DNA of 64,000 bases, taken from Candidatus Nitrotoga sp. HW29 (GTDB lineage Bacteria > Pseudomonadota > Gammaproteobacteria > Burkholderiales > Gallionellaceae). Every line of letters starts with the position of its first letter. Positions within the stretch are counted from its first letter, which is position 1. A model generated the notes under the pieces. That model saw only the letters and a program-made list of their open reading frames with translations, did no database searches and had not been told where the DNA came from. The stretch lies in contig NZ_CAKMAA020000013.1 in assembly GCF_924101635.2 (NCBI RefSeq), forward strand, positions 1-64,000, in the 5' to 3' direction. Below, piece after piece: positions 1-64,000 of this stretch. A program made the position numbers and the translations under genes.

Positions 1-30
1 CCAGCTCTCCACCTAAATTCTCTTACAAAA

Positions 31-55
31 GTTGCACTTCAGAGTTGAATCCGCC
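31..55. repeat. IS30-like terminal inverted repeat (solitary end)
   Basis: Read on the minus strand, the segment starts GGCGGATTCAA and ends GAAGTGCAAC, the general form of IS30-family ends as I remember them. Its outer edge at 55 abuts the point where homology to the IS1595-type transposase begins, so an IS30-like element probably lies to the left, outside the window, and inserted into that transposase. A near match in the opposite orientation lies at 56963-56987. The family assignment is inferred from the end sequence only. Confidence 0.45.
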
Positions 56-872
56 AACCCATCACAGTAGTTTTGTTCGCGATAATCGGCAGCACTGGCA
101 GTGCCAAGCGTGCCGACATCAGACGACGGTCATCGCTGGAACGATCTTTCAAGCGACGAAACTTCCGCTGACGCTCTGGTTTCTGGCGATGCACTTGCTG
201 ACTCAGGCGAAAAACAATGTTGCCGCGCTGGAACTCATGCGCCATCTGGGCGTGAGCTACAAGACCGCCTGGCTGATGAAGCTCAAGCTGCTGCAAGTCA
301 TGACTGAGCGCGAATCCTCCCGCGTCCTCGAAGGGCGAGTCGAAATTGACGATTTCTACTTGGGCGGCGAGCGTTTGGGTAAGCGCGGTCGAGGTTCCGA
401 AAACAAGGTCTCCTTCGTTGCTGCTGTGCAGACCACAGAGGACGGCAAGCCAGTCGTCGCTTGCTTCACCCGCATCCCATTCACCAAGAAAGCCGTCGAA
501 GCCTGGGCCAAGAAAGCGCTGACGCCTTCTGCCCAAGTGCTGTCCGACGGGTTGGGATGTTTTCGGGGCGTCGCTGCCAGCGGCGCTACGCACACTGCTA
601 TTGCCATGAGCGGCGGCACCGGCCGGGAAGCGGCGCAACACCCGGCATTCCGCGCCGTGAATACCGTGCTGGGCAACCTGAAGACAGCCATTAATGGAAC
701 CTACCATGCTTTTGACTTCCGTAAATATGCGGGCCATTATCTATCCGAGGTTCAGTACCGTTTCAACCGTCGCTTCGATCTTGGCACCATCCTCAAACGC
801 CTGGTTCGCGCTGCAGCAACTACCACCCCATGCCCTGAAATTACTATACGCGCGGCTGAGGTATGTAACTAA
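45..872 (+). pseudogene. IS1595-family (ISXO2-like) transposase, 5' truncated
   Basis: The reading frame carries the ISXO2-like DDE transposase signature. It has the second half of the N-terminal zinc ribbon (WQCQACRHQTTVIAGTIF), then LLTQAKNNVAALEL, an acidic motif EIDDFYLGGER, a second Asp in VLSDGLGCF, and the C-terminal YLSEVQYRFNRRFD block. The first CxxC half of the zinc ribbon is missing. The frame is open to the window edge through sequence that looks like an IS30 end (31-55), so the TTG at 45 is not a real start. The C-terminus is close to family length. The element is judged a dead copy, beheaded by a second insertion and itself interrupting the downstream phospholipase-D-like gene. 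Confidence 0.8.
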
Positions 873-887
873 TCAGGTAAATTTATC

Positions 888-1772
888 GTGTTGTTAAAAA
901 ATAACCAGCCGCAGGCAGTTTGGACGGGTTCGACGAATATCACAGATGGCGGCATCTTCGGGCATTCGAATGTTGGTCATGTGGTGAATGATATGAGTGT
1001 TGCGAGCAGCTATCATGATTACTGGAAATTGCTTGCAGTTGATCCTAAATTTCCCTTGTCGCGCCCCGGTGTGGAAGCGTTGACGCCGACGCCTGTCCCT
1101 GGCAGCTCACCAAGGCAAGCAACCAGCGTGCTTTTTAGCCCCCGCTCTGGTGTGAAACTGCTCTCATGGTATGCCGAACAGGCCGTTGCTGCGCAATCCA
1201 TGCTTTGCATGACCTTTGCTTTCGGTATCAACAAGGCTTTTGTTCCCGTATTTGATACGCCCTTTGGCGGGTTGCGTTATGCCTTGCTTGATAATGATGG
1301 CAATCGGCCCGAACCAGAAGCAGAAGTATTACGGCTACGGAAGTTGCCCTTTAATCGTTTTGCGGTCGGCAGCCTGATTCGTGTTAATTGTTTTGATAAG
1401 TGGCTAAAGGAAGGATTGAGTAGATTGAATTCGCATGTGCCGTATATTCATACGAAATTCATGCTGATCGATCCGTTGGGGTCGAATCCAATTGTGATCT
1501 CAGGATCGGCGAATTTCTCGGATCCCTCGACTAATGCCAACGACGAAAACATGCTGGTGATTCAAGGTGATACGACGGTGGCAGACATCTATCTGACGGA
1601 ATTCTTCCGTCTCTGGAATCACTATGCATTTCGCGAGTGGTTGGCAAAAAATCAAGGCAATCCCAACGTGACACCGCAGTTTCTGAAGGTGGACGATACT
1701 TGGCGGAATATTTATTTCGGTAACACTGAACAATCACGACAAAGAGTATTGTTCTCCGGCGCAACCAGCTAG
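888..1772 (+). pseudogene. Phospholipase D-like protein, 5' truncated
   Basis: The frame encodes the C-terminal part of a two-domain PLD-superfamily protein. It opens at KFIV and VWTGSTNIT, which is the tail of the first HxK motif block. A complete second catalytic motif follows, HTKFMLID (His188, Lys190, Asp195 counting from the GTG at 888), with GSANF downstream. The His of the first HxK motif is absent: the frame runs back only to about 879, where the transposase element ends. PLD-family phosphodiesterases need both HKD motifs in the active site, so this remnant is presumably inactive. No ribosome binding site precedes the GTG. The 3' end looks intact. Confidence 0.8.
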
Positions 1773-1900
1773 CGTAGTGCTTCGTTTATTGCTACCAGAT
1801 GTGGCTTGAGGCTGTTAACTTATTAAACTCGGAGCAAGGCTTTGAAGACAAATTAGGCAAAGAATTTATTTGTCTTCCCTCGAACTCTAAATATGCCGTC

Positions 1901-2914
1901 CTAATCGCAGTTTGTGTAATTGCCCTTTTTGCAATCGCGTGCCAATTTTTGCGCTTCAGTGATTTGGGGCGGTGTCATGTGTTGAGCCGCTTTATTAAGA
2001 TTTTCCTGTGCGGCACTGTAACCATTGGTTATTGCGAGATCAAACCACATATATGCGCGAACATAATCTTGTGTAACGCCTTGACCGCGGTCATAACTTA
2101 AGCCAAGACTATTTTGTGCGGTCGCATGGCCTTGCTTGGCCGCCAAACGAAACCACTTTACCGCTTCCTGATAGTCCTGGTTAATGCCCTGTTTGTTGGC
2201 ATAGCTTAAGCCAAGATAATATTGTGCTTTTGCATGGCCTTGTTCGGCCGCCAAGCGAAACCACTTGATCGCTTCCTGCGTGTCTTGGGTAACGCCCTGG
2301 CCGTTGCCATAGCTTACGCCAAGATTAAATTGTGCTTTCGCATAGCCTTGCTTGGCCGCCAGCTGAAACCATTTCACAGCTTCCTGATAATTTTGCGCTA
2401 CAATTTTTCCATCAAGATAGATTCCACCAAGGATGTATTGTGCGACTATATCGCCCTGCTCGGCAGCTAAACGAAACCACTTGATCGCTTCCTCAAAATT
2501 CTGTACTACGCCCTGCCCGTTGGCATAGCTTAGGCCAAGATTGAACTGTGCTTTTACATGTTTCTGTTCAGCCGCCAAGCGAAACCACTTTACCGTTTCC
2601 TGGTAGTCCTGAGTAACCCCTTGGCCATTGCCGTAACTTAATCCCAGATTAAATTGTGCATTTGCAAGTCCTTGTTGGGCAGCCAGACGAAACCACTTTA
2701 CCGCTTCCCGACTGTCTTGTGGAACGCCGTCTCCGTAGAGAAATATTTCACCAAGGTCGTTTTGTGCCGTTGCATCACCGCGTTCGGCAGCCAAGCGCAA
2801 GGTTTCTTTAACGTGCGCATACTTCCCTTCTGCTTTGCCCTCTTCAGGATGTGCTTTGGCTGGGCCACTGCTCATTGCCAATATTACCGTTAAATAAAAA
2901 ACCCATTTTTTCAT
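1901..2914 (-). CDS. Sel1-repeat (TPR-like) secreted protein
   Basis: The protein has 337 residues. A signal peptide (about residues 1-21, ending AKA) is followed by about seven Sel1-like repeats of 36 residues, roughly residues 47-300, each with the pattern AxAQxxLGxxYxxGxGVxQDxxEAxKWFRLAAxQG. A short Cys-containing tail (ARDCKKGNYTNCD) follows. Sel1 repeats form alpha-alpha superhelices that act as protein-interaction scaffolds, and the signal peptide points to the periplasm. The ATG is preceded by AGGGG. The repeats are also similar at DNA level. The gene stands alone between the damaged PLD gene and the divergent c-di-GMP gene. No specific partner can be named. Confidence 0.9.
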   Translation of the reverse strand: MKKWVFYLTVILAMSSGPAKAHPEEGKAEGKYAHVKETLRLAAERGDATAQNDLGEIFLYGDGVPQDSREAVKWFRLAAQQGLANAQFNLGLSYGNGQGVTQDYQETVKWFRLAAEQKHVKAQFNLGLSYANGQGVVQNFEEAIKWFRLAAEQGDIVAQYILGGIYLDGKIVAQNYQEAVKWFQLAAKQGYAKAQFNLGVSYGNGQGVTQDTQEAIKWFRLAAEQGHAKAQYYLGLSYANKQGINQDYQEAVKWFRLAAKQGHATAQNSLGLSYDRGQGVTQDYVRAYMWFDLAITNGYSAAQENLNKAAQHMTPPQITEAQKLARDCKKGNYTNCD

Positions 2915-3158
2915 TGAATTCCCCTGAGATTACTTCGCACTGTGTACGAAAAGCCCGTCTTTATTACCTACTGTCCATCAAACTAAAGTTGCTTACCTCT
3001 TGATCATTATAATGGCATTCCACTTGCTTCTCATCCAAGATTTGCTGTTTCATTGCGGCCCACGGTGTTTGTCATCTATGATGTTTAAATACTTTATAAC
3101 AGCATTGCACTTACCTATCATCAGCTTTACCGTAGCGCAGAATTGGGCATAAATACCG

Positions 3159-3195
3159 AATGTTTTTGCTGCATCTCGAAATTGAATCCGCGTCA
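3159..3195. repeat. Dispersed motif resembling a degenerate IS30-like end
   Basis: The segment contains AATGTTTTTGC, then ATTGAATCCGCG. It closely resembles 7913-7945, which has the same AATGTTTTTGC and TGAATCCGCG blocks with a similar spacer. Both lie upstream of a plus-strand gene (3257 and 8044). The core also resembles the two IS30-like ends at 31-55 and 56963-56987. The motif could be decayed insertion-sequence ends or a shared regulatory element. Confidence 0.35.
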
Positions 3196-3256
3196 AAATC
3201 TATGCGCTGGTTAATTTTTTACAAGATGCGCGATGCACTCAGAAGGAATGAACACA

Positions 3257-6200
3257 ATGACAGTTTTCAAGAACAATTTGCCACGATTTTCGAATCACCT
3301 TTGGGTGACACTGGGCATGCTCGTTGTTTTTGCTATAACCTTTGCCGTTTATGCTTACGCAGAAAAGGAAATCGGACGTGCTAATGAGTTGCGGCAGCGG
3401 TCTTTTCTGCTGGCTGATGAATTGCGCCAGTCGTCTGATGATCTTACAGGGATGGTTCGTACCTATGTGGTGATCGGAGACCCGGTCTATAAACAACACT
3501 TTCAAGAAATCATAGATATCCAGGAGGGCAGAAGACCTCGTCCAATTGACTACCATAACGTCTACTGGGATATCGTACTGCACGATGACCAGCGTCCGCG
3601 GCCGCCAGGACTGGCGGTTCCTTTGCTGGAGTTGATACGCGGGGCTGGTTTTACTAAAGAAGAGTGCGCCAAACTAGCGGAGGCAAAAGCCAAATCGGAT
3701 ATGCTCACACGCACTGAATTTGCTGCAATGAAACTGATCGAATCAACCAGCCCGGTGACCGAGGCGAATCGCACCAGGGCAATTGCGATGTTGTATGACG
3801 AGGCTTACCACCAAGCCAAGGTCAGCATCATGCGGCCGATCAGTCAGTTTCAAAAAATGGCCGATAAACGTACCTTGGAGGCCGTGCATGCCGCTGAAAC
3901 TTACGCTACTCAGATACGTTCGATCTTTATTCTGTTGGGCATGTTGCTGGCATTTCTATTATGGAAACTGCAACGGAATCTACATACGACTCTGGGCGGC
4001 TCAGTGAACGAGCTGCATACGCGTATCGCCCACTTGGGTAGTGGAAATTTTTCATCCGTCATCACGGTCGCTAAAGGTATGGAAAACAGCGTGCTGGACT
4101 GGCTGTCGGAAACACAAATCAGTCTGGCCAGGATTGACGCTCAGCGTAAGGAAGCCGAAGCAAAAAATCAACGCTTGACCAAGCTTTACGCCGCTTTGAG
4201 CAAGTGTAACCAGGCCATCGTGCGCTGTACCAGCGAGACGGAGTTATTCACGCAGGTTTGTCGCGTGGTAGTGAATTTTGGTGGCATGGATATGGCATGG
4301 GTAGGTGTACTTGAAGAACAGGGTGGCTATATCAAGCCAGTCGCATCCTTTGGTAGCGGTGTGGAATATCTGAAAGGATTACAGATTTCAGTGACAGCCC
4401 ATGAACTATACGGACGCGGACCGACCAGCTCGGCATTCCGCGAAAACTTGCCGTTTTGGTGTCAAAATTTTCAGCATGACCCGATTACTACGCAGTGGCA
4501 TAAGCACGGTGCACGGTTTGGATGGGCGTCATCTGCCGCGTTGCCGCTGCATTGCAATGGTGAAGTCATCGGGGTTTTAACACTCTATACCGATGTGGAC
4601 AATGCCTTTGACGAAAATGTGCGTAACCTGCTGGTGGGAATGGCGATGGACATAGACTATGCGCTGAAAAGTTTCGGGCATGAGGCGCAACGTAAGCGGG
4701 CAGAAGAGGCGTTGCGGGAAAGCGAACAGCGCTTGCGCACCATTATCGAGACGGAGCCGGAATGCATCAAGGTTTTGGATTGCGGCGGTCGAATTTTGGA
4801 AATGAATGTTATGGGCCTCGCCATGCTTGAAGCAGACTCCATAGAAGAGGTGCAACATCGTAAACTTGTAGATTTTATTCTTTCCGAGTATCACGAAGCT
4901 TTTCTCGCCATGCATAAGCGTGTGATGGATGGTGAAAATTGCTTTTTTGAATTCGAAGTCAAAGGCATCAAAGGAACGCAGCGCTGGCTTGAAACCCATG
5001 CCGCGCCATTAAGTAATGCAGACGGCACAGTTACGATGTTGCTGGGTATTACCAGAGATATCACCGCGCGCAAGGAAGCCGAGAAGCGCATTCAATACCT
5101 GGCGCATTTCGACTCGCTCACCGGATTACCGAACCGTGTTCAGCTGAACAATCACGCTAAATATGTCATTAGTTTGGCGCAGCGGAGTCAAGTACCAGTG
5201 ACGTTGATGTTTCTCGATCTTGATCACTTCAAGGATATTAACGATACGCTCGGTCACAGTGTGGGTGATGCTTTGCTGGTGGAGTTGGCCAAACGGTTGC
5301 GTTTGGTTTTACGCGAAGAAGATATGGTGTCGCGCCTCGGAGGGGACGAATTTATCTTTTTATTATACGGTGTTGATGTGCATGAAGCGCCTTTGGTGGC
5401 GCAGAAACTGCTGGATGTCATTGCTGTACCCTGCCAAATAGAACAGTATGATCTGAACGTAACCGGTTCGATTGGTATTGCTCTTTATCCAGGCGACGGT
5501 ATAGATCTGGAGACGCTTTCTAAAAGCGCCGATTCCGCCATGTATCGTGCCAAGCACGAGGGGCGTCATGGCTATCGTTTCTTTACGGCTGAAATGCAAG
5601 TTCGTGCGGCACGCCATCTTAAATTGGTTAATGCGTTGCGCCAGGCATTGGAACGTAATCAACTACAAATATACTACCAGCCTCAGGTTTCTATGCAGGG
5701 TGGAAGTATTATCGGAGCGGAAGCTCTGCTGCACTGGACTCATCCCGCGTTGGGCTCAGTTTCGCCATCAGAATTTATTCCCTCCGCAGAAGAAAGTGGG
5801 CTAATTATGCCGATTGGTGAGTGGGTGTTGAGGCATGCGGTGCGACAGGCAAAATCGTGGATGCGGAATGGTCTGGCTCCGTTGGTCATGGCGGTGAATC
5901 TTTCTGCAGTTCAGTTCCGTCATCCCGATTTGCCTAATTTGATCACGCGTATCCTCGACGAAGAGGGATTGCCGCCAGAATATCTGGAGCTGGAGTTAAC
6001 CGAGGGTGTTGCGATGCATGATCCACAAAATGCGATTGCCGTGATGAACAAGCTGTACGAGCGTGGCGTCCGTATGTCGATCGATGATTTCGGTACCGGT
6101 TATTCCTCATTGAGTCATCTTAAAAAATTCAAGGTATACAAGCTCAAGATTGATCAATCTTTTGTGCGTGATATCAGTACCGATCCGGAAGACAGGGCGA

Positions 6201-6382
6201 TCGTTAGTGCCGTTATAAACATGGCAAAGAGTCTTGGTCTGCAAACCATCGCTGAAGGAGTGGAAACGATGGGGCAACTGGCATTTCTGCGTGAACAGGG
6301 GTGCGATGAGATGCAGGGTTATTATTATTGCAAGCCATTGCCGGCCGACGAATTTGAGGAATTTGTTCGATTAAAAACCTGA
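3257..6382 (+). CDS. GAF-PAS-GGDEF-EAL c-di-GMP enzyme, membrane anchored
   Basis: A 1041-residue signalling protein that probably makes and/or degrades cyclic di-GMP. In order: membrane segment (about 14-36), an extracytoplasmic sensor region, a second membrane segment (about 218-236), a short linker, GAF (about 325-465), PAS/PAC (about 490-610), GGDEF and EAL. GGDEF at residues 695-699 is intact (RLGGDEF). EAL at 822-824 is also intact, with the downstream ELTEG, IDDFGTGYSSL and AEGVE motifs that supply metal ligands and catalytic residues. ATGs occur at 3233, 3248 and 3257; AGAAGGA at 3241-3247 sits 9 nt before 3257, which is preferred. Which activity dominates cannot be read from the sequence. 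Confidence 0.93.
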   Translation: MTVFKNNLPRFSNHLWVTLGMLVVFAITFAVYAYAEKEIGRANELRQRSFLLADELRQSSDDLTGMVRTYVVIGDPVYKQHFQEIIDIQEGRRPRPIDYHNVYWDIVLHDDQRPRPPGLAVPLLELIRGAGFTKEECAKLAEAKAKSDMLTRTEFAAMKLIESTSPVTEANRTRAIAMLYDEAYHQAKVSIMRPISQFQKMADKRTLEAVHAAETYATQIRSIFILLGMLLAFLLWKLQRNLHTTLGGSVNELHTRIAHLGSGNFSSVITVAKGMENSVLDWLSETQISLARIDAQRKEAEAKNQRLTKLYAALSKCNQAIVRCTSETELFTQVCRVVVNFGGMDMAWVGVLEEQGGYIKPVASFGSGVEYLKGLQISVTAHELYGRGPTSSAFRENLPFWCQNFQHDPITTQWHKHGARFGWASSAALPLHCNGEVIGVLTLYTDVDNAFDENVRNLLVGMAMDIDYALKSFGHEAQRKRAEEALRESEQRLRTIIETEPECIKVLDCGGRILEMNVMGLAMLEADSIEEVQHRKLVDFILSEYHEAFLAMHKRVMDGENCFFEFEVKGIKGTQRWLETHAAPLSNADGTVTMLLGITRDITARKEAEKRIQYLAHFDSLTGLPNRVQLNNHAKYVISLAQRSQVPVTLMFLDLDHFKDINDTLGHSVGDALLVELAKRLRLVLREEDMVSRLGGDEFIFLLYGVDVHEAPLVAQKLLDVIAVPCQIEQYDLNVTGSIGIALYPGDGIDLETLSKSADSAMYRAKHEGRHGYRFFTAEMQVRAARHLKLVNALRQALERNQLQIYYQPQVSMQGGSIIGAEALLHWTHPALGSVSPSEFIPSAEESGLIMPIGEWVLRHAVRQAKSWMRNGLAPLVMAVNLSAVQFRHPDLPNLITRILDEEGLPPEYLELELTEGVAMHDPQNAIAVMNKLYERGVRMSIDDFGTGYSSLSHLKKFKVYKLKIDQSFVRDISTDPEDRAIVSAVINMAKSLGLQTIAEGVETMGQLAFLREQGCDEMQGYYYCKPLPADEFEEFVRLKT

Positions 6383-6505
6383 AATAATCAAGTCTGATTT
6401 GTTGGTTAACACAGCAATGGGATACGACGTATTCATACGTCAGTTCTTCTATGAAGAAGCGGTATTGAAGTAATGAGATCGTGTTTTTTGCCTGGTTGCA
6501 TTGAT

Positions 6506-6904
6506 TTACATTCGGGTTGCGATCGCAATGAGCCAGTAACGCGCGAATTTTCCTATTGCCATGAATAACGCAGCGTGCCAAGGATTGAGCCTTAACCATC
6601 CCGCAGCAAGGCACAGCGCATCACCCAGTAATGGTACCCAAGCGAGCAGTAATGCAGGCGTGCCGTAGCGCTGTATTTTCTCCACATGCTTGAGCTTATG
6701 GGTTTGCGGTAGCAATCGTCCCATACCGAATGACACCATCCCACCGAGCGTATTGCCGAGCGTGCTGAGCAAAAGCGCAGGCCAAAATGATTCCGGGTAT
6801 ATTTTTAGCACGCTGATCAGTACAATTTCAGAACCACCAGGCAGTAGGGTGGCGGCAAGAAAGCTGCTAATGAAAAGCGATAACAGACTGGTAGATTCAG
6901 TCAT
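6506..6904 (-). CDS. YqaA-family small membrane protein
   Basis: A 132-residue integral membrane protein with the YqaA pattern, a short relative of the DedA/SNARE-associated membrane family. It has an N-terminal hydrophobic helix with LAATLLPGGSE, a glycine-rich GNTLGGMVSFGMGR segment, an LLAWVPLLGDALCLAAGWLR block, and a final helix (GKFARYWLIAIATRM). The length matches the family. The function is not established; DedA relatives act in lipid flipping and envelope homeostasis. It stands alone, convergent with the c-di-GMP gene. Confidence 0.85.
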   Translation of the reverse strand: MTESTSLLSLFISSFLAATLLPGGSEIVLISVLKIYPESFWPALLLSTLGNTLGGMVSFGMGRLLPQTHKLKHVEKIQRYGTPALLLAWVPLLGDALCLAAGWLRLNPWHAALFMAIGKFARYWLIAIATRM

Positions 6905-6965
6905 GTCCAGAAAATGGGTGGCTTGCCAAAACCACCCTCCCCACTAAAAGTGAATGACAAGCCGA

Positions 6966-7781
6966 TTAAAATTTGATTGCCGAAAAAATCTTTTTTGCCA
7001 GATTCCCCGTTGCTTCCAGCGGGTTTGCGCGAATCGCTTTTTCTTGCTCGGCCATCATCACAAACAAGCCGTCCATTGCTTTGCGGGTAATGTAATCATC
7101 CATCTTGGTATCGCGTTTGTCTACCAATCCAAACTGCACCCCTTTTTCAGCGAATTGATCATAGGTCTCTGCAAGCTTCACTTTCTGTATTGAAGTTGCC
7201 ACGACAGGTTTAAATTTTCCGGCCAGTGCAGCTTCTGTGTTTTTGCGGAAATATTGCGTGGCGGCGTCACTGCCTCCCGTGAGTATGCTTTTGGCATCGT
7301 CCACAGTCATTTTATTGACTGCCCCGACTAACAGATCTTTTGCTTCAGGAACCGCTGTTTCGGCGGCCCGATTTATAGAGGTCGTCAAGTCGTCAGCGTA
7401 CTTTCCCATGCCAAACTTACGCAATAAGCTATCTGCTTTTTGCAGACTTTCCGGCAGCGGAATGCGCACTTTGTTGTTACCAAGATAACCGTTCTCTTTG
7501 GAAAGGCTGGCAACGGCAGTTTCGGCACCTTGAATAAGGGCTTGCTTCAAGCTACTAACCTGATCATTGTTGCTAAAGTTGGCCAAATTTGTTGCAGATT
7601 TTAGCGTTTCCGTGGTTGCAGGTGTGCTGCTAGAGGCCGCAGGTGTTGAGTTTTGTGGGGTAGGTTTTCCCAAACTGCCAAGTTCTTTGTTGATTAAATC
7701 ACCAAAATCAATGGCGTGAGCATAGCTAGCAGTCAGGGTAATAGAGACAAATAGAATACTTTGGATCATATGTCGAGGCAT
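6966..7781 (-). CDS. DUF4197 family periplasmic protein
   Basis: A 271-residue protein with an N-terminal signal peptide (cleavage likely after SYAHA, near residue 23). A low-complexity Ser/Thr/Pro/Ala linker (about 35-60) precedes a helical domain with the DUF4197 pattern: SSLKQALIQGAETAV, GYLGNNKVRIPLPE, ALLxGGSDAATQYFRKNT and an MDDYITRKAMDGLFVMMAEQE block near the C-terminus. The function of the family is unknown. It is monocistronic, convergent with the YqaA gene and divergent from the HerA-like ATPase across about 260 bp. Confidence 0.88.
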   Translation of the reverse strand: MPRHMIQSILFVSITLTASYAHAIDFGDLINKELGSLGKPTPQNSTPAASSSTPATTETLKSATNLANFSNNDQVSSLKQALIQGAETAVASLSKENGYLGNNKVRIPLPESLQKADSLLRKFGMGKYADDLTTSINRAAETAVPEAKDLLVGAVNKMTVDDAKSILTGGSDAATQYFRKNTEAALAGKFKPVVATSIQKVKLAETYDQFAEKGVQFGLVDKRDTKMDDYITRKAMDGLFVMMAEQEKAIRANPLEATGNLAKKIFSAIKF

Positions 7782-7912
7782 GATGATGTTTCTCCTGTAA
7801 GAGTTAGCTTCAAGGTTTATATGTAACTATTGTAAAGTTTTTGGGAAGTACGCAGATATAGTATCGAGCATATTATTACAATGTGGTAATAAGTGTGTGG
7901 GTGAGAATGCAT

Positions 7913-7945
7913 AATGTTTTTGCATTGTGGAACTGAATCCGCGTT
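7913..7945. repeat. Second copy of the AATGTTTTTGC...TGAATCCGCG motif
   Basis: Partner of 3159-3195, in the same orientation, about 100 nt upstream of the HerA-like gene. The minus-strand reading begins CGCGGATTCAG, like the IS30-like ends elsewhere in the window. It may be either a decayed IS terminus or a regulatory element. Confidence 0.35.
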
Positions 7946-8043
7946 ATTATTTTTTGCCTGATTAATCTGCATTAGTGTATTTATGTACTATTCGTAGCCT
8001 GCTACATTTTTGTGCAGAACTATCCAATCAACTCGGAGCCAAT

Positions 8044-9555
8044 ATGAGTGAACCGCTGCTGATCGCTAAAAATAACAAGCAAGAACTTTTTTTACTGCCG
8101 CAAATGGCCAATCGCCACGGGCTGATAACAGGTGCGACAGGAACGGGTAAGACTGTCACCCTGCAAACATTGGCGGAATCCTTCAGCCGTATTGGCGTGC
8201 CAGTATTTCTTTCCGATATCAAGGGAGATTTATCCGGCTTGAGCAAGGTTGGTGGCAACAATCAAAAAGTTACCGAAAGAGTCACGCAGCTCAATCTGGA
8301 AAATTTTGCACATCGCGCTTATCCGGTAACGTTCTGGGATGTATTCGGAATCATGGGCCATCCACTGCGTGCCACTATCTCTGATATGGGGCCGATGCTC
8401 ATCGGGCGTATGTTGAATTTGAATGAAGTGCAGCAGGGCGTGCTGGCGTTAGTGTTTAAAGTCGCAGATGACAATGGGTTGTTATTACTTGATTTGAAGG
8501 ATCTGCGCGCGATGTTGCAGAACGTGGGTGACAATGCCGCAGATTTTACTACTGAATACGGCAACATCTCCACCGCCAGCATCGGTGCGATTCAGCGCGG
8601 CTTGCTGCAAATTGAAACGCAAGGCGGCGAAAGCTTTTTTGGTGAACCGATGCTCAATATTACCGACCTGATGCAGACCGATGCTAACGGCTACGGCATG
8701 ATTAACATCCTGGCCGCCGATAAATTGATGTCTTCGCCCAAAGTGTATTCCACTATGCTACTGTGGTTGCTTTCCGAATTATTCGAGCATCTGTCCGAAG
8801 CGGGTGATCTCGTCAAGCCTCGGCTGGTATTCTTCTTTGACGAAGCACATTTACTGTTTAATGATGCCCCTGCAGCCCTGCTTGATAAAATCGAACAAGT
8901 AGTACGCCTGATTCGTTCCAAAGGCGTGGGGATATATTTCATCACGCAAAACCCGGCAGATGTGCCGGACAAGGTGCTGGGTCAGCTTGGCAATCGTGTG
9001 CAGCACGCGTTACGTGCGTTTAGCCCGCGCGACCAGAAGGCTGTGAAGGCAGCAGCTGAAACCATGCATGACAATCCCGATCTGGATGAAGAAGTCATCA
9101 TTACTACGCTGGGCGTAGGCGAAGCGCTCGTTTCATGTCTGGACGAAAAAGGCCGCCCGGGTATTGTTGAATGTGCATTGATTGTTCCGCCACAGGCTCA
9201 AATCGGTCCGATTAATGACGCTGAACGTAAAGTTGTTATTCAAGATTCGTTGCTTGTGGGCCACTATGAAAAGGCAGTGGATCGCGAATCGGCTTACGAA
9301 ATCATCAAGAAACGCGCCAGCAATAAACCTGCTGAAGGCACAACCGCACAAACTGCTGACTCAACTCAAGAAGGGACGAGTGGTGACGGTGGATTTGGCG
9401 GGATGTTGGGAAGTATATTTGGAGGTGGCATCTCAAGAGGTCGTGAAGGCGTGGGTGAAGCGTTTGCCAAGAGTGCTGCCCGTGCCATTGGCTCATCAGT
9501 CGGGCGGCAAATTATTCGTGGGGTACTGGGTTCGCTCTTGGGCGGTAAACGGTAG
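8044..9555 (+). CDS. HerA-like / DUF853 ATPase (YjgR type)
   Basis: A 503-residue P-loop ATPase of the DUF853 family. Walker A is GATGTGKT in the first 40 residues, followed by [14 protein letters not shown], typical of the family. Walker B is [12 protein letters not shown] in the middle, with a sensor-like [13 protein letters not shown] and an arginine-rich [12 protein letters not shown]. The C-terminus is glycine-rich and low in complexity. HerA/FtsK-type ATPases move DNA or proteins, but the role of this subgroup is undetermined. The ATG at 8044 is chosen because CGGAG lies 6-10 nt upstream and the family begins with MSEPLLIA; the frame is open further 5' without family similarity. Confidence 0.9.
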
Positions 9556-9602
9556 GGCCATCGTCAAGTAGTTTTGGATCGTTTTTATGACGAAGTAAAG
9601 AA

Positions 9603-9637
9603 GGACGTATTTAATTTTAGATACGCCCTGATTTTTT
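9603..9637 (+). terminator. Possible intrinsic terminator between convergent genes
   Basis: An imperfect stem (GGACGTAT with ATACGCC, one bulge) is followed by a run of six T residues at 9632-9637. It would end transcription of the HerA-like gene and overlaps the 3' end of lpdA. The weak stem keeps confidence low. Confidence 0.35.
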
Positions 9638-11494
9638 GCGCGGCAGATACAAATCCGTAATACTGCCTTCGGCAATTTCCGCTGCGAAGCCGACAGTTTC
9701 AGAAAGCGTGGGGTGTGGGTGGATAGTCAGAGCAATATCCTCCATGTTTGCACCCATTTCCAGTGCAAGCACCGTTTCAGCGATCAACTCACCTGCATTG
9801 CTGCCCACGATGCCTGCACCCAGAATATGTTTTGTTTGCGGGTCATATAGCAATTTGGTAAGCCCTTCTTCGCGCCCCATTGACAATGCACGGCCGCTCG
9901 CCGCCCATGGAAAGGCTGCCTTCTCATAGGCGATGCCCTGCGCTTTAGCTTGCGTTTCGGTCAGGCCCATCCAGGAAATTTCCGGATCGGTATAAGCTAC
10001 GGATGGAATAGTAAGTGCATCAAAGCTGGCTTTATGTCCGGCAATAACTTCCGCCGCCACTTTGCCTTCATGCGTTGCTTTGTGCGCCAGCATAGGGTCA
10101 CCCACAATGTCGCCGATAGCATAGATGTGCGGCACGTTGCTGCGCTGTTGTTTATCCACTGGAATGAAACCCCGCTCATTGATCACTACACCTGCCGCTG
10201 CTGCATTAATTTCGTGTCCGTTTGGACGGCGTCCTACGGCAAGCAGCACACGGTCGTATAGTTGCGGTTGCGGTGCATTGTCACCTTCAAAGGTTATATT
10301 CAATCCTTCTGTCCTTGCCTCAATTTTAGTGACTTTGGTCTTCAAATAAATTGCTTCGTAACGTTTTTCGATGCGCTTGTGCAGCGGACGTATAAGGTCG
10401 CGATCAGCGCCGGGAATCAGGCCATCGGCCAATTCGACCACAGAAATTTTGGAGCCTAGCGCGTCGTATACCGTGCCCATCTCCAAGCCGATGATGCCCC
10501 CGCCAATAATCAACATACGCTCAGGGATATCCTGCAACTGCAATGCACCGGTGGAATCAATCAAGCGTGGATCATCGTACGGAAAACCAGGAATACGCGC
10601 CACGCTGGAGCCTGCTGCAATGATGGCATTATCAAAGGTGATGGTTTTACTACCGTCGCTGGTTTCTACCGTGATGCTGTTAGGTGAATTGAATTTCGCT
10701 ATACCGTAAATTACGTTCACTTTGCGTTGCTTCGATAAGACGACTAAGCCGCCGGTTAGTTTGGTGATAACGCTTTCCTTCCAGCTGCGAATTTTATTAA
10801 TGTCGATTGTCGGTTTGCTAAATGTGACGCCATGATGCGAAATTTCATTTGCCTCGGTGATAGTCTTGGCGACATGTAACAGCGCCTTCGAGGGAATGCA
10901 GCCTACATTAAGACACACCCCCCCGAGTTTGGAGTGGCGTTCAATCAATATGACTTGTTTACCCAGATCAGCAGCACGGAAAGCTGCGGTATAACCACCA
11001 GGGCCGGCACCCAAAACGACTACTTCGGCGTGAAGGTCACTTTTTTCAAATGAGGATGAGCTTGGGATAGCAAATTCAGGCGTCGAAGATGGGGCAGAAA
11101 TGGCTTGTGGTGTAGATGAACTTTCTCCTGCCCCCATGCTTTCTTCCACTTTTTCTTTATCAGGAGAGGGAGTTGGGTTTTTCTCTGAAAACAGGGGAGG
11201 GGAAGCGGCAGGAGTGGATTGAGCAGACGAAGAGATTGGCTCTTCTGCTGTCGTCTCTGTTGCTAACGTTAAGATTGGGTCGCCTTGGCTGACCTTGTCA
11301 CCAATTTGAATCTTAAATTCCGTTACCACCCCCGTAGCGGGGGAAGGTACGTCTACAGTCGCTTTGTCGGTTTCCAATGTGATCAATGATTGTTCTGCTA
11401 CCACCACTTCGCCTATTTGAACTAACACTTCGATAATCGTTACATCCTTAAAGTCACCAATATCCGGCACGTTAACTGTGATAGTTTGTTTCAT
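9617..11494 (-). CDS. lpdA: Dihydrolipoyl dehydrogenase (E3) with N-terminal lipoyl domain
   Basis: E3 flavoprotein, 625 residues, that reoxidises dihydrolipoamide in 2-oxoacid dehydrogenase complexes and makes NADH. Residues 1-78 form a biotinyl/lipoyl domain with the modifiable lysine in ETDKATVDVPSPA. A Ser/Pro/Glu-rich flexible linker (about 85-150) follows, then the FAD domain (VVLGAGPGGYTAAFRAADLG), the redox disulfide CLNVGC, an NAD-binding GGGIIGLEMG, and the C-terminal HPHPTLSE catalytic His-Glu motif. A fused lipoyl domain is typical of the pyruvate dehydrogenase E3 of betaproteobacteria and Neisseria. No aceE or aceF is adjacent: the gene upstream is proA, 63 bp away. Confidence 0.95.
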   Translation of the reverse strand: MKQTITVNVPDIGDFKDVTIIEVLVQIGEVVVAEQSLITLETDKATVDVPSPATGVVTEFKIQIGDKVSQGDPILTLATETTAEEPISSSAQSTPAASPPLFSEKNPTPSPDKEKVEESMGAGESSSTPQAISAPSSTPEFAIPSSSSFEKSDLHAEVVVLGAGPGGYTAAFRAADLGKQVILIERHSKLGGVCLNVGCIPSKALLHVAKTITEANEISHHGVTFSKPTIDINKIRSWKESVITKLTGGLVVLSKQRKVNVIYGIAKFNSPNSITVETSDGSKTITFDNAIIAAGSSVARIPGFPYDDPRLIDSTGALQLQDIPERMLIIGGGIIGLEMGTVYDALGSKISVVELADGLIPGADRDLIRPLHKRIEKRYEAIYLKTKVTKIEARTEGLNITFEGDNAPQPQLYDRVLLAVGRRPNGHEINAAAAGVVINERGFIPVDKQQRSNVPHIYAIGDIVGDPMLAHKATHEGKVAAEVIAGHKASFDALTIPSVAYTDPEISWMGLTETQAKAQGIAYEKAAFPWAASGRALSMGREEGLTKLLYDPQTKHILGAGIVGSNAGELIAETVLALEMGANMEDIALTIHPHPTLSETVGFAAEIAEGSITDLYLPRKKSGRI

Positions 11495-11556
11495 AATTTT
11501 CTTTCGTGATCATTTCAGGCAAGTTGTACAGAAATTCTTGGTGAAAAATATTCTTG

Positions 11557-12816
11557 TTAATTTCTTATTTGTCCGCTGCCCAGCACAATAAACTTTTGTG
11601 AGGTTAATCCTTCCAATCCTACAGGGCCACGCGCGTGAATTTTGTCCGTGGAAATGCCGATTTCCGCGCCCAATCCGTATTCAAAGCCGTCGGCAAAGCG
11701 TGTTGAAGCATTCACCATGACCGAGCTGGAATCCACTTCGCGTAAAAAGCGCATCGCTTTGGTGTAATTTTCAGTCACGATGCTGTCAGTGTGCTGTGAT
11801 CCGTAGGTGTTGATATGCGTAATAGCATCATCCAGCCCAGCCACCACGCGCACGCTCAAAATCGGCGCAAGATATTCGGTGCGCCAATCTTCTTCTGTCG
11901 CAATGGTCATTTGCGGAACGAGTTTACATGCGGCCTTGTCACCACGCAGTTCCACGCCCTTATCCAGATATATTTTACATAATGGAGGCAGTGCATGTGG
12001 CGCCACACTGGCAGCCACCAACAAGGTTTCCATGGTATTACACACACCGTAACGCTGAGTTTTGGCGTTGTCGGCGATGTGGATGGCTTTTTCTAAATCA
12101 GCTTCGTCGTCGATGTATACATGGCAGATACCATCCAAGTGTTTTATAACCGGCACACGGGCTTCTTCCGCGATGCGCGCGATTAGGCTTTTTCCGCCCC
12201 GCGGCACGATTACGTCCACATATTCCCGCATGGTAATAAGTTCGCCCACTGCTGCACGATCAGTGGTGCTGATCACCTGCACAGCAGTCTCCGGCAAGCC
12301 GGCTTCGCGCAACCCTTGATGGACGCATGCCGCAATTGCCTGGTTAGAATGAATCGCCTCGGAGCCACCGCGTAGAATGGCAGCATTGCCGGATTTCAGG
12401 CACAGCCCTGCTGCGTCAGCCGTCACATTTGGGCGGGACTCATAAATGATGCCGATAACGCCAAGCGGCACACGCATCTTACCGACTTGGATGCCGGAAG
12501 GACGATATTTCAGGTCGCTAATCTCACCAATGAGATCCGGCAGGGCCGCTATCTGCAAGAGTCCTTCTGCTATGCTGCGCACGGACTTTTCAGTTAGGGT
12601 GAGACGGTCGATGGAGGCGGCATCCAATCCATTAACACGGGCAGCAGCGGTATCCTTGGCATTCGCCGCAATGAGTTGTGCGGTGCTGCTCAGGATAATG
12701 GCAGCAATATTTTCCAGGGCGCGATTTTTTTTCGCTGTACCAGCTTGCGCCATAATGCGCGAAGCGGCGCGGGCATCCTGTCCAACTTGTTGCATGTATG
12801 TTTTTATATCATCCAT
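11557..12816 (-). CDS. proA: Glutamate-5-semialdehyde dehydrogenase
   Basis: Gamma-glutamyl phosphate reductase of proline synthesis; it reduces glutamyl-5-phosphate with NADPH. The protein has 419 residues, the usual length. It shows [20 protein letters not shown], the substrate/cofactor block [19 protein letters not shown], the catalytic cysteine in [13 protein letters not shown], and the C-terminal [24 protein letters not shown]. The ATG at 12816 is preferred over a TTG at 12834 because GAGGT lies 6 nt before it. It may share transcription with lpdA downstream. proB is not in the window. Confidence 0.96.
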
Positions 12817-12969
12817 TTTTACCTCATAATTCAAGTGGTGCCAGTAGAAGGGCAGAGCGCAATGATTCCATCATTGATGGCAGATATCGCTGCATTTTGT
12901 TCATCTATAAGTGCGCATTTTACCATTGCACTTAAGTTAAAATACGCACCTTGTATATTAGGGTACGCC

Positions 12970-13761
12970 ATGTCTGACATTCTGCAAAAAATTCTTACTG
13001 TTAAGGCGCAGGAAATTGCTGCCGCAAAAGTTGAATGCTCATGGATAACCATGCGCGCTAAGGCGGAACAAGCTTTACCCACTCGTGATTTTGTCGGAGC
13101 GATTCGCGGAAAAATTACAGCAGGTCAGCCCGCAGTGATAGCCGAAATTAAAAAAGCCAGTCCAAGCAAAGGTGTGTTGCGCGCGGATTTTCATCCGGCG
13201 GAAATTGCTGCGAGCTATGCAAATCACGGTGCGGCCTGCCTGTCAGTATTAACTGATGCGCAATTTTTTCAGGGCAGTGCCGAATATTTGCAGGAAGCGC
13301 GAGCCGCTTGTTCAATCCCGGTGCTGCGCAAGGATTTTATGGTAGATACTTACCAAATTTATCAGGCACGTGCGTTAGGCGCGGACTGTATCTTGCTGAT
13401 TGCGGCAGCATTAAGTTTAGCGCAGATGCAAGAATTCGAGGCTTTGGCACACAGCCTGGGATTAAGCGTGTTAGTAGAAGTGCATAATAAGGCAGAATTA
13501 GACGAGGCATTACAGCTCTCCACTCCGCTTGTTGGTATTAATAATCGTAATTTGCGTACTTTTGAGGTAACACTGCAAACTACGTTGGATTTATTAGCTA
13601 ACATCCCACAAGAACGTATTGTGGTAACCGAAAGTGGCATCTTCCAAGCAGAAGATGTACAGCTGATGCGCAATAATCACGTTAATGCTTTTTTGGTGGG
13701 TGAGGCATTTATGCGTGCGCCCGAACCAGGCGTTGCCTTAGCACGACTGTTTGGGTTGTGA
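12970..13761 (+). CDS. trpC: Indole-3-glycerol phosphate synthase
   Basis: A (beta/alpha)8 barrel enzyme of tryptophan synthesis that converts CdRP to indole-3-glycerol phosphate. The protein has 263 residues. Motifs: [15 protein letters not shown] (catalytic Lys), [46 protein letters not shown] and VTESGI. The ATG at 12970 (MSDILQKIL) matches the family start; in-frame sequence further upstream has no similarity. It is divergent from proA. trpD and trpG, which usually precede it in betaproteobacteria, are not adjacent, so it is a detached trp gene. Confidence 0.96.
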
Positions 13762-13962
13762 TATACGTACGTGTAACGGTGGTGGATTATTTTCTTATAC
13801 GGCAACTGTTCCAGTTTTGTCGGAATAGCTGAGTGGACCTGGCGAGCTAGCAACTATGGGTAATAGAGGAGCAGGGAGTAAGAGCTTGCCCAAGAAATAG
13901 TTGATATTGGTAATTTTCAGGCACTGATATTAATGTATGTTACCCGTATTCCATCAATAACA

Positions 13963-13990
13963 TAAACGGACACCCGAAGGTGTCCGTTTA
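13963..13990 (-). terminator. Strong hairpin terminator of the porin gene
   Basis: A perfect 12-bp stem (TAAACGGACACC paired with GGTGTCCGTTTA) closes a four-base loop that reads TTCG on the minus strand, a stable UUCG tetraloop. It lies 36 nt beyond the porin stop codon, with T-rich sequence after the stem. Confidence 0.8.
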
Positions 13991-14026
13991 TTAAAAAACT
14001 AATAGTTTTCTTGCGAAAAAGATAGC

Positions 14027-15115
14027 TTAGAACGAATGTTTCATACCCACTGAGAAAGCAGAAGGTGATTGACCAATTCCTGGATTGCTAACGGAAGTGC
14101 TAGCGCTGTTCCAGCCGAGCAGGTAATTACCATTGTTATCATTATCCAGCTTGGTGTACAAAGCATACAGCGTAGTACGATTGGTCATTTTGTGGTCATA
14201 GCCAACAGAATATTGCTTGGCGCCTGAATTTGAACCTCCACTAACGCTGTGGTTAACATCTGTATACGCCAATTTAAGCGCATCATTTGTAGTCATGTTG
14301 TATTTACCAGATAGGTACCAAGCATTAGAGTTACCAGACCCGTGCCTGTTGCTGATTCTTTCGTAAACAGCATTTAGAGCAAAGGCATCCATTGAGTAGC
14401 CTCCACCAATTTTCCAAGCATCAGTGCTTAGATTGGTATAAGACAGGCCATTGCTAACACTTTGGTAAGCTGCAGTGCCGTAAAATGGCCCCGCGTTGTA
14501 CATACCAGCAATAGAGTAACCTTCATTCGTATTGATCAAAGAGTTAAGTGTGCCATTTACTGGAGTATTAAAGCCCGGCGCTGTTCCGCCTTGATCGCCA
14601 AAATACGAAGCCGCCACACTGAAACCAGCGTAATTCAAGCTATTGAAACCAACAGAATTGCTTGCGCGAACATCATGGCCGATACCCATCAAGGAACGGT
14701 TGTCAGCGAGGGTGTTATGGAACATGTCCATGCCGCGGGTTGCTAGTTTATAGGGTGTATCGAAACGGCCTAGCCTTACAGTACCTGCTTGGTCAAATTT
14801 TAAGCCAGCGAAAGTATCACGAAAAGCTATTTGTGTTTGAGAACCAGGATTTTCTGTGCCGCCTAAACCTGAGCCAATCGCAATTTGGTTTTCAATTTGC
14901 CAAATGGCGGACAAACCACCACCCAAATCCTCCGAGCCCTTAAAACCTATGCGAGATCCATTGCTGGCTACACCTTGAGAGTCTCTTCCAGTATCATTTT
15001 GGATGACGTCATAGGATACGTTAGCTTGACCGTAAATACTGACATCGGCGATTGCTGCTGAGCTCGCAAATACACTTGCGACGGCCAGAGCAATCAAACT
15101 TTTATTCATGTTCAT
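14027..15115 (-). CDS. Gram-negative porin (betaproteobacterial trimeric type)
   Basis: A 362-residue outer-membrane beta-barrel. The signal peptide covers residues 1-23 (ends SSAAIA) and the mature N-terminus is DVSIYGQANVSYD, the hallmark of Neisseria/Bordetella/Comamonas-type porins. It is followed by GSRIGFKGSEDLGGGLSAIWQIE and RDTFAGLKF. The C-terminus ends in Phe (SVGMKHSF), as BAM substrates do. Its role is diffusion of small solutes across the outer membrane; specificity is not evident. AAGGAG precedes the ATG. It is monocistronic, with a hairpin in the leader and a perfect palindrome farther upstream that suggest regulation. Confidence 0.95.
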   Translation of the reverse strand: MNMNKSLIALAVASVFASSAAIADVSIYGQANVSYDVIQNDTGRDSQGVASNGSRIGFKGSEDLGGGLSAIWQIENQIAIGSGLGGTENPGSQTQIAFRDTFAGLKFDQAGTVRLGRFDTPYKLATRGMDMFHNTLADNRSLMGIGHDVRASNSVGFNSLNYAGFSVAASYFGDQGGTAPGFNTPVNGTLNSLINTNEGYSIAGMYNAGPFYGTAAYQSVSNGLSYTNLSTDAWKIGGGYSMDAFALNAVYERISNRHGSGNSNAWYLSGKYNMTTNDALKLAYTDVNHSVSGGSNSGAKQYSVGYDHKMTNRTTLYALYTKLDNDNNGNYLLGWNSASTSVSNPGIGQSPSAFSVGMKHSF

Positions 15116-15142
15116 AAAATGTTCTCCTTGATTTACTAAATT

Positions 15143-15159
15143 GGTTTTCCGGGAAAACC
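15143..15159 (-). promoter_or_regulatory. Perfect hairpin in the porin leader
   Basis: GGTTTTCC-G-GGAAAACC forms an 8-bp stem 28-44 nt upstream of the porin ATG, on the 5' side of the ribosome binding site. It may affect mRNA stability or small-RNA control; this is inference from position. Confidence 0.4.
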
Positions 15160-15235
15160 TCTCAAACTTAAACCACTTGCTTATGAGAAGTCAGACCGCA
15201 TTTTGACAGAGAGCTTAGGAGATAGGCAAGACGTC

Positions 15236-15253
15236 TGTTGCAATATTGCAACA
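15236..15253. promoter_or_regulatory. 18-bp perfect palindrome upstream of the porin (candidate operator)
   Basis: TGTTGCAATATTGCAACA is an uninterrupted palindrome 121 nt upstream of the porin ATG in an AT-rich region. Its length and symmetry fit a dimeric regulator site. No regulator is identified. The rest of 15116-15640 (525 bp between porin and coq7) shows no gene. Confidence 0.5.
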
Positions 15254-15640
15254 ATAAGTGTGATAAACAAAAAATTCAAATTTCGCTACTAATGATTATT
15301 AAGGGCAAGTTATGTCAGCAGATACATTGAAAATAATTATAGTATGGATAATATTATTAATATGACAAGGATATATTGAGCTTGCTGACAGTCAGATTGC
15401 ACAATGACAGTATCGTTCATTTTAAATGGTACCTGTCTATATTATTAGCTAATAAGATTTGGATATGATCACCATAAATTGCATGGCATAACAACAATTT
15501 CGCTTTATCGAATACGCTAGAATAGGTAACTCAATTTTTTGCAAAACGGTGTGGCTGGAATAAAGTTTAACTTTTAGAGGTGTCTATACTTAAACTTATC
15601 GGGTAATCAGAGTGAATATAGAAATACAAAGGAGGGTTTT

Positions 15641-16267
15641 GTGTTGAGTTTCGACAGCTTGATTATAAAATTCGATAAAGGTTTACGCACTCTATTTAGT
15701 GAGGCGCGTAGTGTTCGCCCTTTTCCGGATGCCGGTTTGCCGGATGCCGCATTAGACGAGAATGAGAAGAAGCTTGCAGCAGCGTTGATGCGAGTCAATC
15801 ATAGCGGTGAAATTTGCGCTCAGGCCTTATACCAAGGGCAAGCACTGACAGCACGCGATCCCGCGATACAGGAGGAATTGCAGCAGGCAGCGAACGAAGA
15901 GACCGAGCATCTGGCATGGACGTCGCGACGTGTGCATGAACTAGGCGGTCATCTGAGTTTACTCAATCCGCTTTGGTATGGTAATTCGATGGCCATTGGC
16001 GCGCTCGCTGGGCTGCTAGGTGATAAATGGAATCTTGGATTTATGGCGGAAACTGAACGCCAGGTAGGTGTACATTTGCAAAGTCATTTGGAAAAATTGC
16101 CAGAACAGGATATTAAAAGTCGTACGGTTGTTCGGCAAATGCTCATAGATGAAACGCGGCACGGGGATATTGCAGTGCAACTGGGTGGTGCGGAATTACC
16201 ACTGCCGATAAAATTGGCGATGCAAGTGAGCGCAAAGGTAATGACACAGACTGCATATTGGGTATAG
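15641..16267 (+). CDS. coq7: Coq7-type 2-polyprenyl-3-methyl-6-methoxy-1,4-benzoquinol hydroxylase
   Basis: A di-iron monooxygenase of ubiquinone synthesis, 208 residues. Diagnostic carboxylate-bridged di-iron motifs: [17 protein letters not shown], the first ExxH in NEETEHLAW, a second Glu in [13 protein letters not shown], and DETRHGDIA near the C-terminus. GTG at 15641 is chosen because GGAGGG lies 5-10 nt upstream; a TTG follows directly. It stands alone, downstream of the divergent porin. Confidence 0.95.
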
Positions 16268-16527
16268 CTCGTTACCTCGCCGCAAGTTTTTTCGGTAAGG
16301 TAACTGAAGAAGCATTTTTGCCCTGTTTACTCTATATCATATACCGTAGTTATGTCTTCCCTATAGGCGTCTCTAAAAATTCACCACTAATCGTCATTGA
16401 GGCATTAGTTACGATCAGAGCTTTGGGATAATACGTTCATTATCCCTTTATTCAAATTTTTCATGCTCGCATGCCAATGCTCTGGTGCTAAAAATCTTGA
16501 ATGACTACATTGATGCGATAATATTTT

Positions 16528-18507
16528 ATGGTTTCCGTTCAACAAAAACTTTCTTGCTCGTCTGGAGATCTTGATTCCTGGTTTGATTCGTTATCCAATA
16601 CTTTTGTTGCTACAGAGGTCGGGGTAATCCGCCATGCCTGCGAATTGGCTGAGTCACTTTATGCTGGGCAAGCCGAACTAACGGGAGCCCCCTTGTTTCA
16701 ACACGCGCTGGGTGCGGCATCTATCCTGATTGGTTTGAATATGGATTTTGAAACCATAGCTGCCGCCATAATGCATGCGGTGCCTGAGTATCTGGACAGC
16801 TGGGCTGAAGTTTTGGAAACACGTTTCAGCGCTAATATAAGCCATTTGGTTGAAGGTATTTCGCGTATTGAGAAAATCCGGGAATTTAGCGAGATACACG
16901 GTCTGCATAAAATAGAAAAGAAAAAAGGTGATAACAGTCAGCAGATAGAAAGTTTGCGGAAAATGGTTTTGTCCATGGTGGAAGACATCCGTGTGGTGTT
17001 AATCAAGCTTGCTGAGCGAACCCAAACTATGCGTTGTTTGTCCGGGATCAGCGAAGATCAGCAAAAGCTGGTTGCGCTTGAAACACAAGGTATTTTTGCG
17101 CCACTGGCAAATCGTCTCGGCGTATGGCAAATAAAATGGGAACTGGAAGATCTTTCTCTGCGTTATCTGGAACCGGATATTTACAAGAAGGTGGCTACGC
17201 TGCTGGATGAGCGCCGGGTAGATCGAGAACAATATATTGCGGATGTGCTAACTCGGTTAAGGCAGGAATTGAGTCAGGCCGGTATCAAGGCGGAGGTGAC
17301 AGGACGCCCCAAGCATATCTTCAGCATTATCAACAAAATGAAGCGCAAGCGAATAGATTTTAGCGAGCTCTATGATGTGCGTGCAGTGCGGATTTTGGTG
17401 GATGATGTCAAGGATTGTTATACGACGCTTGGGCTGATACATAATTTGTGGCAGCCTATCCCAAGCGAATTTGATGATTACATTGCACATCCCAAGAGCA
17501 ATCACTACCGCTCATTGCATACGGCTGTGTTCGGTCCGCGTGACTTGACACTTGAGGTACAGATACGAACTTTTGAGATGCACCAGCATTCAGAATTGGG
17601 TGTTGCTGCCCATTGGCGATACAAAGAGGGTGCAAAATCGGATGTCAGGTTCGATGAGCAGATTGTATTGCTGCGCCAGATTTTGGAATGGAAAGAAGAT
17701 GTAACTGATAGTGGTGACATGTTGGCGCAATTCAGGAATGAATTATTCCATAACCAGGTTTATGTGCTTACGCCTCAGGGAAAGGTGATCAATTTGCCCG
17801 CAGGCGCGACGCCGGTGGATTTTTCCTATGCGGTGCATACTGATTTGGGACACCGTACGCGTGGTGCCAAGGTCGATGGCAGCATAGTGCCTCTCAATTA
17901 CAAGTTACAGCATGGGCAAAGGGTAGAAATTCTGGCTGCTAAACAGAGTTCACCGAGTCGTGATTGGCTTAATCCTGCCCATGGTTATTTGCAAAGTCAG
18001 CGAGCCCGAGCCAAGGTGCGACACTGGTTCAAGTACCAGAGCTTCGAAGAACATGTTTCTCAGGGTAGGACGCTGCTGGATCGCGAACTGCATCGGCTCG
18101 GCGTCACTTCTTTAAACCAGGAAAAAATCGCGCAAAAGTTACATTTTAATAAATTGGAAAATTTGCTGGCTGCACTCGGGCGGGGCGATGTCACACAACG
18201 GCATCTCGTTACCGCCATCCAGGATGAGATGCCGGTGAGGGTAGGAGAAATAAAACCAATCGTCACCAAATTTACTGCTGCACGCTCATTTTCCACGGAC
18301 ATTCTGGTGGAAGGGGTGGGTAATTTATTGACCAGAATGGCGAAATGTTGCAAGCCCGTGCCGCCAGATTTGATTGTTGGATATGTCACGCGCGACCGGG
18401 GGGTGACTATTCATCGTCAAGATTGTTCATTCATGCAGCACTTGCCTGAAGATAGGTGTCACCGTATGCTCAGTGCGCAATGGATTAGTCAAACAGCACT
18501 GCTTTGA
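16528..18507 (+). CDS. relA: RelA-type (p)ppGpp synthetase lacking the C-terminal ACT domain
   Basis: Stringent-response ppGpp synthetase, 659 residues against about 740 for RelA. The N-terminal HD-like region lacks the HD hydrolase motif (MHAVPEYL in its place), so hydrolase activity is unlikely. The synthetase domain (about 230-370) has RPKHIFSIINKMKRK, YDVRAVRILV, and EFDDYIAHPKSNHYRSLHT; the acidic EFDD is the RelA form, whereas SpoT has RFKD. A TGS domain (about 410-470) and a zinc-finger-like CCKPVPPD/HRQDC block follow. The protein then ends in SAQWISQTALL, just where the ACT/RRM domain should begin. The next 100 bp show no ACT residues in the two frames I translated. Confidence 0.9.
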   Translation: MVSVQQKLSCSSGDLDSWFDSLSNTFVATEVGVIRHACELAESLYAGQAELTGAPLFQHALGAASILIGLNMDFETIAAAIMHAVPEYLDSWAEVLETRFSANISHLVEGISRIEKIREFSEIHGLHKIEKKKGDNSQQIESLRKMVLSMVEDIRVVLIKLAERTQTMRCLSGISEDQQKLVALETQGIFAPLANRLGVWQIKWELEDLSLRYLEPDIYKKVATLLDERRVDREQYIADVLTRLRQELSQAGIKAEVTGRPKHIFSIINKMKRKRIDFSELYDVRAVRILVDDVKDCYTTLGLIHNLWQPIPSEFDDYIAHPKSNHYRSLHTAVFGPRDLTLEVQIRTFEMHQHSELGVAAHWRYKEGAKSDVRFDEQIVLLRQILEWKEDVTDSGDMLAQFRNELFHNQVYVLTPQGKVINLPAGATPVDFSYAVHTDLGHRTRGAKVDGSIVPLNYKLQHGQRVEILAAKQSSPSRDWLNPAHGYLQSQRARAKVRHWFKYQSFEEHVSQGRTLLDRELHRLGVTSLNQEKIAQKLHFNKLENLLAALGRGDVTQRHLVTAIQDEMPVRVGEIKPIVTKFTAARSFSTDILVEGVGNLLTRMAKCCKPVPPDLIVGYVTRDRGVTIHRQDCSFMQHLPEDRCHRMLSAQWISQTALL

Positions 18508-18627
18508 CTGCTCGGCCTTGTATTGTATTGTAAGCAGCCAGTTCACAAATAGAATTTGCGAAGCTGTAATTGTAGATTTAGCTGCGGTTCATTTAGGCAG
18601 GGATTCGAATTAGAACCGCACCTACTA

Positions 18628-20874
18628 TTATCTTACACAATCCACATAATAGCGTGGACCATCACCATCTTCATTTGCTACCAAGCCATGGATGTCACTT
18701 TCAAATCCTGGAAACTTCTGGTTAAAGTCTCGCGCAAATTTGAGGTAGTCCACGATAGTTTTGTTAAAACGTTCACCCGGGATGAGTAACGGAATGCCCG
18801 GTGGATAAGGCGTCAACAGCACGCTGGTGATGCGTCCTTCCAGTTCGTCAATCGACACGCGGTCAATCTCGCCGTGCGCCATTTTAGCGAAAGCGTCGGA
18901 CGGCTTCATGGCGGGTTCCATGTTGGACAGGTACATCTCGGTGGTCAACCGTGCTACGTCATTGATTTTGTAGATGCTGTGAATATTGTCGCAAAGGTCA
19001 CGGAGGCCGACTTTCTCATAGCGTGCGAATTTGGCGACAAATTCAGGCAGCACGCGCCATAGTGGCTGATTTTTGTCATAGTCATCCTTGAATTGCTGCA
19101 ACTCGGTTACCATGGTATTCCAGCGTCCTTTGGTAATACCAATGGTAAACATGATGAAAAAAGAATAGAGCCCCGTTTTTTCCACTACGACACCATTTTC
19201 CGCCAAGTATTTGGTGACGATGGCGGCCGGAATGCCGGAGTCGGCGAAGTCACCCCCGACGTCCAGTCCCGGGGTAATAATGGTGGCCTTGATCGGGTCG
19301 AGCATGTTGAAGCCCGGCGCCAAGTTGCCGAAGCCATGCCAGCGATCATCTGCACCCAGCATCCAGTCCGCGCGCGAGGCTATACCTTCTTCGGCGAGAA
19401 AGTCCGGCCCCCAAACTTTGAACCACCAATCCCCCCCCCATTCTTCATCCACCTTGCGCATGGCACGACGAAAATCAAGCGCTTCAGCAATCGATTCTTC
19501 TACCAGCGCGGTGCCGCCGGGCGGCTCCATCATTGCGGCAGCCACATCGCATGACGCGATAATGGCGTATTGCGGGCTGGTAGAGGTATGCATCATATAG
19601 GCTTCGTTGAAGCAGTCGCGATCCAGTTTGCGCGTTTCGCTGTCCTGCACCAAAATCTGTGAGGCTTGACTCAATCCGGCCAACATTTTATGTGTTGATT
19701 GCGTGGAAAACACCATGGATTCTTTGCATGGCTTACGGCCTTGGCCGATGGCGTGCATATCCTTGTAGAAATCATGGAAGGCGGCATGCGGTAACCATGC
19801 CTCGTCAAAAAGCAGGGTATCAATTTGCCCATCCAGTATCTGTTTGAGGGTTTCCACGTTGTACAACACGCCGTCGTAAGTGCTCTGAGTGATAGTCAGA
19901 ATGCGCGGTTTTTGTTTTTTATCCTTGATGAACGGATTTGCATCGATCTTGCGTTGGATGGTTTCAATTTTAAATTCGTCGAGAGAAATCGGCCCGATGA
20001 TGCCGAAATGATTACGTGTTGGCATTAGAAATACGGGTATTGCACCGGTCATGATAATGGAATGCAGGATGGATTTATGACAGTTGCGATCCACCACCAC
20101 GATGTCATTGGGTGCGACGGTGGAATGCCATACAATTTTATTTGAGGTAGAGGTGCCGTTAGTCACAAAAAATAGGTGATCGCAACTGAAAATACGCGCT
20201 GCATTTCGCTCACTGGCTGCTACCGGTCCGGTATGGTCGAGCAGCTGACCCAGTTCGTCGACTGAGTTGCACACGTCTGCACGCAACATATTCTCGCCAA
20301 AAAATTGGTGAAACATTCGACCTACCGGCGATTTCAGAAAAGCTACCCCGCCTGAATGGCCGGGGCAATGCCAAGAGTAGGAACCATCTTGCGCGTAATT
20401 AACCAGTGCGCGGAAAAATGGCGGGGCGAGAGAATCTAAATATAATCGGGCTTCACGGATGATGTGCCGCGCCACAAATTCCGGCGTGTCTTCATGCATA
20501 TGAATGAATCCGTGCAACTCGCGCAAAATATCATTGGAAATATGGCGTGAAGTACGCGTCTCGCCGTATAGATAGATGGGGATATCGGCATTTTTAAAGC
20601 GGATCTCTTCCACGAAAGCGCGGATGTTTTTCAGCGCGATAGCCGTCTCTTCTTTACTGCCGCCACCGAATTCTTCATCGTCTATCGATAGCAAAAAGGC
20701 CGAGGCTCGGCTTTGTTGTTGTGCGAATGAAGTTAAATCCCCGTAGCTGGTTATGCCCAGCACCGCCATGCCTTCTTTTTGGATGGCTTCGGCCAAAGCG
20801 CGTACGCTCAGCCCGCTGGAATTTTCCGAGCGAAAATCCTCGTCGATGATGATGATGGGGAAATCAAATTTCAT
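18628..20874 (-). CDS. Orn/Lys/Arg decarboxylase (PLP, fold type I, AdiA/LdcC-like)
   Basis: An inducible-type basic amino-acid decarboxylase, 748 residues. It has an N-terminal receiver-like wing domain (about 1-130), the major PLP domain with HCPGHSGGVAF, FVTNGTSTSNKIVWH, a DEAWLPHAAFHDFY aspartate-containing block and the Schiff-base lysine in STHKMLAGLSQ, and a C-terminal domain with PYPPGIPLLIPGE. It makes a polyamine precursor and consumes protons, and may serve polyamine synthesis or acid tolerance. The precise substrate cannot be decided from the sequence. AGGAG lies before the ATG. It is convergent with relA and is the last gene of the apbC-dcd-orf73 series. Confidence 0.92.
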   Translation of the reverse strand: MKFDFPIIIIDEDFRSENSSGLSVRALAEAIQKEGMAVLGITSYGDLTSFAQQQSRASAFLLSIDDEEFGGGSKEETAIALKNIRAFVEEIRFKNADIPIYLYGETRTSRHISNDILRELHGFIHMHEDTPEFVARHIIREARLYLDSLAPPFFRALVNYAQDGSYSWHCPGHSGGVAFLKSPVGRMFHQFFGENMLRADVCNSVDELGQLLDHTGPVAASERNAARIFSCDHLFFVTNGTSTSNKIVWHSTVAPNDIVVVDRNCHKSILHSIIMTGAIPVFLMPTRNHFGIIGPISLDEFKIETIQRKIDANPFIKDKKQKPRILTITQSTYDGVLYNVETLKQILDGQIDTLLFDEAWLPHAAFHDFYKDMHAIGQGRKPCKESMVFSTQSTHKMLAGLSQASQILVQDSETRKLDRDCFNEAYMMHTSTSPQYAIIASCDVAAAMMEPPGGTALVEESIAEALDFRRAMRKVDEEWGGDWWFKVWGPDFLAEEGIASRADWMLGADDRWHGFGNLAPGFNMLDPIKATIITPGLDVGGDFADSGIPAAIVTKYLAENGVVVEKTGLYSFFIMFTIGITKGRWNTMVTELQQFKDDYDKNQPLWRVLPEFVAKFARYEKVGLRDLCDNIHSIYKINDVARLTTEMYLSNMEPAMKPSDAFAKMAHGEIDRVSIDELEGRITSVLLTPYPPGIPLLIPGERFNKTIVDYLKFARDFNQKFPGFESDIHGLVANEDGDGPRYYVDCVR

Positions 20875-21054
20875 TCAGTGCTCCTTGGTGGGAATATCTG
20901 CCGGGCAGAGAGTTGGCGCGGATTGTCGCAGATTTAGATCATGTGGTTAGTGTTAAATAACAATTAAAAATGAGGTTATCCGGTAGCGCGAATAAAGGGT
21001 TGCCAGCTGTATTGGGAGATAATCAACCGGAATTGAACAGCTATTCTGGTGCAG

Positions 21055-21276
21055 CTAGTCGCGCGCGGAATAGGGGTTTTTAAGCGCTTTGACTAGATCA
21101 GTTAGCACCGCGCGGAATTGCTGTTCATCACAACCCATTAGTACGGCATCTTCCAGCGCGTCTTGGCAGATTTGGCGGATTTCCTCCATGTTCTCGCTCA
21201 GCACCTTGTTTTTTTCCACGCAGGCGACTACCTCGCCTGTGGGGCTGCGCCAAATGGTTTGCGGATAGGATGCCAT
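21055..21276 (-). CDS. Conserved small protein, 73 aa, function unknown
   Basis: A short acidic, predicted helical protein (MASYPQTIWRSPTGEVVAC at the start, KALKNPYSARD at the end) with two internal cysteines besides Cys19. It has no signal peptide or membrane segment. It sits between dcd and the decarboxylase on the same strand, with about 70 bp to dcd. Codon use and position suggest a real gene; I recognise no named family. Confidence 0.7.
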   Translation of the reverse strand: MASYPQTIWRSPTGEVVACVEKNKVLSENMEEIRQICQDALEDAVLMGCDEQQFRAVLTDLVKALKNPYSARD

Positions 21277-21344
21277 TAAATTTATGCCTCTATATGATTC
21301 AGTAAAACTCAGTGAATGGGTGAAGGCTAATCATGCAGTTGATT

Positions 21345-21911
21345 CTATATCTTGGGCAGTGTAACCCCAATCTGCCCCTGATATTTGCCGCCCCTATCCC
21401 GGTATGAGACTTCGCATACTTCGTCGGATTCGAAGAAGATCATCTGTGCCACGCCCTCATTGGCGTAAATCTTCGCCGGTAATGGCGTGGTATTGGAAAA
21501 TTCCAGTGTGACATACCCCTCCCATTCCGGTTCTAAAGGTGTGACATTAACGATTATGCCGCACCGCGCGTAAGTAGATTTCCCCAGGCAAATGGTCAGC
21601 ACGTTGCGCGGGATGCGAAAGTGTTCCACGGTGCGTGCCAGCGCAAAAGAGTTGGGCGGGATGATGCAATAGTCGTTCTTGATCTCGATGAAAGAGTTGG
21701 CATCGAAATTCTTTGGGTCGACGATGGTGCTATTAATGTTGGTGAACAGTTTGAATTCGTCCGAACAACGGACGTCATAGCCATAGCTCGACGTGCCATA
21801 CGACACGATACGCTGGCCATTCGTTTCTTTCATCTGCCCGGGTTCGAACGGCTCGATCATGCCGTGCTGTTTGGCCATGTGACGTATCCACTTGTCTGAT
21901 TTAATACTCAT
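21345..21911 (-). CDS. dcd: dCTP deaminase
   Basis: Deaminates dCTP to dUTP for thymidylate supply. The protein has 188 residues, family length. Motifs: [13 protein letters not shown] at the N-terminus, [13 protein letters not shown], the catalytic-site block [30 protein letters not shown] with Arg and Glu, and GVAQMIFFE followed by [12 protein letters not shown] at the end. It lies between apbC/mrp and orf73 on the minus strand, in the order often seen in betaproteobacteria. Confidence 0.97.
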
Positions 21912-21987
21912 GTTTAGTTCGAGACAGAAATTATGGTTTAGAGGAAGAATGAAAATATAAATACTTTATGGTGCTTTGTATTTTTTC

Positions 21988-23082
21988 TTACGTCTTTTGT
22001 ATCACAATTTTAGGGAATGCCGCACTGTAGTCTTGCGCCATCTCAGCAATTTTTACTGCCAGACGTCGTGCAATCTGTTTGTACTCTTTGGCAATTACAC
22101 CGTCGGGGTCGGTTACTACGGTGGGCTTGCCGGAATCGGTTTGTTCGCGGATACGAATGTCTAAAGGTAATGAACCGATAAACTCTACGTTGTAGTCGTT
22201 ACACATCTTTTCGGCTCCGCCGCTGCCGAAGATGTGTTCCTCATGCCCGCATTTCGAGCAGATGTGTGTGCTCATATTTTCCACGATACCCAGTATTTTT
22301 ATGCTCACTTTCTCGAACATTTTGAGTCCCTTGCGCGCATCCATTAGTGCGATGTCTTGCGGAGTGGTCACAATGATCGCCCCGGTTACCGGTACTTTTT
22401 GTGACAGAGTCAACTGGATATCACCCGTACCGGGCGGCATGTCCACCACCAGATAATCCAGCGCATCCCAGCGCGTTTGATTCAATAACTGATCCAGCGC
22501 CTGAGTAACCATCGGGCCGCGCCAAACCATCGGCACATCTTCGCCTTGAATCATGAAGCCGATGGACATGACTTGTAGTCCGTGTCCCTGCATGGGTTCG
22601 ACCGACTTGCCATCACGCGATACAGGCTCGCCTTTGATGCCCATCATGGTGGGCAAGGAAGGTCCATAGATATCCGCATCCAGAATTCCGACGCGCGCGC
22701 CTTCCGCAGCGAGTGCCAGCGCCAGATTCACCGCCGTAGTGGATTTACCCACACCGCCTTTGCCACTGGCCACCGCAATAATATTCTTTACCCCATCAAC
22801 CAGCTTTACGCCGCGTTGTACGGCATGGGGCACTACCTTGCTACTTACATTCACGGTAAGTGTGTTGATACTTGGTAAAGCGCTACGCAGGTGATTTTCT
22901 ACCATCACTCGTATTTCATCCCACACGCTTTTTGCAGGGTAGCCAAGCAGAATGTCGAGCGATAAATTATTACCGCTGATCTTTATATTTTTCACCGACT
23001 TGCCCGCTACAAAATCTTTTTTTGTATTGGGATCAATCAACTTTGCCAGTGCGGCCTGTACGTCCACGTCGGTAAAACTCAT
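21988..23082 (-). CDS. apbC: Iron-sulfur cluster carrier ATPase ApbC/Mrp
   Basis: A 364-residue ParA/MinD-like scaffold that carries Fe-S clusters to apoproteins. An N-terminal MIP18-like domain (about 1-85) precedes the deviant Walker A GKGGVGKST in IIAVASGKGGVGKSTTAVNLALALA, DADIYGPSLPTMMGI and VDMPPGTGD. The CxxC cluster motif is in STHICSKCGHEEHIFG. The ATG at 23082 has AGGAG 8 nt upstream; a frame extension upstream is not supported. It is divergent from metG across 113 bp. Confidence 0.95.
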   Translation of the reverse strand: MSFTDVDVQAALAKLIDPNTKKDFVAGKSVKNIKISGNNLSLDILLGYPAKSVWDEIRVMVENHLRSALPSINTLTVNVSSKVVPHAVQRGVKLVDGVKNIIAVASGKGGVGKSTTAVNLALALAAEGARVGILDADIYGPSLPTMMGIKGEPVSRDGKSVEPMQGHGLQVMSIGFMIQGEDVPMVWRGPMVTQALDQLLNQTRWDALDYLVVDMPPGTGDIQLTLSQKVPVTGAIIVTTPQDIALMDARKGLKMFEKVSIKILGIVENMSTHICSKCGHEEHIFGSGGAEKMCNDYNVEFIGSLPLDIRIREQTDSGKPTVVTDPDGVIAKEYKQIARRLAVKIAEMAQDYSAAFPKIVIQKT

Positions 23083-23195
23083 GTGCTGCTCCTGCAATAA
23101 AACAATGAGGGGCAAGCATTCTACCCAAGATTACCCATCACGCCTATAGTTCAATTTTGCTACAATTACGGCCCTTTACAAGGGGTTTTCCATCT

Positions 23196-25313
23196 ATGTC
23201 GCGCAAGATACTGGTTACGTCCGCATTACCTTATGCCAATGGCAGTATCCACTTGGGTCATTTGGTTGAATACATTCAGACTGATATATGGGTGCGCTTC
23301 CAGAAGATGCTGGGCAACACATGTTATTACGTCTGTGCAGACGATACTCACGGCACGCCTGTCATGCTTCGCGCCGAGAAGGAAGGTATCACCCCGGAAC
23401 AATTGATAGATCGCGTGTGGCATGAGCACAAGGCAGATTTTGAAGGCTTCCATGTCGAGTTTGACCACTACGGCAGCACCAACAGCCCTGAGACCAAGGA
23501 ATTCGCACAGGCGATTTATCGCAAACTTAAAGCCGCCGGCTTGATTGAAGTACGTTCTGTTGAGCAGTTCTATGATCCCGTCAAGAACATGTTCCTGCCG
23601 GATCGTTTCATTAAGGGCGAATGTCCGAAGTGCCACGCCAAGGATCAATATGGTGACAACTGTGAAGTGTGCGGTTCCACTTATTCGCCCACCGAACTGA
23701 TCAATCCTTATTCTGCTGTATCCGGTGCGCAACCCGAGCGTCGTAATTCCGACCATTACTTTTTCAAGCTCTCCGCCGACACCTGCCAACAGTTTTTGCG
23801 CGAGTGGACGCGCAGCGGAACGCTGCAACCTGAAGCCGCCAACAAGATGCAGGAATGGCTGGGCGGGGAGGGCGAGAGCAAACTCACAGACTGGGACATC
23901 TCGCGCGACGCGCCCTATTTCGGCTTCGAGATACCCGATGCACCGGGCAAATATTTTTATGTATGGCTGGATGCGCCGGTGGGCTATATGGGCAGCTTCA
24001 AAAAGCTGTGTGATGCTAAAGGCATAAATTTCGACGACTACTGGAAGCCAGGCTTCGATACCGAACTGTACCATTTCATTGGTAAGGACATCCTCTACTT
24101 TCACGCGCTGTTCTGGCCTGCGATGCTGAAACATGCTGATTTCCGCACCCCGACCAAACTATTCGCGCACGGCTTTCTTACCGTTAACGGCGAGAAGATG
24201 AGTAAATCGCGCGGAACGTTCATCACCGCCGACAGCTACCTTAAACAGGGACTTAACCCGGAATATCTGCGCTACTACTACGCTGCGAAACTCAACGGTA
24301 CGATGGAAGACCTCGACCTGAGTCTTGAAGATTTTGTGGCGAAGGTGAACAGCGACCTGATTGGCAAGTACGTCAACATCGCCAGTCGCTGCGCCGGATT
24401 TGTGAACAAAATTTTCAATGGGAAAATTCCACTTGTCCGAATAGGGTCAATTGAAGACGAGAATGGAAAACGTACAGCCCCTAATTGGTCTGGATTGAGG
24501 GGAATCATTCACTCTTCGGAGAAAATCGCAGATGCCTACAACCAGAGGGACTTTGGTAAGGCGCTGCGGCTGATTATGGCATTAGCTGATGAAACTAATC
24601 GGTACATTGATGAAAAAGAGCCTTGGGTGGTTGCAAAACGAGCCCTCGACAACTCCGCTGAATATGACAATCTGGCAGATTGTTGCGCCAACGCTTTAAA
24701 TGCCTTCCGGTTACTCACCCTCTATCTTAAGCCTGTGCTGCCTATGCTTGCTGAGAACGTAGAGACCTTCTTCAATATCCCACCGCTTAAATGGGATGAT
24801 GCGCAAACACTCTTGTCTGCCGACCATCATATCAATCCCTATAAACACTTGATGACCCGCATAGACCAAAAACAAATTGATGCCATGGTAGAAGCCAACA
24901 AACAATCTCTCGAACCTGCAACAGACACTCATTCACCGGCACGTCATGCCGAAGCACAGCAACACGCCATCGCGCCGATTGCCGAAACCATCTCTATCGA
25001 CGAATTCAGCAAAGTCGATCTGCGCGTGGCGAAAATAATCAACGCCGAGCATGTGGAAGGCGCTGAGAAGCTGCTGAAACTGACGCTGGATATTGGCGAA
25101 GCACAACCGCGTACCGTGTTCGCGGGCATCAAGTCGGTTTATGATCCGGAAAAATTAAAGGGTCGCATGACGGTGATGGTTGCGAATCTTGCGCCACGCA
25201 AGATGAAATTCGGTTTATCGGAAGGCATGGTGCTGGCGGCTTCCGGTGATGCGCCCGGTTTATTTATTCTGAGTCCGGACGATGGCGCACAACCTGGCAT
25301 GAGGATTAAGTAG
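23196..25313 (+). CDS. metG: Methionyl-tRNA synthetase
   Basis: Class I aminoacyl-tRNA synthetase, 705 residues. The HIGH-type signature is [11 protein letters not shown]. The zinc-knuckle insertion has [18 protein letters not shown], the KMSKS loop is [11 protein letters not shown], and the anticodon-binding helical domain follows. A C-terminal EMAP/Trbp111-like tRNA-binding domain begins near residue 600 ([17 protein letters not shown]) and ends PGMRIK, so this is the long dimeric form. The ATG at 23196 ([16 protein letters not shown]) matches the family start. Confidence 0.97.
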
Positions 25314-25390
25314 TTTGCCCCAATATCTCATCTTGTGCGGCGCAGCGCATTACACCGTGTTGCTAAATTATTGAAATAGGAAAAGCTTGC

Positions 25391-28300
25391 TCAAGAATAA
25401 GCGATACGAACATTTTGTTCGCCCAGCCGTTTCTTTAAGCCGCTCATTAGATCACTGTGCAGCGTGACGCTCCAAGCCTCGCCCAGCTTCAAGTTTGCGC
25501 TCCCGCTTGTATTGCGGTAGCACACTAGCACCATGCATTTACCCTCTCGGTAGGGCTCGAGCAGTTCCTTTAATTCTGTCACGCTAATGCGTGCGTCAGA
25601 CGAAACACTAAGTTCCAGGCGCTTCGCGAAAGTGGAACGCGCCGAGGCGAAATCGAATAACTCTTCGCCATTGACGCGCATATTGCCGGAATACTCGTCG
25701 AGACTGGCTTTGCCGCGCACCACTAATAATTCATCTTCGCGTATCCACGGGCGATTGGCCTCGAAAACTTCGTTGAATATCATCATTTCCAACTGTGCGC
25801 TGCCATCGTCCAGTGTGACAATCGCCATTCGCCCTCGTCGCGTCTGCTGTATTCGTATGGCAGACACGATACCAGCCAATGTCACCGGCATTCCACCGCG
25901 TTTGTTGTTGCCGTTTTGCGGTAGCGCTTGCGACGTGATATCGGACAGGCGTGTCTTGACGAAATTTTCCAGTTCGCTAGCATATTCCTGATAGGGATGG
26001 CCGCTGAGATAAAAGCCCAAGCTGGTTTTTTCGTGTTGCAATTGTTCGCGTAACGTCCAGCGCGGGACGTTCTTAACTTGCACCGACATCGTCACACTTG
26101 CATCGTCTTCGAATAGACTATTTTGATTGATGGATTGTGCTTTCTGCTCTGCGCTGCAAAGCGCAACCTCGAGCGACGCCAGCAACTGATGGCGATGATC
26201 CGAGATTGTATCGAATGCACCACTGCGGATTAGCGCTTCAGTAGCGCGACGGTTTACTATGCGCTTATCTACGCGATGGCAAAAATCGAACAAGTCGCGG
26301 AATGGCCCACCGAGTTTACGGGCATCCACAATGCTATCTATCGCCGCTTTGCCGGTACCCTTAATGGCTTCCAATCCATATGCAATCGTTTTTTCGTCCA
26401 CCGGCATGAAGCGGTTTACAGACGAGTTAATATCCGGCGGCAAAATGCGAATTCCTTGCACCAGGGTATCAAGATAGAAAATATGGACTTTGTCGGTGTT
26501 ATCCATGTCCGATGACAATGTGGCGGCCATGAATGCCGCCGGGTAATGCGTCTTTAGATAGGCGGTCTGGTAGGACACCAACGCATAGGCAGCAGAATGC
26601 GATTTGTTAAAGCCGTATCCGGCAAATTTTTCCATCAGGTCGAACAGTTGCTCTGCCAGTTGCTTGTTGACAGCACGCGCTACAGCGCCGTCCACAAAAA
26701 TGTTGCGTTGCAGCGCCATCTCTTCAGCATTTTTTTTACCCATCGCGCGGCGCAACAAGTCCGCTGCTCCCAGCGAATAACCGCCGATAATTTGCGCGAT
26801 CTGCATCACTTGCTCTTGGTACACGATCACACCGTAAGTTGGTTTGAGCGAAATCTCCAGTTCGGGATGAAAATAATCAGCCTTGGAACGGCCATGTTTG
26901 CGGTTGATGAAGTCCTCTACCATGCCTGATTCGAGCGGACCAGGGCGATATAACGCAACCAGCGCCACGATGTCTTCAAATGTGTCCGGTTGCAGTTTAA
27001 TAATCAGCTTTTTCATGCCGGGAGATTCAAGCTGAAATATCGCCGTGGTGTTGGCGGCCTTGAGCAGGGCGTAAGTTGGTTTGTCCTCCAGTGGCAGATT
27101 TTCAATGGAGAAGCGATTTTCAATGGGAAAACCTGGGCCTGCGGGCATCTGGTTTATATATTTCACCGCCCAATCAATGATGGTAAGTGTGCGCAACCCT
27201 AAAAAGTCGAACTTCACCAAGCCGATCTTTTCCACATCGTCTTTGTCAAATTGACTAATGCCCTTGTCGCTGCCTTCAGCATAATATAGTGGACAAAAGT
27301 CGCTCAGTTTGCCCGGTGCGATTAGTACTCCGCCCGCGTGCATACCGACATTGCGCGTTAAATCTTCCAACTGGGTACCCAGTTCAAGTAGCTCTTCCAC
27401 GCCTTCTTCGCTGCTGATGATTGCGTTGAATTCCGGTTCCAGCTCACGTGCTTTTTTCAGTGATACCGGCTTAACGCCTTCCAGCGGAACGAGCTTGGAC
27501 AGGCGATCGCACAGTCCGTAAGGAAAATCCAGCACGCGCCCGACATCGCGGATCACCGCTTTGGACGCCATGGTGCCGAAGGTGGCAATCTGAGACACAC
27601 TCGCCGCGCCGTATTTTTGTTTCACATACTCGATAACGCGCTCGCGCCCATCCTGGCAGAAATCTATATCGAAGTCGGGCATGGAAATGCGTTCTGGATT
27701 TAGGAAGCGCTCAAATAACAGGGCATAGCGTAACGGGTCAAGGTCGGTGATGCTTAGACTATAAGCCACCAGTGAGCCTGCGCCAGAGCCGCGGCCGGGG
27801 CCAACTGGCACGTCATTGAGCTTGGCCCAGCGGATGAAATCTGCCACGATCAAAAAGTAACCGGAGAACCCCATTTTTATAATGGTCTCGATTTCGAATG
27901 CCAAGCGTGAGGTATATTCCTCCATCTTTGCGGCGCGAATCGTTTCATCTGGATACAACTGCAACATGCGCTGATGCAAACCGAATTCGGATTCCGTACG
28001 CAGAAAATCATCCAGACTTTCACCATTTGGGGTGGGGAAATCCGGTAAATAGGGTTTGCCCAGTTGCAAGGTCAAATTACATCGCTTGGCGATCTCCACA
28101 CTGTTTTGCAACGCTTCAGGAAAATCGGCAAACAGTGCCGTCATCTCGGCCTGGGTTTTGAAATACTGCTGCGGGGTAAATTGGCGCACGCGCCGTTTGT
28201 CATTCAGTACATACCCTTCGGCAATGCACACGCGCGTCTCGTGCGCTTTGTAGGCTTCCTGGCTTAGAAACTGAATCGGATGTGTCGCTATTACCGGTAA

Positions 28301-28879
28301 CGCCAGCTCTACGGCCAGTTTGATCGTTTCACTCACATGCAGCTCTTCGCGCGCCATACCGGTTCGCTGCACTTCCAGATAATATCGACTGGGGAATAGC
28401 TCCGCCCACTCTAGCGCTAACTGACGTGCCGTTGCCTGATTGCCATTTAGCAGCGCCGTGCCGACCTCACCGAGATGCGCGCCGGATAATGCGAGTAGTC
28501 CATCTGTGCCGCCGCGTAGCCATTGTTTGTGTATCTCGATACGACCGCTCTTTTGCCTTTCCAGATAGGCGCGTGTTATCAAATCACACAATCGCAGGTA
28601 GCCAGCATTGGACTGGCATAACAATAGCAGCCGGAACGGCTTGTCGCGTTCGGCTGGATTGCTGATGAATACATCGCAGCCGATGATAGGCTTGATGCCG
28701 GCTGCGCGTGCTGCCTGATAGAGTTTGATCAGGCCGAACATATTGTTGAGGTCGGTCAGTGCCAGCGCGGGCATGGCATCCTGCTTGGCAGCGGCAATTG
28801 CCTCGGGAATACGCACAATGCCATCGGCAATGGAGTATTCGCTGTGCAGACGTAGATGGATGAAAGAGGGTTGGGGCAT
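25391..28879 (-). CDS. dnaE: DNA polymerase III alpha subunit
   Basis: Replicative polymerase catalytic subunit, 1162 residues, full length. The N-terminal PHP domain has FIHLRLHSEYSIADG. The polymerase core has VPVGPGRGSGAGSLVAYSL and PDFDIDFCQDGRERVIEYV, with the catalytic aspartates in the latter. LLRRAMGKK, a helix-hairpin-helix region, and an OB-fold (VTLAGIVSAIRIQQTRRGRMA) follow. The ATG at 28879 starts MPQPSFIHLRLHSEY as expected. It is convergent with metG and appears monocistronic. Confidence 0.98.
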   Translation of the reverse strand: MPQPSFIHLRLHSEYSIADGIVRIPEAIAAAKQDAMPALALTDLNNMFGLIKLYQAARAAGIKPIIGCDVFISNPAERDKPFRLLLLCQSNAGYLRLCDLITRAYLERQKSGRIEIHKQWLRGGTDGLLALSGAHLGEVGTALLNGNQATARQLALEWAELFPSRYYLEVQRTGMAREELHVSETIKLAVELALPVIATHPIQFLSQEAYKAHETRVCIAEGYVLNDKRRVRQFTPQQYFKTQAEMTALFADFPEALQNSVEIAKRCNLTLQLGKPYLPDFPTPNGESLDDFLRTESEFGLHQRMLQLYPDETIRAAKMEEYTSRLAFEIETIIKMGFSGYFLIVADFIRWAKLNDVPVGPGRGSGAGSLVAYSLSITDLDPLRYALLFERFLNPERISMPDFDIDFCQDGRERVIEYVKQKYGAASVSQIATFGTMASKAVIRDVGRVLDFPYGLCDRLSKLVPLEGVKPVSLKKARELEPEFNAIISSEEGVEELLELGTQLEDLTRNVGMHAGGVLIAPGKLSDFCPLYYAEGSDKGISQFDKDDVEKIGLVKFDFLGLRTLTIIDWAVKYINQMPAGPGFPIENRFSIENLPLEDKPTYALLKAANTTAIFQLESPGMKKLIIKLQPDTFEDIVALVALYRPGPLESGMVEDFINRKHGRSKADYFHPELEISLKPTYGVIVYQEQVMQIAQIIGGYSLGAADLLRRAMGKKNAEEMALQRNIFVDGAVARAVNKQLAEQLFDLMEKFAGYGFNKSHSAAYALVSYQTAYLKTHYPAAFMAATLSSDMDNTDKVHIFYLDTLVQGIRILPPDINSSVNRFMPVDEKTIAYGLEAIKGTGKAAIDSIVDARKLGGPFRDLFDFCHRVDKRIVNRRATEALIRSGAFDTISDHRHQLLASLEVALCSAEQKAQSINQNSLFEDDASVTMSVQVKNVPRWTLREQLQHEKTSLGFYLSGHPYQEYASELENFVKTRLSDITSQALPQNGNNKRGGMPVTLAGIVSAIRIQQTRRGRMAIVTLDDGSAQLEMMIFNEVFEANRPWIREDELLVVRGKASLDEYSGNMRVNGEELFDFASARSTFAKRLELSVSSDARISVTELKELLEPYREGKCMVLVCYRNTSGSANLKLGEAWSVTLHSDLMSGLKKRLGEQNVRIAYS

Positions 28880-29135
28880 GATGGCGAAATGACGGTTACA
28901 ACCGAAATTTTACCATCGTCACCGGAGTGAGAAATTAAAAGATTTTTACCCGTTGATATGGTTCAGAAAAATAGGCGAGATAGAATAGTTGACAGGGTCA
29001 AAGATGAAAGTTTGCGAATGTCTTTGGAACCATGAAGCTATTTTACAGAATCAATTCCAGTTTTTAGAGTTTTCAATACATTGGTCATTTACGAAGACGG
29101 GAGCTGTGCATCACTTTATAAATATGAACACCCTG

Positions 29136-29969
29136 TTATGAGGCGGAGCGCATACTTCCAGTGACGTCTTTACCCACTCCACGGAAACCCGTAAAACGAC
29201 CGGATGAATCAAACATCGGTTCTCCGCTGATCATGAAGTATTGTTGTGAACCATCTGAATTATGTCGTCGGTAGATGAAATCCAAAAACGGTCGTCTGGC
29301 AGCGATATATTCTTCCAGTATTGCCCGCTCATCTTTATCCCAATGTGCTGCTTGCGTTTCACTCGGTTCGCTGAGCAAGTCGTCAACCTCAATTCCGAGC
29401 ATTTCAAGTACCGGGCCGTACACTTTGGTGAAATGTCCAGTTTCATCTTGCTCCCAATACCAATCTGACGACAGCTCGGTCAGGCGGCGAAACCGAGCTT
29501 CGCTTTCCCGCAGTTCTGCGGTTCGTGCTTGCACAGTCTGCTCCAACATTTTGTTGTAGTGTTCAATTTTTTTGTATAAAAGTCGTACTTCCAGCATGTT
29601 ATGAATACGTGTTCGTACTTCGGTCAGATCAAAAGGCTTGCTGATAAAGTCTTTCGCGCCGGCTTGTAATGCGCGCAGCTTGTGATCCGGTTGGGCGGTA
29701 ATGACGAGTACCGGCAGGTAGCCGTTTGTTTCGATTTTTTTTAAGTTTTCCAGGACCTGAAAGCCATCCATGCCAGGCATCTGTAAGTCGAGCAGAATCA
29801 GGTCGTAGCGGTTTTTTCTATACAACTCGCTGACTTCAAACGGATTTTTTGTCGATGCTATACGTGTATAGTTCGCGCCACGTAGCATTTCCTCGAGTAG
29901 GCGTATATTAGCCTCCTGATCGTCAACGATCAGGAGGCTGGCGTTTAGAATATCAAACTGGCTAAGCAT
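29136..29969 (-). CDS. Response regulator with C-terminal PAS domain, no output domain
   Basis: 277 residues from the ATG at 29969. A CheY-like receiver (about 1-125) carries LLIVDDQEAN, the phospho-acceptor Asp in LILLDLQMPGMDG and a KPF switch lysine. A short coiled linker (about 130-160) and one PAS/PAC domain (about 160-275, ending FRGVGKDVTG) follow. The protein stops immediately after PAC, where related proteins continue into a kinase or GGDEF domain, so it may be truncated or may act by protein interaction. No partner kinase is adjacent. Confidence 0.85.
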   Translation of the reverse strand: MLSQFDILNASLLIVDDQEANIRLLEEMLRGANYTRIASTKNPFEVSELYRKNRYDLILLDLQMPGMDGFQVLENLKKIETNGYLPVLVITAQPDHKLRALQAGAKDFISKPFDLTEVRTRIHNMLEVRLLYKKIEHYNKMLEQTVQARTAELRESEARFRRLTELSSDWYWEQDETGHFTKVYGPVLEMLGIEVDDLLSEPSETQAAHWDKDERAILEEYIAARRPFLDFIYRRHNSDGSQQYFMISGEPMFDSSGRFTGFRGVGKDVTGSMRSAS

Positions 29970-29996
29970 AATTTTAAGAACACCTTTAAAAACCAA

Positions 29997-30703
29997 GCAA
30001 CAAATATCGACACAAACTTTGCCGAGTTTCCAATTTTATTTTGATGTGTACGTCGTTACGGCATACCTACTTGAACCTATATGGTTTGTAACGGCGGCTA
30101 ACTAAAATTTTTTAAGGCGTTTCCATATTGTTTTAATTAACAAAAACTGGAATATTCAACAGAATATTTTAACATGACCGAGCTAGATTTATGGAAGTGT
30201 TCTCTGGTCAATTTACGCAATCACTAATAAATATGTGTATATTGAAACACGCTAATTTTTGTCCGCATACTTAGTATGGTTGTACAGGTTCATACCTAAT
30301 TACATTGCGAATCTCTTTTCTTGTTCTATAGTTGAAGGTAGATGCCGTACGTGGGCAAAGTACCATTTGTAATGCCTGCTCTCTGTACGTTTACACACAT
30401 AGAATTTCATCACTTAAATAGGTAAATCAATCGGAGTACCTTGATCCTGACCTGGATGAGACCGCGCTCATGCATTATCGTCTTTTTAAATTGGCCTCTG
30501 GTTGTACGTAATCACAATTCTTATTGTTAGGTACAGATTGTCTATGGTTTGTTAGACTAGCCGGTTACACGTTTTCGAGTAGGAGGAGGATGGTAGGTAT
30601 ATGGCGATTTGTCGAATTGTACCGTGCCTATTCTGAAGGCTTAGAGATTTGGGTTCTAGTGAATTAAACAACACAGGTGAGTTTTATATTTTTTACTATG
30701 CTC
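29997..30703. other. Gene-free AT-rich stretch
   Basis: About 700 bp between the REC-PAS gene and the Crp/Fnr gene, both on the minus strand. I see no coding similarity, RNA gene or strong terminator on either strand. It may hold the REC-PAS promoter near its left end; the rest is unexplained. Confidence 0.5.
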
Positions 30704-31444
30704 TTAAGAGTGCGAGTGTTGGGTGGTTGTATATGTTGAAAGTAAGCAATCGAATTCTTTTTTGACCACCTTATAACATTCGCAAGAGAGCGATTCCAGC
30801 CCAGATCGATCGAGTATTGTAATGTGCCCACGGCGATAGTTAATAAAACCAGCATTTTTTAAATTTCCGGCGGCTTCGGTTATACCTTCGCGGCGCACGC
30901 CAAGCATGCTGGCAATTAATTCCTGCGTCATGATTAATTCATTAGAGCTCAATCGATCAATGGTTAATAGTAACCAGCGGCAAAGCTGTTGTTCGATTGA
31001 ATGATGTCTATTGCACGCCGCAGTCAGGGACATTTGTGTGATGAGCGCTTGAATATAAAGCAGTGATAAGCGCTGCAGCGATTCTGTGCGATTAAATTCG
31101 TGCAGCACTGATCCGGCTTTTATGCGGTAGCCGCAGCCGCCTGTTTGCACAATTGCCCGGCTAGATGTTGCTGCACCACCCATGAGTAGTGAAACACCTA
31201 GCATGCCTTCATTGCCGACTCCTGCGATTTCTGTCGAAGCACCATCTTCCATGATGTATTGCAGAGACACGATGGCGGTCGTAGGGAACCAGGCATGTTG
31301 TAACCGACTAGCAGATTCATAAAGGACGCTGCCGAGCGGCATTTGAACCAGCTCCAAATGTGGTTTTAAGCGTTCAAACTCATCCGTTTGCACAGCTGTG
31401 AGAAGATAGTTGTGGTTTGTTACCTGTGCAGTGGTAATGAACAT
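30704..31444 (-). CDS. Crp/Fnr-family transcriptional regulator
   Basis: A 246-residue regulator with an N-terminal cyclic-nucleotide-binding-like beta-roll (about 15-130; LELVQMPLGSVLYE, GNEGMLGVSLLMGG), a dimerisation helix, and a C-terminal winged helix (about 160-225). The recognition helix region is ELIASMLGVRREGITEAAGNL. It lacks the N-terminal cysteine cluster of Fnr and the cAMP-contact signature of Crp, so the ligand is unknown. It is divergent from the BON lipoprotein gene across 293 bp, which it may control. Confidence 0.9.
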   Translation of the reverse strand: MFITTAQVTNHNYLLTAVQTDEFERLKPHLELVQMPLGSVLYESASRLQHAWFPTTAIVSLQYIMEDGASTEIAGVGNEGMLGVSLLMGGAATSSRAIVQTGGCGYRIKAGSVLHEFNRTESLQRLSLLYIQALITQMSLTAACNRHHSIEQQLCRWLLLTIDRLSSNELIMTQELIASMLGVRREGITEAAGNLKNAGFINYRRGHITILDRSGLESLSCECYKVVKKEFDCLLSTYTTTQHSHS

Positions 31445-31737
31445 AAGCAGCTCATTTAAATACCTGAAATATTATTATAGGCATGTTCACCAATTAACTG
31501 ATTAGTAGACATTTATAGTAAAGCTATTGGCTTAAGTTGTGTACGATACCGCACAGACGCTACATGTCCTGAATAGCAGACTACGCCTCAGCGGCTAGTA
31601 CAAGCTTCCAACATGTCGCAGTAAAACTCCACTAGTTTTCTTAAGTTGGCATTCAAAATGCCCGCATGAGCAGGTTGGAGTATTTATAACACAAGGAGGC
31701 AGCCTATTATGCAGCTTCAAAATCAGGAGAGTTCATT

Positions 31738-32049
31738 ATGAAACAATTAAAACATTTTATTACTATTTTTACTGCCATCGTATTCGTGTCAATTTTAGGT
31801 TGTGCGTCCACTACGAAGTCGGAAGGAGTAGGAGAGTATTTGGATGATAGCGTAATTACAACGAAGGTTAAAGCGGCGGTTTTTAATGAGCCAACTTTGA
31901 AAGCTACCGAGATAAATGTTGAAACCTATAAAGGTGTCGTTCAATTAAGTGGATTTGTGAGTTCTCAGTCCAGTATTGATAGGGCCGAAGAAGTTGCCAG
32001 TGGTGTTAAGGGCGTGAAATCTGTCAAGAATGACATGCGAATTAAATAA
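31738..32049 (+). CDS. BON-domain lipoprotein
   Basis: 103 residues. A signal peptide ends in the lipobox ILGC (Cys at about 22), so the protein is lipid anchored. One BON domain (about 35-103) has DDSVITTKVKAAV, INVETYKGVVQLSGFVSS and GVKSVKNDMRIK. BON domains bind membranes or phospholipids, as in OsmY and related stress proteins. AGGAGAG lies 7 nt before the ATG. A hairpin at 32059-32082 follows the gene. Confidence 0.9.
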   Translation: MKQLKHFITIFTAIVFVSILGCASTTKSEGVGEYLDDSVITTKVKAAVFNEPTLKATEINVETYKGVVQLSGFVSSQSSIDRAEEVASGVKGVKSVKNDMRIK

Positions 32050-32058
32050 AGCTGACAT

Positions 32059-32082
32059 GGGAGATTGCCAATGTAATCTCCC
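32059..32082 (+). terminator. Hairpin downstream of the BON lipoprotein gene
   Basis: GGGAGATT pairs with AATCTCCC around an 8-base loop, starting 10 nt after the stop codon. There is no T-run after the stem, so it may be an mRNA-protecting hairpin, not an intrinsic terminator. Confidence 0.4.
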
Positions 32083-32219
32083 AAATAAATGTCCCACCAT
32101 TGTGAATTTGAATGTTTCATAAAATTTGTATGCTTGCATTACACCATGGGGAGCGACAGCTTACCAAGCTTTGATTGCAGTACGAGCGGCATTGTAAAAT
32201 TCAATAAATAAACATCTAG

Positions 32220-32870
32220 GCATAACTCCATTGATTGATCTGAACTTGTCTTGCGTGGCGATAGTCTCGCAGACCTTTTTTCATTGATTGGCATTGTGCT
32301 TTCAGAAACTTCTGCCTATTCGACCAAGGGCCGCCTGATACACAGCGAGTACAAATGGCGTTTGAAAATTTTGAAGGCACGACAGGCAGCAGTGATATTG
32401 TCGGCACGCTGCAGATAGATACCGGCGGTAAACATTCATTTATGCAAGGCGAACTGGTTTTCAAGGTATTCGATCTGACTGATTTAGGCTCATTGATCGA
32501 TGCTGCAGGGTAGCCGTCGCAAAACAACGTTCCTCTTCGTCTGGAGTATTATGGGTGCAGACGTAAAGCTGCGTGCAAAATCCATCTATTGAGCGAACAC
32601 ACTGCCTATCGAAGATTCGGTTGTTTATTTGAAGCTACAGGATTCCGTTCAGATGGTTAATCCGCTTAATTAACGTTAACCAAGCCCGCGGTGCTGGTTG
32701 AGCGCAGCCTGGGTGCGATATTACTCGGTGTAGTTAATTCGCTGTTCGCTCTAACTCCTCTTATTGAAGCTGGACCGATCTGGATAGTGATCGCGGACGG
32801 CTTATCCAGAAAACGCAGAAATCTGCCCCGCATAAGACGGCAGTTGGATCGAAACGTGGATCTATGTCTT
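32220..32870 (+). pseudogene. AsmA-family protein, C-terminal remnant with frameshifts and stops
   Basis: Pieces of the AsmA C-terminal region are readable across different frames: RGDSLADLFSLIGIVL and YSTKGRLIHSEYKW (from about 32242), then after a one-base shift FENFEGTTGSSDIVGTLQID and LTDLGSLIDAAG ending at a stop. Next come DVKLRAKSIY, a stop, and TLPIEDSVVYLKLQDSV. After a gap comes LVERSLGAILLGVVN with LTPLIEAGP, and after another shift DSDRGRLIQKTQK. Order and spacing match AsmA/DUF748-type envelope proteins. At least two frameshifts and two stops are present, and the 5' part is missing. AsmA proteins take part in outer-membrane lipid homeostasis. Confidence 0.8.
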
Positions 32871-33154
32871 GAAAAATCTGATAGCTTCACACAAGTCCAG
32901 CTAGTAATTAGACCGTTACGTATTGCCTTGCAGCAACAATTGTGCAATAGATTAAATTGAGATTGAGCAAGAAAATTGTTTGACGAATCTGTATTTAGTC
33001 AAAATAACCGTATACCTGCTTATTCTTATCTTTAAAAATGCATTTGAATTACCATCGCATTGGAGATATCACAAATGGATAGGAGGTATGGAAATGTTTG
33101 GCCAAAAACGAAACATACTCACCAATCTATTCACTTTTACCCGGATCGAAATAA

Positions 33155-35152
33155 ATGGAATCTGTACTCAAAAAAATACTTGCAACTCCCGAGGAGACTG
33201 GTTCAGCTTTGTTAATTGAACTTGTTGATAGTATTCGGCCGAAAAATCCCAACGTGGGTGAGGTGGCTACGGTAAATTTACACGCTTTGATTACTTTGCT
33301 GAGGACGCATCCGGAATATGTTGTCGCGCTGCGGAGGTATGTGTTGGCGTTATTTGAGGTGCGTCGCCATAGCCATCTCTATGCCGATATCGGCATATTA
33401 TCTAATGAAGGTTTTTTTACTACGGTCTGGAATCGCTTCATCTTTAGTATATTACCCCCGGAAATACGTGACGATTACCTGAAGGATACGTTCGGGCTCG
33501 TGTTTCACAAGCATACCGATTATCTATGGGTGGATCAGATTCCTGATGCAGTATGGATTGAATTATTGCAGTGTATCGATTTTGATGCTGAGCCCTCTCA
33601 TCCCGGCAGAGCAAAAATTCAGGAGGAAATGCTGAATGCAGTTCAGATGTTGTCTTATCGCATTGCATCCACAGGGCTTGAACATGAACTGGTGCGTAAT
33701 TATCCGGATATTGAACGCTTCGAATCGCCGTTTTTAGCGCAGAACGTCGAGGTTTGTGATTATTACCGGGCCTATCATGCCTGTCTCAGTGGAGATTCTG
33801 CGCTGCCTGATAATAAGCATATCCTGGTGTTGTTGCAGCAATGTGAAGAAGTGCTGGTAAAAGTGCGCAAGCAAGCTTTACACAATGGCGCAAGCATCAG
33901 CCTTACATATCATTTGCAGCGCGTGAATCAGATGATCAAACGGTTGCAAACTTTGTTGGTATTGCTCGAACCGAATGAAACCACGATACGCAGTTTGGCT
34001 TTGCTGCGCGAATTGGTGCGTGAGGAGAATCGTAAATACAGTGTGCGGGATGTATTTACTCGTGTCACCGATTTGGTGGCTTTGCAGGTTACAGAGAATG
34101 CAGGAAAAACCGGTGAACATTATGCTGCCGCGACACCAGGCGAGTATTTTAGTATGTTGCGCTCATCTATGGGGGCGGGTTTTATCGTTGGATTTATGGC
34201 GCTGATCAAAATCGGGATTGGCAAGATGATGTTAGCGCCTTTTACCCAGACTTTTTTCTTCAGCATGAATTATGCCTTTGGTTTTTTGCTGATTCACATC
34301 ATGCATTTTACGGTTGCGACCAAACAGCCAGCAATGACTGCGGCGACGATTGCGGCGACGGTTGATCAGAATACTGCATTGAATAGTGGTAAAGCACCGC
34401 TTGATGGAGTAGTGCAACTCATTGCTATTGTGTGGCGCACCCAGATGGTTTCTATTTTGGGCAATGTAATACTCGCGATTCCAACCGGCATGTTGATTGC
34501 ATTGATAGGTTACGCGGCTGGTGCGCCGGTAATGTCGGAGGAGAAAGCCTGGCATACGTTGGAGGATATTAATCCTTTTTATAGCTTGGCTTTAATTCAT
34601 GCTGCGATTGCGGGAGTGTGTCTTTTCTTTGCCGGATTGATTTCGGGTTATTACGACAACAAATGTGCCTACACTCGAATTCCTGCTCGTTTAAAACAAT
34701 TGCACTGGTTGCGGAAACTATTAGGAGAGCATCGACTTGACCGCTTTGCGGCTTATATCGGAGACAATCTTGGCGCGTTAATGGGGAATTTTACGTTCGG
34801 TATTATGCTCGGTAGTATGGGGCTGATTGGTTTTATATTCGGCCTCCCTTTTATTGATATCCGACACGTCGCGTTTTCGTCAGCCAACTTTGCCTTTGCG
34901 CTGGTTGCACTTGATTTCAGGGTGGGTTGGCAGTTGGTAGCAATTTCTTTGTTAGGCATTGCGCTGATTGGGATAGTTAATCTTGCGGTGAGTTTTTGCT
35001 TGGCTCTTTACGTCGCGATGAAGGCGCGCCAAGTACGCTTCAATCGTAGTGGCGAATTGTTTCGGATGTTGGGAGCGCACTTTGTGAGCAATCCACGTGA
35101 ATTTTTCTTTCCTCCCAAAAGCGGAGTCGCACTACAAAATTTGGCACCATGA
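33155..35152 (+). CDS. Gcr-type 'site-specific recombinase' membrane protein
   Basis: A 665-residue member of the family named after gonococcal Gcr. A soluble helical N-terminal half (about 1-330) has LFEVRRHSHLYADIGILSNEGFF. The C-terminal half carries about seven hydrophobic segments (for example GAGFIVGFMALIKIGIGK, FFFSMNYAFGFLLIHIMHF, YAAGAPVMSEEKAWHTLEDI, FISGYYDNKCAYTRIPARL-like blocks and LGSMGLIGFIFGLPFIDIRH). No catalytic motif of known recombinases is visible, so the family name should be treated with caution. The ATG at 33155 has a weak GGAT upstream. Confidence 0.85.
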   Translation: MESVLKKILATPEETGSALLIELVDSIRPKNPNVGEVATVNLHALITLLRTHPEYVVALRRYVLALFEVRRHSHLYADIGILSNEGFFTTVWNRFIFSILPPEIRDDYLKDTFGLVFHKHTDYLWVDQIPDAVWIELLQCIDFDAEPSHPGRAKIQEEMLNAVQMLSYRIASTGLEHELVRNYPDIERFESPFLAQNVEVCDYYRAYHACLSGDSALPDNKHILVLLQQCEEVLVKVRKQALHNGASISLTYHLQRVNQMIKRLQTLLVLLEPNETTIRSLALLRELVREENRKYSVRDVFTRVTDLVALQVTENAGKTGEHYAAATPGEYFSMLRSSMGAGFIVGFMALIKIGIGKMMLAPFTQTFFFSMNYAFGFLLIHIMHFTVATKQPAMTAATIAATVDQNTALNSGKAPLDGVVQLIAIVWRTQMVSILGNVILAIPTGMLIALIGYAAGAPVMSEEKAWHTLEDINPFYSLALIHAAIAGVCLFFAGLISGYYDNKCAYTRIPARLKQLHWLRKLLGEHRLDRFAAYIGDNLGALMGNFTFGIMLGSMGLIGFIFGLPFIDIRHVAFSSANFAFALVALDFRVGWQLVAISLLGIALIGIVNLAVSFCLALYVAMKARQVRFNRSGELFRMLGAHFVSNPREFFFPPKSGVALQNLAP

Positions 35153-35337
35153 GCACAATAAGGCTGAGTTGAATGGGACGATAACGATAGGAGGAAAGCA
35201 TTGGCTGAGTTCTATCATGCGCGCGAGATGGTTGTGTTACTGCTGCCAAGTAAAGTAGTGATAGAAATTTCATCGGGCATCGTTTTATCGCGATAAAGCA
35301 CTATGATTTAATGCCATGATTATTAATGCAGGTTCGC

Positions 35338-37233
35338 ATGTTTAAAAATTTGACCATTAAAACACGCTTGATTTCCATTCTTTCGTTCTTGGTATTTTTT
35401 TTGCTGGGAATCGAAATGCTAGGATTGTTTGGGATGAGCAAGGCAAACGATGGTTTGAAAACCGTTTACGAGGATCGAGTTATTCCGCTTGGACAGTTGA
35501 TGCATATTGAGTCGCTCTTGCATCAAAATCGTATTGCTATTGCGACTGCCTTGATTACCCCGACCCCTGAGCTTATTGATAAGAACACGGGGACTTTCGA
35601 AAAAAACGTTAAAGAGATCACCAAGACTTGGGATGCGTACATGGCGACCCATCTGACTCCGGAGGATATAAAACTGGCTGAAAAATTTGCCGAGAACCAC
35701 AAGAAATTTGTTATTGAGGGTTTAATTCCAGTATTGGTCGCTTTGCGTACCCATGAAACTAAAGAAGCGAGTCGAATTGTTGTGGAAAAAGCTCGCCCCC
35801 TTTATGACTTGGTTAAGAAAGACATTAGCGCTCTTATTAATCTTCAAATAGAGACTACTAAACAGGAGTATAAATACCACCAAAATCGTTACGCGATCAT
35901 TCGCAATATTTTCATCGCTTTGATAATTATTGTCCTGGTACTGGCTGTATTAATCAGTGCTGGATTCACCCGAGGTGTGTTTAAGCCGCTGGAGAAAGCA
36001 GTGAAGATTGCTCGTGGTATTGCCGCAGGTGATTTTACGGAGCAAATCCATGTTCGATCGACGGATGAAATCGGCCAATTATTGCAAGCACTGAAAGAAA
36101 TGAACGATAGTCTGGTGAAGACTATCGGTCAATTACGCGACAGCGAAACACATGTCCGTGCCATGCTGAATAACCTGATCGAGGGCATCGTTACAATTAA
36201 TGAACAGGGTGTGATTGGAACTTTTAATTCCGCTGCCGAGCGGATATTCGGTTACACCGAGGCCGAGATAGTGGACAAAAATGTTTCCATCCTCATGCCT
36301 GCTCCCTACCGCGAAGCGCACGATGGTTACCTTGTTCGTTACCTGCAAACGCGGGAGAAAAATATCATTGGTATCAGCCGCGAGGTAACAGGGCTGCGCA
36401 AGGATGGAACAACCTTTCCCATGGAGCTGGCAGTGATTGAAACGCGCCAGGGTGAGCGCCATATATTCACCGGATCTTTCCGCGACATTAGTGCGCGTAA
36501 ACTGGCCGAAGAACAGAAGGCGCGTCTCATCCGCGAACTTGAAAGCTCCCAGGAAGAATTAAAAAGCTTTGCTTTTGTGGTGTCTCATGATCTTAAGGCG
36601 CCATTGCGAGCCATTAGTACATTGGCAGGTTGGCTTACCCATGATTACTCGGACAAGTTCGATGAAAAGGGGAAAGAATATATGGAGCTCCTTATTAAAA
36701 GGGTATACCGTATGGATAATCTGATTAATGGTATTTTGCAATATTCGCGGGTCGGTCGGGTGCTGGAGAAGATCGTTGCAGTGGATCTCGACCCGTTAGT
36801 GCGGGAGGTGATTGACCTGCTTTCGCCACCGGCCAATATTGTGATCAGTATTGAAAATACTTTGCCTACCGTCATGGCAGAACCAACCCGTATCGAGCAG
36901 GTATTTCAAAACTTACTCTCCAATGCCATCAAATTCATGGACAAACCTCATGGCGAAATTCGAATCGCCTGTAGCTTAGAGGATAAGTATTGGAAATTTC
37001 TCATCGCCGATAATGGGCCGGGTATTGAGTCGCGACATTTTGAACAAATTTTCCAGCTGTTTCAGACTTTGGTGCCACGGGACAGAGTAGAGGGTACGGG
37101 TGTCGGCCTTTCTCTGGTGAAGAAAATTGTGGAAATATACGATGGTAAGATATGGCTGGAGTCTAAAGTAGGGGAGGGAAGCACGTTTTTCTTCACGTTA
37201 CCTAAAATTGTCACAACAATAAATTTAAATTGA
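35338..37233 (+). CDS. Membrane sensor histidine kinase (4HB-HAMP-PAS-HisKA-HATPase)
   Basis: 631 residues from the ATG at 35338, which has AGG 6 nt upstream. It has the chemoreceptor-like start MFKNLTIKTRL. In order: membrane segment (about 12-32), a four-helix-bundle ligand domain, a second membrane segment (about 185-207), HAMP (about 210-260), PAS/PAC (about 270-390), HisKA with SFAFVVSHDLKAPLRAI (phospho-acceptor His), and HATPase with FQNLLSNAIKFM, DNGPGIE and GTGVGLSLVKKI. The ligand is unknown. A response-regulator pseudogene and a hybrid kinase follow, suggesting a former three-gene phosphorelay. Confidence 0.92.
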   Translation: MFKNLTIKTRLISILSFLVFFLLGIEMLGLFGMSKANDGLKTVYEDRVIPLGQLMHIESLLHQNRIAIATALITPTPELIDKNTGTFEKNVKEITKTWDAYMATHLTPEDIKLAEKFAENHKKFVIEGLIPVLVALRTHETKEASRIVVEKARPLYDLVKKDISALINLQIETTKQEYKYHQNRYAIIRNIFIALIIIVLVLAVLISAGFTRGVFKPLEKAVKIARGIAAGDFTEQIHVRSTDEIGQLLQALKEMNDSLVKTIGQLRDSETHVRAMLNNLIEGIVTINEQGVIGTFNSAAERIFGYTEAEIVDKNVSILMPAPYREAHDGYLVRYLQTREKNIIGISREVTGLRKDGTTFPMELAVIETRQGERHIFTGSFRDISARKLAEEQKARLIRELESSQEELKSFAFVVSHDLKAPLRAISTLAGWLTHDYSDKFDEKGKEYMELLIKRVYRMDNLINGILQYSRVGRVLEKIVAVDLDPLVREVIDLLSPPANIVISIENTLPTVMAEPTRIEQVFQNLLSNAIKFMDKPHGEIRIACSLEDKYWKFLIADNGPGIESRHFEQIFQLFQTLVPRDRVEGTGVGLSLVKKIVEIYDGKIWLESKVGEGSTFFFTLPKIVTTINLN

Positions 37234-37241
37234 AGAAGAGT

Positions 37242-37378
37242 ATGAGGATTATCAATAACCCATTCTTCTGGTGGAAGATGATCAAGTAGACATCATGATC
37301 CAATCCGTGGATTGCTGACAATTTGTTGAAGTGATGCGTTCGATCGATATTTGTTGGAGCGTCGGTGAGATGCTCTAA
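37242..37378 (+). pseudogene. Rcp1-like response regulator, internally deleted
   Basis: Directly after the kinase, an ATG (MRIINN) leads, after a one-base frameshift, into PILLVEDDQVDIMIQSVDC. A stop follows, then in the same frame QFVEVMRSIDICWSVGEML and a stop. The first part is the N-terminus and the second the C-terminal helix of single-domain response regulators of the Rcp1 type; roughly 100 residues between them, including the phospho-acceptor Asp, are gone. The gene is dead. The flanking kinases may have lost their original partner. Confidence 0.75.
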
Positions 37379-37431
37379 TGTGCTCATGCCACAAGGTATG
37401 TTTTTCGGGTTAGCAAGATGCTGATTTTACG

Positions 37432-39576
37432 ATGACAAAATCTCTTATTCGTATACTGATAGTTGATGATGACCTGGTGGATCGTTTAGCCTGTCGCCGC
37501 ACGCTTACTCAATGCCTAAATTACAATTTTGTGCTGACAGAGGCTGAGACCGGAGAGGAGGGGTTGCAGTTTGTCCGTGCGCAAAAGCCGGACTGCATTT
37601 TACTTGACTACCATATGCCGGATATGAATGGTTTAGAGTTTTTGAAGGAGTTGGCCGCCGAAATAGGTGAAATTCCGGTTCCCGTGATGATGCTGACCGG
37701 TGCTGACAGTGCTTCAGTCGCGGTTGAGGCCATGAAGCGTGGCGCATGGGATTACATGGTCAAGGATGTGGAGCGGGAATACCTCAAATTGTTACCCACC
37801 GTTATCCAGCGTGTACTACGCGAAAAGGAGATGCGGACGGAAAAGAAATTGATAGAAGATAAGTTGCTCCAAGTCGAAGCCAAATACCGTAACTTGGTTG
37901 AGCAAATTCCGGCAATTACTTATATCGCGGCGCTGGATGAAACCAATCAAGCTCTTTACATTAGCCCACAAATCAAGGTGCTGGGTTTTTCTCCGGCACA
38001 ATGGCTGGAAACGCCAGGAATTCACATCGCCCAAATTCATCCAGAAGACCGGACACGTGTGTTAAATGAACTGATCAAGAGCCGTGCCAACGGTACGCCT
38101 CTGCGGTGCGAATATCGCCTGATTTCTCGCAATGAGACAGTTTTTTGGTTTCGCGATGAAGCAAGCGTAGTGCGGGATGAATCGGGACGTTCGCTATTTC
38201 TTCAAGGTATTTTGGTGGATATCACTGAAAGTAAACAGGTAGAGGCTGAGCTGCGGCAACATCGCTGGCGTCTTGAAGAGTTGGTGGCAAAGCGCACCGA
38301 TGAACTGGCGGAAGTGAATAAACATTTGCGTCAGGATATTGTGGAACGCAAACGTGTCCAAGCAGAGCTGGTTAACGCCAAGGCGGTAGCAGAAAAAGCC
38401 AATCTTACGAAATCGAATTTTCTTTCCAGTATGAGCCATGAATTGCGCACGCCGCTCAATGCTATTCTTGGCTTTGCCCAGTTGATAGAAATTGGCACTC
38501 CTACGCCAACACCCACCCAGATGGCCAGGCTTAAAGAGATTCTCCATGGAGGATGGTATTTGCTGGAGCTGATCAATGAAATTCTGGATCTCGCGACAAT
38601 TGAGTCCGGCAATCTTGTGCTAAGCCTGGAATCGGTATCTCTGGCTGAGGTCATATCCGAATGCCAGGCTATGATCGAACCTCAGGCACAGCAACATGGC
38701 ATTCAGTTGATTTTCCCCAAGTTTGACAGCCCTTTGACTGTTAAAGCAGATCGGACTCGGTTAAAGCAGGCTTTGATCAACCTGCTATCCAACGCGATAA
38801 AATATAATCGCGAGCAGGGAACGGTCGAGGTGAAATGCGTCAGAGGTACTTCGGAGTACGTTCGCATTAGCGTTCAGGATACGGGAGAGGGATTATCTCC
38901 AGAAAAATTAACGCAACTTTTTCAGCCATTCAATCGTCTTGGTCAAGAGAATGGGGCCGTTGAAGGGACTGGCATTGGTTTGGCGGTGACCAAGCAAGTG
39001 CTTGAATTGATGGGGGGCGTAATTAGGGTGGACAGCACCGTTGGCGTGGGTAGCGTATTCTGGTTTGAACTCATTTCGGCTACGGAACCGCAACTTGTGC
39101 TGGAAGAGTGCAAATCTCAGGAGCTTACTGCAAAAACTTATGCTGACACCCAGCAGTACTGCATACTTTATTTTGAAGATAATTCGATCAATTCGTCATT
39201 AATCAAAGAGCTTATTGAGGAGAATCGTCCAGATATACACTTGTTGATTGCGGGTAATGGCAATTTGGGTATCGAGCTGGCACGTATTCATTTACCAGAT
39301 GTGATTCTGATGGATGTCACCTTGCCTGATATGAACGGTATCCAAGCCATGGAGATTCTATTTCAAGACCCGCTAACAGCCTCTATTCCAATTGTTGCAT
39401 TGAGCGCCGATGCCATGCCTCATCATATTTTGAAGGGGATGGAAGCAGGATTTTTTCGCTATATCTGCAAGCCCTTTGAACTTAATGAGTTTATGTTTGT
39501 GATCGACGAGGCACTTGAATTTCGGACAAGTAGATTAACTACTGGTACGAGTAAAACAAAAGAAATTGAGGGCTAG
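37432..39576 (+). CDS. Hybrid sensor kinase REC-PAS-HisKA-HATPase-REC
   Basis: A 714-residue soluble signalling protein. N-terminal receiver (about 1-125; ILIVDDDLVDRLACRRTL, phospho-acceptor in ILLDYHMPDMNGL), PAS/PAC (about 155-280), a coiled linker, HisKA with SNFLSSMSHELRTPLNAI, HATPase with LINLLSNAIKY, DTGEGLS and GTGIGLAVTKQV, and a C-terminal receiver (about 575-695; DVILMDVTLPDMNG). No membrane segment is seen. The N-terminal receiver suggests control by another kinase, plausibly the upstream membrane kinase. A start 54 nt after the response-regulator remnant keeps the cluster order. Confidence 0.92.
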   Translation: MTKSLIRILIVDDDLVDRLACRRTLTQCLNYNFVLTEAETGEEGLQFVRAQKPDCILLDYHMPDMNGLEFLKELAAEIGEIPVPVMMLTGADSASVAVEAMKRGAWDYMVKDVEREYLKLLPTVIQRVLREKEMRTEKKLIEDKLLQVEAKYRNLVEQIPAITYIAALDETNQALYISPQIKVLGFSPAQWLETPGIHIAQIHPEDRTRVLNELIKSRANGTPLRCEYRLISRNETVFWFRDEASVVRDESGRSLFLQGILVDITESKQVEAELRQHRWRLEELVAKRTDELAEVNKHLRQDIVERKRVQAELVNAKAVAEKANLTKSNFLSSMSHELRTPLNAILGFAQLIEIGTPTPTPTQMARLKEILHGGWYLLELINEILDLATIESGNLVLSLESVSLAEVISECQAMIEPQAQQHGIQLIFPKFDSPLTVKADRTRLKQALINLLSNAIKYNREQGTVEVKCVRGTSEYVRISVQDTGEGLSPEKLTQLFQPFNRLGQENGAVEGTGIGLAVTKQVLELMGGVIRVDSTVGVGSVFWFELISATEPQLVLEECKSQELTAKTYADTQQYCILYFEDNSINSSLIKELIEENRPDIHLLIAGNGNLGIELARIHLPDVILMDVTLPDMNGIQAMEILFQDPLTASIPIVALSADAMPHHILKGMEAGFFRYICKPFELNEFMFVIDEALEFRTSRLTTGTSKTKEIEG

Positions 39577-39578
39577 TT

Positions 39579-39593
39579 CCCCGATTGTCGGGG
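39579..39593. terminator. Small hairpin between convergent genes
   Basis: CCCCGA-TTG-TCGGGG forms a 6-bp stem just after the hybrid kinase stop. Plus-strand sequence after it is A-rich, with no T-run, so termination activity is uncertain. Confidence 0.35.
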
Positions 39594-39691
39594 TAAAAAT
39601 ACCAGTTGGTAGAGCATATTCAACGCTTGTTATAGCAAATGAACCTTCGTTTACTGTTTGAAGAGCTCTTTTTGTAACCCAATCTAATTTT

Positions 39692-40090
39692 TTATTTCAG
39701 CACCACCAAAAATATCAAGACAGATAAAGTAATGGTCAGTAAAGCACACGCATAAATCAAGATCTTGGTCCGGACTTTTAGAATTTCAATGACATTAACT
39801 ACGTGTGCATTTTGTTCGGCAAGTGACTTGATTAATTTGGCTGATGAGTTATGGTTGGAATTTAGTTCAGCTACCTGTGCTTGAAGATGACGAACGCGAT
39901 TCTCTAAATTTGCGAATCCTTCAGCATCGAAAGAGACTATTGTTGACGAACTGTCTGCCATAGGCTGATTATTTACTTCATCTTTTGCCGTAGTAAAAAG
40001 GCGTTTTGCGCCTTTAACCATGCCCGGCGCGGCTTCCAACACATCTTTCCAGGGTATGACCCTCAGTGCGTTAATCCAACCTATAGCCAA
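39692..40090 (-). CDS. Tail-anchored coiled-coil membrane protein, function unknown
   Basis: 132 residues. The amphipathic N-terminal part (MAIGWINALRVIPWKDVLEAAPGMVKGAKRLF) is followed by a coiled-coil stretch (about 55-100; LENRVRHLQAQVAELN) and one C-terminal transmembrane helix (about 108-131). There is no signal peptide, so it is probably a tail-anchored inner-membrane protein facing the cytoplasm. It lies 209 bp downstream of mutM on the same strand. I do not recognise a named family. Confidence 0.75.
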   Translation of the reverse strand: MAIGWINALRVIPWKDVLEAAPGMVKGAKRLFTTAKDEVNNQPMADSSSTIVSFDAEGFANLENRVRHLQAQVAELNSNHNSSAKLIKSLAEQNAHVVNVIEILKVRTKILIYACALLTITLSVLIFLVVLK

Positions 40091-40299
40091 GATGTTTCCT
40101 TCCGTGTCGTATATAGAGCGATATTGTCAACCATACCACCAGCTGGTAGCGTTGTCTGAATAAAATATGCCAATGCAGGTAATTTTTTCAAGATTTTATT
40201 AAAAATAATAATTGTGGTACGAAAGTGGCTATAAAAAGTTCAAGATATAAAAATCTCGTTTTGTCATTTGTTGGCACCAGCGCGATAGGGAAGTATCGA

Positions 40300-41115
40300 T
40301 TATTTCTGGCATTGCAGGCAATAAAAACTTGATCGTTGTCCTTGCCGAATCTGCTTGATAGTTGTGTTACAGGCACGACAAGTCTCGGTTGCACGGCCAT
40401 ACACCCAGTAGTGCTGCTGGAAATAGCCGGGATTGCCATTACTGTCCACGAAGTCGCGCAGGCTGCTGCCACCGAGCGCAATGGCTTCCGTCAATGTTTC
40501 TTGTATCGTTTTTACCAATCGAGCGCAGCGCGGTCGACTAAGTTTTGCGGCGGGTAGTTGCGGACGGATACCCGCACGGAATAGCGCTTCATTGGCGTAG
40601 ATGTTGCCGACACCGACTACCAGATGATGATCCATGATAACCAGCTTGATTGCGGCATTGCGTTTTCGTATCGCACGATAAAGATAATCGGCATTAAATT
40701 CGCTCTCCAGCGGTTCTACTCCAAGCTTTAACAAGAGTGGATGCTGTGCGGGGTCGCCCTCATGCCATAGCACTGCGCCAAAACGGCGCGGGTCACGTAG
40801 CCGCATCAGCATCCCGTTTGCCAGCTTTAAATCAAAGTGATCGTGCTTTTCTGCTGCGATGTCCGCGGACAAAATGCGCAAGCTGCCGGACATGCCGAGA
40901 TGGAGGATGAGCGTGCCATTGTCGCATTTGATTAGCAAATATTTGGCACGGCGATGCAGCGCGTGAATGATTTGACCATGCAAGATGGTGGCTAATTGTT
41001 TGGGGATAGCCCAGCGCAGATGAGAAGTGCGAATGACTACGTCCGCGATACGCTGACCGAGCAAATGCGGTTCCAGTCCGCGCAGGGTAGTTTCGACCTC
41101 GGGTAACTCAGGCAT
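40300..41115 (-). CDS. mutM: Formamidopyrimidine-DNA glycosylase
   Basis: Base-excision repair enzyme that removes 8-oxoguanine and formamidopyrimidines and cleaves the AP site. 271 residues, full length. The mature N-terminus is PELPEVETTLRGL, with catalytic Pro2 and Glu3. A central GVGNIYANEALFRAGIRP helix-two-turn-helix block and the C-terminal zinc finger follow (YGRATETCRACNTTIKQI ... CLQCQK, four cysteines). It is on the minus strand downstream of the ABC system and small lipoprotein. Confidence 0.97.
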   Translation of the reverse strand: MPELPEVETTLRGLEPHLLGQRIADVVIRTSHLRWAIPKQLATILHGQIIHALHRRAKYLLIKCDNGTLILHLGMSGSLRILSADIAAEKHDHFDLKLANGMLMRLRDPRRFGAVLWHEGDPAQHPLLLKLGVEPLESEFNADYLYRAIRKRNAAIKLVIMDHHLVVGVGNIYANEALFRAGIRPQLPAAKLSRPRCARLVKTIQETLTEAIALGGSSLRDFVDSNGNPGYFQQHYWVYGRATETCRACNTTIKQIRQGQRSSFYCLQCQK

Positions 41116-41263
41116 AAGATTTTTCTCGGTGGATTATATTGTTATATGTTATTGTATTAATTATACAATTGTTGTCTGTCGATGAAAAAATCAGGCTAAA
41201 AATAATAGTTTAAGCAAGTTGGCATGTTGGTCTTGGAACATGGTAGGTATTGTCCTTGTTGCC

Positions 41264-41461
41264 TTATTTTTTGTCAGAGTTTCCAGCAACGGCCTTTACA
41301 CCTGCTGTTGCAACATCGACAGTTGTACCAACTACTGCGGCACCGACTTTAACGGTTGTTGCAACCACGGTAACCGCAGTATCAGCGACAGTAACCACCG
41401 CGCAGCCGGTACAGAGAATGCAAATTGGGGTACATAGAAGGTAGACACGCGTGAGGGGCAT
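41264..41461 (-). CDS. Small Val/Ala-rich lipoprotein
   Basis: 65 residues. A hydrophobic leader ends in the lipobox ILCTGC (Cys at about 20). A repetitive Val/Ala/Thr segment (VVTVADTAVTVVATTVKVG) and a charged end (AGNSDKK) follow. The pattern fits a small-lipoprotein family found in betaproteobacteria (VVTVA..GV.AVAG). The start is uncertain because the leader could begin at an internal site. Function unknown. Confidence 0.7.
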   Translation of the reverse strand: MPLTRVYLLCTPICILCTGCAVVTVADTAVTVVATTVKVGAAVVGTTVDVATAGVKAVAGNSDKK

Positions 41462-41636
41462 TGGGCAAATGTGGTTACAAATGATTGCATCAAATTAAAA
41501 AAGCAAGTTTGCTACTAACTGTTTGATAAAAAAATTACTTTAATAGATTCGGCTAGTTATCAAATAATTCCATTTCACCAGTACTTAGCCTATGGACACA
41601 TCAATTTCTATTTCACTTGCGGGGAAGAGAGCCAGC

Positions 41637-42977
41637 TTAATTTCTTCTGCGCCACCAAAGCAAAGCCCCCGTCAGTATAAACAACATAGGCAAGGCAATC
41701 AGGAAGCTGCTACTGATGATGGTCAGATTGATTTTGCTCAAGGTAATCGCACCATCTTTCACGGCGCGCGGTTGAATCGTAATGAGTTTTTCTTCGTTGC
41801 CTAGCCAGTTCGTCATATTGATGCCGAGATCAAGATTACCGCCGTTGCCGGAATAGGTATTGGCAAGAAACGAACCGCTTCCAACGATAACAATGCGTTG
41901 TTCACGATCGTTTATGTTGCGTTGCAGGGCGAGCGCGATCGTTACGGGGCCGGGGATGTCACGGGTTTTGTTGAAGCGTGAGTTACCTTGCGGTATTTCG
42001 CGGCTAACCCAGCCGCGTGGCGCGGCTTCTACTAGCGTGGTGTGTTGCCATGCAGCATTTTCCTCCCAGTCAATGGCGCGGGCAAAGGGAAAGACCGTGG
42101 TCAAGTTGAAATTTTGCGTGATGGCGTGTGGCGGATAGCCCGCGCCCAGCGCCCAGGTTGGAGGAATATTCATTTCTTCTGCTGCCGGATCAACCACGAT
42201 GCCAGGCGTGAGAATAATGTCCAGTTTTTCAGCCAGGCGCTCTAATCCATGCAGTGGCTCGGCGTCTACTAGCCACAGCAGGTTACCGCCGTTGGTGATA
42301 TAGCGTAGCAGTTTATCTATTTCACCCTGCAATAAATCGATTTGCGGCTGAGTAATGATCAACATGCTGGCATTGTTGGGTACGTCCTGTGCCAGCGTTA
42401 AATTCAGGCTGCTAAGGCGAAAGCCATTTTGTTGCAGTCGTTTGCCGAATTCGCCGAGATCGTGGTTTGCAATGCCTTCGAGATTGCGTTCTCCATGCCC
42501 ATCAAGATACATAAGCAATTGATTTTTTGTGTGGGCCATACGCAATAACACACTGGTAAGTGCCTGTTCGTTCAACATGGTGAGATGCCCACGCTTGCCA
42601 CCATACTCCACCAGCATTTCGCCATTGACACGAATATTGACCTTGCGCGCTTCTTCCGGCTGCTTCACCGGGTCGATAAAGGTGAGCGAAATATCGGGTT
42701 TATAGCGCTGATAAAGGGCAACAAAATCACGGGTAAGTCTATGCATATCACCTAAATTGGCATCCTGTCCGGTTACGTACATCGTCAGTTTTATTTCGCC
42801 ATGCAGTTGCTTCAGTACATTGACACTGTTGTCTGCCAAGCTGTTGCTGGCATTTTGTGTCATATCCCATTGTGCGGGGTGGCGTGCAACGAGTTGATAC
42901 AACGAGACAATAGTGGCGAGCAGTATTGCAGTGAAGGTCAGGTTTTTAATCAGCAGATTGAGTTGTGGGAATTTCAT
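41637..42977 (-). CDS. GldG-family ABC transporter auxiliary protein
   Basis: 446 residues with one N-terminal membrane anchor (about 10-28), a large extracytoplasmic domain of the GldG/DUF4350-like ABC auxiliary family (ADNSVNVLKQLHGEIKLTMY, YLDGHGERNL, GGNLLWLVDAEP), and a C-terminal membrane helix (about 420-441) followed by WWRRRN. It follows the permease gene by 10 bp and so belongs to the same operon. The substrate is unknown; in Bacteroidetes the system serves gliding motility, but gliding cannot be assumed here. Confidence 0.88.
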   Translation of the reverse strand: MKFPQLNLLIKNLTFTAILLATIVSLYQLVARHPAQWDMTQNASNSLADNSVNVLKQLHGEIKLTMYVTGQDANLGDMHRLTRDFVALYQRYKPDISLTFIDPVKQPEEARKVNIRVNGEMLVEYGGKRGHLTMLNEQALTSVLLRMAHTKNQLLMYLDGHGERNLEGIANHDLGEFGKRLQQNGFRLSSLNLTLAQDVPNNASMLIITQPQIDLLQGEIDKLLRYITNGGNLLWLVDAEPLHGLERLAEKLDIILTPGIVVDPAAEEMNIPPTWALGAGYPPHAITQNFNLTTVFPFARAIDWEENAAWQHTTLVEAAPRGWVSREIPQGNSRFNKTRDIPGPVTIALALQRNINDREQRIVIVGSGSFLANTYSGNGGNLDLGINMTNWLGNEEKLITIQPRAVKDGAITLSKINLTIISSSFLIALPMLFILTGALLWWRRRN

Positions 42978-42987
42978 GCCGGGAAGC

Positions 42988-43731
42988 TCAGCTATAAATG
43001 CGGTTGTTATACAGTCGGCGTATCGTTAGCAACAGAAAGGTGATACAAAAAAGCAGAAAAAACATCAGATCTGTACTATTTAACAGACCAATATTGAGGT
43101 TTTGGAAATGGCTGGTGGGAGCGAGTGCGCGCCAACTCTTGTCATGATCCACCGCACTGACTTCTACCAGCCACAGGCCGAAAAATATGGCCAATGTACC
43201 GATGGCGGCTACCGCTGGTTGTGCGGTGAGTGAGGAAATGTACAGTCCCAATGCGGTGTAGCTGGCGGCAAGCAGGATAAGCCCCAGCGCATTGGTGAAA
43301 AGAAGGCCTGTGTCTAGTTGTGTGCCTGTGGCCAGAGCGAGCACCATCAACAGGCAGCTGATGATGATGAGTAATAACAGTAACATGAGACCGATGAATT
43401 TCCCGATCACAATGTGAATGTCGGAAACCGGTGCGCTCATTAGTAGTGTCAGGGTTTGGTTGCGTCGTTCCTCGGCGATCAAGCGCATGGTAAAAATGGG
43501 TATCAGCATCATTAAAATCAGTGCAACGGTACCGAGTAATGGCGCCGCCACGGCTAATGTGGCGCCGGGCGCGTTGGCGAGCTGTGCCAGTTGCGACTGT
43601 ACTTGTAAAAAGGCATCCAGCCGGGCCAGGAAAAACCAGGCAAAGATAAATTGCAGAGCGCCCAAAATTAGCCAAGTCGAAGGGATGGCGAGCAAGCTGC
43701 GGAATTCTTTGAGCGAAATGGTTAGAATCAT
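42988..43731 (-). CDS. ABC transporter permease (GldF/ABC-2 type)
   Basis: 247 residues with six hydrophobic segments and the ABC-2 pattern: MILTISLKEFRSLLAIPSTW at the N-terminus, FTMRLIAEERRNQTLTLLMSAPVSD in the first cytoplasmic loop, and ALGLYISSLTAQPAVAAIG. Its ATG overlaps the stop of the ATPase gene by four bases (ATGA), which indicates translational coupling. It pairs with the ATPase and the GldG-like protein. Confidence 0.9.
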   Translation of the reverse strand: MILTISLKEFRSLLAIPSTWLILGALQFIFAWFFLARLDAFLQVQSQLAQLANAPGATLAVAAPLLGTVALILMMLIPIFTMRLIAEERRNQTLTLLMSAPVSDIHIVIGKFIGLMLLLLLIIISCLLMVLALATGTQLDTGLLFTNALGLILLAASYTALGLYISSLTAQPAVAAIGTLAIFFGLWLVEVSAVDHDKSWRALAPTSHFQNLNIGLLNSTDLMFFLLFCITFLLLTIRRLYNNRIYS

Positions 43732-44666
43732 AATTTTTCGTCTTGGGTGATTTGCATAAACACGTCTTCCAGCCGCGTTCGCAGCGGAACGAGTTGCTCC
43801 GCTTGCCAGCCGTGTTGCGCGGCGAGTGCGAGCAACGCAACGCTTGGGTTTGTGTTAGCGGTATGCAGAATGCGGAACTGCGTGGTGGAAAGTGGGTCTA
43901 CCTGCTGTACGTCAGCGATGGCTTGCAATTCGGAAAGTGCAGGCGGCGCCAATAGGGTAACGATAAAGCCTGATTGACTACCGTATTGCTGCATTTTTGT
44001 GCTGCTGTCACCGTAAATTAGACGGCCGTGATGCATAATTTCGACGCGGTCACAAATGTTTTCCACTTCGCCCAACAAGTGGGTGGAAAGGATAACGCTG
44101 TGCATATTTCCTAATTCGCGGATTAGTGCGCGGATGTCGCGGATTTGGGATGGATCAAGGCCAACGGTGGGTTCGTCCAGAATGATTACTTCCGGTTGAT
44201 GGATAATTGCTTGCGCAATGCCAACACGTTGCTGATAGCCTTTGGAGAGCGTTCCGATGATTTTTTTTCCACTGTCCTGTAAACCGCAACGGCGTTTGGC
44301 TTCGGTCAAAGCATTCGTAATCTGCGCACGAGGTATACGATGCAGCTTGGCGGCGAATATAAGGAAATCATTTACACTCATTTCGCGGTATAAAGGGGGG
44401 GTTTCGGGCAAGAATCCGATATTTGTCTTGGTTTTTTGGGGCTGGCGGATTAGATTGAAGCCGCATATTTCAATTTCTCCCGAGTGTGGCAAGAGTGCAC
44501 CGGCCAGCATTTGTAGCGTTGTACTTTTGCCGGCCCCATTGTGCCCAAGCAGGCCAAGCACCTCGCCATGCCTAAGCTCTAACGATACGCCATGGATGAC
44601 CTCGCGTTGACCGAAGCGGCGAATCAGGTTGCGTGCGGATAGGGTGATTGGTGCAATGACTGACAT
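43728..44666 (-). CDS. ABC transporter ATP-binding protein (GldA-like)
   Basis: 312 residues. Walker A is GHNGAGKST, the signature is LSKGYQQRVGIAQA, Walker B is VIILDEPTVGLD, and an ILSTHLLGEVE switch His region follows. It has the ABC-2 exporter subfamily C-terminal extension. It is the first gene of the minus-strand operon ATPase - permease - GldG-like. It is divergent from the TPR-lolB-ispE operon across 300 bp. Confidence 0.93.
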   Translation of the reverse strand: MSVIAPITLSARNLIRRFGQREVIHGVSLELRHGEVLGLLGHNGAGKSTTLQMLAGALLPHSGEIEICGFNLIRQPQKTKTNIGFLPETPPLYREMSVNDFLIFAAKLHRIPRAQITNALTEAKRRCGLQDSGKKIIGTLSKGYQQRVGIAQAIIHQPEVIILDEPTVGLDPSQIRDIRALIRELGNMHSVILSTHLLGEVENICDRVEIMHHGRLIYGDSSTKMQQYGSQSGFIVTLLAPPALSELQAIADVQQVDPLSTTQFRILHTANTNPSVALLALAAQHGWQAEQLVPLRTRLEDVFMQITQDEKL

Positions 44667-44966
44667 TAGTGCAGATGCAGATTGTATGGGAGGCTAAATA
44701 TAACCTAATATGTCGTTATACATCAAAATGAAATCATTCGATTATGTCTGGTAACAAAATTAGGGGTGTTCCTAACGAAATGTCCGGGTCGCTTAATATA
44801 AAACGCGGATATAAAAAACGGAAAGATTCGTAGCGATGCATTGGGCGTTCTTCAAATCTGCGTTACCCTTCAGATTGACGCAATTCATAGTGACGAAGGC
44901 TTAATCAGAGAGCATATTACGACTCCATGAATTTTTTATTTTTTAATAATACCTAAAATATTAAAT
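44667..44966. other. Divergent intergenic promoter region
   Basis: A 300-bp AT-rich spacer between the ABC operon and the TPR-lolB-ispE operon. It must hold promoters for both. No clear operator or RNA gene is seen. Confidence 0.5.
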
Positions 44967-46676
44967 ATGACGAATTTAAAACGTTGCACAATTATTTTTG
45001 CATTGTTGCTGGTCTCTTGTGCGCACGCGTCGCAGCAGGACACGGAGAAGCCCGGGTTTGAAGTTGAAAAGCAAGCGGAATTGCCCAAGCAGGAATTAAC
45101 TGAACAGGTACTCTATGAGTATCTGCTGGGTGAAATGGCCTTGCAGCGCGGACAACCTGAGTTGGCGGCGCAGCTTTATCTAAATTTGGCCAATGCCACG
45201 CGTGATCCGCGCTTGGCGCGCTATGCGGCACATTTGGCTTTTGAGACGCGCCAAATGGACAAAGCGATGTCAGCATTCAATTTGTGGCTGGAAATAGAAC
45301 CGGATTCACCGTTGGCAAAACAGGCGCTGATCACCCTGCTGATCAGTGGTGGTAAGCTGGACGAGGCACGTCCCCATCTCGCGAGACTTTTAGCGGCAAC
45401 GACGGAAAATGTCGGAAATATTTTTATGCGGATTTCTCCAATGATTGCGAGTTATCCCGATAAGAATGCAGCATTTGATTTACTTCGTGAACTGGCGTTA
45501 CCTTATCCGCGCGTGGCGGAGGCGCGTTGGGCGTTGGCGCAGGTAGCAGAAGTCGCAGGTAAACACGAGTTAGCCTTGGAAGAAGCCCAACAGGCATATG
45601 CCTTACGTCCGGAATGGGATAGTGCCGTGCTACTCAACGCTCAATTGCTGCAGAGTGCGGCGCCACAGCAGGCGTTGGCTTTGCTGAAAAAATATCTTGA
45701 GGCTTATCCTGATACCAAGGAGGTGCGCCTGTTTTATGCTCGCGTGCTCATGGAACAAAAGCAAAATCGAGAGGCGCGTGCAGAATTTCAGCGGTTGCTT
45801 AACGCGTATCCGGATAACGCCGATCTGGCGTTTGCGGTGGGATTGTTGTCGTTGGACATGGGTGAGTTGGATCGTGGTGAGAAAGAATTGCAGCAGGCCC
45901 TTACCAATAGAAAAAAAGATGAAAGCGTCGTGTATTACTACCTTGGCCAGTTGAGTGAAGCGAAGAAGCATGATGAAGAGGCCATGCAGAATTACAGTAA
46001 AGTGAAAGAGGGAGAATATAACTTTTCCTCGCGTTTACGCATGGCATTTTTGACCAATAAATTAGGCAAACTGGATGAGGCGCGAAAGCTCTTGCACAAG
46101 ACCGTTGCGAAGAACAATCAGCAGCGGATACAGCTGGTTATGATTGAGGTACAGATTTTACGCGAGGCGCAGCAATTTGAAGCGGCCTATCAGGTATTAA
46201 TGCTAGGGTTGGAAAACTTACCCAACCAACCCGACCTGATGTATGAGGCGGGGATGCTGGCGGAAAAGGCCGGGAAGCATGATGCATTCGAACGGATGAT
46301 GCGAAAATTAATTGAGATTGAGCCTGGTTACGCACAAGCTTATAACGCGTTGGGCTATGGTTTGCTGGAGCGCAACGAGCGCATACCCGAGGCGATGAAA
46401 CTGATAGAAAAGGCATATCAGCTTGCCCCGGATGATATCGGCATTATTGACAGCATGGGTTTTGGGTATTACCGCTTGGGTGATTTGCCTAAAAGTTTAG
46501 AGTTCCTGCGCCGTGCCTATGCTGCCAATCCGGATCCGGAAATTGCTGCGCATCTTGGCGAAGTGCTGTGGGCTCAGGGTGAACAGGAGCAAGCAAAAAA
46601 AACGTGGAGCGATGCACTAAAGGCTCATCCTGATAGCACAGTGTTGCAGGTGGTTATCAAGAAATTTACGCCTTGA
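44967..46676 (+). CDS. TPR-repeat lipoprotein preceding lolB
   Basis: 569 residues. The leader ends at a lipobox-like LLVSC (Cys at about 18). About ten tetratricopeptide-like repeats follow, from YLLGEMALQRGQPELAAQLY near 50 to EQEQAKKTWSDALKAHPDS at the end. TPR lipoproteins of this type are regularly found just before lolB in betaproteobacteria; a role in outer-membrane assembly is plausible but not shown. The stop overlaps the lolB start by four bases. Confidence 0.9.
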   Translation: MTNLKRCTIIFALLLVSCAHASQQDTEKPGFEVEKQAELPKQELTEQVLYEYLLGEMALQRGQPELAAQLYLNLANATRDPRLARYAAHLAFETRQMDKAMSAFNLWLEIEPDSPLAKQALITLLISGGKLDEARPHLARLLAATTENVGNIFMRISPMIASYPDKNAAFDLLRELALPYPRVAEARWALAQVAEVAGKHELALEEAQQAYALRPEWDSAVLLNAQLLQSAAPQQALALLKKYLEAYPDTKEVRLFYARVLMEQKQNREARAEFQRLLNAYPDNADLAFAVGLLSLDMGELDRGEKELQQALTNRKKDESVVYYYLGQLSEAKKHDEEAMQNYSKVKEGEYNFSSRLRMAFLTNKLGKLDEARKLLHKTVAKNNQQRIQLVMIEVQILREAQQFEAAYQVLMLGLENLPNQPDLMYEAGMLAEKAGKHDAFERMMRKLIEIEPGYAQAYNALGYGLLERNERIPEAMKLIEKAYQLAPDDIGIIDSMGFGYYRLGDLPKSLEFLRRAYAANPDPEIAAHLGEVLWAQGEQEQAKKTWSDALKAHPDSTVLQVVIKKFTP

Positions 46677-47236
46677 TACATCGATTATTTTTGGCGTGCC
46701 TCCTATTACTGGGAGGATGTGCAAGTGTACCAACTGTATCCCAGCCCGTTGTGCGACCCGTGCAGTCGGAAAATGTGCCTTTTGTATTGTCTGGGCGAAT
46801 CGCTGTAAAGCATGAAGGAGAGAGATCTTCATCCGGAGTGCGTTGGGTGCATCATGCCGAGGCAGATGAAATCCTGCTGCTTGCTCCATTGGGACAGACT
46901 GTGGCTCGTATTCATAGCGATATGAAGGGTGCAGTGCTGGATATGCCGTTTAAGCATTACGCGGCAAAAGACGCTGATGAATTAACCCAGAAAGTACTGG
47001 GTTGGCGTTTACCGCTGTCTGGCTTGCGTTACTGGGTGTTGGCGTTGCCGGCACCCAAGAGTGTATTTGACATTGAGCATGATGCTAACGGACAGGTAAT
47101 GCTGCTAGGCCAAGATGGCTGGTTGATACGCTATACGCGCTATGCAGCGCAAACATCCGACAGCTTACCGTTACGCATTGCCTTGCAACGTGATGGGCTG
47201 GAAATCCAATTGCTGATCGATGAATGGGAAATCTAA
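46673..47236 (+). CDS. lolB: Outer-membrane lipoprotein receptor LolB
   Basis: 187 residues; the receptor that accepts lipoproteins from LolA and inserts them into the outer membrane. The lipobox is LLGGC (Cys at about 16). FVLSGRIAVKHEGERSSSGVRW and the GWRLPLSGLRYWVLA-like block match the family. The start is a TTG overlapping the TPR stop codon, and the 3' end overlaps ispE by 13 bp, so the three genes are translationally linked. Confidence 0.93.
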   Translation: MIHRLFLACLLLLGGCASVPTVSQPVVRPVQSENVPFVLSGRIAVKHEGERSSSGVRWVHHAEADEILLLAPLGQTVARIHSDMKGAVLDMPFKHYAAKDADELTQKVLGWRLPLSGLRYWVLALPAPKSVFDIEHDANGQVMLLGQDGWLIRYTRYAAQTSDSLPLRIALQRDGLEIQLLIDEWEI

Positions 47237-48090
47237 CGAACACTTTAACCCTTCCGGCACCCGCCAAGCTTAATCTTTTTTTGCATGTGGTAGGGCGCAG
47301 GATGGATGGTTATCATCTGCTGCAAACGCTGTTTCGTTTCATTGATTTTAATGACATATTGCACTTCTCACTACGCAAAAATGGGGTAGTGCGCCGTATG
47401 AATGCGCTTGATGGTGTACCACAGGAACAGGACTTGTGCGTACGTGCCGCACGTCTGCTACAAAAGGAATGCGGTTGCAAATTGGGTGTGGATATAACGC
47501 TGGAGAAACGTATCCCTATGGGCGGTGGTTTGGGGGGCGGAAGTTCGGATGCAGCCACGACACTCCTTGCGCTGAATAATCTATGGAACTTGGAATTGTC
47601 GCGTGAACGGTTGATGGAGATAGGCCTGTCTCTGGGTGCGGATGTACCGGTATTTGTATTTGGTGAAAATGCCTATGCAGAAGGCATAGGCGAGCAATTG
47701 CAGGCTTATAATGTGCCGGATGCTTGGTATGTGGTGTTGTTCCCGCCAGTGCATGTCGCTACGGCAAAGGTGTTTGCACACTTGGATTTTGCGAACTTGG
47801 AATTGACACGGGATGCGATTTCCCTCAGAATTCGCGGCCTTCCGCTACGGCTACCGCACAACGATCTACAGTCGGTGGTATGTAGCTTATATCCGGAAGT
47901 AGCGCGGCATATTGTTTGGCTTGAGCAATTTGCGCAAGCTCGGATGAGTGGATCTGGTGCTTGTGTGTTTGCCGAGTTTGTTACCGAGGCACAGGCACAA
48001 GCGGTGTTAGAACATTTGCCGCCAGATATGCGCGGTATTGTAGCGCGCGGTTTACCGCAGCATCCACTACGGAATTTTACCGTAATGTGA
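47224..48090 (+). CDS. ispE: 4-diphosphocytidyl-2-C-methyl-D-erythritol kinase
   Basis: GHMP kinase of the MEP isoprenoid pathway, 288 residues. Motifs: [21 protein letters not shown] at the N-terminus (split by the substrate-site Lys), [20 protein letters not shown] as the ATP-binding GHMP loop, [11 protein letters not shown], and [13 protein letters not shown] near the C-terminus. It overlaps lolB and is followed at once by tRNA-Gln. The lolB-ispE-tRNA-Gln-prs order is usual in betaproteobacteria. Confidence 0.96.
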
Positions 48091-48103
48091 AATGCAAGAT
48101 TAT

Positions 48104-48178
48104 TGGGGAGTCGCCAAGTGGTAAGGCACCGGATTTTGATTCCGGCATTCGTAGGTTCGATCCCTACCTCCCCAGCCA
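48104..48178 (+). tRNA. tRNA-Gln (UUG anticodon), CCA encoded
   Basis: The acceptor stem TGGGGAG (48104-48110) pairs with CTCCCCA (48168-48174). The D arm has GCCAAGTGGTAAGGC, the anticodon arm is CCGGA-TTTTGAT-TCCGG with anticodon TTG at 48136-48138, and the T arm has GGTTCGATCC. The discriminator is G and CCA is encoded. It lies 14 bp after ispE and before prs. Confidence 0.97.
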
Positions 48179-48200
48179 GTTGAAGGATGTTGTTTGCTTG

Positions 48201-48220
48201 GGGCGCTTGCGCCCATTTTT
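48201..48220 (+). terminator. Intrinsic terminator after tRNA-Gln
   Basis: GGGCG-CTTG-CGCCC is followed by ATTTTT. It sits between the tRNA and prs and would separate ispE-tRNA transcription from prs, at least partly. Confidence 0.6.
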
Positions 48221-48233
48221 ATTTAAGGGGAGC

Positions 48234-49187
48234 ATGGTGTCCAACGACAGCTTGATGGTGTTCACCGGTAATGCCAATCCTAAGCTTGCGCAATATGTAG
48301 TACAGCACCTTAACATTCAACTTGGGCGAGCCACCGTTGGCCGTTTTTCAGACGGCGAGGTGATGATAGAAATCCTCGACAACGTGCGCGGCAAAGACGT
48401 ATTCGTTCTGCAATCAACATGCGCCCCAACCAACGATAGTTTAATGGAAGTGCTAGTCATGGTGGATGCGCTTAAACGTGCTTCCGCTGGACGTATTATT
48501 GCTGCGCTACCCTATTTTGGCTATGCACGGCAGGATCGACGCCCGCGTTCCGCGCGCGTGGCGATTACGGCCAAAGTGGTGGCGAACATGCTTAGCGGTG
48601 TTGGCGTGGATCGTGTTCTCACCATGGATTTGCATTCCGATCAGATCCAGGGTTTTTTCGATATCCCCGTAGACAATATTTATGCCAGCCCGATTTTGTT
48701 GGCAGATGTGTGGAAGCATGATTACAAAAATCTGGTGGTGGTCTCGCCGGACGTGGGCGGCGTAGTACGCGCACGGGCATTAGCCAAGCGTTTGGAAGCC
48801 GACCTCACCATTATTGACAAGCGTCGCCCCAAGCCTAACGTGGCCAAGGTGATGAACATCATTGGTGAAGTGGTAGACCGAACCTGTTTGATTATGGATG
48901 ACCTGGTCGATACCGGGAATACCTTATGCGAAGCTGCGGATGCACTGAAAGCCAAGGGTGCCGAGAAAGTGGTGGCATATTGCACACACCCGGTGCTGTC
49001 CGGTTTGGCGATTGAGCGTATAGAAAATTCCGCAATAGATGAATTGGTCGTGACGGACACGATCCCGCTGAGTATTGAGGCGACAGCTTGCAAGCGTATT
49101 CGCCAGTTGAGTGTGGCTGAGCTGTTGGCCGAAACAATTCGACGTATTCATGCGGAAGAATCCGTCAGCTCATTATTTATGGAATAG
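48234..49187 (+). CDS. prs: Ribose-phosphate pyrophosphokinase
   Basis: Makes PRPP from ribose 5-phosphate and ATP. 317 residues, family length. Motifs: [41 protein letters not shown] (flexible ATP loop), [17 protein letters not shown] and the PRPP-binding loop [17 protein letters not shown]. The ATG at 48234 has AAGGGGA 5-11 nt upstream. The longer open frame runs through the tRNA and is not coding there. Confidence 0.97.
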
Positions 49188-49270
49188 TTTTTGCGGCTGT
49201 CATGTTGACTGCCGCGTAACCTGGAATCGCCTGGTCGCGGGTGATTCCGAATTTGAAGTGGAGAAATAAA

Positions 49271-49930
49271 ATGAAAATCGAACTAAGCGCAATATCCCGC
49301 AAAGCGCAAGGAACGGGTGCGAGCCGCCGTCTGCGCAAGTCTGGCCGTGTGCCTGGCATCGTGTATGGTGGCGTTGAGCCTGCGCTGATTGATCTTGATC
49401 ACAACAACCTGTATCACAGCCTGCGCAAGGAAGCGTTTCACGCTTCCATCTTGACACTTGATTTGGACGGCAAAAAAGAACAAGTACTGTTGCGCGATTT
49501 TCAGATGCATCCCTTTCGTCAACAAGTGCAACATATCGATTTTCAGCGTGTAGAAGCAAACAAGAAGATCCATATGAAAGTGCCATTGCACTTTTTAAAT
49601 GCCGATATCGCCCCGGGGGTGAAGCTGAACGGCGGTATCATTTCTCACGTGATGAATGATCTGAATGTTGCTTGCTTGCCGGCTGATTTGCCCGAATTTA
49701 TCGAGGTCGATCTCTCTACGTTAGCACTAAATCATTCCGTCCATGTTTCCGATCTCAACTTCCCTAAAGGTGTAGAAGCGGCTGGTATCCATATTGGAGA
49801 TGCCGTAGTGGCCACTGTTCAGGTACCGCGTGGTGCGATTGAAGCGGAAGCGCTGGCCGCGGCTGAAGCTGCCGCCGCTGCTGCCGGGGATGGGAAAGCT
49901 GCGGCAAAACCTGCAGCGAAATCTAAATAG
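49271..49930 (+). CDS. rplY: 50S ribosomal protein L25 (long, Ctc type)
   Basis: 219 residues. The N-terminal L25 5S-rRNA-binding domain has [23 protein letters not shown]. The C-terminal TL5/Ctc domain has [21 protein letters not shown]. An Ala/Lys-rich tail ([20 protein letters not shown]) follows. The ATG at 49271 is chosen from GTGGAGA 6 nt upstream and the start [10 protein letters not shown]. It lies between prs and pth, as is common. Confidence 0.96.
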
Positions 49931-49946
49931 TATTAGTATTACCATT

Positions 49947-49986
49947 AAAAACCCGCCATGCACTTTAAAGTGCATGGCGGGTTTTT
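49947..49986. terminator. Strong bidirectional hairpin after rplY
   Basis: A perfect 40-bp inverted repeat: AAAAACCCGCCATGCACTTT is followed directly by its complement, ending in TTTTT. It ends rplY 17 bp past the stop and should give a strong intrinsic terminator on either strand. Confidence 0.9.
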
Positions 49987-50026
49987 AACATGTTGTGAAC
50001 GGTTTTTCACATGGTGTAAACTAAAA

Positions 50027-50602
50027 ATGAGTGAAATCAAGTTAATTGTCGGGTTGGGTAATCCCGGTCGTGAATATGATTTCACCCGGCATAACGCTGG
50101 ATTCTGGTGGCTAGACACGTTTGCGCGCATGTATCCATTCACGTTCAAGCCTGAAAGCAAATTCCACGGTCTGGTCGCGCGCGGCCAGCTGCAGAGTCGT
50201 GAATTATTTTTGCTCAAGCCGCAAACCTTTATGAATATCAGTGGTCGTGCAGTAGGAGCGCTGGCACAATTTTATAAAATCGAACCCCGACACATTCTGG
50301 TTGTGCATGATGAGCTTGATTTGCCGCCGGGCAGCGCCAAGCTTAAACTCGGCGGCGGTCATGGCGGACACAATGGCTTGAAGGACATTTTTGCACATCT
50401 GGGCACACGTGATTTTTGGCGGCTGCGCATCGGCATTGGTCATCCGGGTGAACGTGCGAATGTTGTTGATTATGTTTTGAATGCACCGCGCCGTGAAGAA
50501 ATGGTGCTAATCGAACATGCCATGCAGCGTTCATTGGATGTGATTCCCCTGATAGTTGACGGCAAGCTGGAAGCGGCAATGTTAAAGTTGCACAGTAATT
50601 AA
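50027..50602 (+). CDS. pth: Peptidyl-tRNA hydrolase
   Basis: Recycles stalled peptidyl-tRNA. 191 residues. Motifs: [20 protein letters not shown] (catalytic His), [24 protein letters not shown] and [12 protein letters not shown]. The ATG at 50027 ([14 protein letters not shown]) matches the family. The open frame extends upstream through the rplY terminator and is not coding there, so pth probably has its own promoter near 49987-50026. Confidence 0.96.
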
Positions 50603-50617
50603 AATTAAGGAATATTC

Positions 50618-51709
50618 ATGAGTCTGAAATGCGGAATCGTCGGTCTGCCCAATGTAGGCAAGTCCACCCTGTTCAATGCGCTCACCAAGGCGGGTATAGC
50701 GGCGGAGAACTACCCGTTCTGTACGATTGAGCCCAATGTCGGTATTGTGGAAGTCCCGGATGCGCGGATGCAGGCGCTGGCTGATATCGTCAAACCGCAG
50801 AAAATGCAATACGCCATCACCGAGTTCGTGGACATCGCCGGGTTAGTGGCCGGAGCATCCAAGGGCGAAGGCTTGGGCAACCAGTTCCTCGCCAACATTC
50901 GTGAGACCGATGGTATTTTGAATGTGGTACGCTGTTTTGAAGACGACAATGTCATTCACGTGGCGGGCAAGGTTGATCCGATTTCAGATATTGAAACAAT
51001 CGTAACGGAACTGGCGCTGGCGGATATGACAACGGTGGAAAAAGCCCAGTTGCGCAACTCCAAGGCTGCACGTTCCGGTGACAAAGAAGCCGCTAAATTT
51101 GGTGAACTGTTGGATCAGGTTGCCGCCCATTTAAATCAAGGCAAACCTGCGCGCATGATGAAGCTGGACGCGGCGCAGATCGCCTCGCTTAAGCCGCTGT
51201 GCCTGCTCACGATCAAGCCTGCCATGTACGTGGCTAACGTGGCTGAAGATGGTTTCAAAAATAATCCATTATTGACGCGACTGGAAGAATTCGCCGCGCG
51301 TGAAGGTGCGCCGGTAGTAGTGATTTGCGCAGCGCTGGAATCAGAAATTTCAGAGCTTTCAGATGAAGATAAAAAAGAATTTTTGGCCGATATCGGTTTG
51401 ACAGAGCCCGGTCTGAATCGACTGATTCGCGTGGCATATAAACTGTTAGGTTTGCAAACCTACTTTACCGCCGGAGTGAAAGAGGTACGCGCCTGGACGA
51501 TACATATCGGCGATACCGCACCGCAGGCAGCGGGTGTTATTCATAATGACTTCGAGCATGGCTTTATTCGCGCCGAAGTGATCAGTTATGAGGATTTTGT
51601 TGCCTGCAAGGGCGAGGCGGGTGCAAAAGAGAAGGGAAAGATGCGGTTGGAAGGCAAGGATTATTTGGTACAGGACGGCGATGTGATGCACTTCCGCTTC
51701 AACGTGTAA
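50618..51709 (+). CDS. ychF: Redox-regulated ATPase/GTPase YchF (Obg family)
   Basis: 363 residues. The P-loop is [11 protein letters not shown], with [17 protein letters not shown], and the NxxE-type base motif that gives YchF/OLA1 ATP preference replaces NKxD. A C-terminal TGS domain has [30 protein letters not shown] and [15 protein letters not shown]. YchF binds ribosomes and influences the oxidative stress response. It lies 15 bp after pth and is last in the run. Confidence 0.96.
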
Positions 51710-51750
51710 ACTATTTTTGATGTTTCATGGCCTGAGACAACAAAACAAAT

Positions 51751-51778
51751 AAAAAACCCCGCTAATGCGGGGTTTTTT
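51751..51778. terminator. Intrinsic terminator after ychF
   Basis: AAAAAACCCCGC-TAAT-GCGGGGTTTTTT is a perfect 12-bp stem with a T-run, 41 bp past ychF. It can act on both strands and also lies beyond the convergent gene at 51881. Confidence 0.92.
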
Positions 51779-51880
51779 ATTCTTGTCGTTTTTCTTTGTT
51801 TTGGGGCACCTCATAAACCACTTTGACGCTGTAGTGTGTGAATGGTCGGTCTTAAGGGATTGAAAAAACTTTAAGGCAAA

Positions 51881-53635
51881 TCAAATCGGCGCACACATGA
51901 CCACCCCCTCATTGATCCAGCCGCGTATGACAACTTCCTGAATGGCTGCAGCACTACTGGAAAGACGGTGGTTGCTATCGACACCGCGGGCAAAGCCATT
52001 GTTATAGGCCCGATAGATCGGCGTTGTCCCGGTCGGACAGGTACCATTGGTCGGTAGGGTTGAAATGAAATCCAGGCTTTCGAAATTCCAGCGCTTCTGC
52101 GTGACGGGCGTGATGGTTTGAAGTTGTTTCAGGCCATCACATTCAGTGCCCGCCAATGTATAGAAATGTGAATTGGGGCCGGGAACCTGGCTGCCGTAGA
52201 AGCGGCAAGCGGGCGTACTGCCGCCCGACTTGAAACTATTGCCGGTGCGAACCCAGCCGGGCCCTGCACTCCCTCCATCGATGCCCGCAGCTTCACCAGC
52301 GTCAGCGGTAATGAAATAATGATCCAGGTTGGTGTTATAGAATTCAACGACGGGCACACTGGCAGAGGCTCCGTTCAGGATATAGCGGGCCAGAACGGCA
52401 CTCGTCGCATCCTGTCCCGCAACGAGCAAACGAGAGTTGGTATCGAGCGCCAGCGCGCTGACGCTCGACATGCCGGGCAACGGAAACGCTCCGCCGATGC
52501 CAAAGTTGGTATCCAGACTGTTATTCGGAAGCAGGCGATACAGCGCAGCCGAACTCGTTTGGGTTTGGCTATCGTAACGGTTGCGCGCTATCAACACACT
52601 GGCATCGGGCAGCGCAGCAAAATTCCAAGTGTGAGAACTTTGATCCGCCAACAAATTATTCGTCCCGATCAGCATGCCATTGCTGGCAATCCGAATCGCG
52701 AGCAGCGATCCGCTAAACGAACCGGGAAGTCTGTTGCTAATGCCAGCCAACAGAGAGCCATCGCTTAACGAGAGCAAAGAGAATGGTGTGCCACCAAAGG
52801 AGAATGGTTCGGCAAAAGCATAGATAAACTGACCGCTCGTCCCGAACGAAGTTACCGGCGATCCATGCGAATCGACCTTATAGAGACGCAGACTTTGAGT
52901 GGTCAGCACAGCAAAGACAACCGAGCCGTCGCCAAGCAAAGCCATATCCGCATACATTGAATTCTCCTCGGCAGGTAAGGGGAATTCAGTTTTACCGCCT
53001 GTGCCAAAACTTGGGTCAGGCGTGCCATCCGGCATGATTTGCTGCAAAATGGCATTTCCGCCTGATGTTGTTCCGTACAGCAAGCGTCCATCTGGACGAA
53101 TGCTCAACGCAATATCCGTATTGGTCCACGATGGTGCCGCGAGAGTGGGGGCGAATCCGGCGTTGAGCATTCCGGCTGCGTCAAGTTGAAACGCTGTAAC
53201 GGTACCGAACGGGATAGTAGACCCGATCCCGGCTCCAGCTACGACCGTTATTGCGCCGCTTACTTGTGCAGCTGCACGCACCCTACCCTTGAATCTGAGG
53301 TATTGCCTCGGCGTCACGCGTCCGTTCGTTCCGAATGAGGCGTCGGGAGAGCCACTTGTCGTCAGGCGCTCAAGCAAATAATCAGGGATCGCGTCAACAA
53401 CTGAGCCACCTGCAAGCACAATTTTTCCCGAAGATTCAACCAATACCGTATCAACCTTGTAGTAGCTCGACGGCACTCCGATGTGCGCGATGCCGTTGTT
53501 TCCGAACGAACTATCAAGCACCGGTGCTGCGTGCGCTTCAAACATCGTGGTATGAAATGCGAAGAGCGCAAAAAATATCGTGAATATTTTTTTAGTTGCT
53601 ACCGTTTCTGATACTTTTAGCAAGCGTGACATCAT
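51881..53635 (-). CDS. Secreted delta-60-repeat protein with C-terminal FYN-type domain
   Basis: 584 residues from ATG ATG at 53635/53632, chosen because AAGGAAAG precedes and a signal peptide follows (cleavage near AHA). The central region (about 40-400) has delta-60 repeats such as LDSSFGNNGIAHIG, SPDASFGTNGRV, TPDPSFGTGGKT and SLDTNFGIGGAF, which are propeller-like. The C-terminal region (about 425-584) has VVEFYNTNLDHYFITAD, ACRFYGSQVPGPNSHFYT and YRAYNNGFARGVDSNHR, like the DUF5648-type domain; two pairs of Cys may form disulfides. Function unknown; probably extracellular. Confidence 0.85.
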   Translation of the reverse strand: MMSRLLKVSETVATKKIFTIFFALFAFHTTMFEAHAAPVLDSSFGNNGIAHIGVPSSYYKVDTVLVESSGKIVLAGGSVVDAIPDYLLERLTTSGSPDASFGTNGRVTPRQYLRFKGRVRAAAQVSGAITVVAGAGIGSTIPFGTVTAFQLDAAGMLNAGFAPTLAAPSWTNTDIALSIRPDGRLLYGTTSGGNAILQQIMPDGTPDPSFGTGGKTEFPLPAEENSMYADMALLGDGSVVFAVLTTQSLRLYKVDSHGSPVTSFGTSGQFIYAFAEPFSFGGTPFSLLSLSDGSLLAGISNRLPGSFSGSLLAIRIASNGMLIGTNNLLADQSSHTWNFAALPDASVLIARNRYDSQTQTSSAALYRLLPNNSLDTNFGIGGAFPLPGMSSVSALALDTNSRLLVAGQDATSAVLARYILNGASASVPVVEFYNTNLDHYFITADAGEAAGIDGGSAGPGWVRTGNSFKSGGSTPACRFYGSQVPGPNSHFYTLAGTECDGLKQLQTITPVTQKRWNFESLDFISTLPTNGTCPTGTTPIYRAYNNGFARGVDSNHRLSSSAAAIQEVVIRGWINEGVVMCAPI

Positions 53636-53823
53636 TCTTTCCTTTATCAATATGGAACCACAGTGGTAACCGGAAATGTCCTTTATGAAGGTGCTTTGGC
53701 AAGGACTAAATGGCGGATAGGTTGTGAACGTCCAGTTTTTTATGGCATTCAACGCAATGCCGAGCTGAGTTTTATTGTTTGATAGCGCTGAGCAATTAAT
53801 ACATTTTTGATGGTACTTCTGGC

Positions 53824-55335
53824 TCATTTTAAATGCAACAAGGGAATCAACCCAAACCATATGATATAGGTTAGCGATGCCACCATCAGCCCATCAATGC
53901 GGCCGCATAATCGTTGCTGTCTCCAGGCACGGTAAAGCAAAAATCCGAGCAGACAAACATGGGGCAGCACCCACGGTAGTAATCCTTGAAAGCTATCGTT
54001 TACTGCCGGTTGATCCTTGATGAGCACTACGACCAATGGCGCTGCTGCGGCCAGTACCAGAGTTAGCAGCGTTGTCCAACCTAATCCCAAGCGTACCACC
54101 AAGGTGCGTTTGCCAGCTTGTTTGTCTGCTTCGAAGTCCGGGATACCCGAGAGAATAATGGCCGGCATTACCGCCAGCAGCAGCGGCAGGCTAATAAGCC
54201 AAGGAAAGGGGCTGTTCCATTCTCCGCCTTGGAATAGATAGCCGCACAGTATTACCCCGAAGCTGTGGGTGACAGCCACATTGAGTTCCCCCAGTCCACG
54301 CCAAACGAGCTTCAGCGGAGGCGCCGTATAACCCAGCCCTAACACGGTCATTACGAGTATTACGATGGGTACAGCATTGTTGCCTGCAAGATAATCCATG
54401 AGCAAGCCGGCACAGGCCGCGGCGGCCATCAATGATATTACGATGCCTGCGCGCAGTTCACCGAAACTTAGATTTTTATCCACAAGTACCCGAGAGCCGC
54501 CAGTAAAGGGGCCGTAATGGCGGTTGCGCCGGTCGCTTTCATAGTCGAACCAATCATTGGTAAATACTGTGGCTGCTTCCAGGAAGAACAGGCAGGCATA
54601 ACCCAGCCAGTAGACCGATGAATTCCAGTCTCCGGTAGCCGCGGCCGCGCCCAATGCGCCGACCGTATAGGCCATCCAGGTCATCGGATAAAATTGGAGC
54701 CGTAATGCCTTGAGCCAAGCTGTGAGTTTGGTGGTAATACGGTCGAGATCGCTTGAGGCACCATGCCTTAAGGAAAAACCGAGCGCTCGGGTTTGCTCCA
54801 GCCATTGTGCCCGTTGGATTGGTTCGGAATCCTTTACTGGACCCAGCGCAAGAATGCGCGTGGTAGTGATGCCACAAAAGCCTAAAGCGGATCGCTTCAT
54901 GGCATTGTGACCGGGGGCGCGGTAGATGAATCGGTATACCCACGGTGGCATATCCAACGTGGTGATGAGATGGGCCGTCTTGCCGGTTAGTAATCCCTCG
55001 AAGTGGCCGTCGTCACGTTCTCTGAAAGCAAATCCCGGCAACAGTATTCGGTCTAGGAATCCTTTAAGGCGAGCCGGCCCGACTCCCCACCAGGCAGGAT
55101 AGATAAAGGTTATGTGATCTGCCCACGTGATGAGCTGCAAGGCGCGTTCGAGGCCAGGTTCCAGTGGTTGATCCCGCGGCGAGACCGGGTGTACGTCAAG
55201 GTCGAAATCGATCGCCCCCAAATCGATCTTCTCAATTTCCATACCGGCCGCCAGCGCGCCATTTTCATAGGCGTTTGCAAGTGCGGAACACAGGCTGGGA
55301 CTACGCGGATGTCCCAAAATTACAAGTACCTTCAT
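53824..55335 (-). CDS. Fusion: NQO1-like NAD(P)H oxidoreductase + UbiA prenyltransferase
   Basis: 503 residues. Residues 1-190 form a flavodoxin-2/NQO1-like quinone reductase: MKVLVILGHPRSPSLCSAL (FMN/FAD phosphate loop), FIYPAWWGVGPARLKGFLDR and LITTLDMPPWVYRF. Residues 210-503 form a UbiA-family membrane prenyltransferase with about eight helices. Both Asp-rich motifs are intact: NDWFDYESDRRN and DFEADKQAGKRT. The single frame has no frameshift at the junction, so the fusion appears real. It would couple isoprenoid-quinone or related aromatic prenylation with redox of a quinone, which is inference. It lies downstream of cld across a MITE. Confidence 0.88.
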   Translation of the reverse strand: MKVLVILGHPRSPSLCSALANAYENGALAAGMEIEKIDLGAIDFDLDVHPVSPRDQPLEPGLERALQLITWADHITFIYPAWWGVGPARLKGFLDRILLPGFAFRERDDGHFEGLLTGKTAHLITTLDMPPWVYRFIYRAPGHNAMKRSALGFCGITTTRILALGPVKDSEPIQRAQWLEQTRALGFSLRHGASSDLDRITTKLTAWLKALRLQFYPMTWMAYTVGALGAAAATGDWNSSVYWLGYACLFFLEAATVFTNDWFDYESDRRNRHYGPFTGGSRVLVDKNLSFGELRAGIVISLMAAAACAGLLMDYLAGNNAVPIVILVMTVLGLGYTAPPLKLVWRGLGELNVAVTHSFGVILCGYLFQGGEWNSPFPWLISLPLLLAVMPAIILSGIPDFEADKQAGKRTLVVRLGLGWTTLLTLVLAAAAPLVVVLIKDQPAVNDSFQGLLPWVLPHVCLLGFLLYRAWRQQRLCGRIDGLMVASLTYIIWFGLIPLLHLK

Positions 55336-55426
55336 GGCGCCATCACTCGATTTCTAAATTTTATCCATAGATTATGCTGTTCGGTGCATATCATCTGGTT
55401 TTGTTGTATCAGTGTAGGATCGTCTG

Positions 55427-55543
55427 TTAAGGAAACGCTGATTAATTTGTCATCCCCGCGAAAGCGGGGATCCAGCTTATTGATTTAACCGGGTTCCCGC
55501 TTTCGCGGGAACGACGATTGTGAATTAATCAGTATTTCCTTAA
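55427..55543. repeat. 117-bp MITE-like palindromic repeat
   Basis: 21-bp terminal inverted repeats, TTAAGGAAA-CG-CTGATTAATT and the same with TA in place of CG, bound two internal hairpins: CCCCGC-GAAA-GCGGGG and GTTCCCGC-TTTC-GCGGGAAC. It has no coding capacity. The layout fits a non-autonomous transposable or REP/BIME-type element. It lies between cld and the fusion gene and could end or stabilise their transcripts. Confidence 0.8.
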
Positions 55544-55556
55544 GTATTTTAAAAAA

Positions 55557-56534
<978 letters not shown>

Positions 56535-56549
56535 TCAATAAAATCATAA

Positions 56550-56749
56550 TTAGCTTCTGAGTGCGGGCAGTGGTTCGGTTTTGGGGATAAATCGCAGCGC
56601 TACACCATTATTGCACCAGCGCTCATTGCGTGGCGGTGGGCCGTCGTCAAACAAATGGCCTTGGTGGCCGCCTTGTTGCGCGAACAAGCCGAAATTAGAG
56701 GGAGCGTGGTCAGCAGGACACGATTTTGTAGTACGGTACGTCGCTTCAT
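56550..56749 (-). pseudogene. msrB: msrB-type methionine sulfoxide reductase remnant
   Basis: An ATG at 56749 with AAGGAATT upstream gives a signal-like MKRRTVLQNRVLLTTLPLI and then falls out of frame. Another frame then reads GHQGHLFDDGPPPRNERWCNNGVALRFIP, split here by the phrase FDDGPPP and the catalytic-type WCNNG, and ends at 56550. This is the C-terminus of MsrB; the zinc-binding and central part is missing. The gene is therefore internally deleted and frameshifted. Confidence 0.65.
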
Positions 56750-56962
56750 GGAAATTCCTTCAGAAAGTTTGGAAGATTTGACTGTGTACCCGCATTATCG
56801 TTCTCAAGGTCCGAATTGGCTGCCATTTGTGCAGATTACCTTTTGAAAAACGGGCGATGTCAATCCGATTATCTGCTGCCCATGATAGCAGTGGCAAAAT
56901 GAAACGGGCAGGCGTGAGAATAAACTGTGTGAAATATTGTACCGTTCGATACAATTAAATTT

Positions 56963-56987
56963 CGCGGATTCAAGTTCGAAGTGCAAC
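56963..56987. repeat. Solitary IS30-like end
   Basis: The plus strand starts CGCGGATTCAAG and ends GAAGTGCAAC, an approximate inverse copy of 31-55 (about 21 of 25 positions match). No transposase follows; the neighbouring gene is a PLP lyase. It is probably a remnant of an excised or eroded insertion sequence between msrB and the lyase. Confidence 0.45.
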
Positions 56988-57076
56988 AGCTAATGCTGGC
57001 TGGGTATAGCGCATCTCCACCCCGAATAGTACTTTATGTGGTGCCCTGTCAGAAGCAACAGCCCGGGAGAAATTAC

Positions 57077-58249
57077 GTGAGCAGCAGTTTTGATCGCGAC
57101 ATCAATCGTGCCGGTACCGCCAGTGTCAAATATGACGGGCGGAAAAATATGTTTGGCACAGACGAGGTTATCCCGTTGTGGATTGCCGATATGGATTTTG
57201 CCGCTCCGCCCGCCGTGACCCGCGCCCTCGCCGAGCGCACCGCTCATCCCGTGTATGGTTACACCCGGTACCCGGACAGCTTGTACGAATCGTTGATAAA
57301 TTGGCTGAAGCGCCGCCACGGCTGGGAGGTGCAGCGCGAGTGGATCATGATGTGCCCCGGCGTAGTGCCTTCGCTGCACGCCGCTATTATGGCTTTTGTC
57401 GAGCCAGGTGAATCGGTCATCGTACAACCGCCCGTGTATTTTCCATTTTTTTCGGCGGTTACAAACACTGATAGAAAGCTGTTGCAAAATCCGCTGCACC
57501 TGGAAAACGGCCACTATGCAATCGATTTCGATCATCTGGAACAGTGTGCAGCACAGGCGCGTTTGCTGTTGTTATGCTCACCACACAACCCGGTTGGCAG
57601 GGTATGGCACAAGCCGGAATTGGAGCGCCTCCTGCAAATCGCAAAAAAATACGATCTATTTATATTGTCAGACGAAATCCACGCCGACTTGATCTATCCC
57701 GAAAATAAACACACCACGCTGGCAATGCTGGCAGAAAACTCGGCCCACATCCTTACTGCCGTCGCACCCAGCAAAACATTCAATATCCCGGGGCTGAATC
57801 TTTCCGCACTCATTGTGCCAGACCCTAAGCATCGTGCGGCTGTCACCCGAATATTCGACAGAATGCACATCAGCGCATCCAATCCCTTTAGTATCGTCGC
57901 TTTTGAAGCCGCCTACCGGGAAGGTGAAAAATGGCTGGATGAGTTACTGGCCTATCTGCGGGATACGCGGGATTACGTCGAAAATTACCTGGCCACCCAT
58001 CTCCCGAAAATTCGGCTTATCAAACCAGATGGCACCTACCTGCTATGGCTTGATTGCCGCGCCCTGGGGATGAGCGATGCGCAACTCAAGCACTTTTTTG
58101 TGCATGAAGCGGGGGTAGGTATGAGTCCCGGTGTTTTGTTTGGCGAGGGCGGTAGTGGATTCATGCGCATGAATATCGCCGCACCTCGCCATGTCATTGT
58201 GGCTGCCCTGGAAAATATCAGGAAAGCGGATCGTGAAGCCGGGCGATGA
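57077..58249 (+). CDS. PatB/MalY-type PLP lyase (putative C-S lyase)
   Basis: 390 residues, fold-type I aminotransferase-like enzyme of the PatB/MalY subgroup that acts as cystathionine beta-lyase or C-S lyase. Motifs: VIPLWIADMDFAAPPAV at the N-terminus, CSPHNPVGRVW, SDEIHADLIYP, the PLP lysine in APSKTFNIPGLNLS, and FMRMNIAAPR (substrate Arg). The GTG at 57077 has GGGAGA 7 nt upstream; the frame upstream crosses the IS30-like end and is not family sequence. Substrate is not certain. Its start is just past a mobile remnant, and no gene follows in the same direction. Confidence 0.9.
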   Translation: MSSSFDRDINRAGTASVKYDGRKNMFGTDEVIPLWIADMDFAAPPAVTRALAERTAHPVYGYTRYPDSLYESLINWLKRRHGWEVQREWIMMCPGVVPSLHAAIMAFVEPGESVIVQPPVYFPFFSAVTNTDRKLLQNPLHLENGHYAIDFDHLEQCAAQARLLLLCSPHNPVGRVWHKPELERLLQIAKKYDLFILSDEIHADLIYPENKHTTLAMLAENSAHILTAVAPSKTFNIPGLNLSALIVPDPKHRAAVTRIFDRMHISASNPFSIVAFEAAYREGEKWLDELLAYLRDTRDYVENYLATHLPKIRLIKPDGTYLLWLDCRALGMSDAQLKHFFVHEAGVGMSPGVLFGEGGSGFMRMNIAAPRHVIVAALENIRKADREAGR

Positions 58250-58348
58250 ATAAAGAATAGGGTTCAGATCTCAGCCCTTATCCTGGTGACTTCACCGTTA
58301 CATGAGGGACGGCGCGCACCTTATTAGTCATCGCCCGGTACGTCCCGA

Positions 58349-59563
58349 TTAGCAAGAAAGTTTGCGTCGCCAAACCGCGGCAGCCCCAACTAGTGCCAAC
58401 GCGAGCAAGATGAAGCCTATTGGCGACAGTGTCGGAATTGAAACGACGGCAGGTGGCGCAAGATCGGGGGTGACGGTGATGGAATAAGGAAATGCCCCGG
58501 TGGCGACGGAAGGGCCTGCCACCGGTGTCAGTGCCCCGGTACCGGCAGCGATGGAGTAGGCCGAGATGGTGTTATTGCCTGCGTTCGCCACATAGGCGAA
58601 GGCGCCGTTCGGACTGACGATGATGGAATAAGAACCTGTCCCAGTGGTGAAGGGAGAGCCTGCCATCGGTGTCAGCACCCCGCCACTGGTGATGGCGAAG
58701 GCCAAGATCCTATTACTGCTTATGTTCGTTACATAGGCGTAGGACCCGTTCGGGCTGATGGCGATGGAACTAGGGCGTGGTGGTGGTGACATGGGAGGAG
58801 CGAAAGGAGAGCCTGCCACTGGCGTCAGCGCCCCGGTGCCGGGGGTGATGGAGTAGGCCGAGACGCTGCCATTGTTGGTTCCGTTTGCCACATAAGCGAA
58901 GGCTCCATTCGGGCTGACGGTGACGAAGCGAGGGTTCGCTTCAGTGGCGACGGCAAGGCCTGTCGGTGTCAGCGTCCCGGTGTCGGCGGCGACGGAGTAG
59001 GTCGAGACGGTGTTATCGCCTGCGTTCGTCACATAGGCGAATGCGCCGTTCGGGCTGACGATAATGGAATAAGGAGATGTCCCGGTGGTGAAGGGTGAAC
59101 CCGACACCTGCGTCAGAGCCCCGGTGCTGGCATTGATAGTGTAGGCCGAGACGCCACCACCATTATTCGTCACATAGGCGAATGCGCCGTTCGGGCTGAC
59201 GGTGACGGAGTTAGGATTTGATCCGGTGGGGAAGGGAGAGTCTGCCACTGGCGTCAGTGCGCCAGTGCTGGCATTGATAGTGTAGGCCGAGACGCCGCCA
59301 CCATTGTTCGCCACATAGGCGAATGCCCTGTTCGGGCTGACGGTGACGGAAACAGGATTTGTTCCGGCAGTGAAGGGAGAGCCCGTCACCGGCGTCAGCA
59401 CCCCAGTGCTGGCATTGATAGCGTAGGCCGAGACGGTGCCCTCGCTTCGGTTCGCCACATAGGCGAAGGACAACGCCCAAGTCTGACCAACGATCCCAAG
59501 CAGGCCGATGAGTGCAAACAGGAATGCTTGGGTGTAGTGCCTACGACGACTCTGCTGGAACAT
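58349..59563 (-). CDS. IPTL-CTERM beta-propeller protein, paralogue 1
   Basis: 404 residues. A signal peptide (about 1-31) ends at GQTWA. Seven beta-propeller blades of about 43 residues follow, each with SPNGAFAYVAN or a variant and TGALTPVAGSPF; the first blade begins FAYVANRSEG. They resemble lactonase/YncE-type propellers. The C-terminal signal is IPTLSPIGFILLALALVGAAAVW plus RRKLSC, the IPTL-CTERM pattern of surface-sorted proteins; a sorting protease would be needed and is not in the window. AGGAGAG precedes the ATG. Last gene of the minus-strand tandem array. Confidence 0.88.
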   Translation of the reverse strand: MFQQSRRRHYTQAFLFALIGLLGIVGQTWALSFAYVANRSEGTVSAYAINASTGVLTPVTGSPFTAGTNPVSVTVSPNRAFAYVANNGGGVSAYTINASTGALTPVADSPFPTGSNPNSVTVSPNGAFAYVTNNGGGVSAYTINASTGALTQVSGSPFTTGTSPYSIIVSPNGAFAYVTNAGDNTVSTYSVAADTGTLTPTGLAVATEANPRFVTVSPNGAFAYVANGTNNGSVSAYSITPGTGALTPVAGSPFAPPMSPPPRPSSIAISPNGSYAYVTNISSNRILAFAITSGGVLTPMAGSPFTTGTGSYSIIVSPNGAFAYVANAGNNTISAYSIAAGTGALTPVAGPSVATGAFPYSITVTPDLAPPAVVSIPTLSPIGFILLALALVGAAAVWRRKLSC

Positions 59564-59673
59564 TTTTCTCTCCTTTTTCCCGGTTAACTGTGATTAACTT
59601 GCTTCTGTTGAATGTGTTTTGTTATGCGGCGGATGATGTGTTTTGTGTGCCCAACCTTCACCCCCACGGCTTA

Positions 59674-60906
59674 TCAGAAAAATCTGCGCCGCTGGGCTGC
59701 AACAGCCACGATCAACATCAACGCGAGCAAGATGAAGCCTGTCGGCGACAGTGTCGGGATTGAAATCACGGCAGGCACTGGTGCAGGCGCAAGATCGGGT
59801 GTGACAGTGACGGAATAAGGAAATGATCCGGTGAGGAAGGGCGAGTCTGCCACCGGTGTCAATATTCCGGTACCGGCGGTGATGGAGTAGGCCGAGACGT
59901 TGCTACTGATCCAGTTCGCTACATAGACGAATGCGCCGTTCGGGCTGACGGTGACGGAAAAAGGAGCTGCCCCGGTGGTAAAGGGAGAGCCTGCCACCGG
60001 CGTCAGCACCCCCGTGCCGGCATTGATGGTGAAGGCCGAGACGCTGTTACTCTCTGAGTTTGCCACATAGGCGAATGCGCCGTTTGGGCTGACGGTGACG
60101 GAGTTAGGGCTCGCCCCACCGGTGGCGAAGGGAGAGCCTGCCACCGGCGTCAGCACGCCGGTGTTGGCGGCGATGGAGTAGGCCGAAACGCCATCACTAC
60201 CCATACTATTACTATTCGCTACGTAAATGAATGCGCCGTTCGGGCTGACGGTGACGGAATAAGGACTTGGTCCGGCGATGAAGGGCGAGCCTGCTACCGG
60301 CGTCAGTGCGCCGGTGCCGGGGGCGATGGAGTAGGCCGAGATGGTGTCACTGCCTTTGTTCGCCACAAAGGCGAATGCGCCGTTCGGGCTGACGGTGACA
60401 GAGGCAGGAGACGTCCCGATACCGGTAGTAAAGGGCGAGCCCGCCACCTGCGTCAGCACTCCGGTGCCGGGGGCGATAGTGTATGCCGAGATGTTGTGAC
60501 TGCCTTGGTTCGCCACAAAGGCGAATGCGCCGTTCGGGCTGACGGTGACGGAGTTAGGGTTTGATCCGGCGGCGAAAGGAGAGCCTGCAACCTGCGTCAG
60601 CGCTCCAGTACTGGGGGTGATCGTGTAGGCCGAGACGCCGCCGCCATTGTTCGCCACAAAGGCGAATGCGCCGTTCGGGCTGACGGTGACGGAACGAGGC
60701 GCTGGCCCGGTGGCGAAGGGAGAGCCTGCTACCTCTGTCAGCGCTCCGGTACCGGCATTGATGGAGTAGGCCGAGACGGTGTTGTTGCCTTCGTTTGCCA
60801 CATAGACAAAGGACAGCGCCCAAGTTTGTCCAACGATTCCAAACAGGCCGATGAATGCAAACAGGAATGCTTGGGTGTAGTGCCTACGGTGACGCTGTTG
60901 GAACAT
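59674..60906 (-). CDS. IPTL-CTERM beta-propeller protein, paralogue 2
   Basis: 410 residues with the same plan as its neighbours: signal peptide to about 31, seven blades (SFVYVANEGNN first; later YVANSNSMGSD and FVANKGSD), then AVISIPTLSPTGFILLALMLIV and RRRFF. Blade variants contain N-G-G-G or Q-G-S loops. The 3' flank (CGGCTTATCAGAAAAATC) is shared with paralogue 3, so these two form a duplicate pair. The gap to paralogue 1 is 110 bp. Confidence 0.88.
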   Translation of the reverse strand: MFQQRHRRHYTQAFLFAFIGLFGIVGQTWALSFVYVANEGNNTVSAYSINAGTGALTEVAGSPFATGPAPRSVTVSPNGAFAFVANNGGGVSAYTITPSTGALTQVAGSPFAAGSNPNSVTVSPNGAFAFVANQGSHNISAYTIAPGTGVLTQVAGSPFTTGIGTSPASVTVSPNGAFAFVANKGSDTISAYSIAPGTGALTPVAGSPFIAGPSPYSVTVSPNGAFIYVANSNSMGSDGVSAYSIAANTGVLTPVAGSPFATGGASPNSVTVSPNGAFAYVANSESNSVSAFTINAGTGVLTPVAGSPFTTGAAPFSVTVSPNGAFVYVANWISSNVSAYSITAGTGILTPVADSPFLTGSFPYSVTVTPDLAPAPVPAVISIPTLSPTGFILLALMLIVAVAAQRRRFF

Positions 60907-61231
60907 GGTGTTTCTTCCCTATTTTATTGTCAATTGCGATTAATATAATTCTGTTACATGCGTTTTTCTATGGAGCGGATGCACGCTAAAAGTATTTACT
61001 AAAAAATCAGGCAAGGCTGGTATGAGTTTACGAGTCAAGCACTTGGCATAATAGTATCGAGAATATAATGACATAACTGCACAAGTCAAATTTAGCTTAT
61101 CTTTTTTTAAAGCGCGTTGTTGATATCACCGAAAACGACAAAATTGCCAACCGCGGGCATGGTCGAATTGCCATACGATATTGCGACGAATGAGGTAATT
61201 TTCTTGTCCCCAATCTTCATCCCGCGGCTTA
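60907..61231. other. Spacer between propeller genes 2 and 3
   Basis: 325 bp, AT-rich in its middle, with no coding signal. The part next to gene 2 resembles the upstream regions of genes 1 and 4 (GATTAAT, CTGTTACATGCG, GCGGATG), so the duplicated unit includes the 5' control region. Confidence 0.55.
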
Positions 61232-62464
61232 TCAGAAAAATCCGCGTCGTTGAACTGCAACAGCCACGACCAGCGCCAGCGCGAGCAAGATGAAGCCTGT
61301 CGGTGACAGCGTCGGGATTGAAGCCACGGTAGGAACAGGCGCAGGAACAGGCGCAGGAACAGGCGCAAGATCGGGGGTGACGGTGACGGAGGTAGGAGCT
61401 GATCCGGTGGTGACGGATGGGCCTGCCACCGGTGTCAGCACTCCGGTGCCGGTAGTGATAGTGTAGGCCGAGACGGTGTTATTGCCTGCGTTCGCTACAT
61501 AGACGAAGGCGCCGTTCGGACTGACGCTGACGGAGACGGGAGCAGATCCGGTGATGACGGATGGGCCTGCCACCGGTGTCAGTACCCCGGTACCGGCAGT
61601 GATAGTGTAGGCCGAGACGGTGTTATTGCCTGCGTTCGCCACATAGGCAAAGGCGCCGTTCGGACTGATGGTGATGGAGGTCGGAGATATCCCGGTAACA
61701 ACGGGAGGGCCTGCCACCGGTGTCAGCACCCCGGTGCCGGCATTGATAGTGTAGGCCGAGATGGTGTTATTGCCTGCGTTCGCCACATAGGCAAAGGCGC
61801 CGTTCGGACTGACGGTGACGGAGGTCGGAGATATCCCGGTAGCAACGGGAGGGCCTGCCACTGGTGTCAGCGCCCCGGTGCCGGCATTGATGGAGTAGGC
61901 CGAGATGGTGGTATTGAAAACATTCGCCACATAGGCGAATGCGCTGTTCGGGCTGACGGTGATGGAATAAGGACCTGCCCCAGTGGTGACGGATGGGCCT
62001 GCCACCGGTGTAAGAGCGCCAGTGCCGGCAGTGATGGAGTAGGCCGAGATGGTGCTGCTGCCTATGTTCGTCACATAGACAAAGGCGCCGTTCGGGCTGA
62101 CGGTGATGGAATAAGGATTCACTCCGGCGGCGACAGCTGGGCCTGCCACCGGCGTCAATACCCCGGTATCGGCATCGATGGAGTAGGCCGAGACGGTGTC
62201 ACTGTCTTGGTTCGCCACATAGGCGAAGGCGCCGTTTGGGCTGACGGTGACGGAATAAGGACCTGTCTCCGTGGTGACAGCTGGGCCTGCCACCGGTGTC
62301 AATGCCCCGGTGCCGGGGGCGATGGAGTAGGCCGAGACGGTGTCACTGGAATAATTTGTCACATAGACGAAGGACAGTGCCCAAGTCTGGCCAACGATCC
62401 CAAACAGGCCGATGAGTGCAAACAGCAATGCTTGGGTGTAATGCCTACGACTCTGCTGGAACAT
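61232..62464 (-). CDS. IPTL-CTERM beta-propeller protein, paralogue 3
   Basis: 410 residues. Signal peptide (MFQQSRRHYTQALLFALIG), seven blades, and SIPTLSPTGFILLALALVVAV with QRRGFF. Here blades mostly read TPVAGPxVxTG in place of SPFxTG, and several carry AYVANAGNNTISAY, giving a blade subtype distinct from paralogues 1, 2 and 4 and high similarity between adjacent blades. A Pro/Ala/Val repeat (APVPAPVPAPVP) precedes the sorting signal. GGAGGAAAC lies before the ATG. Confidence 0.88.
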   Translation of the reverse strand: MFQQSRRHYTQALLFALIGLFGIVGQTWALSFVYVTNYSSDTVSAYSIAPGTGALTPVAGPAVTTETGPYSVTVSPNGAFAYVANQDSDTVSAYSIDADTGVLTPVAGPAVAAGVNPYSITVSPNGAFVYVTNIGSSTISAYSITAGTGALTPVAGPSVTTGAGPYSITVSPNSAFAYVANVFNTTISAYSINAGTGALTPVAGPPVATGISPTSVTVSPNGAFAYVANAGNNTISAYTINAGTGVLTPVAGPPVVTGISPTSITISPNGAFAYVANAGNNTVSAYTITAGTGVLTPVAGPSVITGSAPVSVSVSPNGAFVYVANAGNNTVSAYTITTGTGVLTPVAGPSVTTGSAPTSVTVTPDLAPVPAPVPAPVPTVASIPTLSPTGFILLALALVVAVAVQRRGFF

Positions 62465-62692
62465 GGTGTTTCCTCCTTGTTCAGTTGTTAACTGCGATTA
62501 GTATGATTCGCTACTCCAAATTAATTGGAATCGGATTTCGCCCGGAACCTGTACATATTCAAGTAGTTAGCAAAAATGAGCTTATAGGCCTATACGCTTG
62601 CAGGAGGCCGTGTGCTATTTGGTGATTGTTCCCGCGCGCATGTATACCATGTTGAACCCCAGCTACGCGCGGGTGGCGCGTATTTTATAAAG

Positions 62693-63919
62693 TCATTGCC
62701 CGGTACGTCCGGTCAAAATTCTGCGTCGCTGAACTGCGACAGCCACGATCAGTGCCAGCGCGAGCAAGATGAAGCCCATCGGCGACAGTGTCGGGATAGC
62801 AACGACGGCGGGTGCAGGCGCAGGAACAAGATCGGGGGTGAAGGCGATGGAGGCAGGACTTGGCTCGACGAAGGGAGAGCCAGCTATTGGCGTCAAAAAC
62901 CCAGTGCCGGCGGCGATGGAGTAGATTGAGACGGAGCTACTGTATAGGTTCGTCACATAGACGAATGCGCCGTTCGGGCTGACGGTGACGGAGTTAGGGA
63001 GTGTCCCGGCAGTGAAGGGAGAGCCTGTCACCGGCGTCAGTGCGCCAGTGCTGGCATTGATAGCGTGGGCTGAGACGCCATTATTATTCGCCACAAAGGC
63101 GAATGCGCCGTTCGGGCTGATGGTGACGGAGTTAGAGTTTGATCCGATGGAGAAGGGAGAGCCTGCCACCTGCGTCAGAGCCCCGGTGCTGGCATTGATA
63201 GTGTAGACCGAGACGCCACCACCACCATTCGCCACATAGGCGAATGCGCCGCTCGGGCTGACTGTGACGGAGCGAGGACCTGACCCGGCGGTGAAGGGAG
63301 AACCTGTCACCGGCGTCAGTGCGCCAGTGCTGGCATTGATGGTGTAGGCCGAGACGCTACCAATACCACTACTATTCGCCACATAGGCGAATGCGCCGTT
63401 CGGGCTGACTGTGACGGAACGAGGATTCACTCCGGTGGTGAAGGGAGAGCCTGCCACTGGCGTCAGTGCGCCAGTACCGGCGGCGATGGTGAAGGCAGAG
63501 ACGCCACCACCGTTGTTTGCCACATAGGCGAATGCGCCATTCGGACTGACGGTGACGGAGATAGGCACTGGCCCACCGGTGGTGAAGGGAGAGCCTGTCA
63601 CCTCTGTCAGAGCGCCAGTACTGGCATTGATGGTGTAGGCCGAGACGCTACCAATACCACTAGCATTCGCCACATAGGCGAATGCGCCGTTCGGGCTGAC
63701 GGTGACGGAAGAAGACGTTATCCCGGCGGTGAAGGGAGAGCCTGCTACCTGCGTCAGTGCACCAGTGCCGGCGGCGATGGAGTAGGCCGAGACGGTGCCA
63801 TTTGCGTTCGCCACATAGACAAAAGACAGCGCCCAAGTCTGACCAACGATTCCAAACAGGCCGATGAGTGCAAACAGAAATGCTTGGGTGTAGTGCTTAC
63901 GACGATTCTGTTGGAACAT
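62693..63919 (-). CDS. IPTL-CTERM beta-propeller protein, paralogue 4
   Basis: 408 residues. Signal peptide (MFQQNRRKHYTQAFLFALIG), seven blades with alternating AYVANASGIGSVSAY and AYVANNGGGVSAF loops, and AIPTLSPMGFILLALALIVAV with a longer tail (QRRRILTGRTGQ). The 3' flank GCCCGGTACGTCC is shared with paralogue 1. GGAGGAAAC precedes the ATG. The region 63920-64000 upstream resembles the other upstream regions, so the array may continue beyond the window. Confidence 0.88.
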   Translation of the reverse strand: MFQQNRRKHYTQAFLFALIGLFGIVGQTWALSFVYVANANGTVSAYSIAAGTGALTQVAGSPFTAGITSSSVTVSPNGAFAYVANASGIGSVSAYTINASTGALTEVTGSPFTTGGPVPISVTVSPNGAFAYVANNGGGVSAFTIAAGTGALTPVAGSPFTTGVNPRSVTVSPNGAFAYVANSSGIGSVSAYTINASTGALTPVTGSPFTAGSGPRSVTVSPSGAFAYVANGGGGVSVYTINASTGALTQVAGSPFSIGSNSNSVTISPNGAFAFVANNNGVSAHAINASTGALTPVTGSPFTAGTLPNSVTVSPNGAFVYVTNLYSSSVSIYSIAAGTGFLTPIAGSPFVEPSPASIAFTPDLVPAPAPAVVAIPTLSPMGFILLALALIVAVAVQRRRILTGRTGQ

Positions 63920-64000
63920 GGTGTTTCCTCCCTTTTTTATTGTTAACTACGATTAATTTGCTTCTGTTACATGCGTTTTGTTATGCGGCGGATGCACACT

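Follow-up and report, generated by a model that had tools for sequence, protein, structure and literature searches.

Gene content and protein architecture

The window (the whole 64-kb stretch of DNA analysed, from Candidatus Nitrotoga sp. HW29) holds four complete open reading frames (ORFs; W1 to W4), all on the minus strand, with an aminotransferase gene on one side and mutS, from 64325, on the other (Table 1). A first-pass annotation had proposed four tandem IPTL-CTERM seven-bladed propeller genes of about 404–410 residues here, and all four were confirmed at their exact coordinates; a whole-genome search found W1–W4 only, with no fifth copy.

Table 1. Coordinates of the propeller genes, their sorting tails and the spacers between them
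Feature	Position	Strand	Description
W1	58349..59563	-	404 aa, seven-bladed propeller gene; member of the four closest to the aminotransferase gene
W1 IPTL-CTERM tail	58364..58438	-	TIGR04174, 30.9 bits (whole-genome search)
W2–W1 spacer	59564..59673		shortened copy of ancestral mutS-side flank; blastn matches in two separate stretches of the DNA upstream of MKT (L034)
W2	59674..60906	-	410 aa, seven-bladed propeller gene; AlphaFold-modelled protein
W2 IPTL-CTERM tail	59683..59760	-	TIGR04174, 33 bits (whole-genome search)
W3–W2 spacer	60907..61231		copy of ancestral mutS-side flank; matches DNA upstream of MKT (295 nt, 74.6%)
W3	61232..62464	-	410 aa, seven-bladed propeller gene; 48-residue units, most regular
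W3 IPTL-CTERM tail	61244..61318	-	TIGR04174, 28.7 bits (whole-genome search)
W4–W3 spacer	62465..62692		copy of ancestral aminotransferase-side (downstream) flank; matches DNA downstream of LAW (L033; 169 nt, 76.9%)
W4	62693..63919	-	408 aa, seven-bladed propeller gene; array member closest to mutS
W4 IPTL-CTERM tail	62720..62797	-	TIGR04174, 29.3 bits (whole-genome search)

All four proteins exceeded the cut-offs of the Pfam Lactonase model (PF10282; 134.8, 155.7, 166.1 and 121.4 bits for W1–W4, respectively; cut-off 21.7) and of the NCBIfam IPTL_CTERM model (TIGR04174; 25.9, 29.2, 24.0 and 24.2 bits; cut-off 20.5), the latter bearing out the proposed sorting tail. W2 and W3 also passed the Pfam IPTL model (PF18203; 23.7 and 23.3 bits; cut-off 20.8), with W1 (17.7) and W4 (17.2) below it, and the YVTN repeat model (TIGR02276; 33.4 and 28.8 bits; cut-off 27.85), for which W1 and W4 were absent from the listed matches. 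Seven sequence units were counted in each protein, as proposed, yet the common unit is not one of 43 residues: units measure 46–53 residues, mostly 47–48, and successive DNA units inside the genes are spaced at 138–159 nt. The shared signal peptide likewise has a counterpart in all four, a putative one recognized by eye as a hydrophobic stretch ending in GQTWALS.

In amino-acid composition the propellers of the eight Nitrotoga genes (W1–W4 and four single-copy orthologs) contain 1.2–3.6% D/E/K/R and 0–2 His each; D/E/K/R account for 6.0–7.3% in eight control proteins. Median blade-to-blade identity is 0.55, 0.70, 0.69 and 0.72 in W1–W4, respectively, and 0.67–0.77 in the four orthologs, so that W2, W3, W4 and the orthologs lie above 60% median internal identity and W1 below, with identity computed over ungapped columns and thus perhaps differing from the measure of PMC9218822 (>60% median internal identity).

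Sorting tails and exosortase H

The tail motifs of W1–W4 are, respectively, IPTLSPIGF, IPTLSPTGF, IPTLSPTGF and IPTLSPMGF, each keeping the G and carrying no W. The substrate motif of exosortase H is IPTLxxWG; the W tails are without its WG, yet score above the curated TIGR04174 cut-off. A search for the sorting enzyme gene located two exosortase H genes elsewhere in the genome (TIGR04177; 198.6 and 198.5 bits; cut-off 86), and exosortase H was present in all five propeller-bearing Nitrotoga genomes versus 5 of the 14 without a propeller (one-sided P=0.022). The W proteins are probably exported and, judging from tail and enzyme gene together, probably processed by exosortase H.

In PEP-CTERM/exosortase sorting, as outlined in PMC1569441, an N-terminal signal is combined with a C-terminal motif, a hydrophobic helix and a basic end, and with a cognate membrane enzyme. 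The W proteins share with the system outlined there the layout of signal and tail and a cognate membrane enzyme in the genome, and differ from it in having the IPTL motif and exosortase H rather than the PEP motif and EpsH. The exosortase H system is thinly covered in the open-licence PMC literature, where no paper combining 'IPTL-CTERM' with 'exosortase' was found, and where 'IPTL' and 'XrtH' were absent among the matches listed.

Base composition and assembly

As the first-pass annotation had observed, the array is more G+C-rich (58.1%) than the window preceding it (48.3%). Recent import was set aside: the four single-copy Nitrotoga orthologs have 59.7–62.6% G+C, as rich as the array, so that the high value is a property of the gene family and not the mark of a newly imported segment. 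Repetitive DNA within a 96-contig draft genome raises the question of an assembly artefact or collapsed repeats, which is very unlikely here, as the copies are 75–79% identical in pairwise DNA comparison (a difference of 21–25%), the array is internal to a contig that totals 100,410 bases and so continues beyond the window, and the spacers match flanking DNA of relatives.

The locus in relatives and probable growth of the array

LAW, MKT, CP45 and the Lake Fargette MAG each have a single copy, flanked by mutS and the aminotransferase gene, versus four copies in HW29; one-to-one conservation across species, which would have spoken against shuffling, was thus not found (one genome per Nitrotoga species was compared). 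The CP45 and Lake Fargette genes, both from draft assemblies, have six blades. LAW also has a decaying copy (L049). mutS was found in 17 of the 19 Nitrotoga genomes, with a propeller beside it in five (HW29 itself, G005, G006, G007 and G010), although some other stretches end close to mutS, and the genome-wide count is firmer: 5 of 19 genomes have a propeller gene at E<=1e-30 and 14 are without. Weaker matches to W4, many at about 30% identity, occur in 11 of 19 at E<=0.001.

In a tree of the eight genes, a branch supported at 100/99 has W1–W4 all on the same side. The downstream flank of W1 is similar to that of the single-copy orthologs, and each of the three spacers matches flanking DNA of a single-copy relative (Table 1). 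Since the copies group together and the spacers are pieces of ancestral flank, the array is taken to have grown at the mutS/aminotransferase locus, and we infer from these comparisons an amplification of one ancestral gene to four in the HW29 lineage, copy number having increased rather than decreased. The array is not very young, as the W tails are no nearer to one another (identity 0.71–0.83) than to the orthologs (0.74–0.82).

Loss of positional orthology among interior blades

The first-pass annotation had suggested that repeats inside and between the genes favour recombination and blade shuffling. Across the eight Nitrotoga genes (54 blades in total, first and last blades left out of the test), identity between interior blades at the same position was 0.749 versus 0.750 after shuffling, with 567 of 1,000 shuffles reaching the observed value, whereas a control propeller family gave 0.842 versus 0.655, a value reached by none of 1,000 shuffles; this control consisted of eight proteins from firmicute loci, picked by eye as one orthologous family, with other distant loci unused. 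By this shuffle test there is no positional orthology of interior blades between the genes, nor between syntenic single-copy orthologs; LAW and MKT alone gave a weak interior signal (118 of 1,000 shuffles). The whole-gene test retains a positional signal (0 of 2,000 shuffles; 9 of 2,000 for W1–W4 alone) that is gone once the first and last blades are excluded.

For 27 of the 54 blades the nearest blade is in the same gene. Furthermore, a check for gene conversion or exchange revealed eight exact tracts of at least 35 nt linking one W gene to another (200 null draws: mean 0.0, at most 1), five of which join non-equivalent blades of different paralogs. Together with the lost interior orthology against a strong control, these tracts support the suggestion, and the repeated blades appear to have been reshuffled by recombination. 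Four linked copies with tracts common to non-equivalent blades would also be expected of a cassette system, in which silent copies feed blades to one expressed gene as in antigenic variation; this is most unlikely, however, as every copy has a full ORF, start, putative signal peptide and tail, so that none looks silent, and a single copy suffices in four relatives.

Predicted fold

The AlphaFold model of W2 (input of 25 proteins chosen among those of the window and of homologous loci) is a seven-bladed propeller with a pLDDT of 92. Its closest structure is the archaeal S-layer YVTN propeller 1l0q (Z 44.0, rmsd 1.4 Å, 294 residues, 27% identity), also the best PDB sequence match (E 1.2e-19). 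Like the W proteins, 1l0q is exported, repetitive and seven-bladed; it differs in having a PKD domain (per its entry title), the W proteins consisting of one propeller and the IPTL tail. For the model of CP45 (input of 11 proteins), seven-bladed proteins ranked top by E-value in Foldseek, whereas six-bladed ones ranked top in VIA-align 2 by a small margin (Z 29.8 and 29.5 versus 27.6).

6-Phosphogluconolactonases, of the same seven-bladed fold and Pfam family, match the W2 model at Z 41–43.5 (43.5 for 6nau, 43.2 for 1ri6). These matches and the Lactonase scores (121–166 bits against 21.7) are what exported lactonases or sugar-acid enzymes, duplicated for dosage or substrate range, would give. 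Such enzymes are nevertheless very unlikely, and were set aside as the main explanation: the 6-phosphogluconolactonase equivalog model (NF008258) scores W1–W4 at 66.5, 68.5, 92.4 and 47.4 bits, far from its cut-off of 370, and the W proteins differ from these enzymes in their few charged residues and His, repetitive blades and predicted export with a tail. Moreover, propeller enzymes have their active site on the face that corresponds to the variable one in the W proteins.

Variation on one face of the propeller

By strand topology, the BC and DA loops lie together on that one face, and vary in sequence and length while most of the frame is kept. Over 13 recent blade pairs, pN/pS in these loops was 1.21 (0.82–1.99) with hand-set bounds, which were chosen after the variable columns had been viewed, and 0.86 (0.52–1.32) with bounds from the strands of the model; strand-defined bounds gave 0.83 with 19 pairs and 0.81 (0.66–0.99) with 24. 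The AB and CD loops stood at 0.25 in recent blade pairs. Ratios were also high in the C (1.19) and A (0.80) strands when W1–W4 blades were compared all against all, owing to low synonymous change there, and not high in the four orthologs (0.29 and 0.57, respectively). Positive selection on the loops is unsupported, given the fall of the ratio under strand-defined bounds, and since the ratio is not confidently above 1, relaxed constraint would fit too.

A ratio at or below 1, as under neutrality, would suit a structural matrix or S-layer-like coat, in which the propellers are bulk blocks with one face nearly unconstrained, and homogenization and amplification are by-products of repetitive DNA, bringing at most a dosage benefit and no selected diversity. 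The archaeal surface-layer propeller as best sequence and structural match, and the very low content of charged residues, point the same way. Nevertheless, 14 of the 19 genus genomes are without the gene at E<=1e-30, unlike what an essential coat would require, and another S-layer protein, NpdA, is reported in PMC10765051 to have Nitrotoga orthologs; we consider a coat somewhat unlikely, if worth keeping in mind.

Proposed explanation

We favour, at a probability of roughly 0.6, a reading of the W proteins as exported, probably exosortase-H-processed and probably non-enzymatic binding scaffolds of the Lactonase/YVTN lineage, diversified by blade recombination. Export of W1–W4 past the inner membrane would rely on the signal peptide. 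The IPTL tail, made up of a short motif, a hydrophobic helix and a basic end, would probably be removed by an exosortase H whose gene lies elsewhere in the genome. The propeller would thereby end up beyond the inner membrane, most likely in the extracellular matrix or at the outer surface of the cell, where it would probably bind rather than catalyse. Starting from the ancestral single gene between mutS and the aminotransferase gene, which would have given rise to four copies in the HW29 lineage, unequal recombination among similar blade units of one gene or of different genes would continually replace, duplicate and delete blades; such turnover would erase interior blade-position orthology and alter blade number (seven, and six in two relatives), and the resulting variation may be of benefit.

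A more ambitious version, which we regard as speculative and unlikely, is a combinatorial diversity generator: whole-blade swaps, each bringing its own pair of variable loops to a recognition face, across multi-gene exported propellers would give a Nitrotoga population a changing set of binding faces that might serve to evade phages, to recognize kin or partners, or to bind matrix, with no dedicated recombinase and with tunable blade number.

Relation to known systems and significance

Blade amplification is already known, and the multi-gene syntenic array is a variant of it. PMC9218822 describes highly repetitive beta-propellers that arose by amplification of single blades, and lists two Lactonase-like families; as portrayed there, they resemble the Nitrotoga proteins in that a blade is nearer to the others of its own protein than to its counterparts in homologs, in blade numbers that depart from those usual in the lineage, and in decaying copies (in Nitrotoga, the LAW copy in L049). 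Nitrotoga differs from those propellers in its multi-gene array at a fixed locus, sorting tail and one-face bias, in tracts that non-equivalent blades of paralogs have in common, and in interior blades that have lost positional orthology between syntenic orthologs; the accessible part of PMC9218822 describes no comparable multi-gene array or sorting tail. In a survey of distant loci (80 of 96 matches kept, in 78 loci, read for ORFs of at least 200 aa), loci of Rhodococcus, Lolliginicoccus and an Actinomycetota MAG (L050, L062, L055, L091 and L105) likewise held three to eight related Lactonase-type propeller ORFs each; these differ in their 28–40% identity to the Nitrotoga proteins, their G/S-rich or other C-termini and their lack of an IPTL tail. 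No description of the W1–W4 array was found among the matches listed from the open-licence PMC literature.

Within one genus the gene occurs as syntenic single copies, as an array of four, with six or with seven blades, and as a decaying copy, so that blade gain, loss and exchange are traceable stepwise. The array also makes selection for one-face change testable, in a little-studied nitrite oxidiser.

The propeller array and its origin

Four propeller genes (W1 nearest the aminotransferase gene, W4 nearest mutS) are arranged head to tail on one strand of a 100,410-base contig of the HW29 genome (2.99 Mb in 96 contigs), flanked by these two genes; the window covers bases 1-64,000 of this contig. 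Each protein starts with a leader ending in GQTWALS (a putative signal peptide, judged by eye) and closes with an IPTL tail, the seven blade units lying between them; all four score 121-166 bits against Pfam Lactonase (cut-off 21.7) and reach the TIGR04174 (IPTL_CTERM) cut-off, while two reach that of the Pfam IPTL model. The first-pass annotation was thus right about four tandem seven-bladed genes with IPTL tails, and wrong about a 43-residue blade unit, which measures 46-53 residues, mostly 47-48.

Genes of the array, its surroundings and related loci
Feature	Position	Strand	Description
W1	58349-59563	minus	404 aa, complete gene
W2	59674-60906	minus	410 aa, complete gene
W3	61232-62464	minus	410 aa, complete gene
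W4	62693-63919	minus	408 aa, complete gene
mutS	64325 onward (contig)		Array flank
Aminotransferase	56981-58249		Array flank, PF00155
Chlorite dismutase family	55557-56432	minus	PF06778, 101.9 bits; leader-like N-terminus
Fusion ORF	53824-55335	minus	Flavodoxin-like N-terminal part (PF02525), UbiA prenyltransferase part (PF01040)
Unlike repeat protein	51881-53860	minus	Delta-60/DUF5122 propeller-type repeats, DUF5648
LAW FAD-binding protein	L033:9354-10568		Near mutS
LAW extra propeller copy	L049:7974-8752		Shortened, frameshifted, too few blades
Gp49-like/helix-turn-helix pair	L122:744-1426		Near mutS, another Nitrotoga; toxin-antitoxin-like
Erythromycin-esterase family	L112:1-1197		Adjoins mutS, third Nitrotoga
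IPTL protein, contig C67	L011:1477-3066		Near-identical long repeats, choice-of-anchor U domain

The closest named relatives, Candidatus Nitrotoga LAW, MKT and CP45 and the betaproteobacterial Lake Fargette MAG, have a single propeller gene between mutS and the aminotransferase gene, from which it is separated in LAW by the FAD-binding protein gene; the extra LAW copy lies away from this locus. At E <= 1e-30, the propeller gene was found in 5 of 19 Nitrotoga genomes (genome-wide search) and in 27 of 150 genomes of the family sample. The surroundings of mutS differ among Nitrotoga genomes.

In a tree of the eight genes, W1-W4 fall together on one side of a branch with support of 100/99. The ancestral mutS-side flank recurs upstream of W4, W2 and, shortened, W1, and the W4-W3 spacer is the ancestral aminotransferase-side flank. 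Within the array, identity in the signal-peptide region is 89-94%, compared with 79-86% to the orthologs; the IPTL tails are no closer to each other (71-83%) than to orthologs (74-82%). Together, tree branch, flank-derived spacers and identities indicate that all four genes descended from this locus and are by now considerably diverged, and that their 5' ends may have been homogenised. The direction, from one copy to four and not the reverse, we infer from flanks and tree.

Blade turnover and blade number

If each blade kept its place through descent, the third blades of two orthologs, for example, would be expected to resemble each other. Among the interior blades of the eight Nitrotoga genes, same-position identity was 0.749 vs 0.750 when shuffled, and restriction to the four single-copy orthologs gave 0.783 vs 0.783; LAW vs MKT alone gave a weak signal (0.759 vs 0.752; value reached by 118 of 1000 shuffles). 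The control, eight orthologs of a firmicute YVTN-type propeller that is less repetitive (0.615 within genes) than those of Nitrotoga, gave 0.842 vs 0.655 (0 of 1000 shuffles). First and last Nitrotoga blades hold their position, as expected if recombination occurs between internal repeats. The closest relative of a blade lies within its own gene for 27 of 54 blades. Moreover, eight exact tracts of at least 35 nt are common to different W genes (mean 0.0, maximum 1 in 200 draws with codons redrawn and proteins unchanged), five of them connecting non-equivalent blades. These tracts and the positional result support the blade shuffling by recombination proposed earlier.

Blade number differs too: the CP45 and Lake Fargette genes hold six units, the remaining six genes seven. 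The AlphaFold model of the CP45 protein has six blades (pLDDT 87.8); in VIA-align 2 its best superpositions were with two six-bladed propellers, YWTD (2.3 A, Z 29.8) and Pizza6 (2.1 A, Z 29.5), and those with seven-bladed propellers were poorer (3.3-4.0 A, Z about 27.5), whereas Foldseek ranked seven-bladed propellers ahead. The W2 model superposes on the seven-bladed archaeal surface-layer propeller 1l0q at 1.4 A (Z 44.0).

Variation on one face, function and export

By strand topology, the BC and DA loops of a four-stranded blade lie together, with its AB and CD loops on the opposite face. Across 13 non-overlapping recent blade pairs, pN/pS was 0.86 (0.52-1.32) for BC+DA loops (1.21 with hand-set bounds), 0.25 (0.16-0.35) for AB+CD loops and 0.53 (0.41-0.73) for strands. 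Length changes are confined to the BC and DA loops, except alignment column 27 and unit-end columns 58-59. When W1-W4 blades were compared all against all, two strands likewise had high ratios, resting on little synonymous change. This amounts to freer change on one face and falls short of proof of positive selection.

Charged residues (1.2-3.6%) and histidines (0-2 per propeller) are few, and W1-W4 fall far short of the 6-phosphogluconolactonase equivalog cut-off, which makes a putative binding or structural scaffold more likely than an enzyme.

The sorting-enzyme gene that the first-pass annotation suggested looking for was found twice, as exosortase H (TIGR04177, 198.6 and 198.5 bits; cut-off 86), on contigs other than that of the array: on C24 it adjoins the gene of another IPTL protein, and on C67 it lies ~4 kb from one. 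One exosortase A gene is also present. All 5 Nitrotoga genomes that carry the propeller also encode exosortase H, as do 5 of the 14 that lack it (P = 0.022, uncorrected for kinship). The W1-W4 tails lack the WG of the IPTLxxWG motif.

Relation to known propellers

PMC9218822 describes propellers, Lactonase-like families among them, as continuously amplified from single blades, with unusual blade numbers and copies in decay. Related propeller ORFs also stand in tandem, 3-8 to a set, in Rhodococcus, Lolliginicoccus and an Actinomycetota MAG. At these Actinomycetota loci (L050, L062, L055, L091 and L105), the Lactonase-type propeller ORFs on one strand number 8, 5, 4, 3 and 3, several with G/S-rich C-terminal ends. 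What is new, as far as the literature searched shows, is a syntenic series within one genus, for a protein with an IPTL tail, in which gene copies and blades both change in number, paralogs exchange blades and variability is concentrated on one face.
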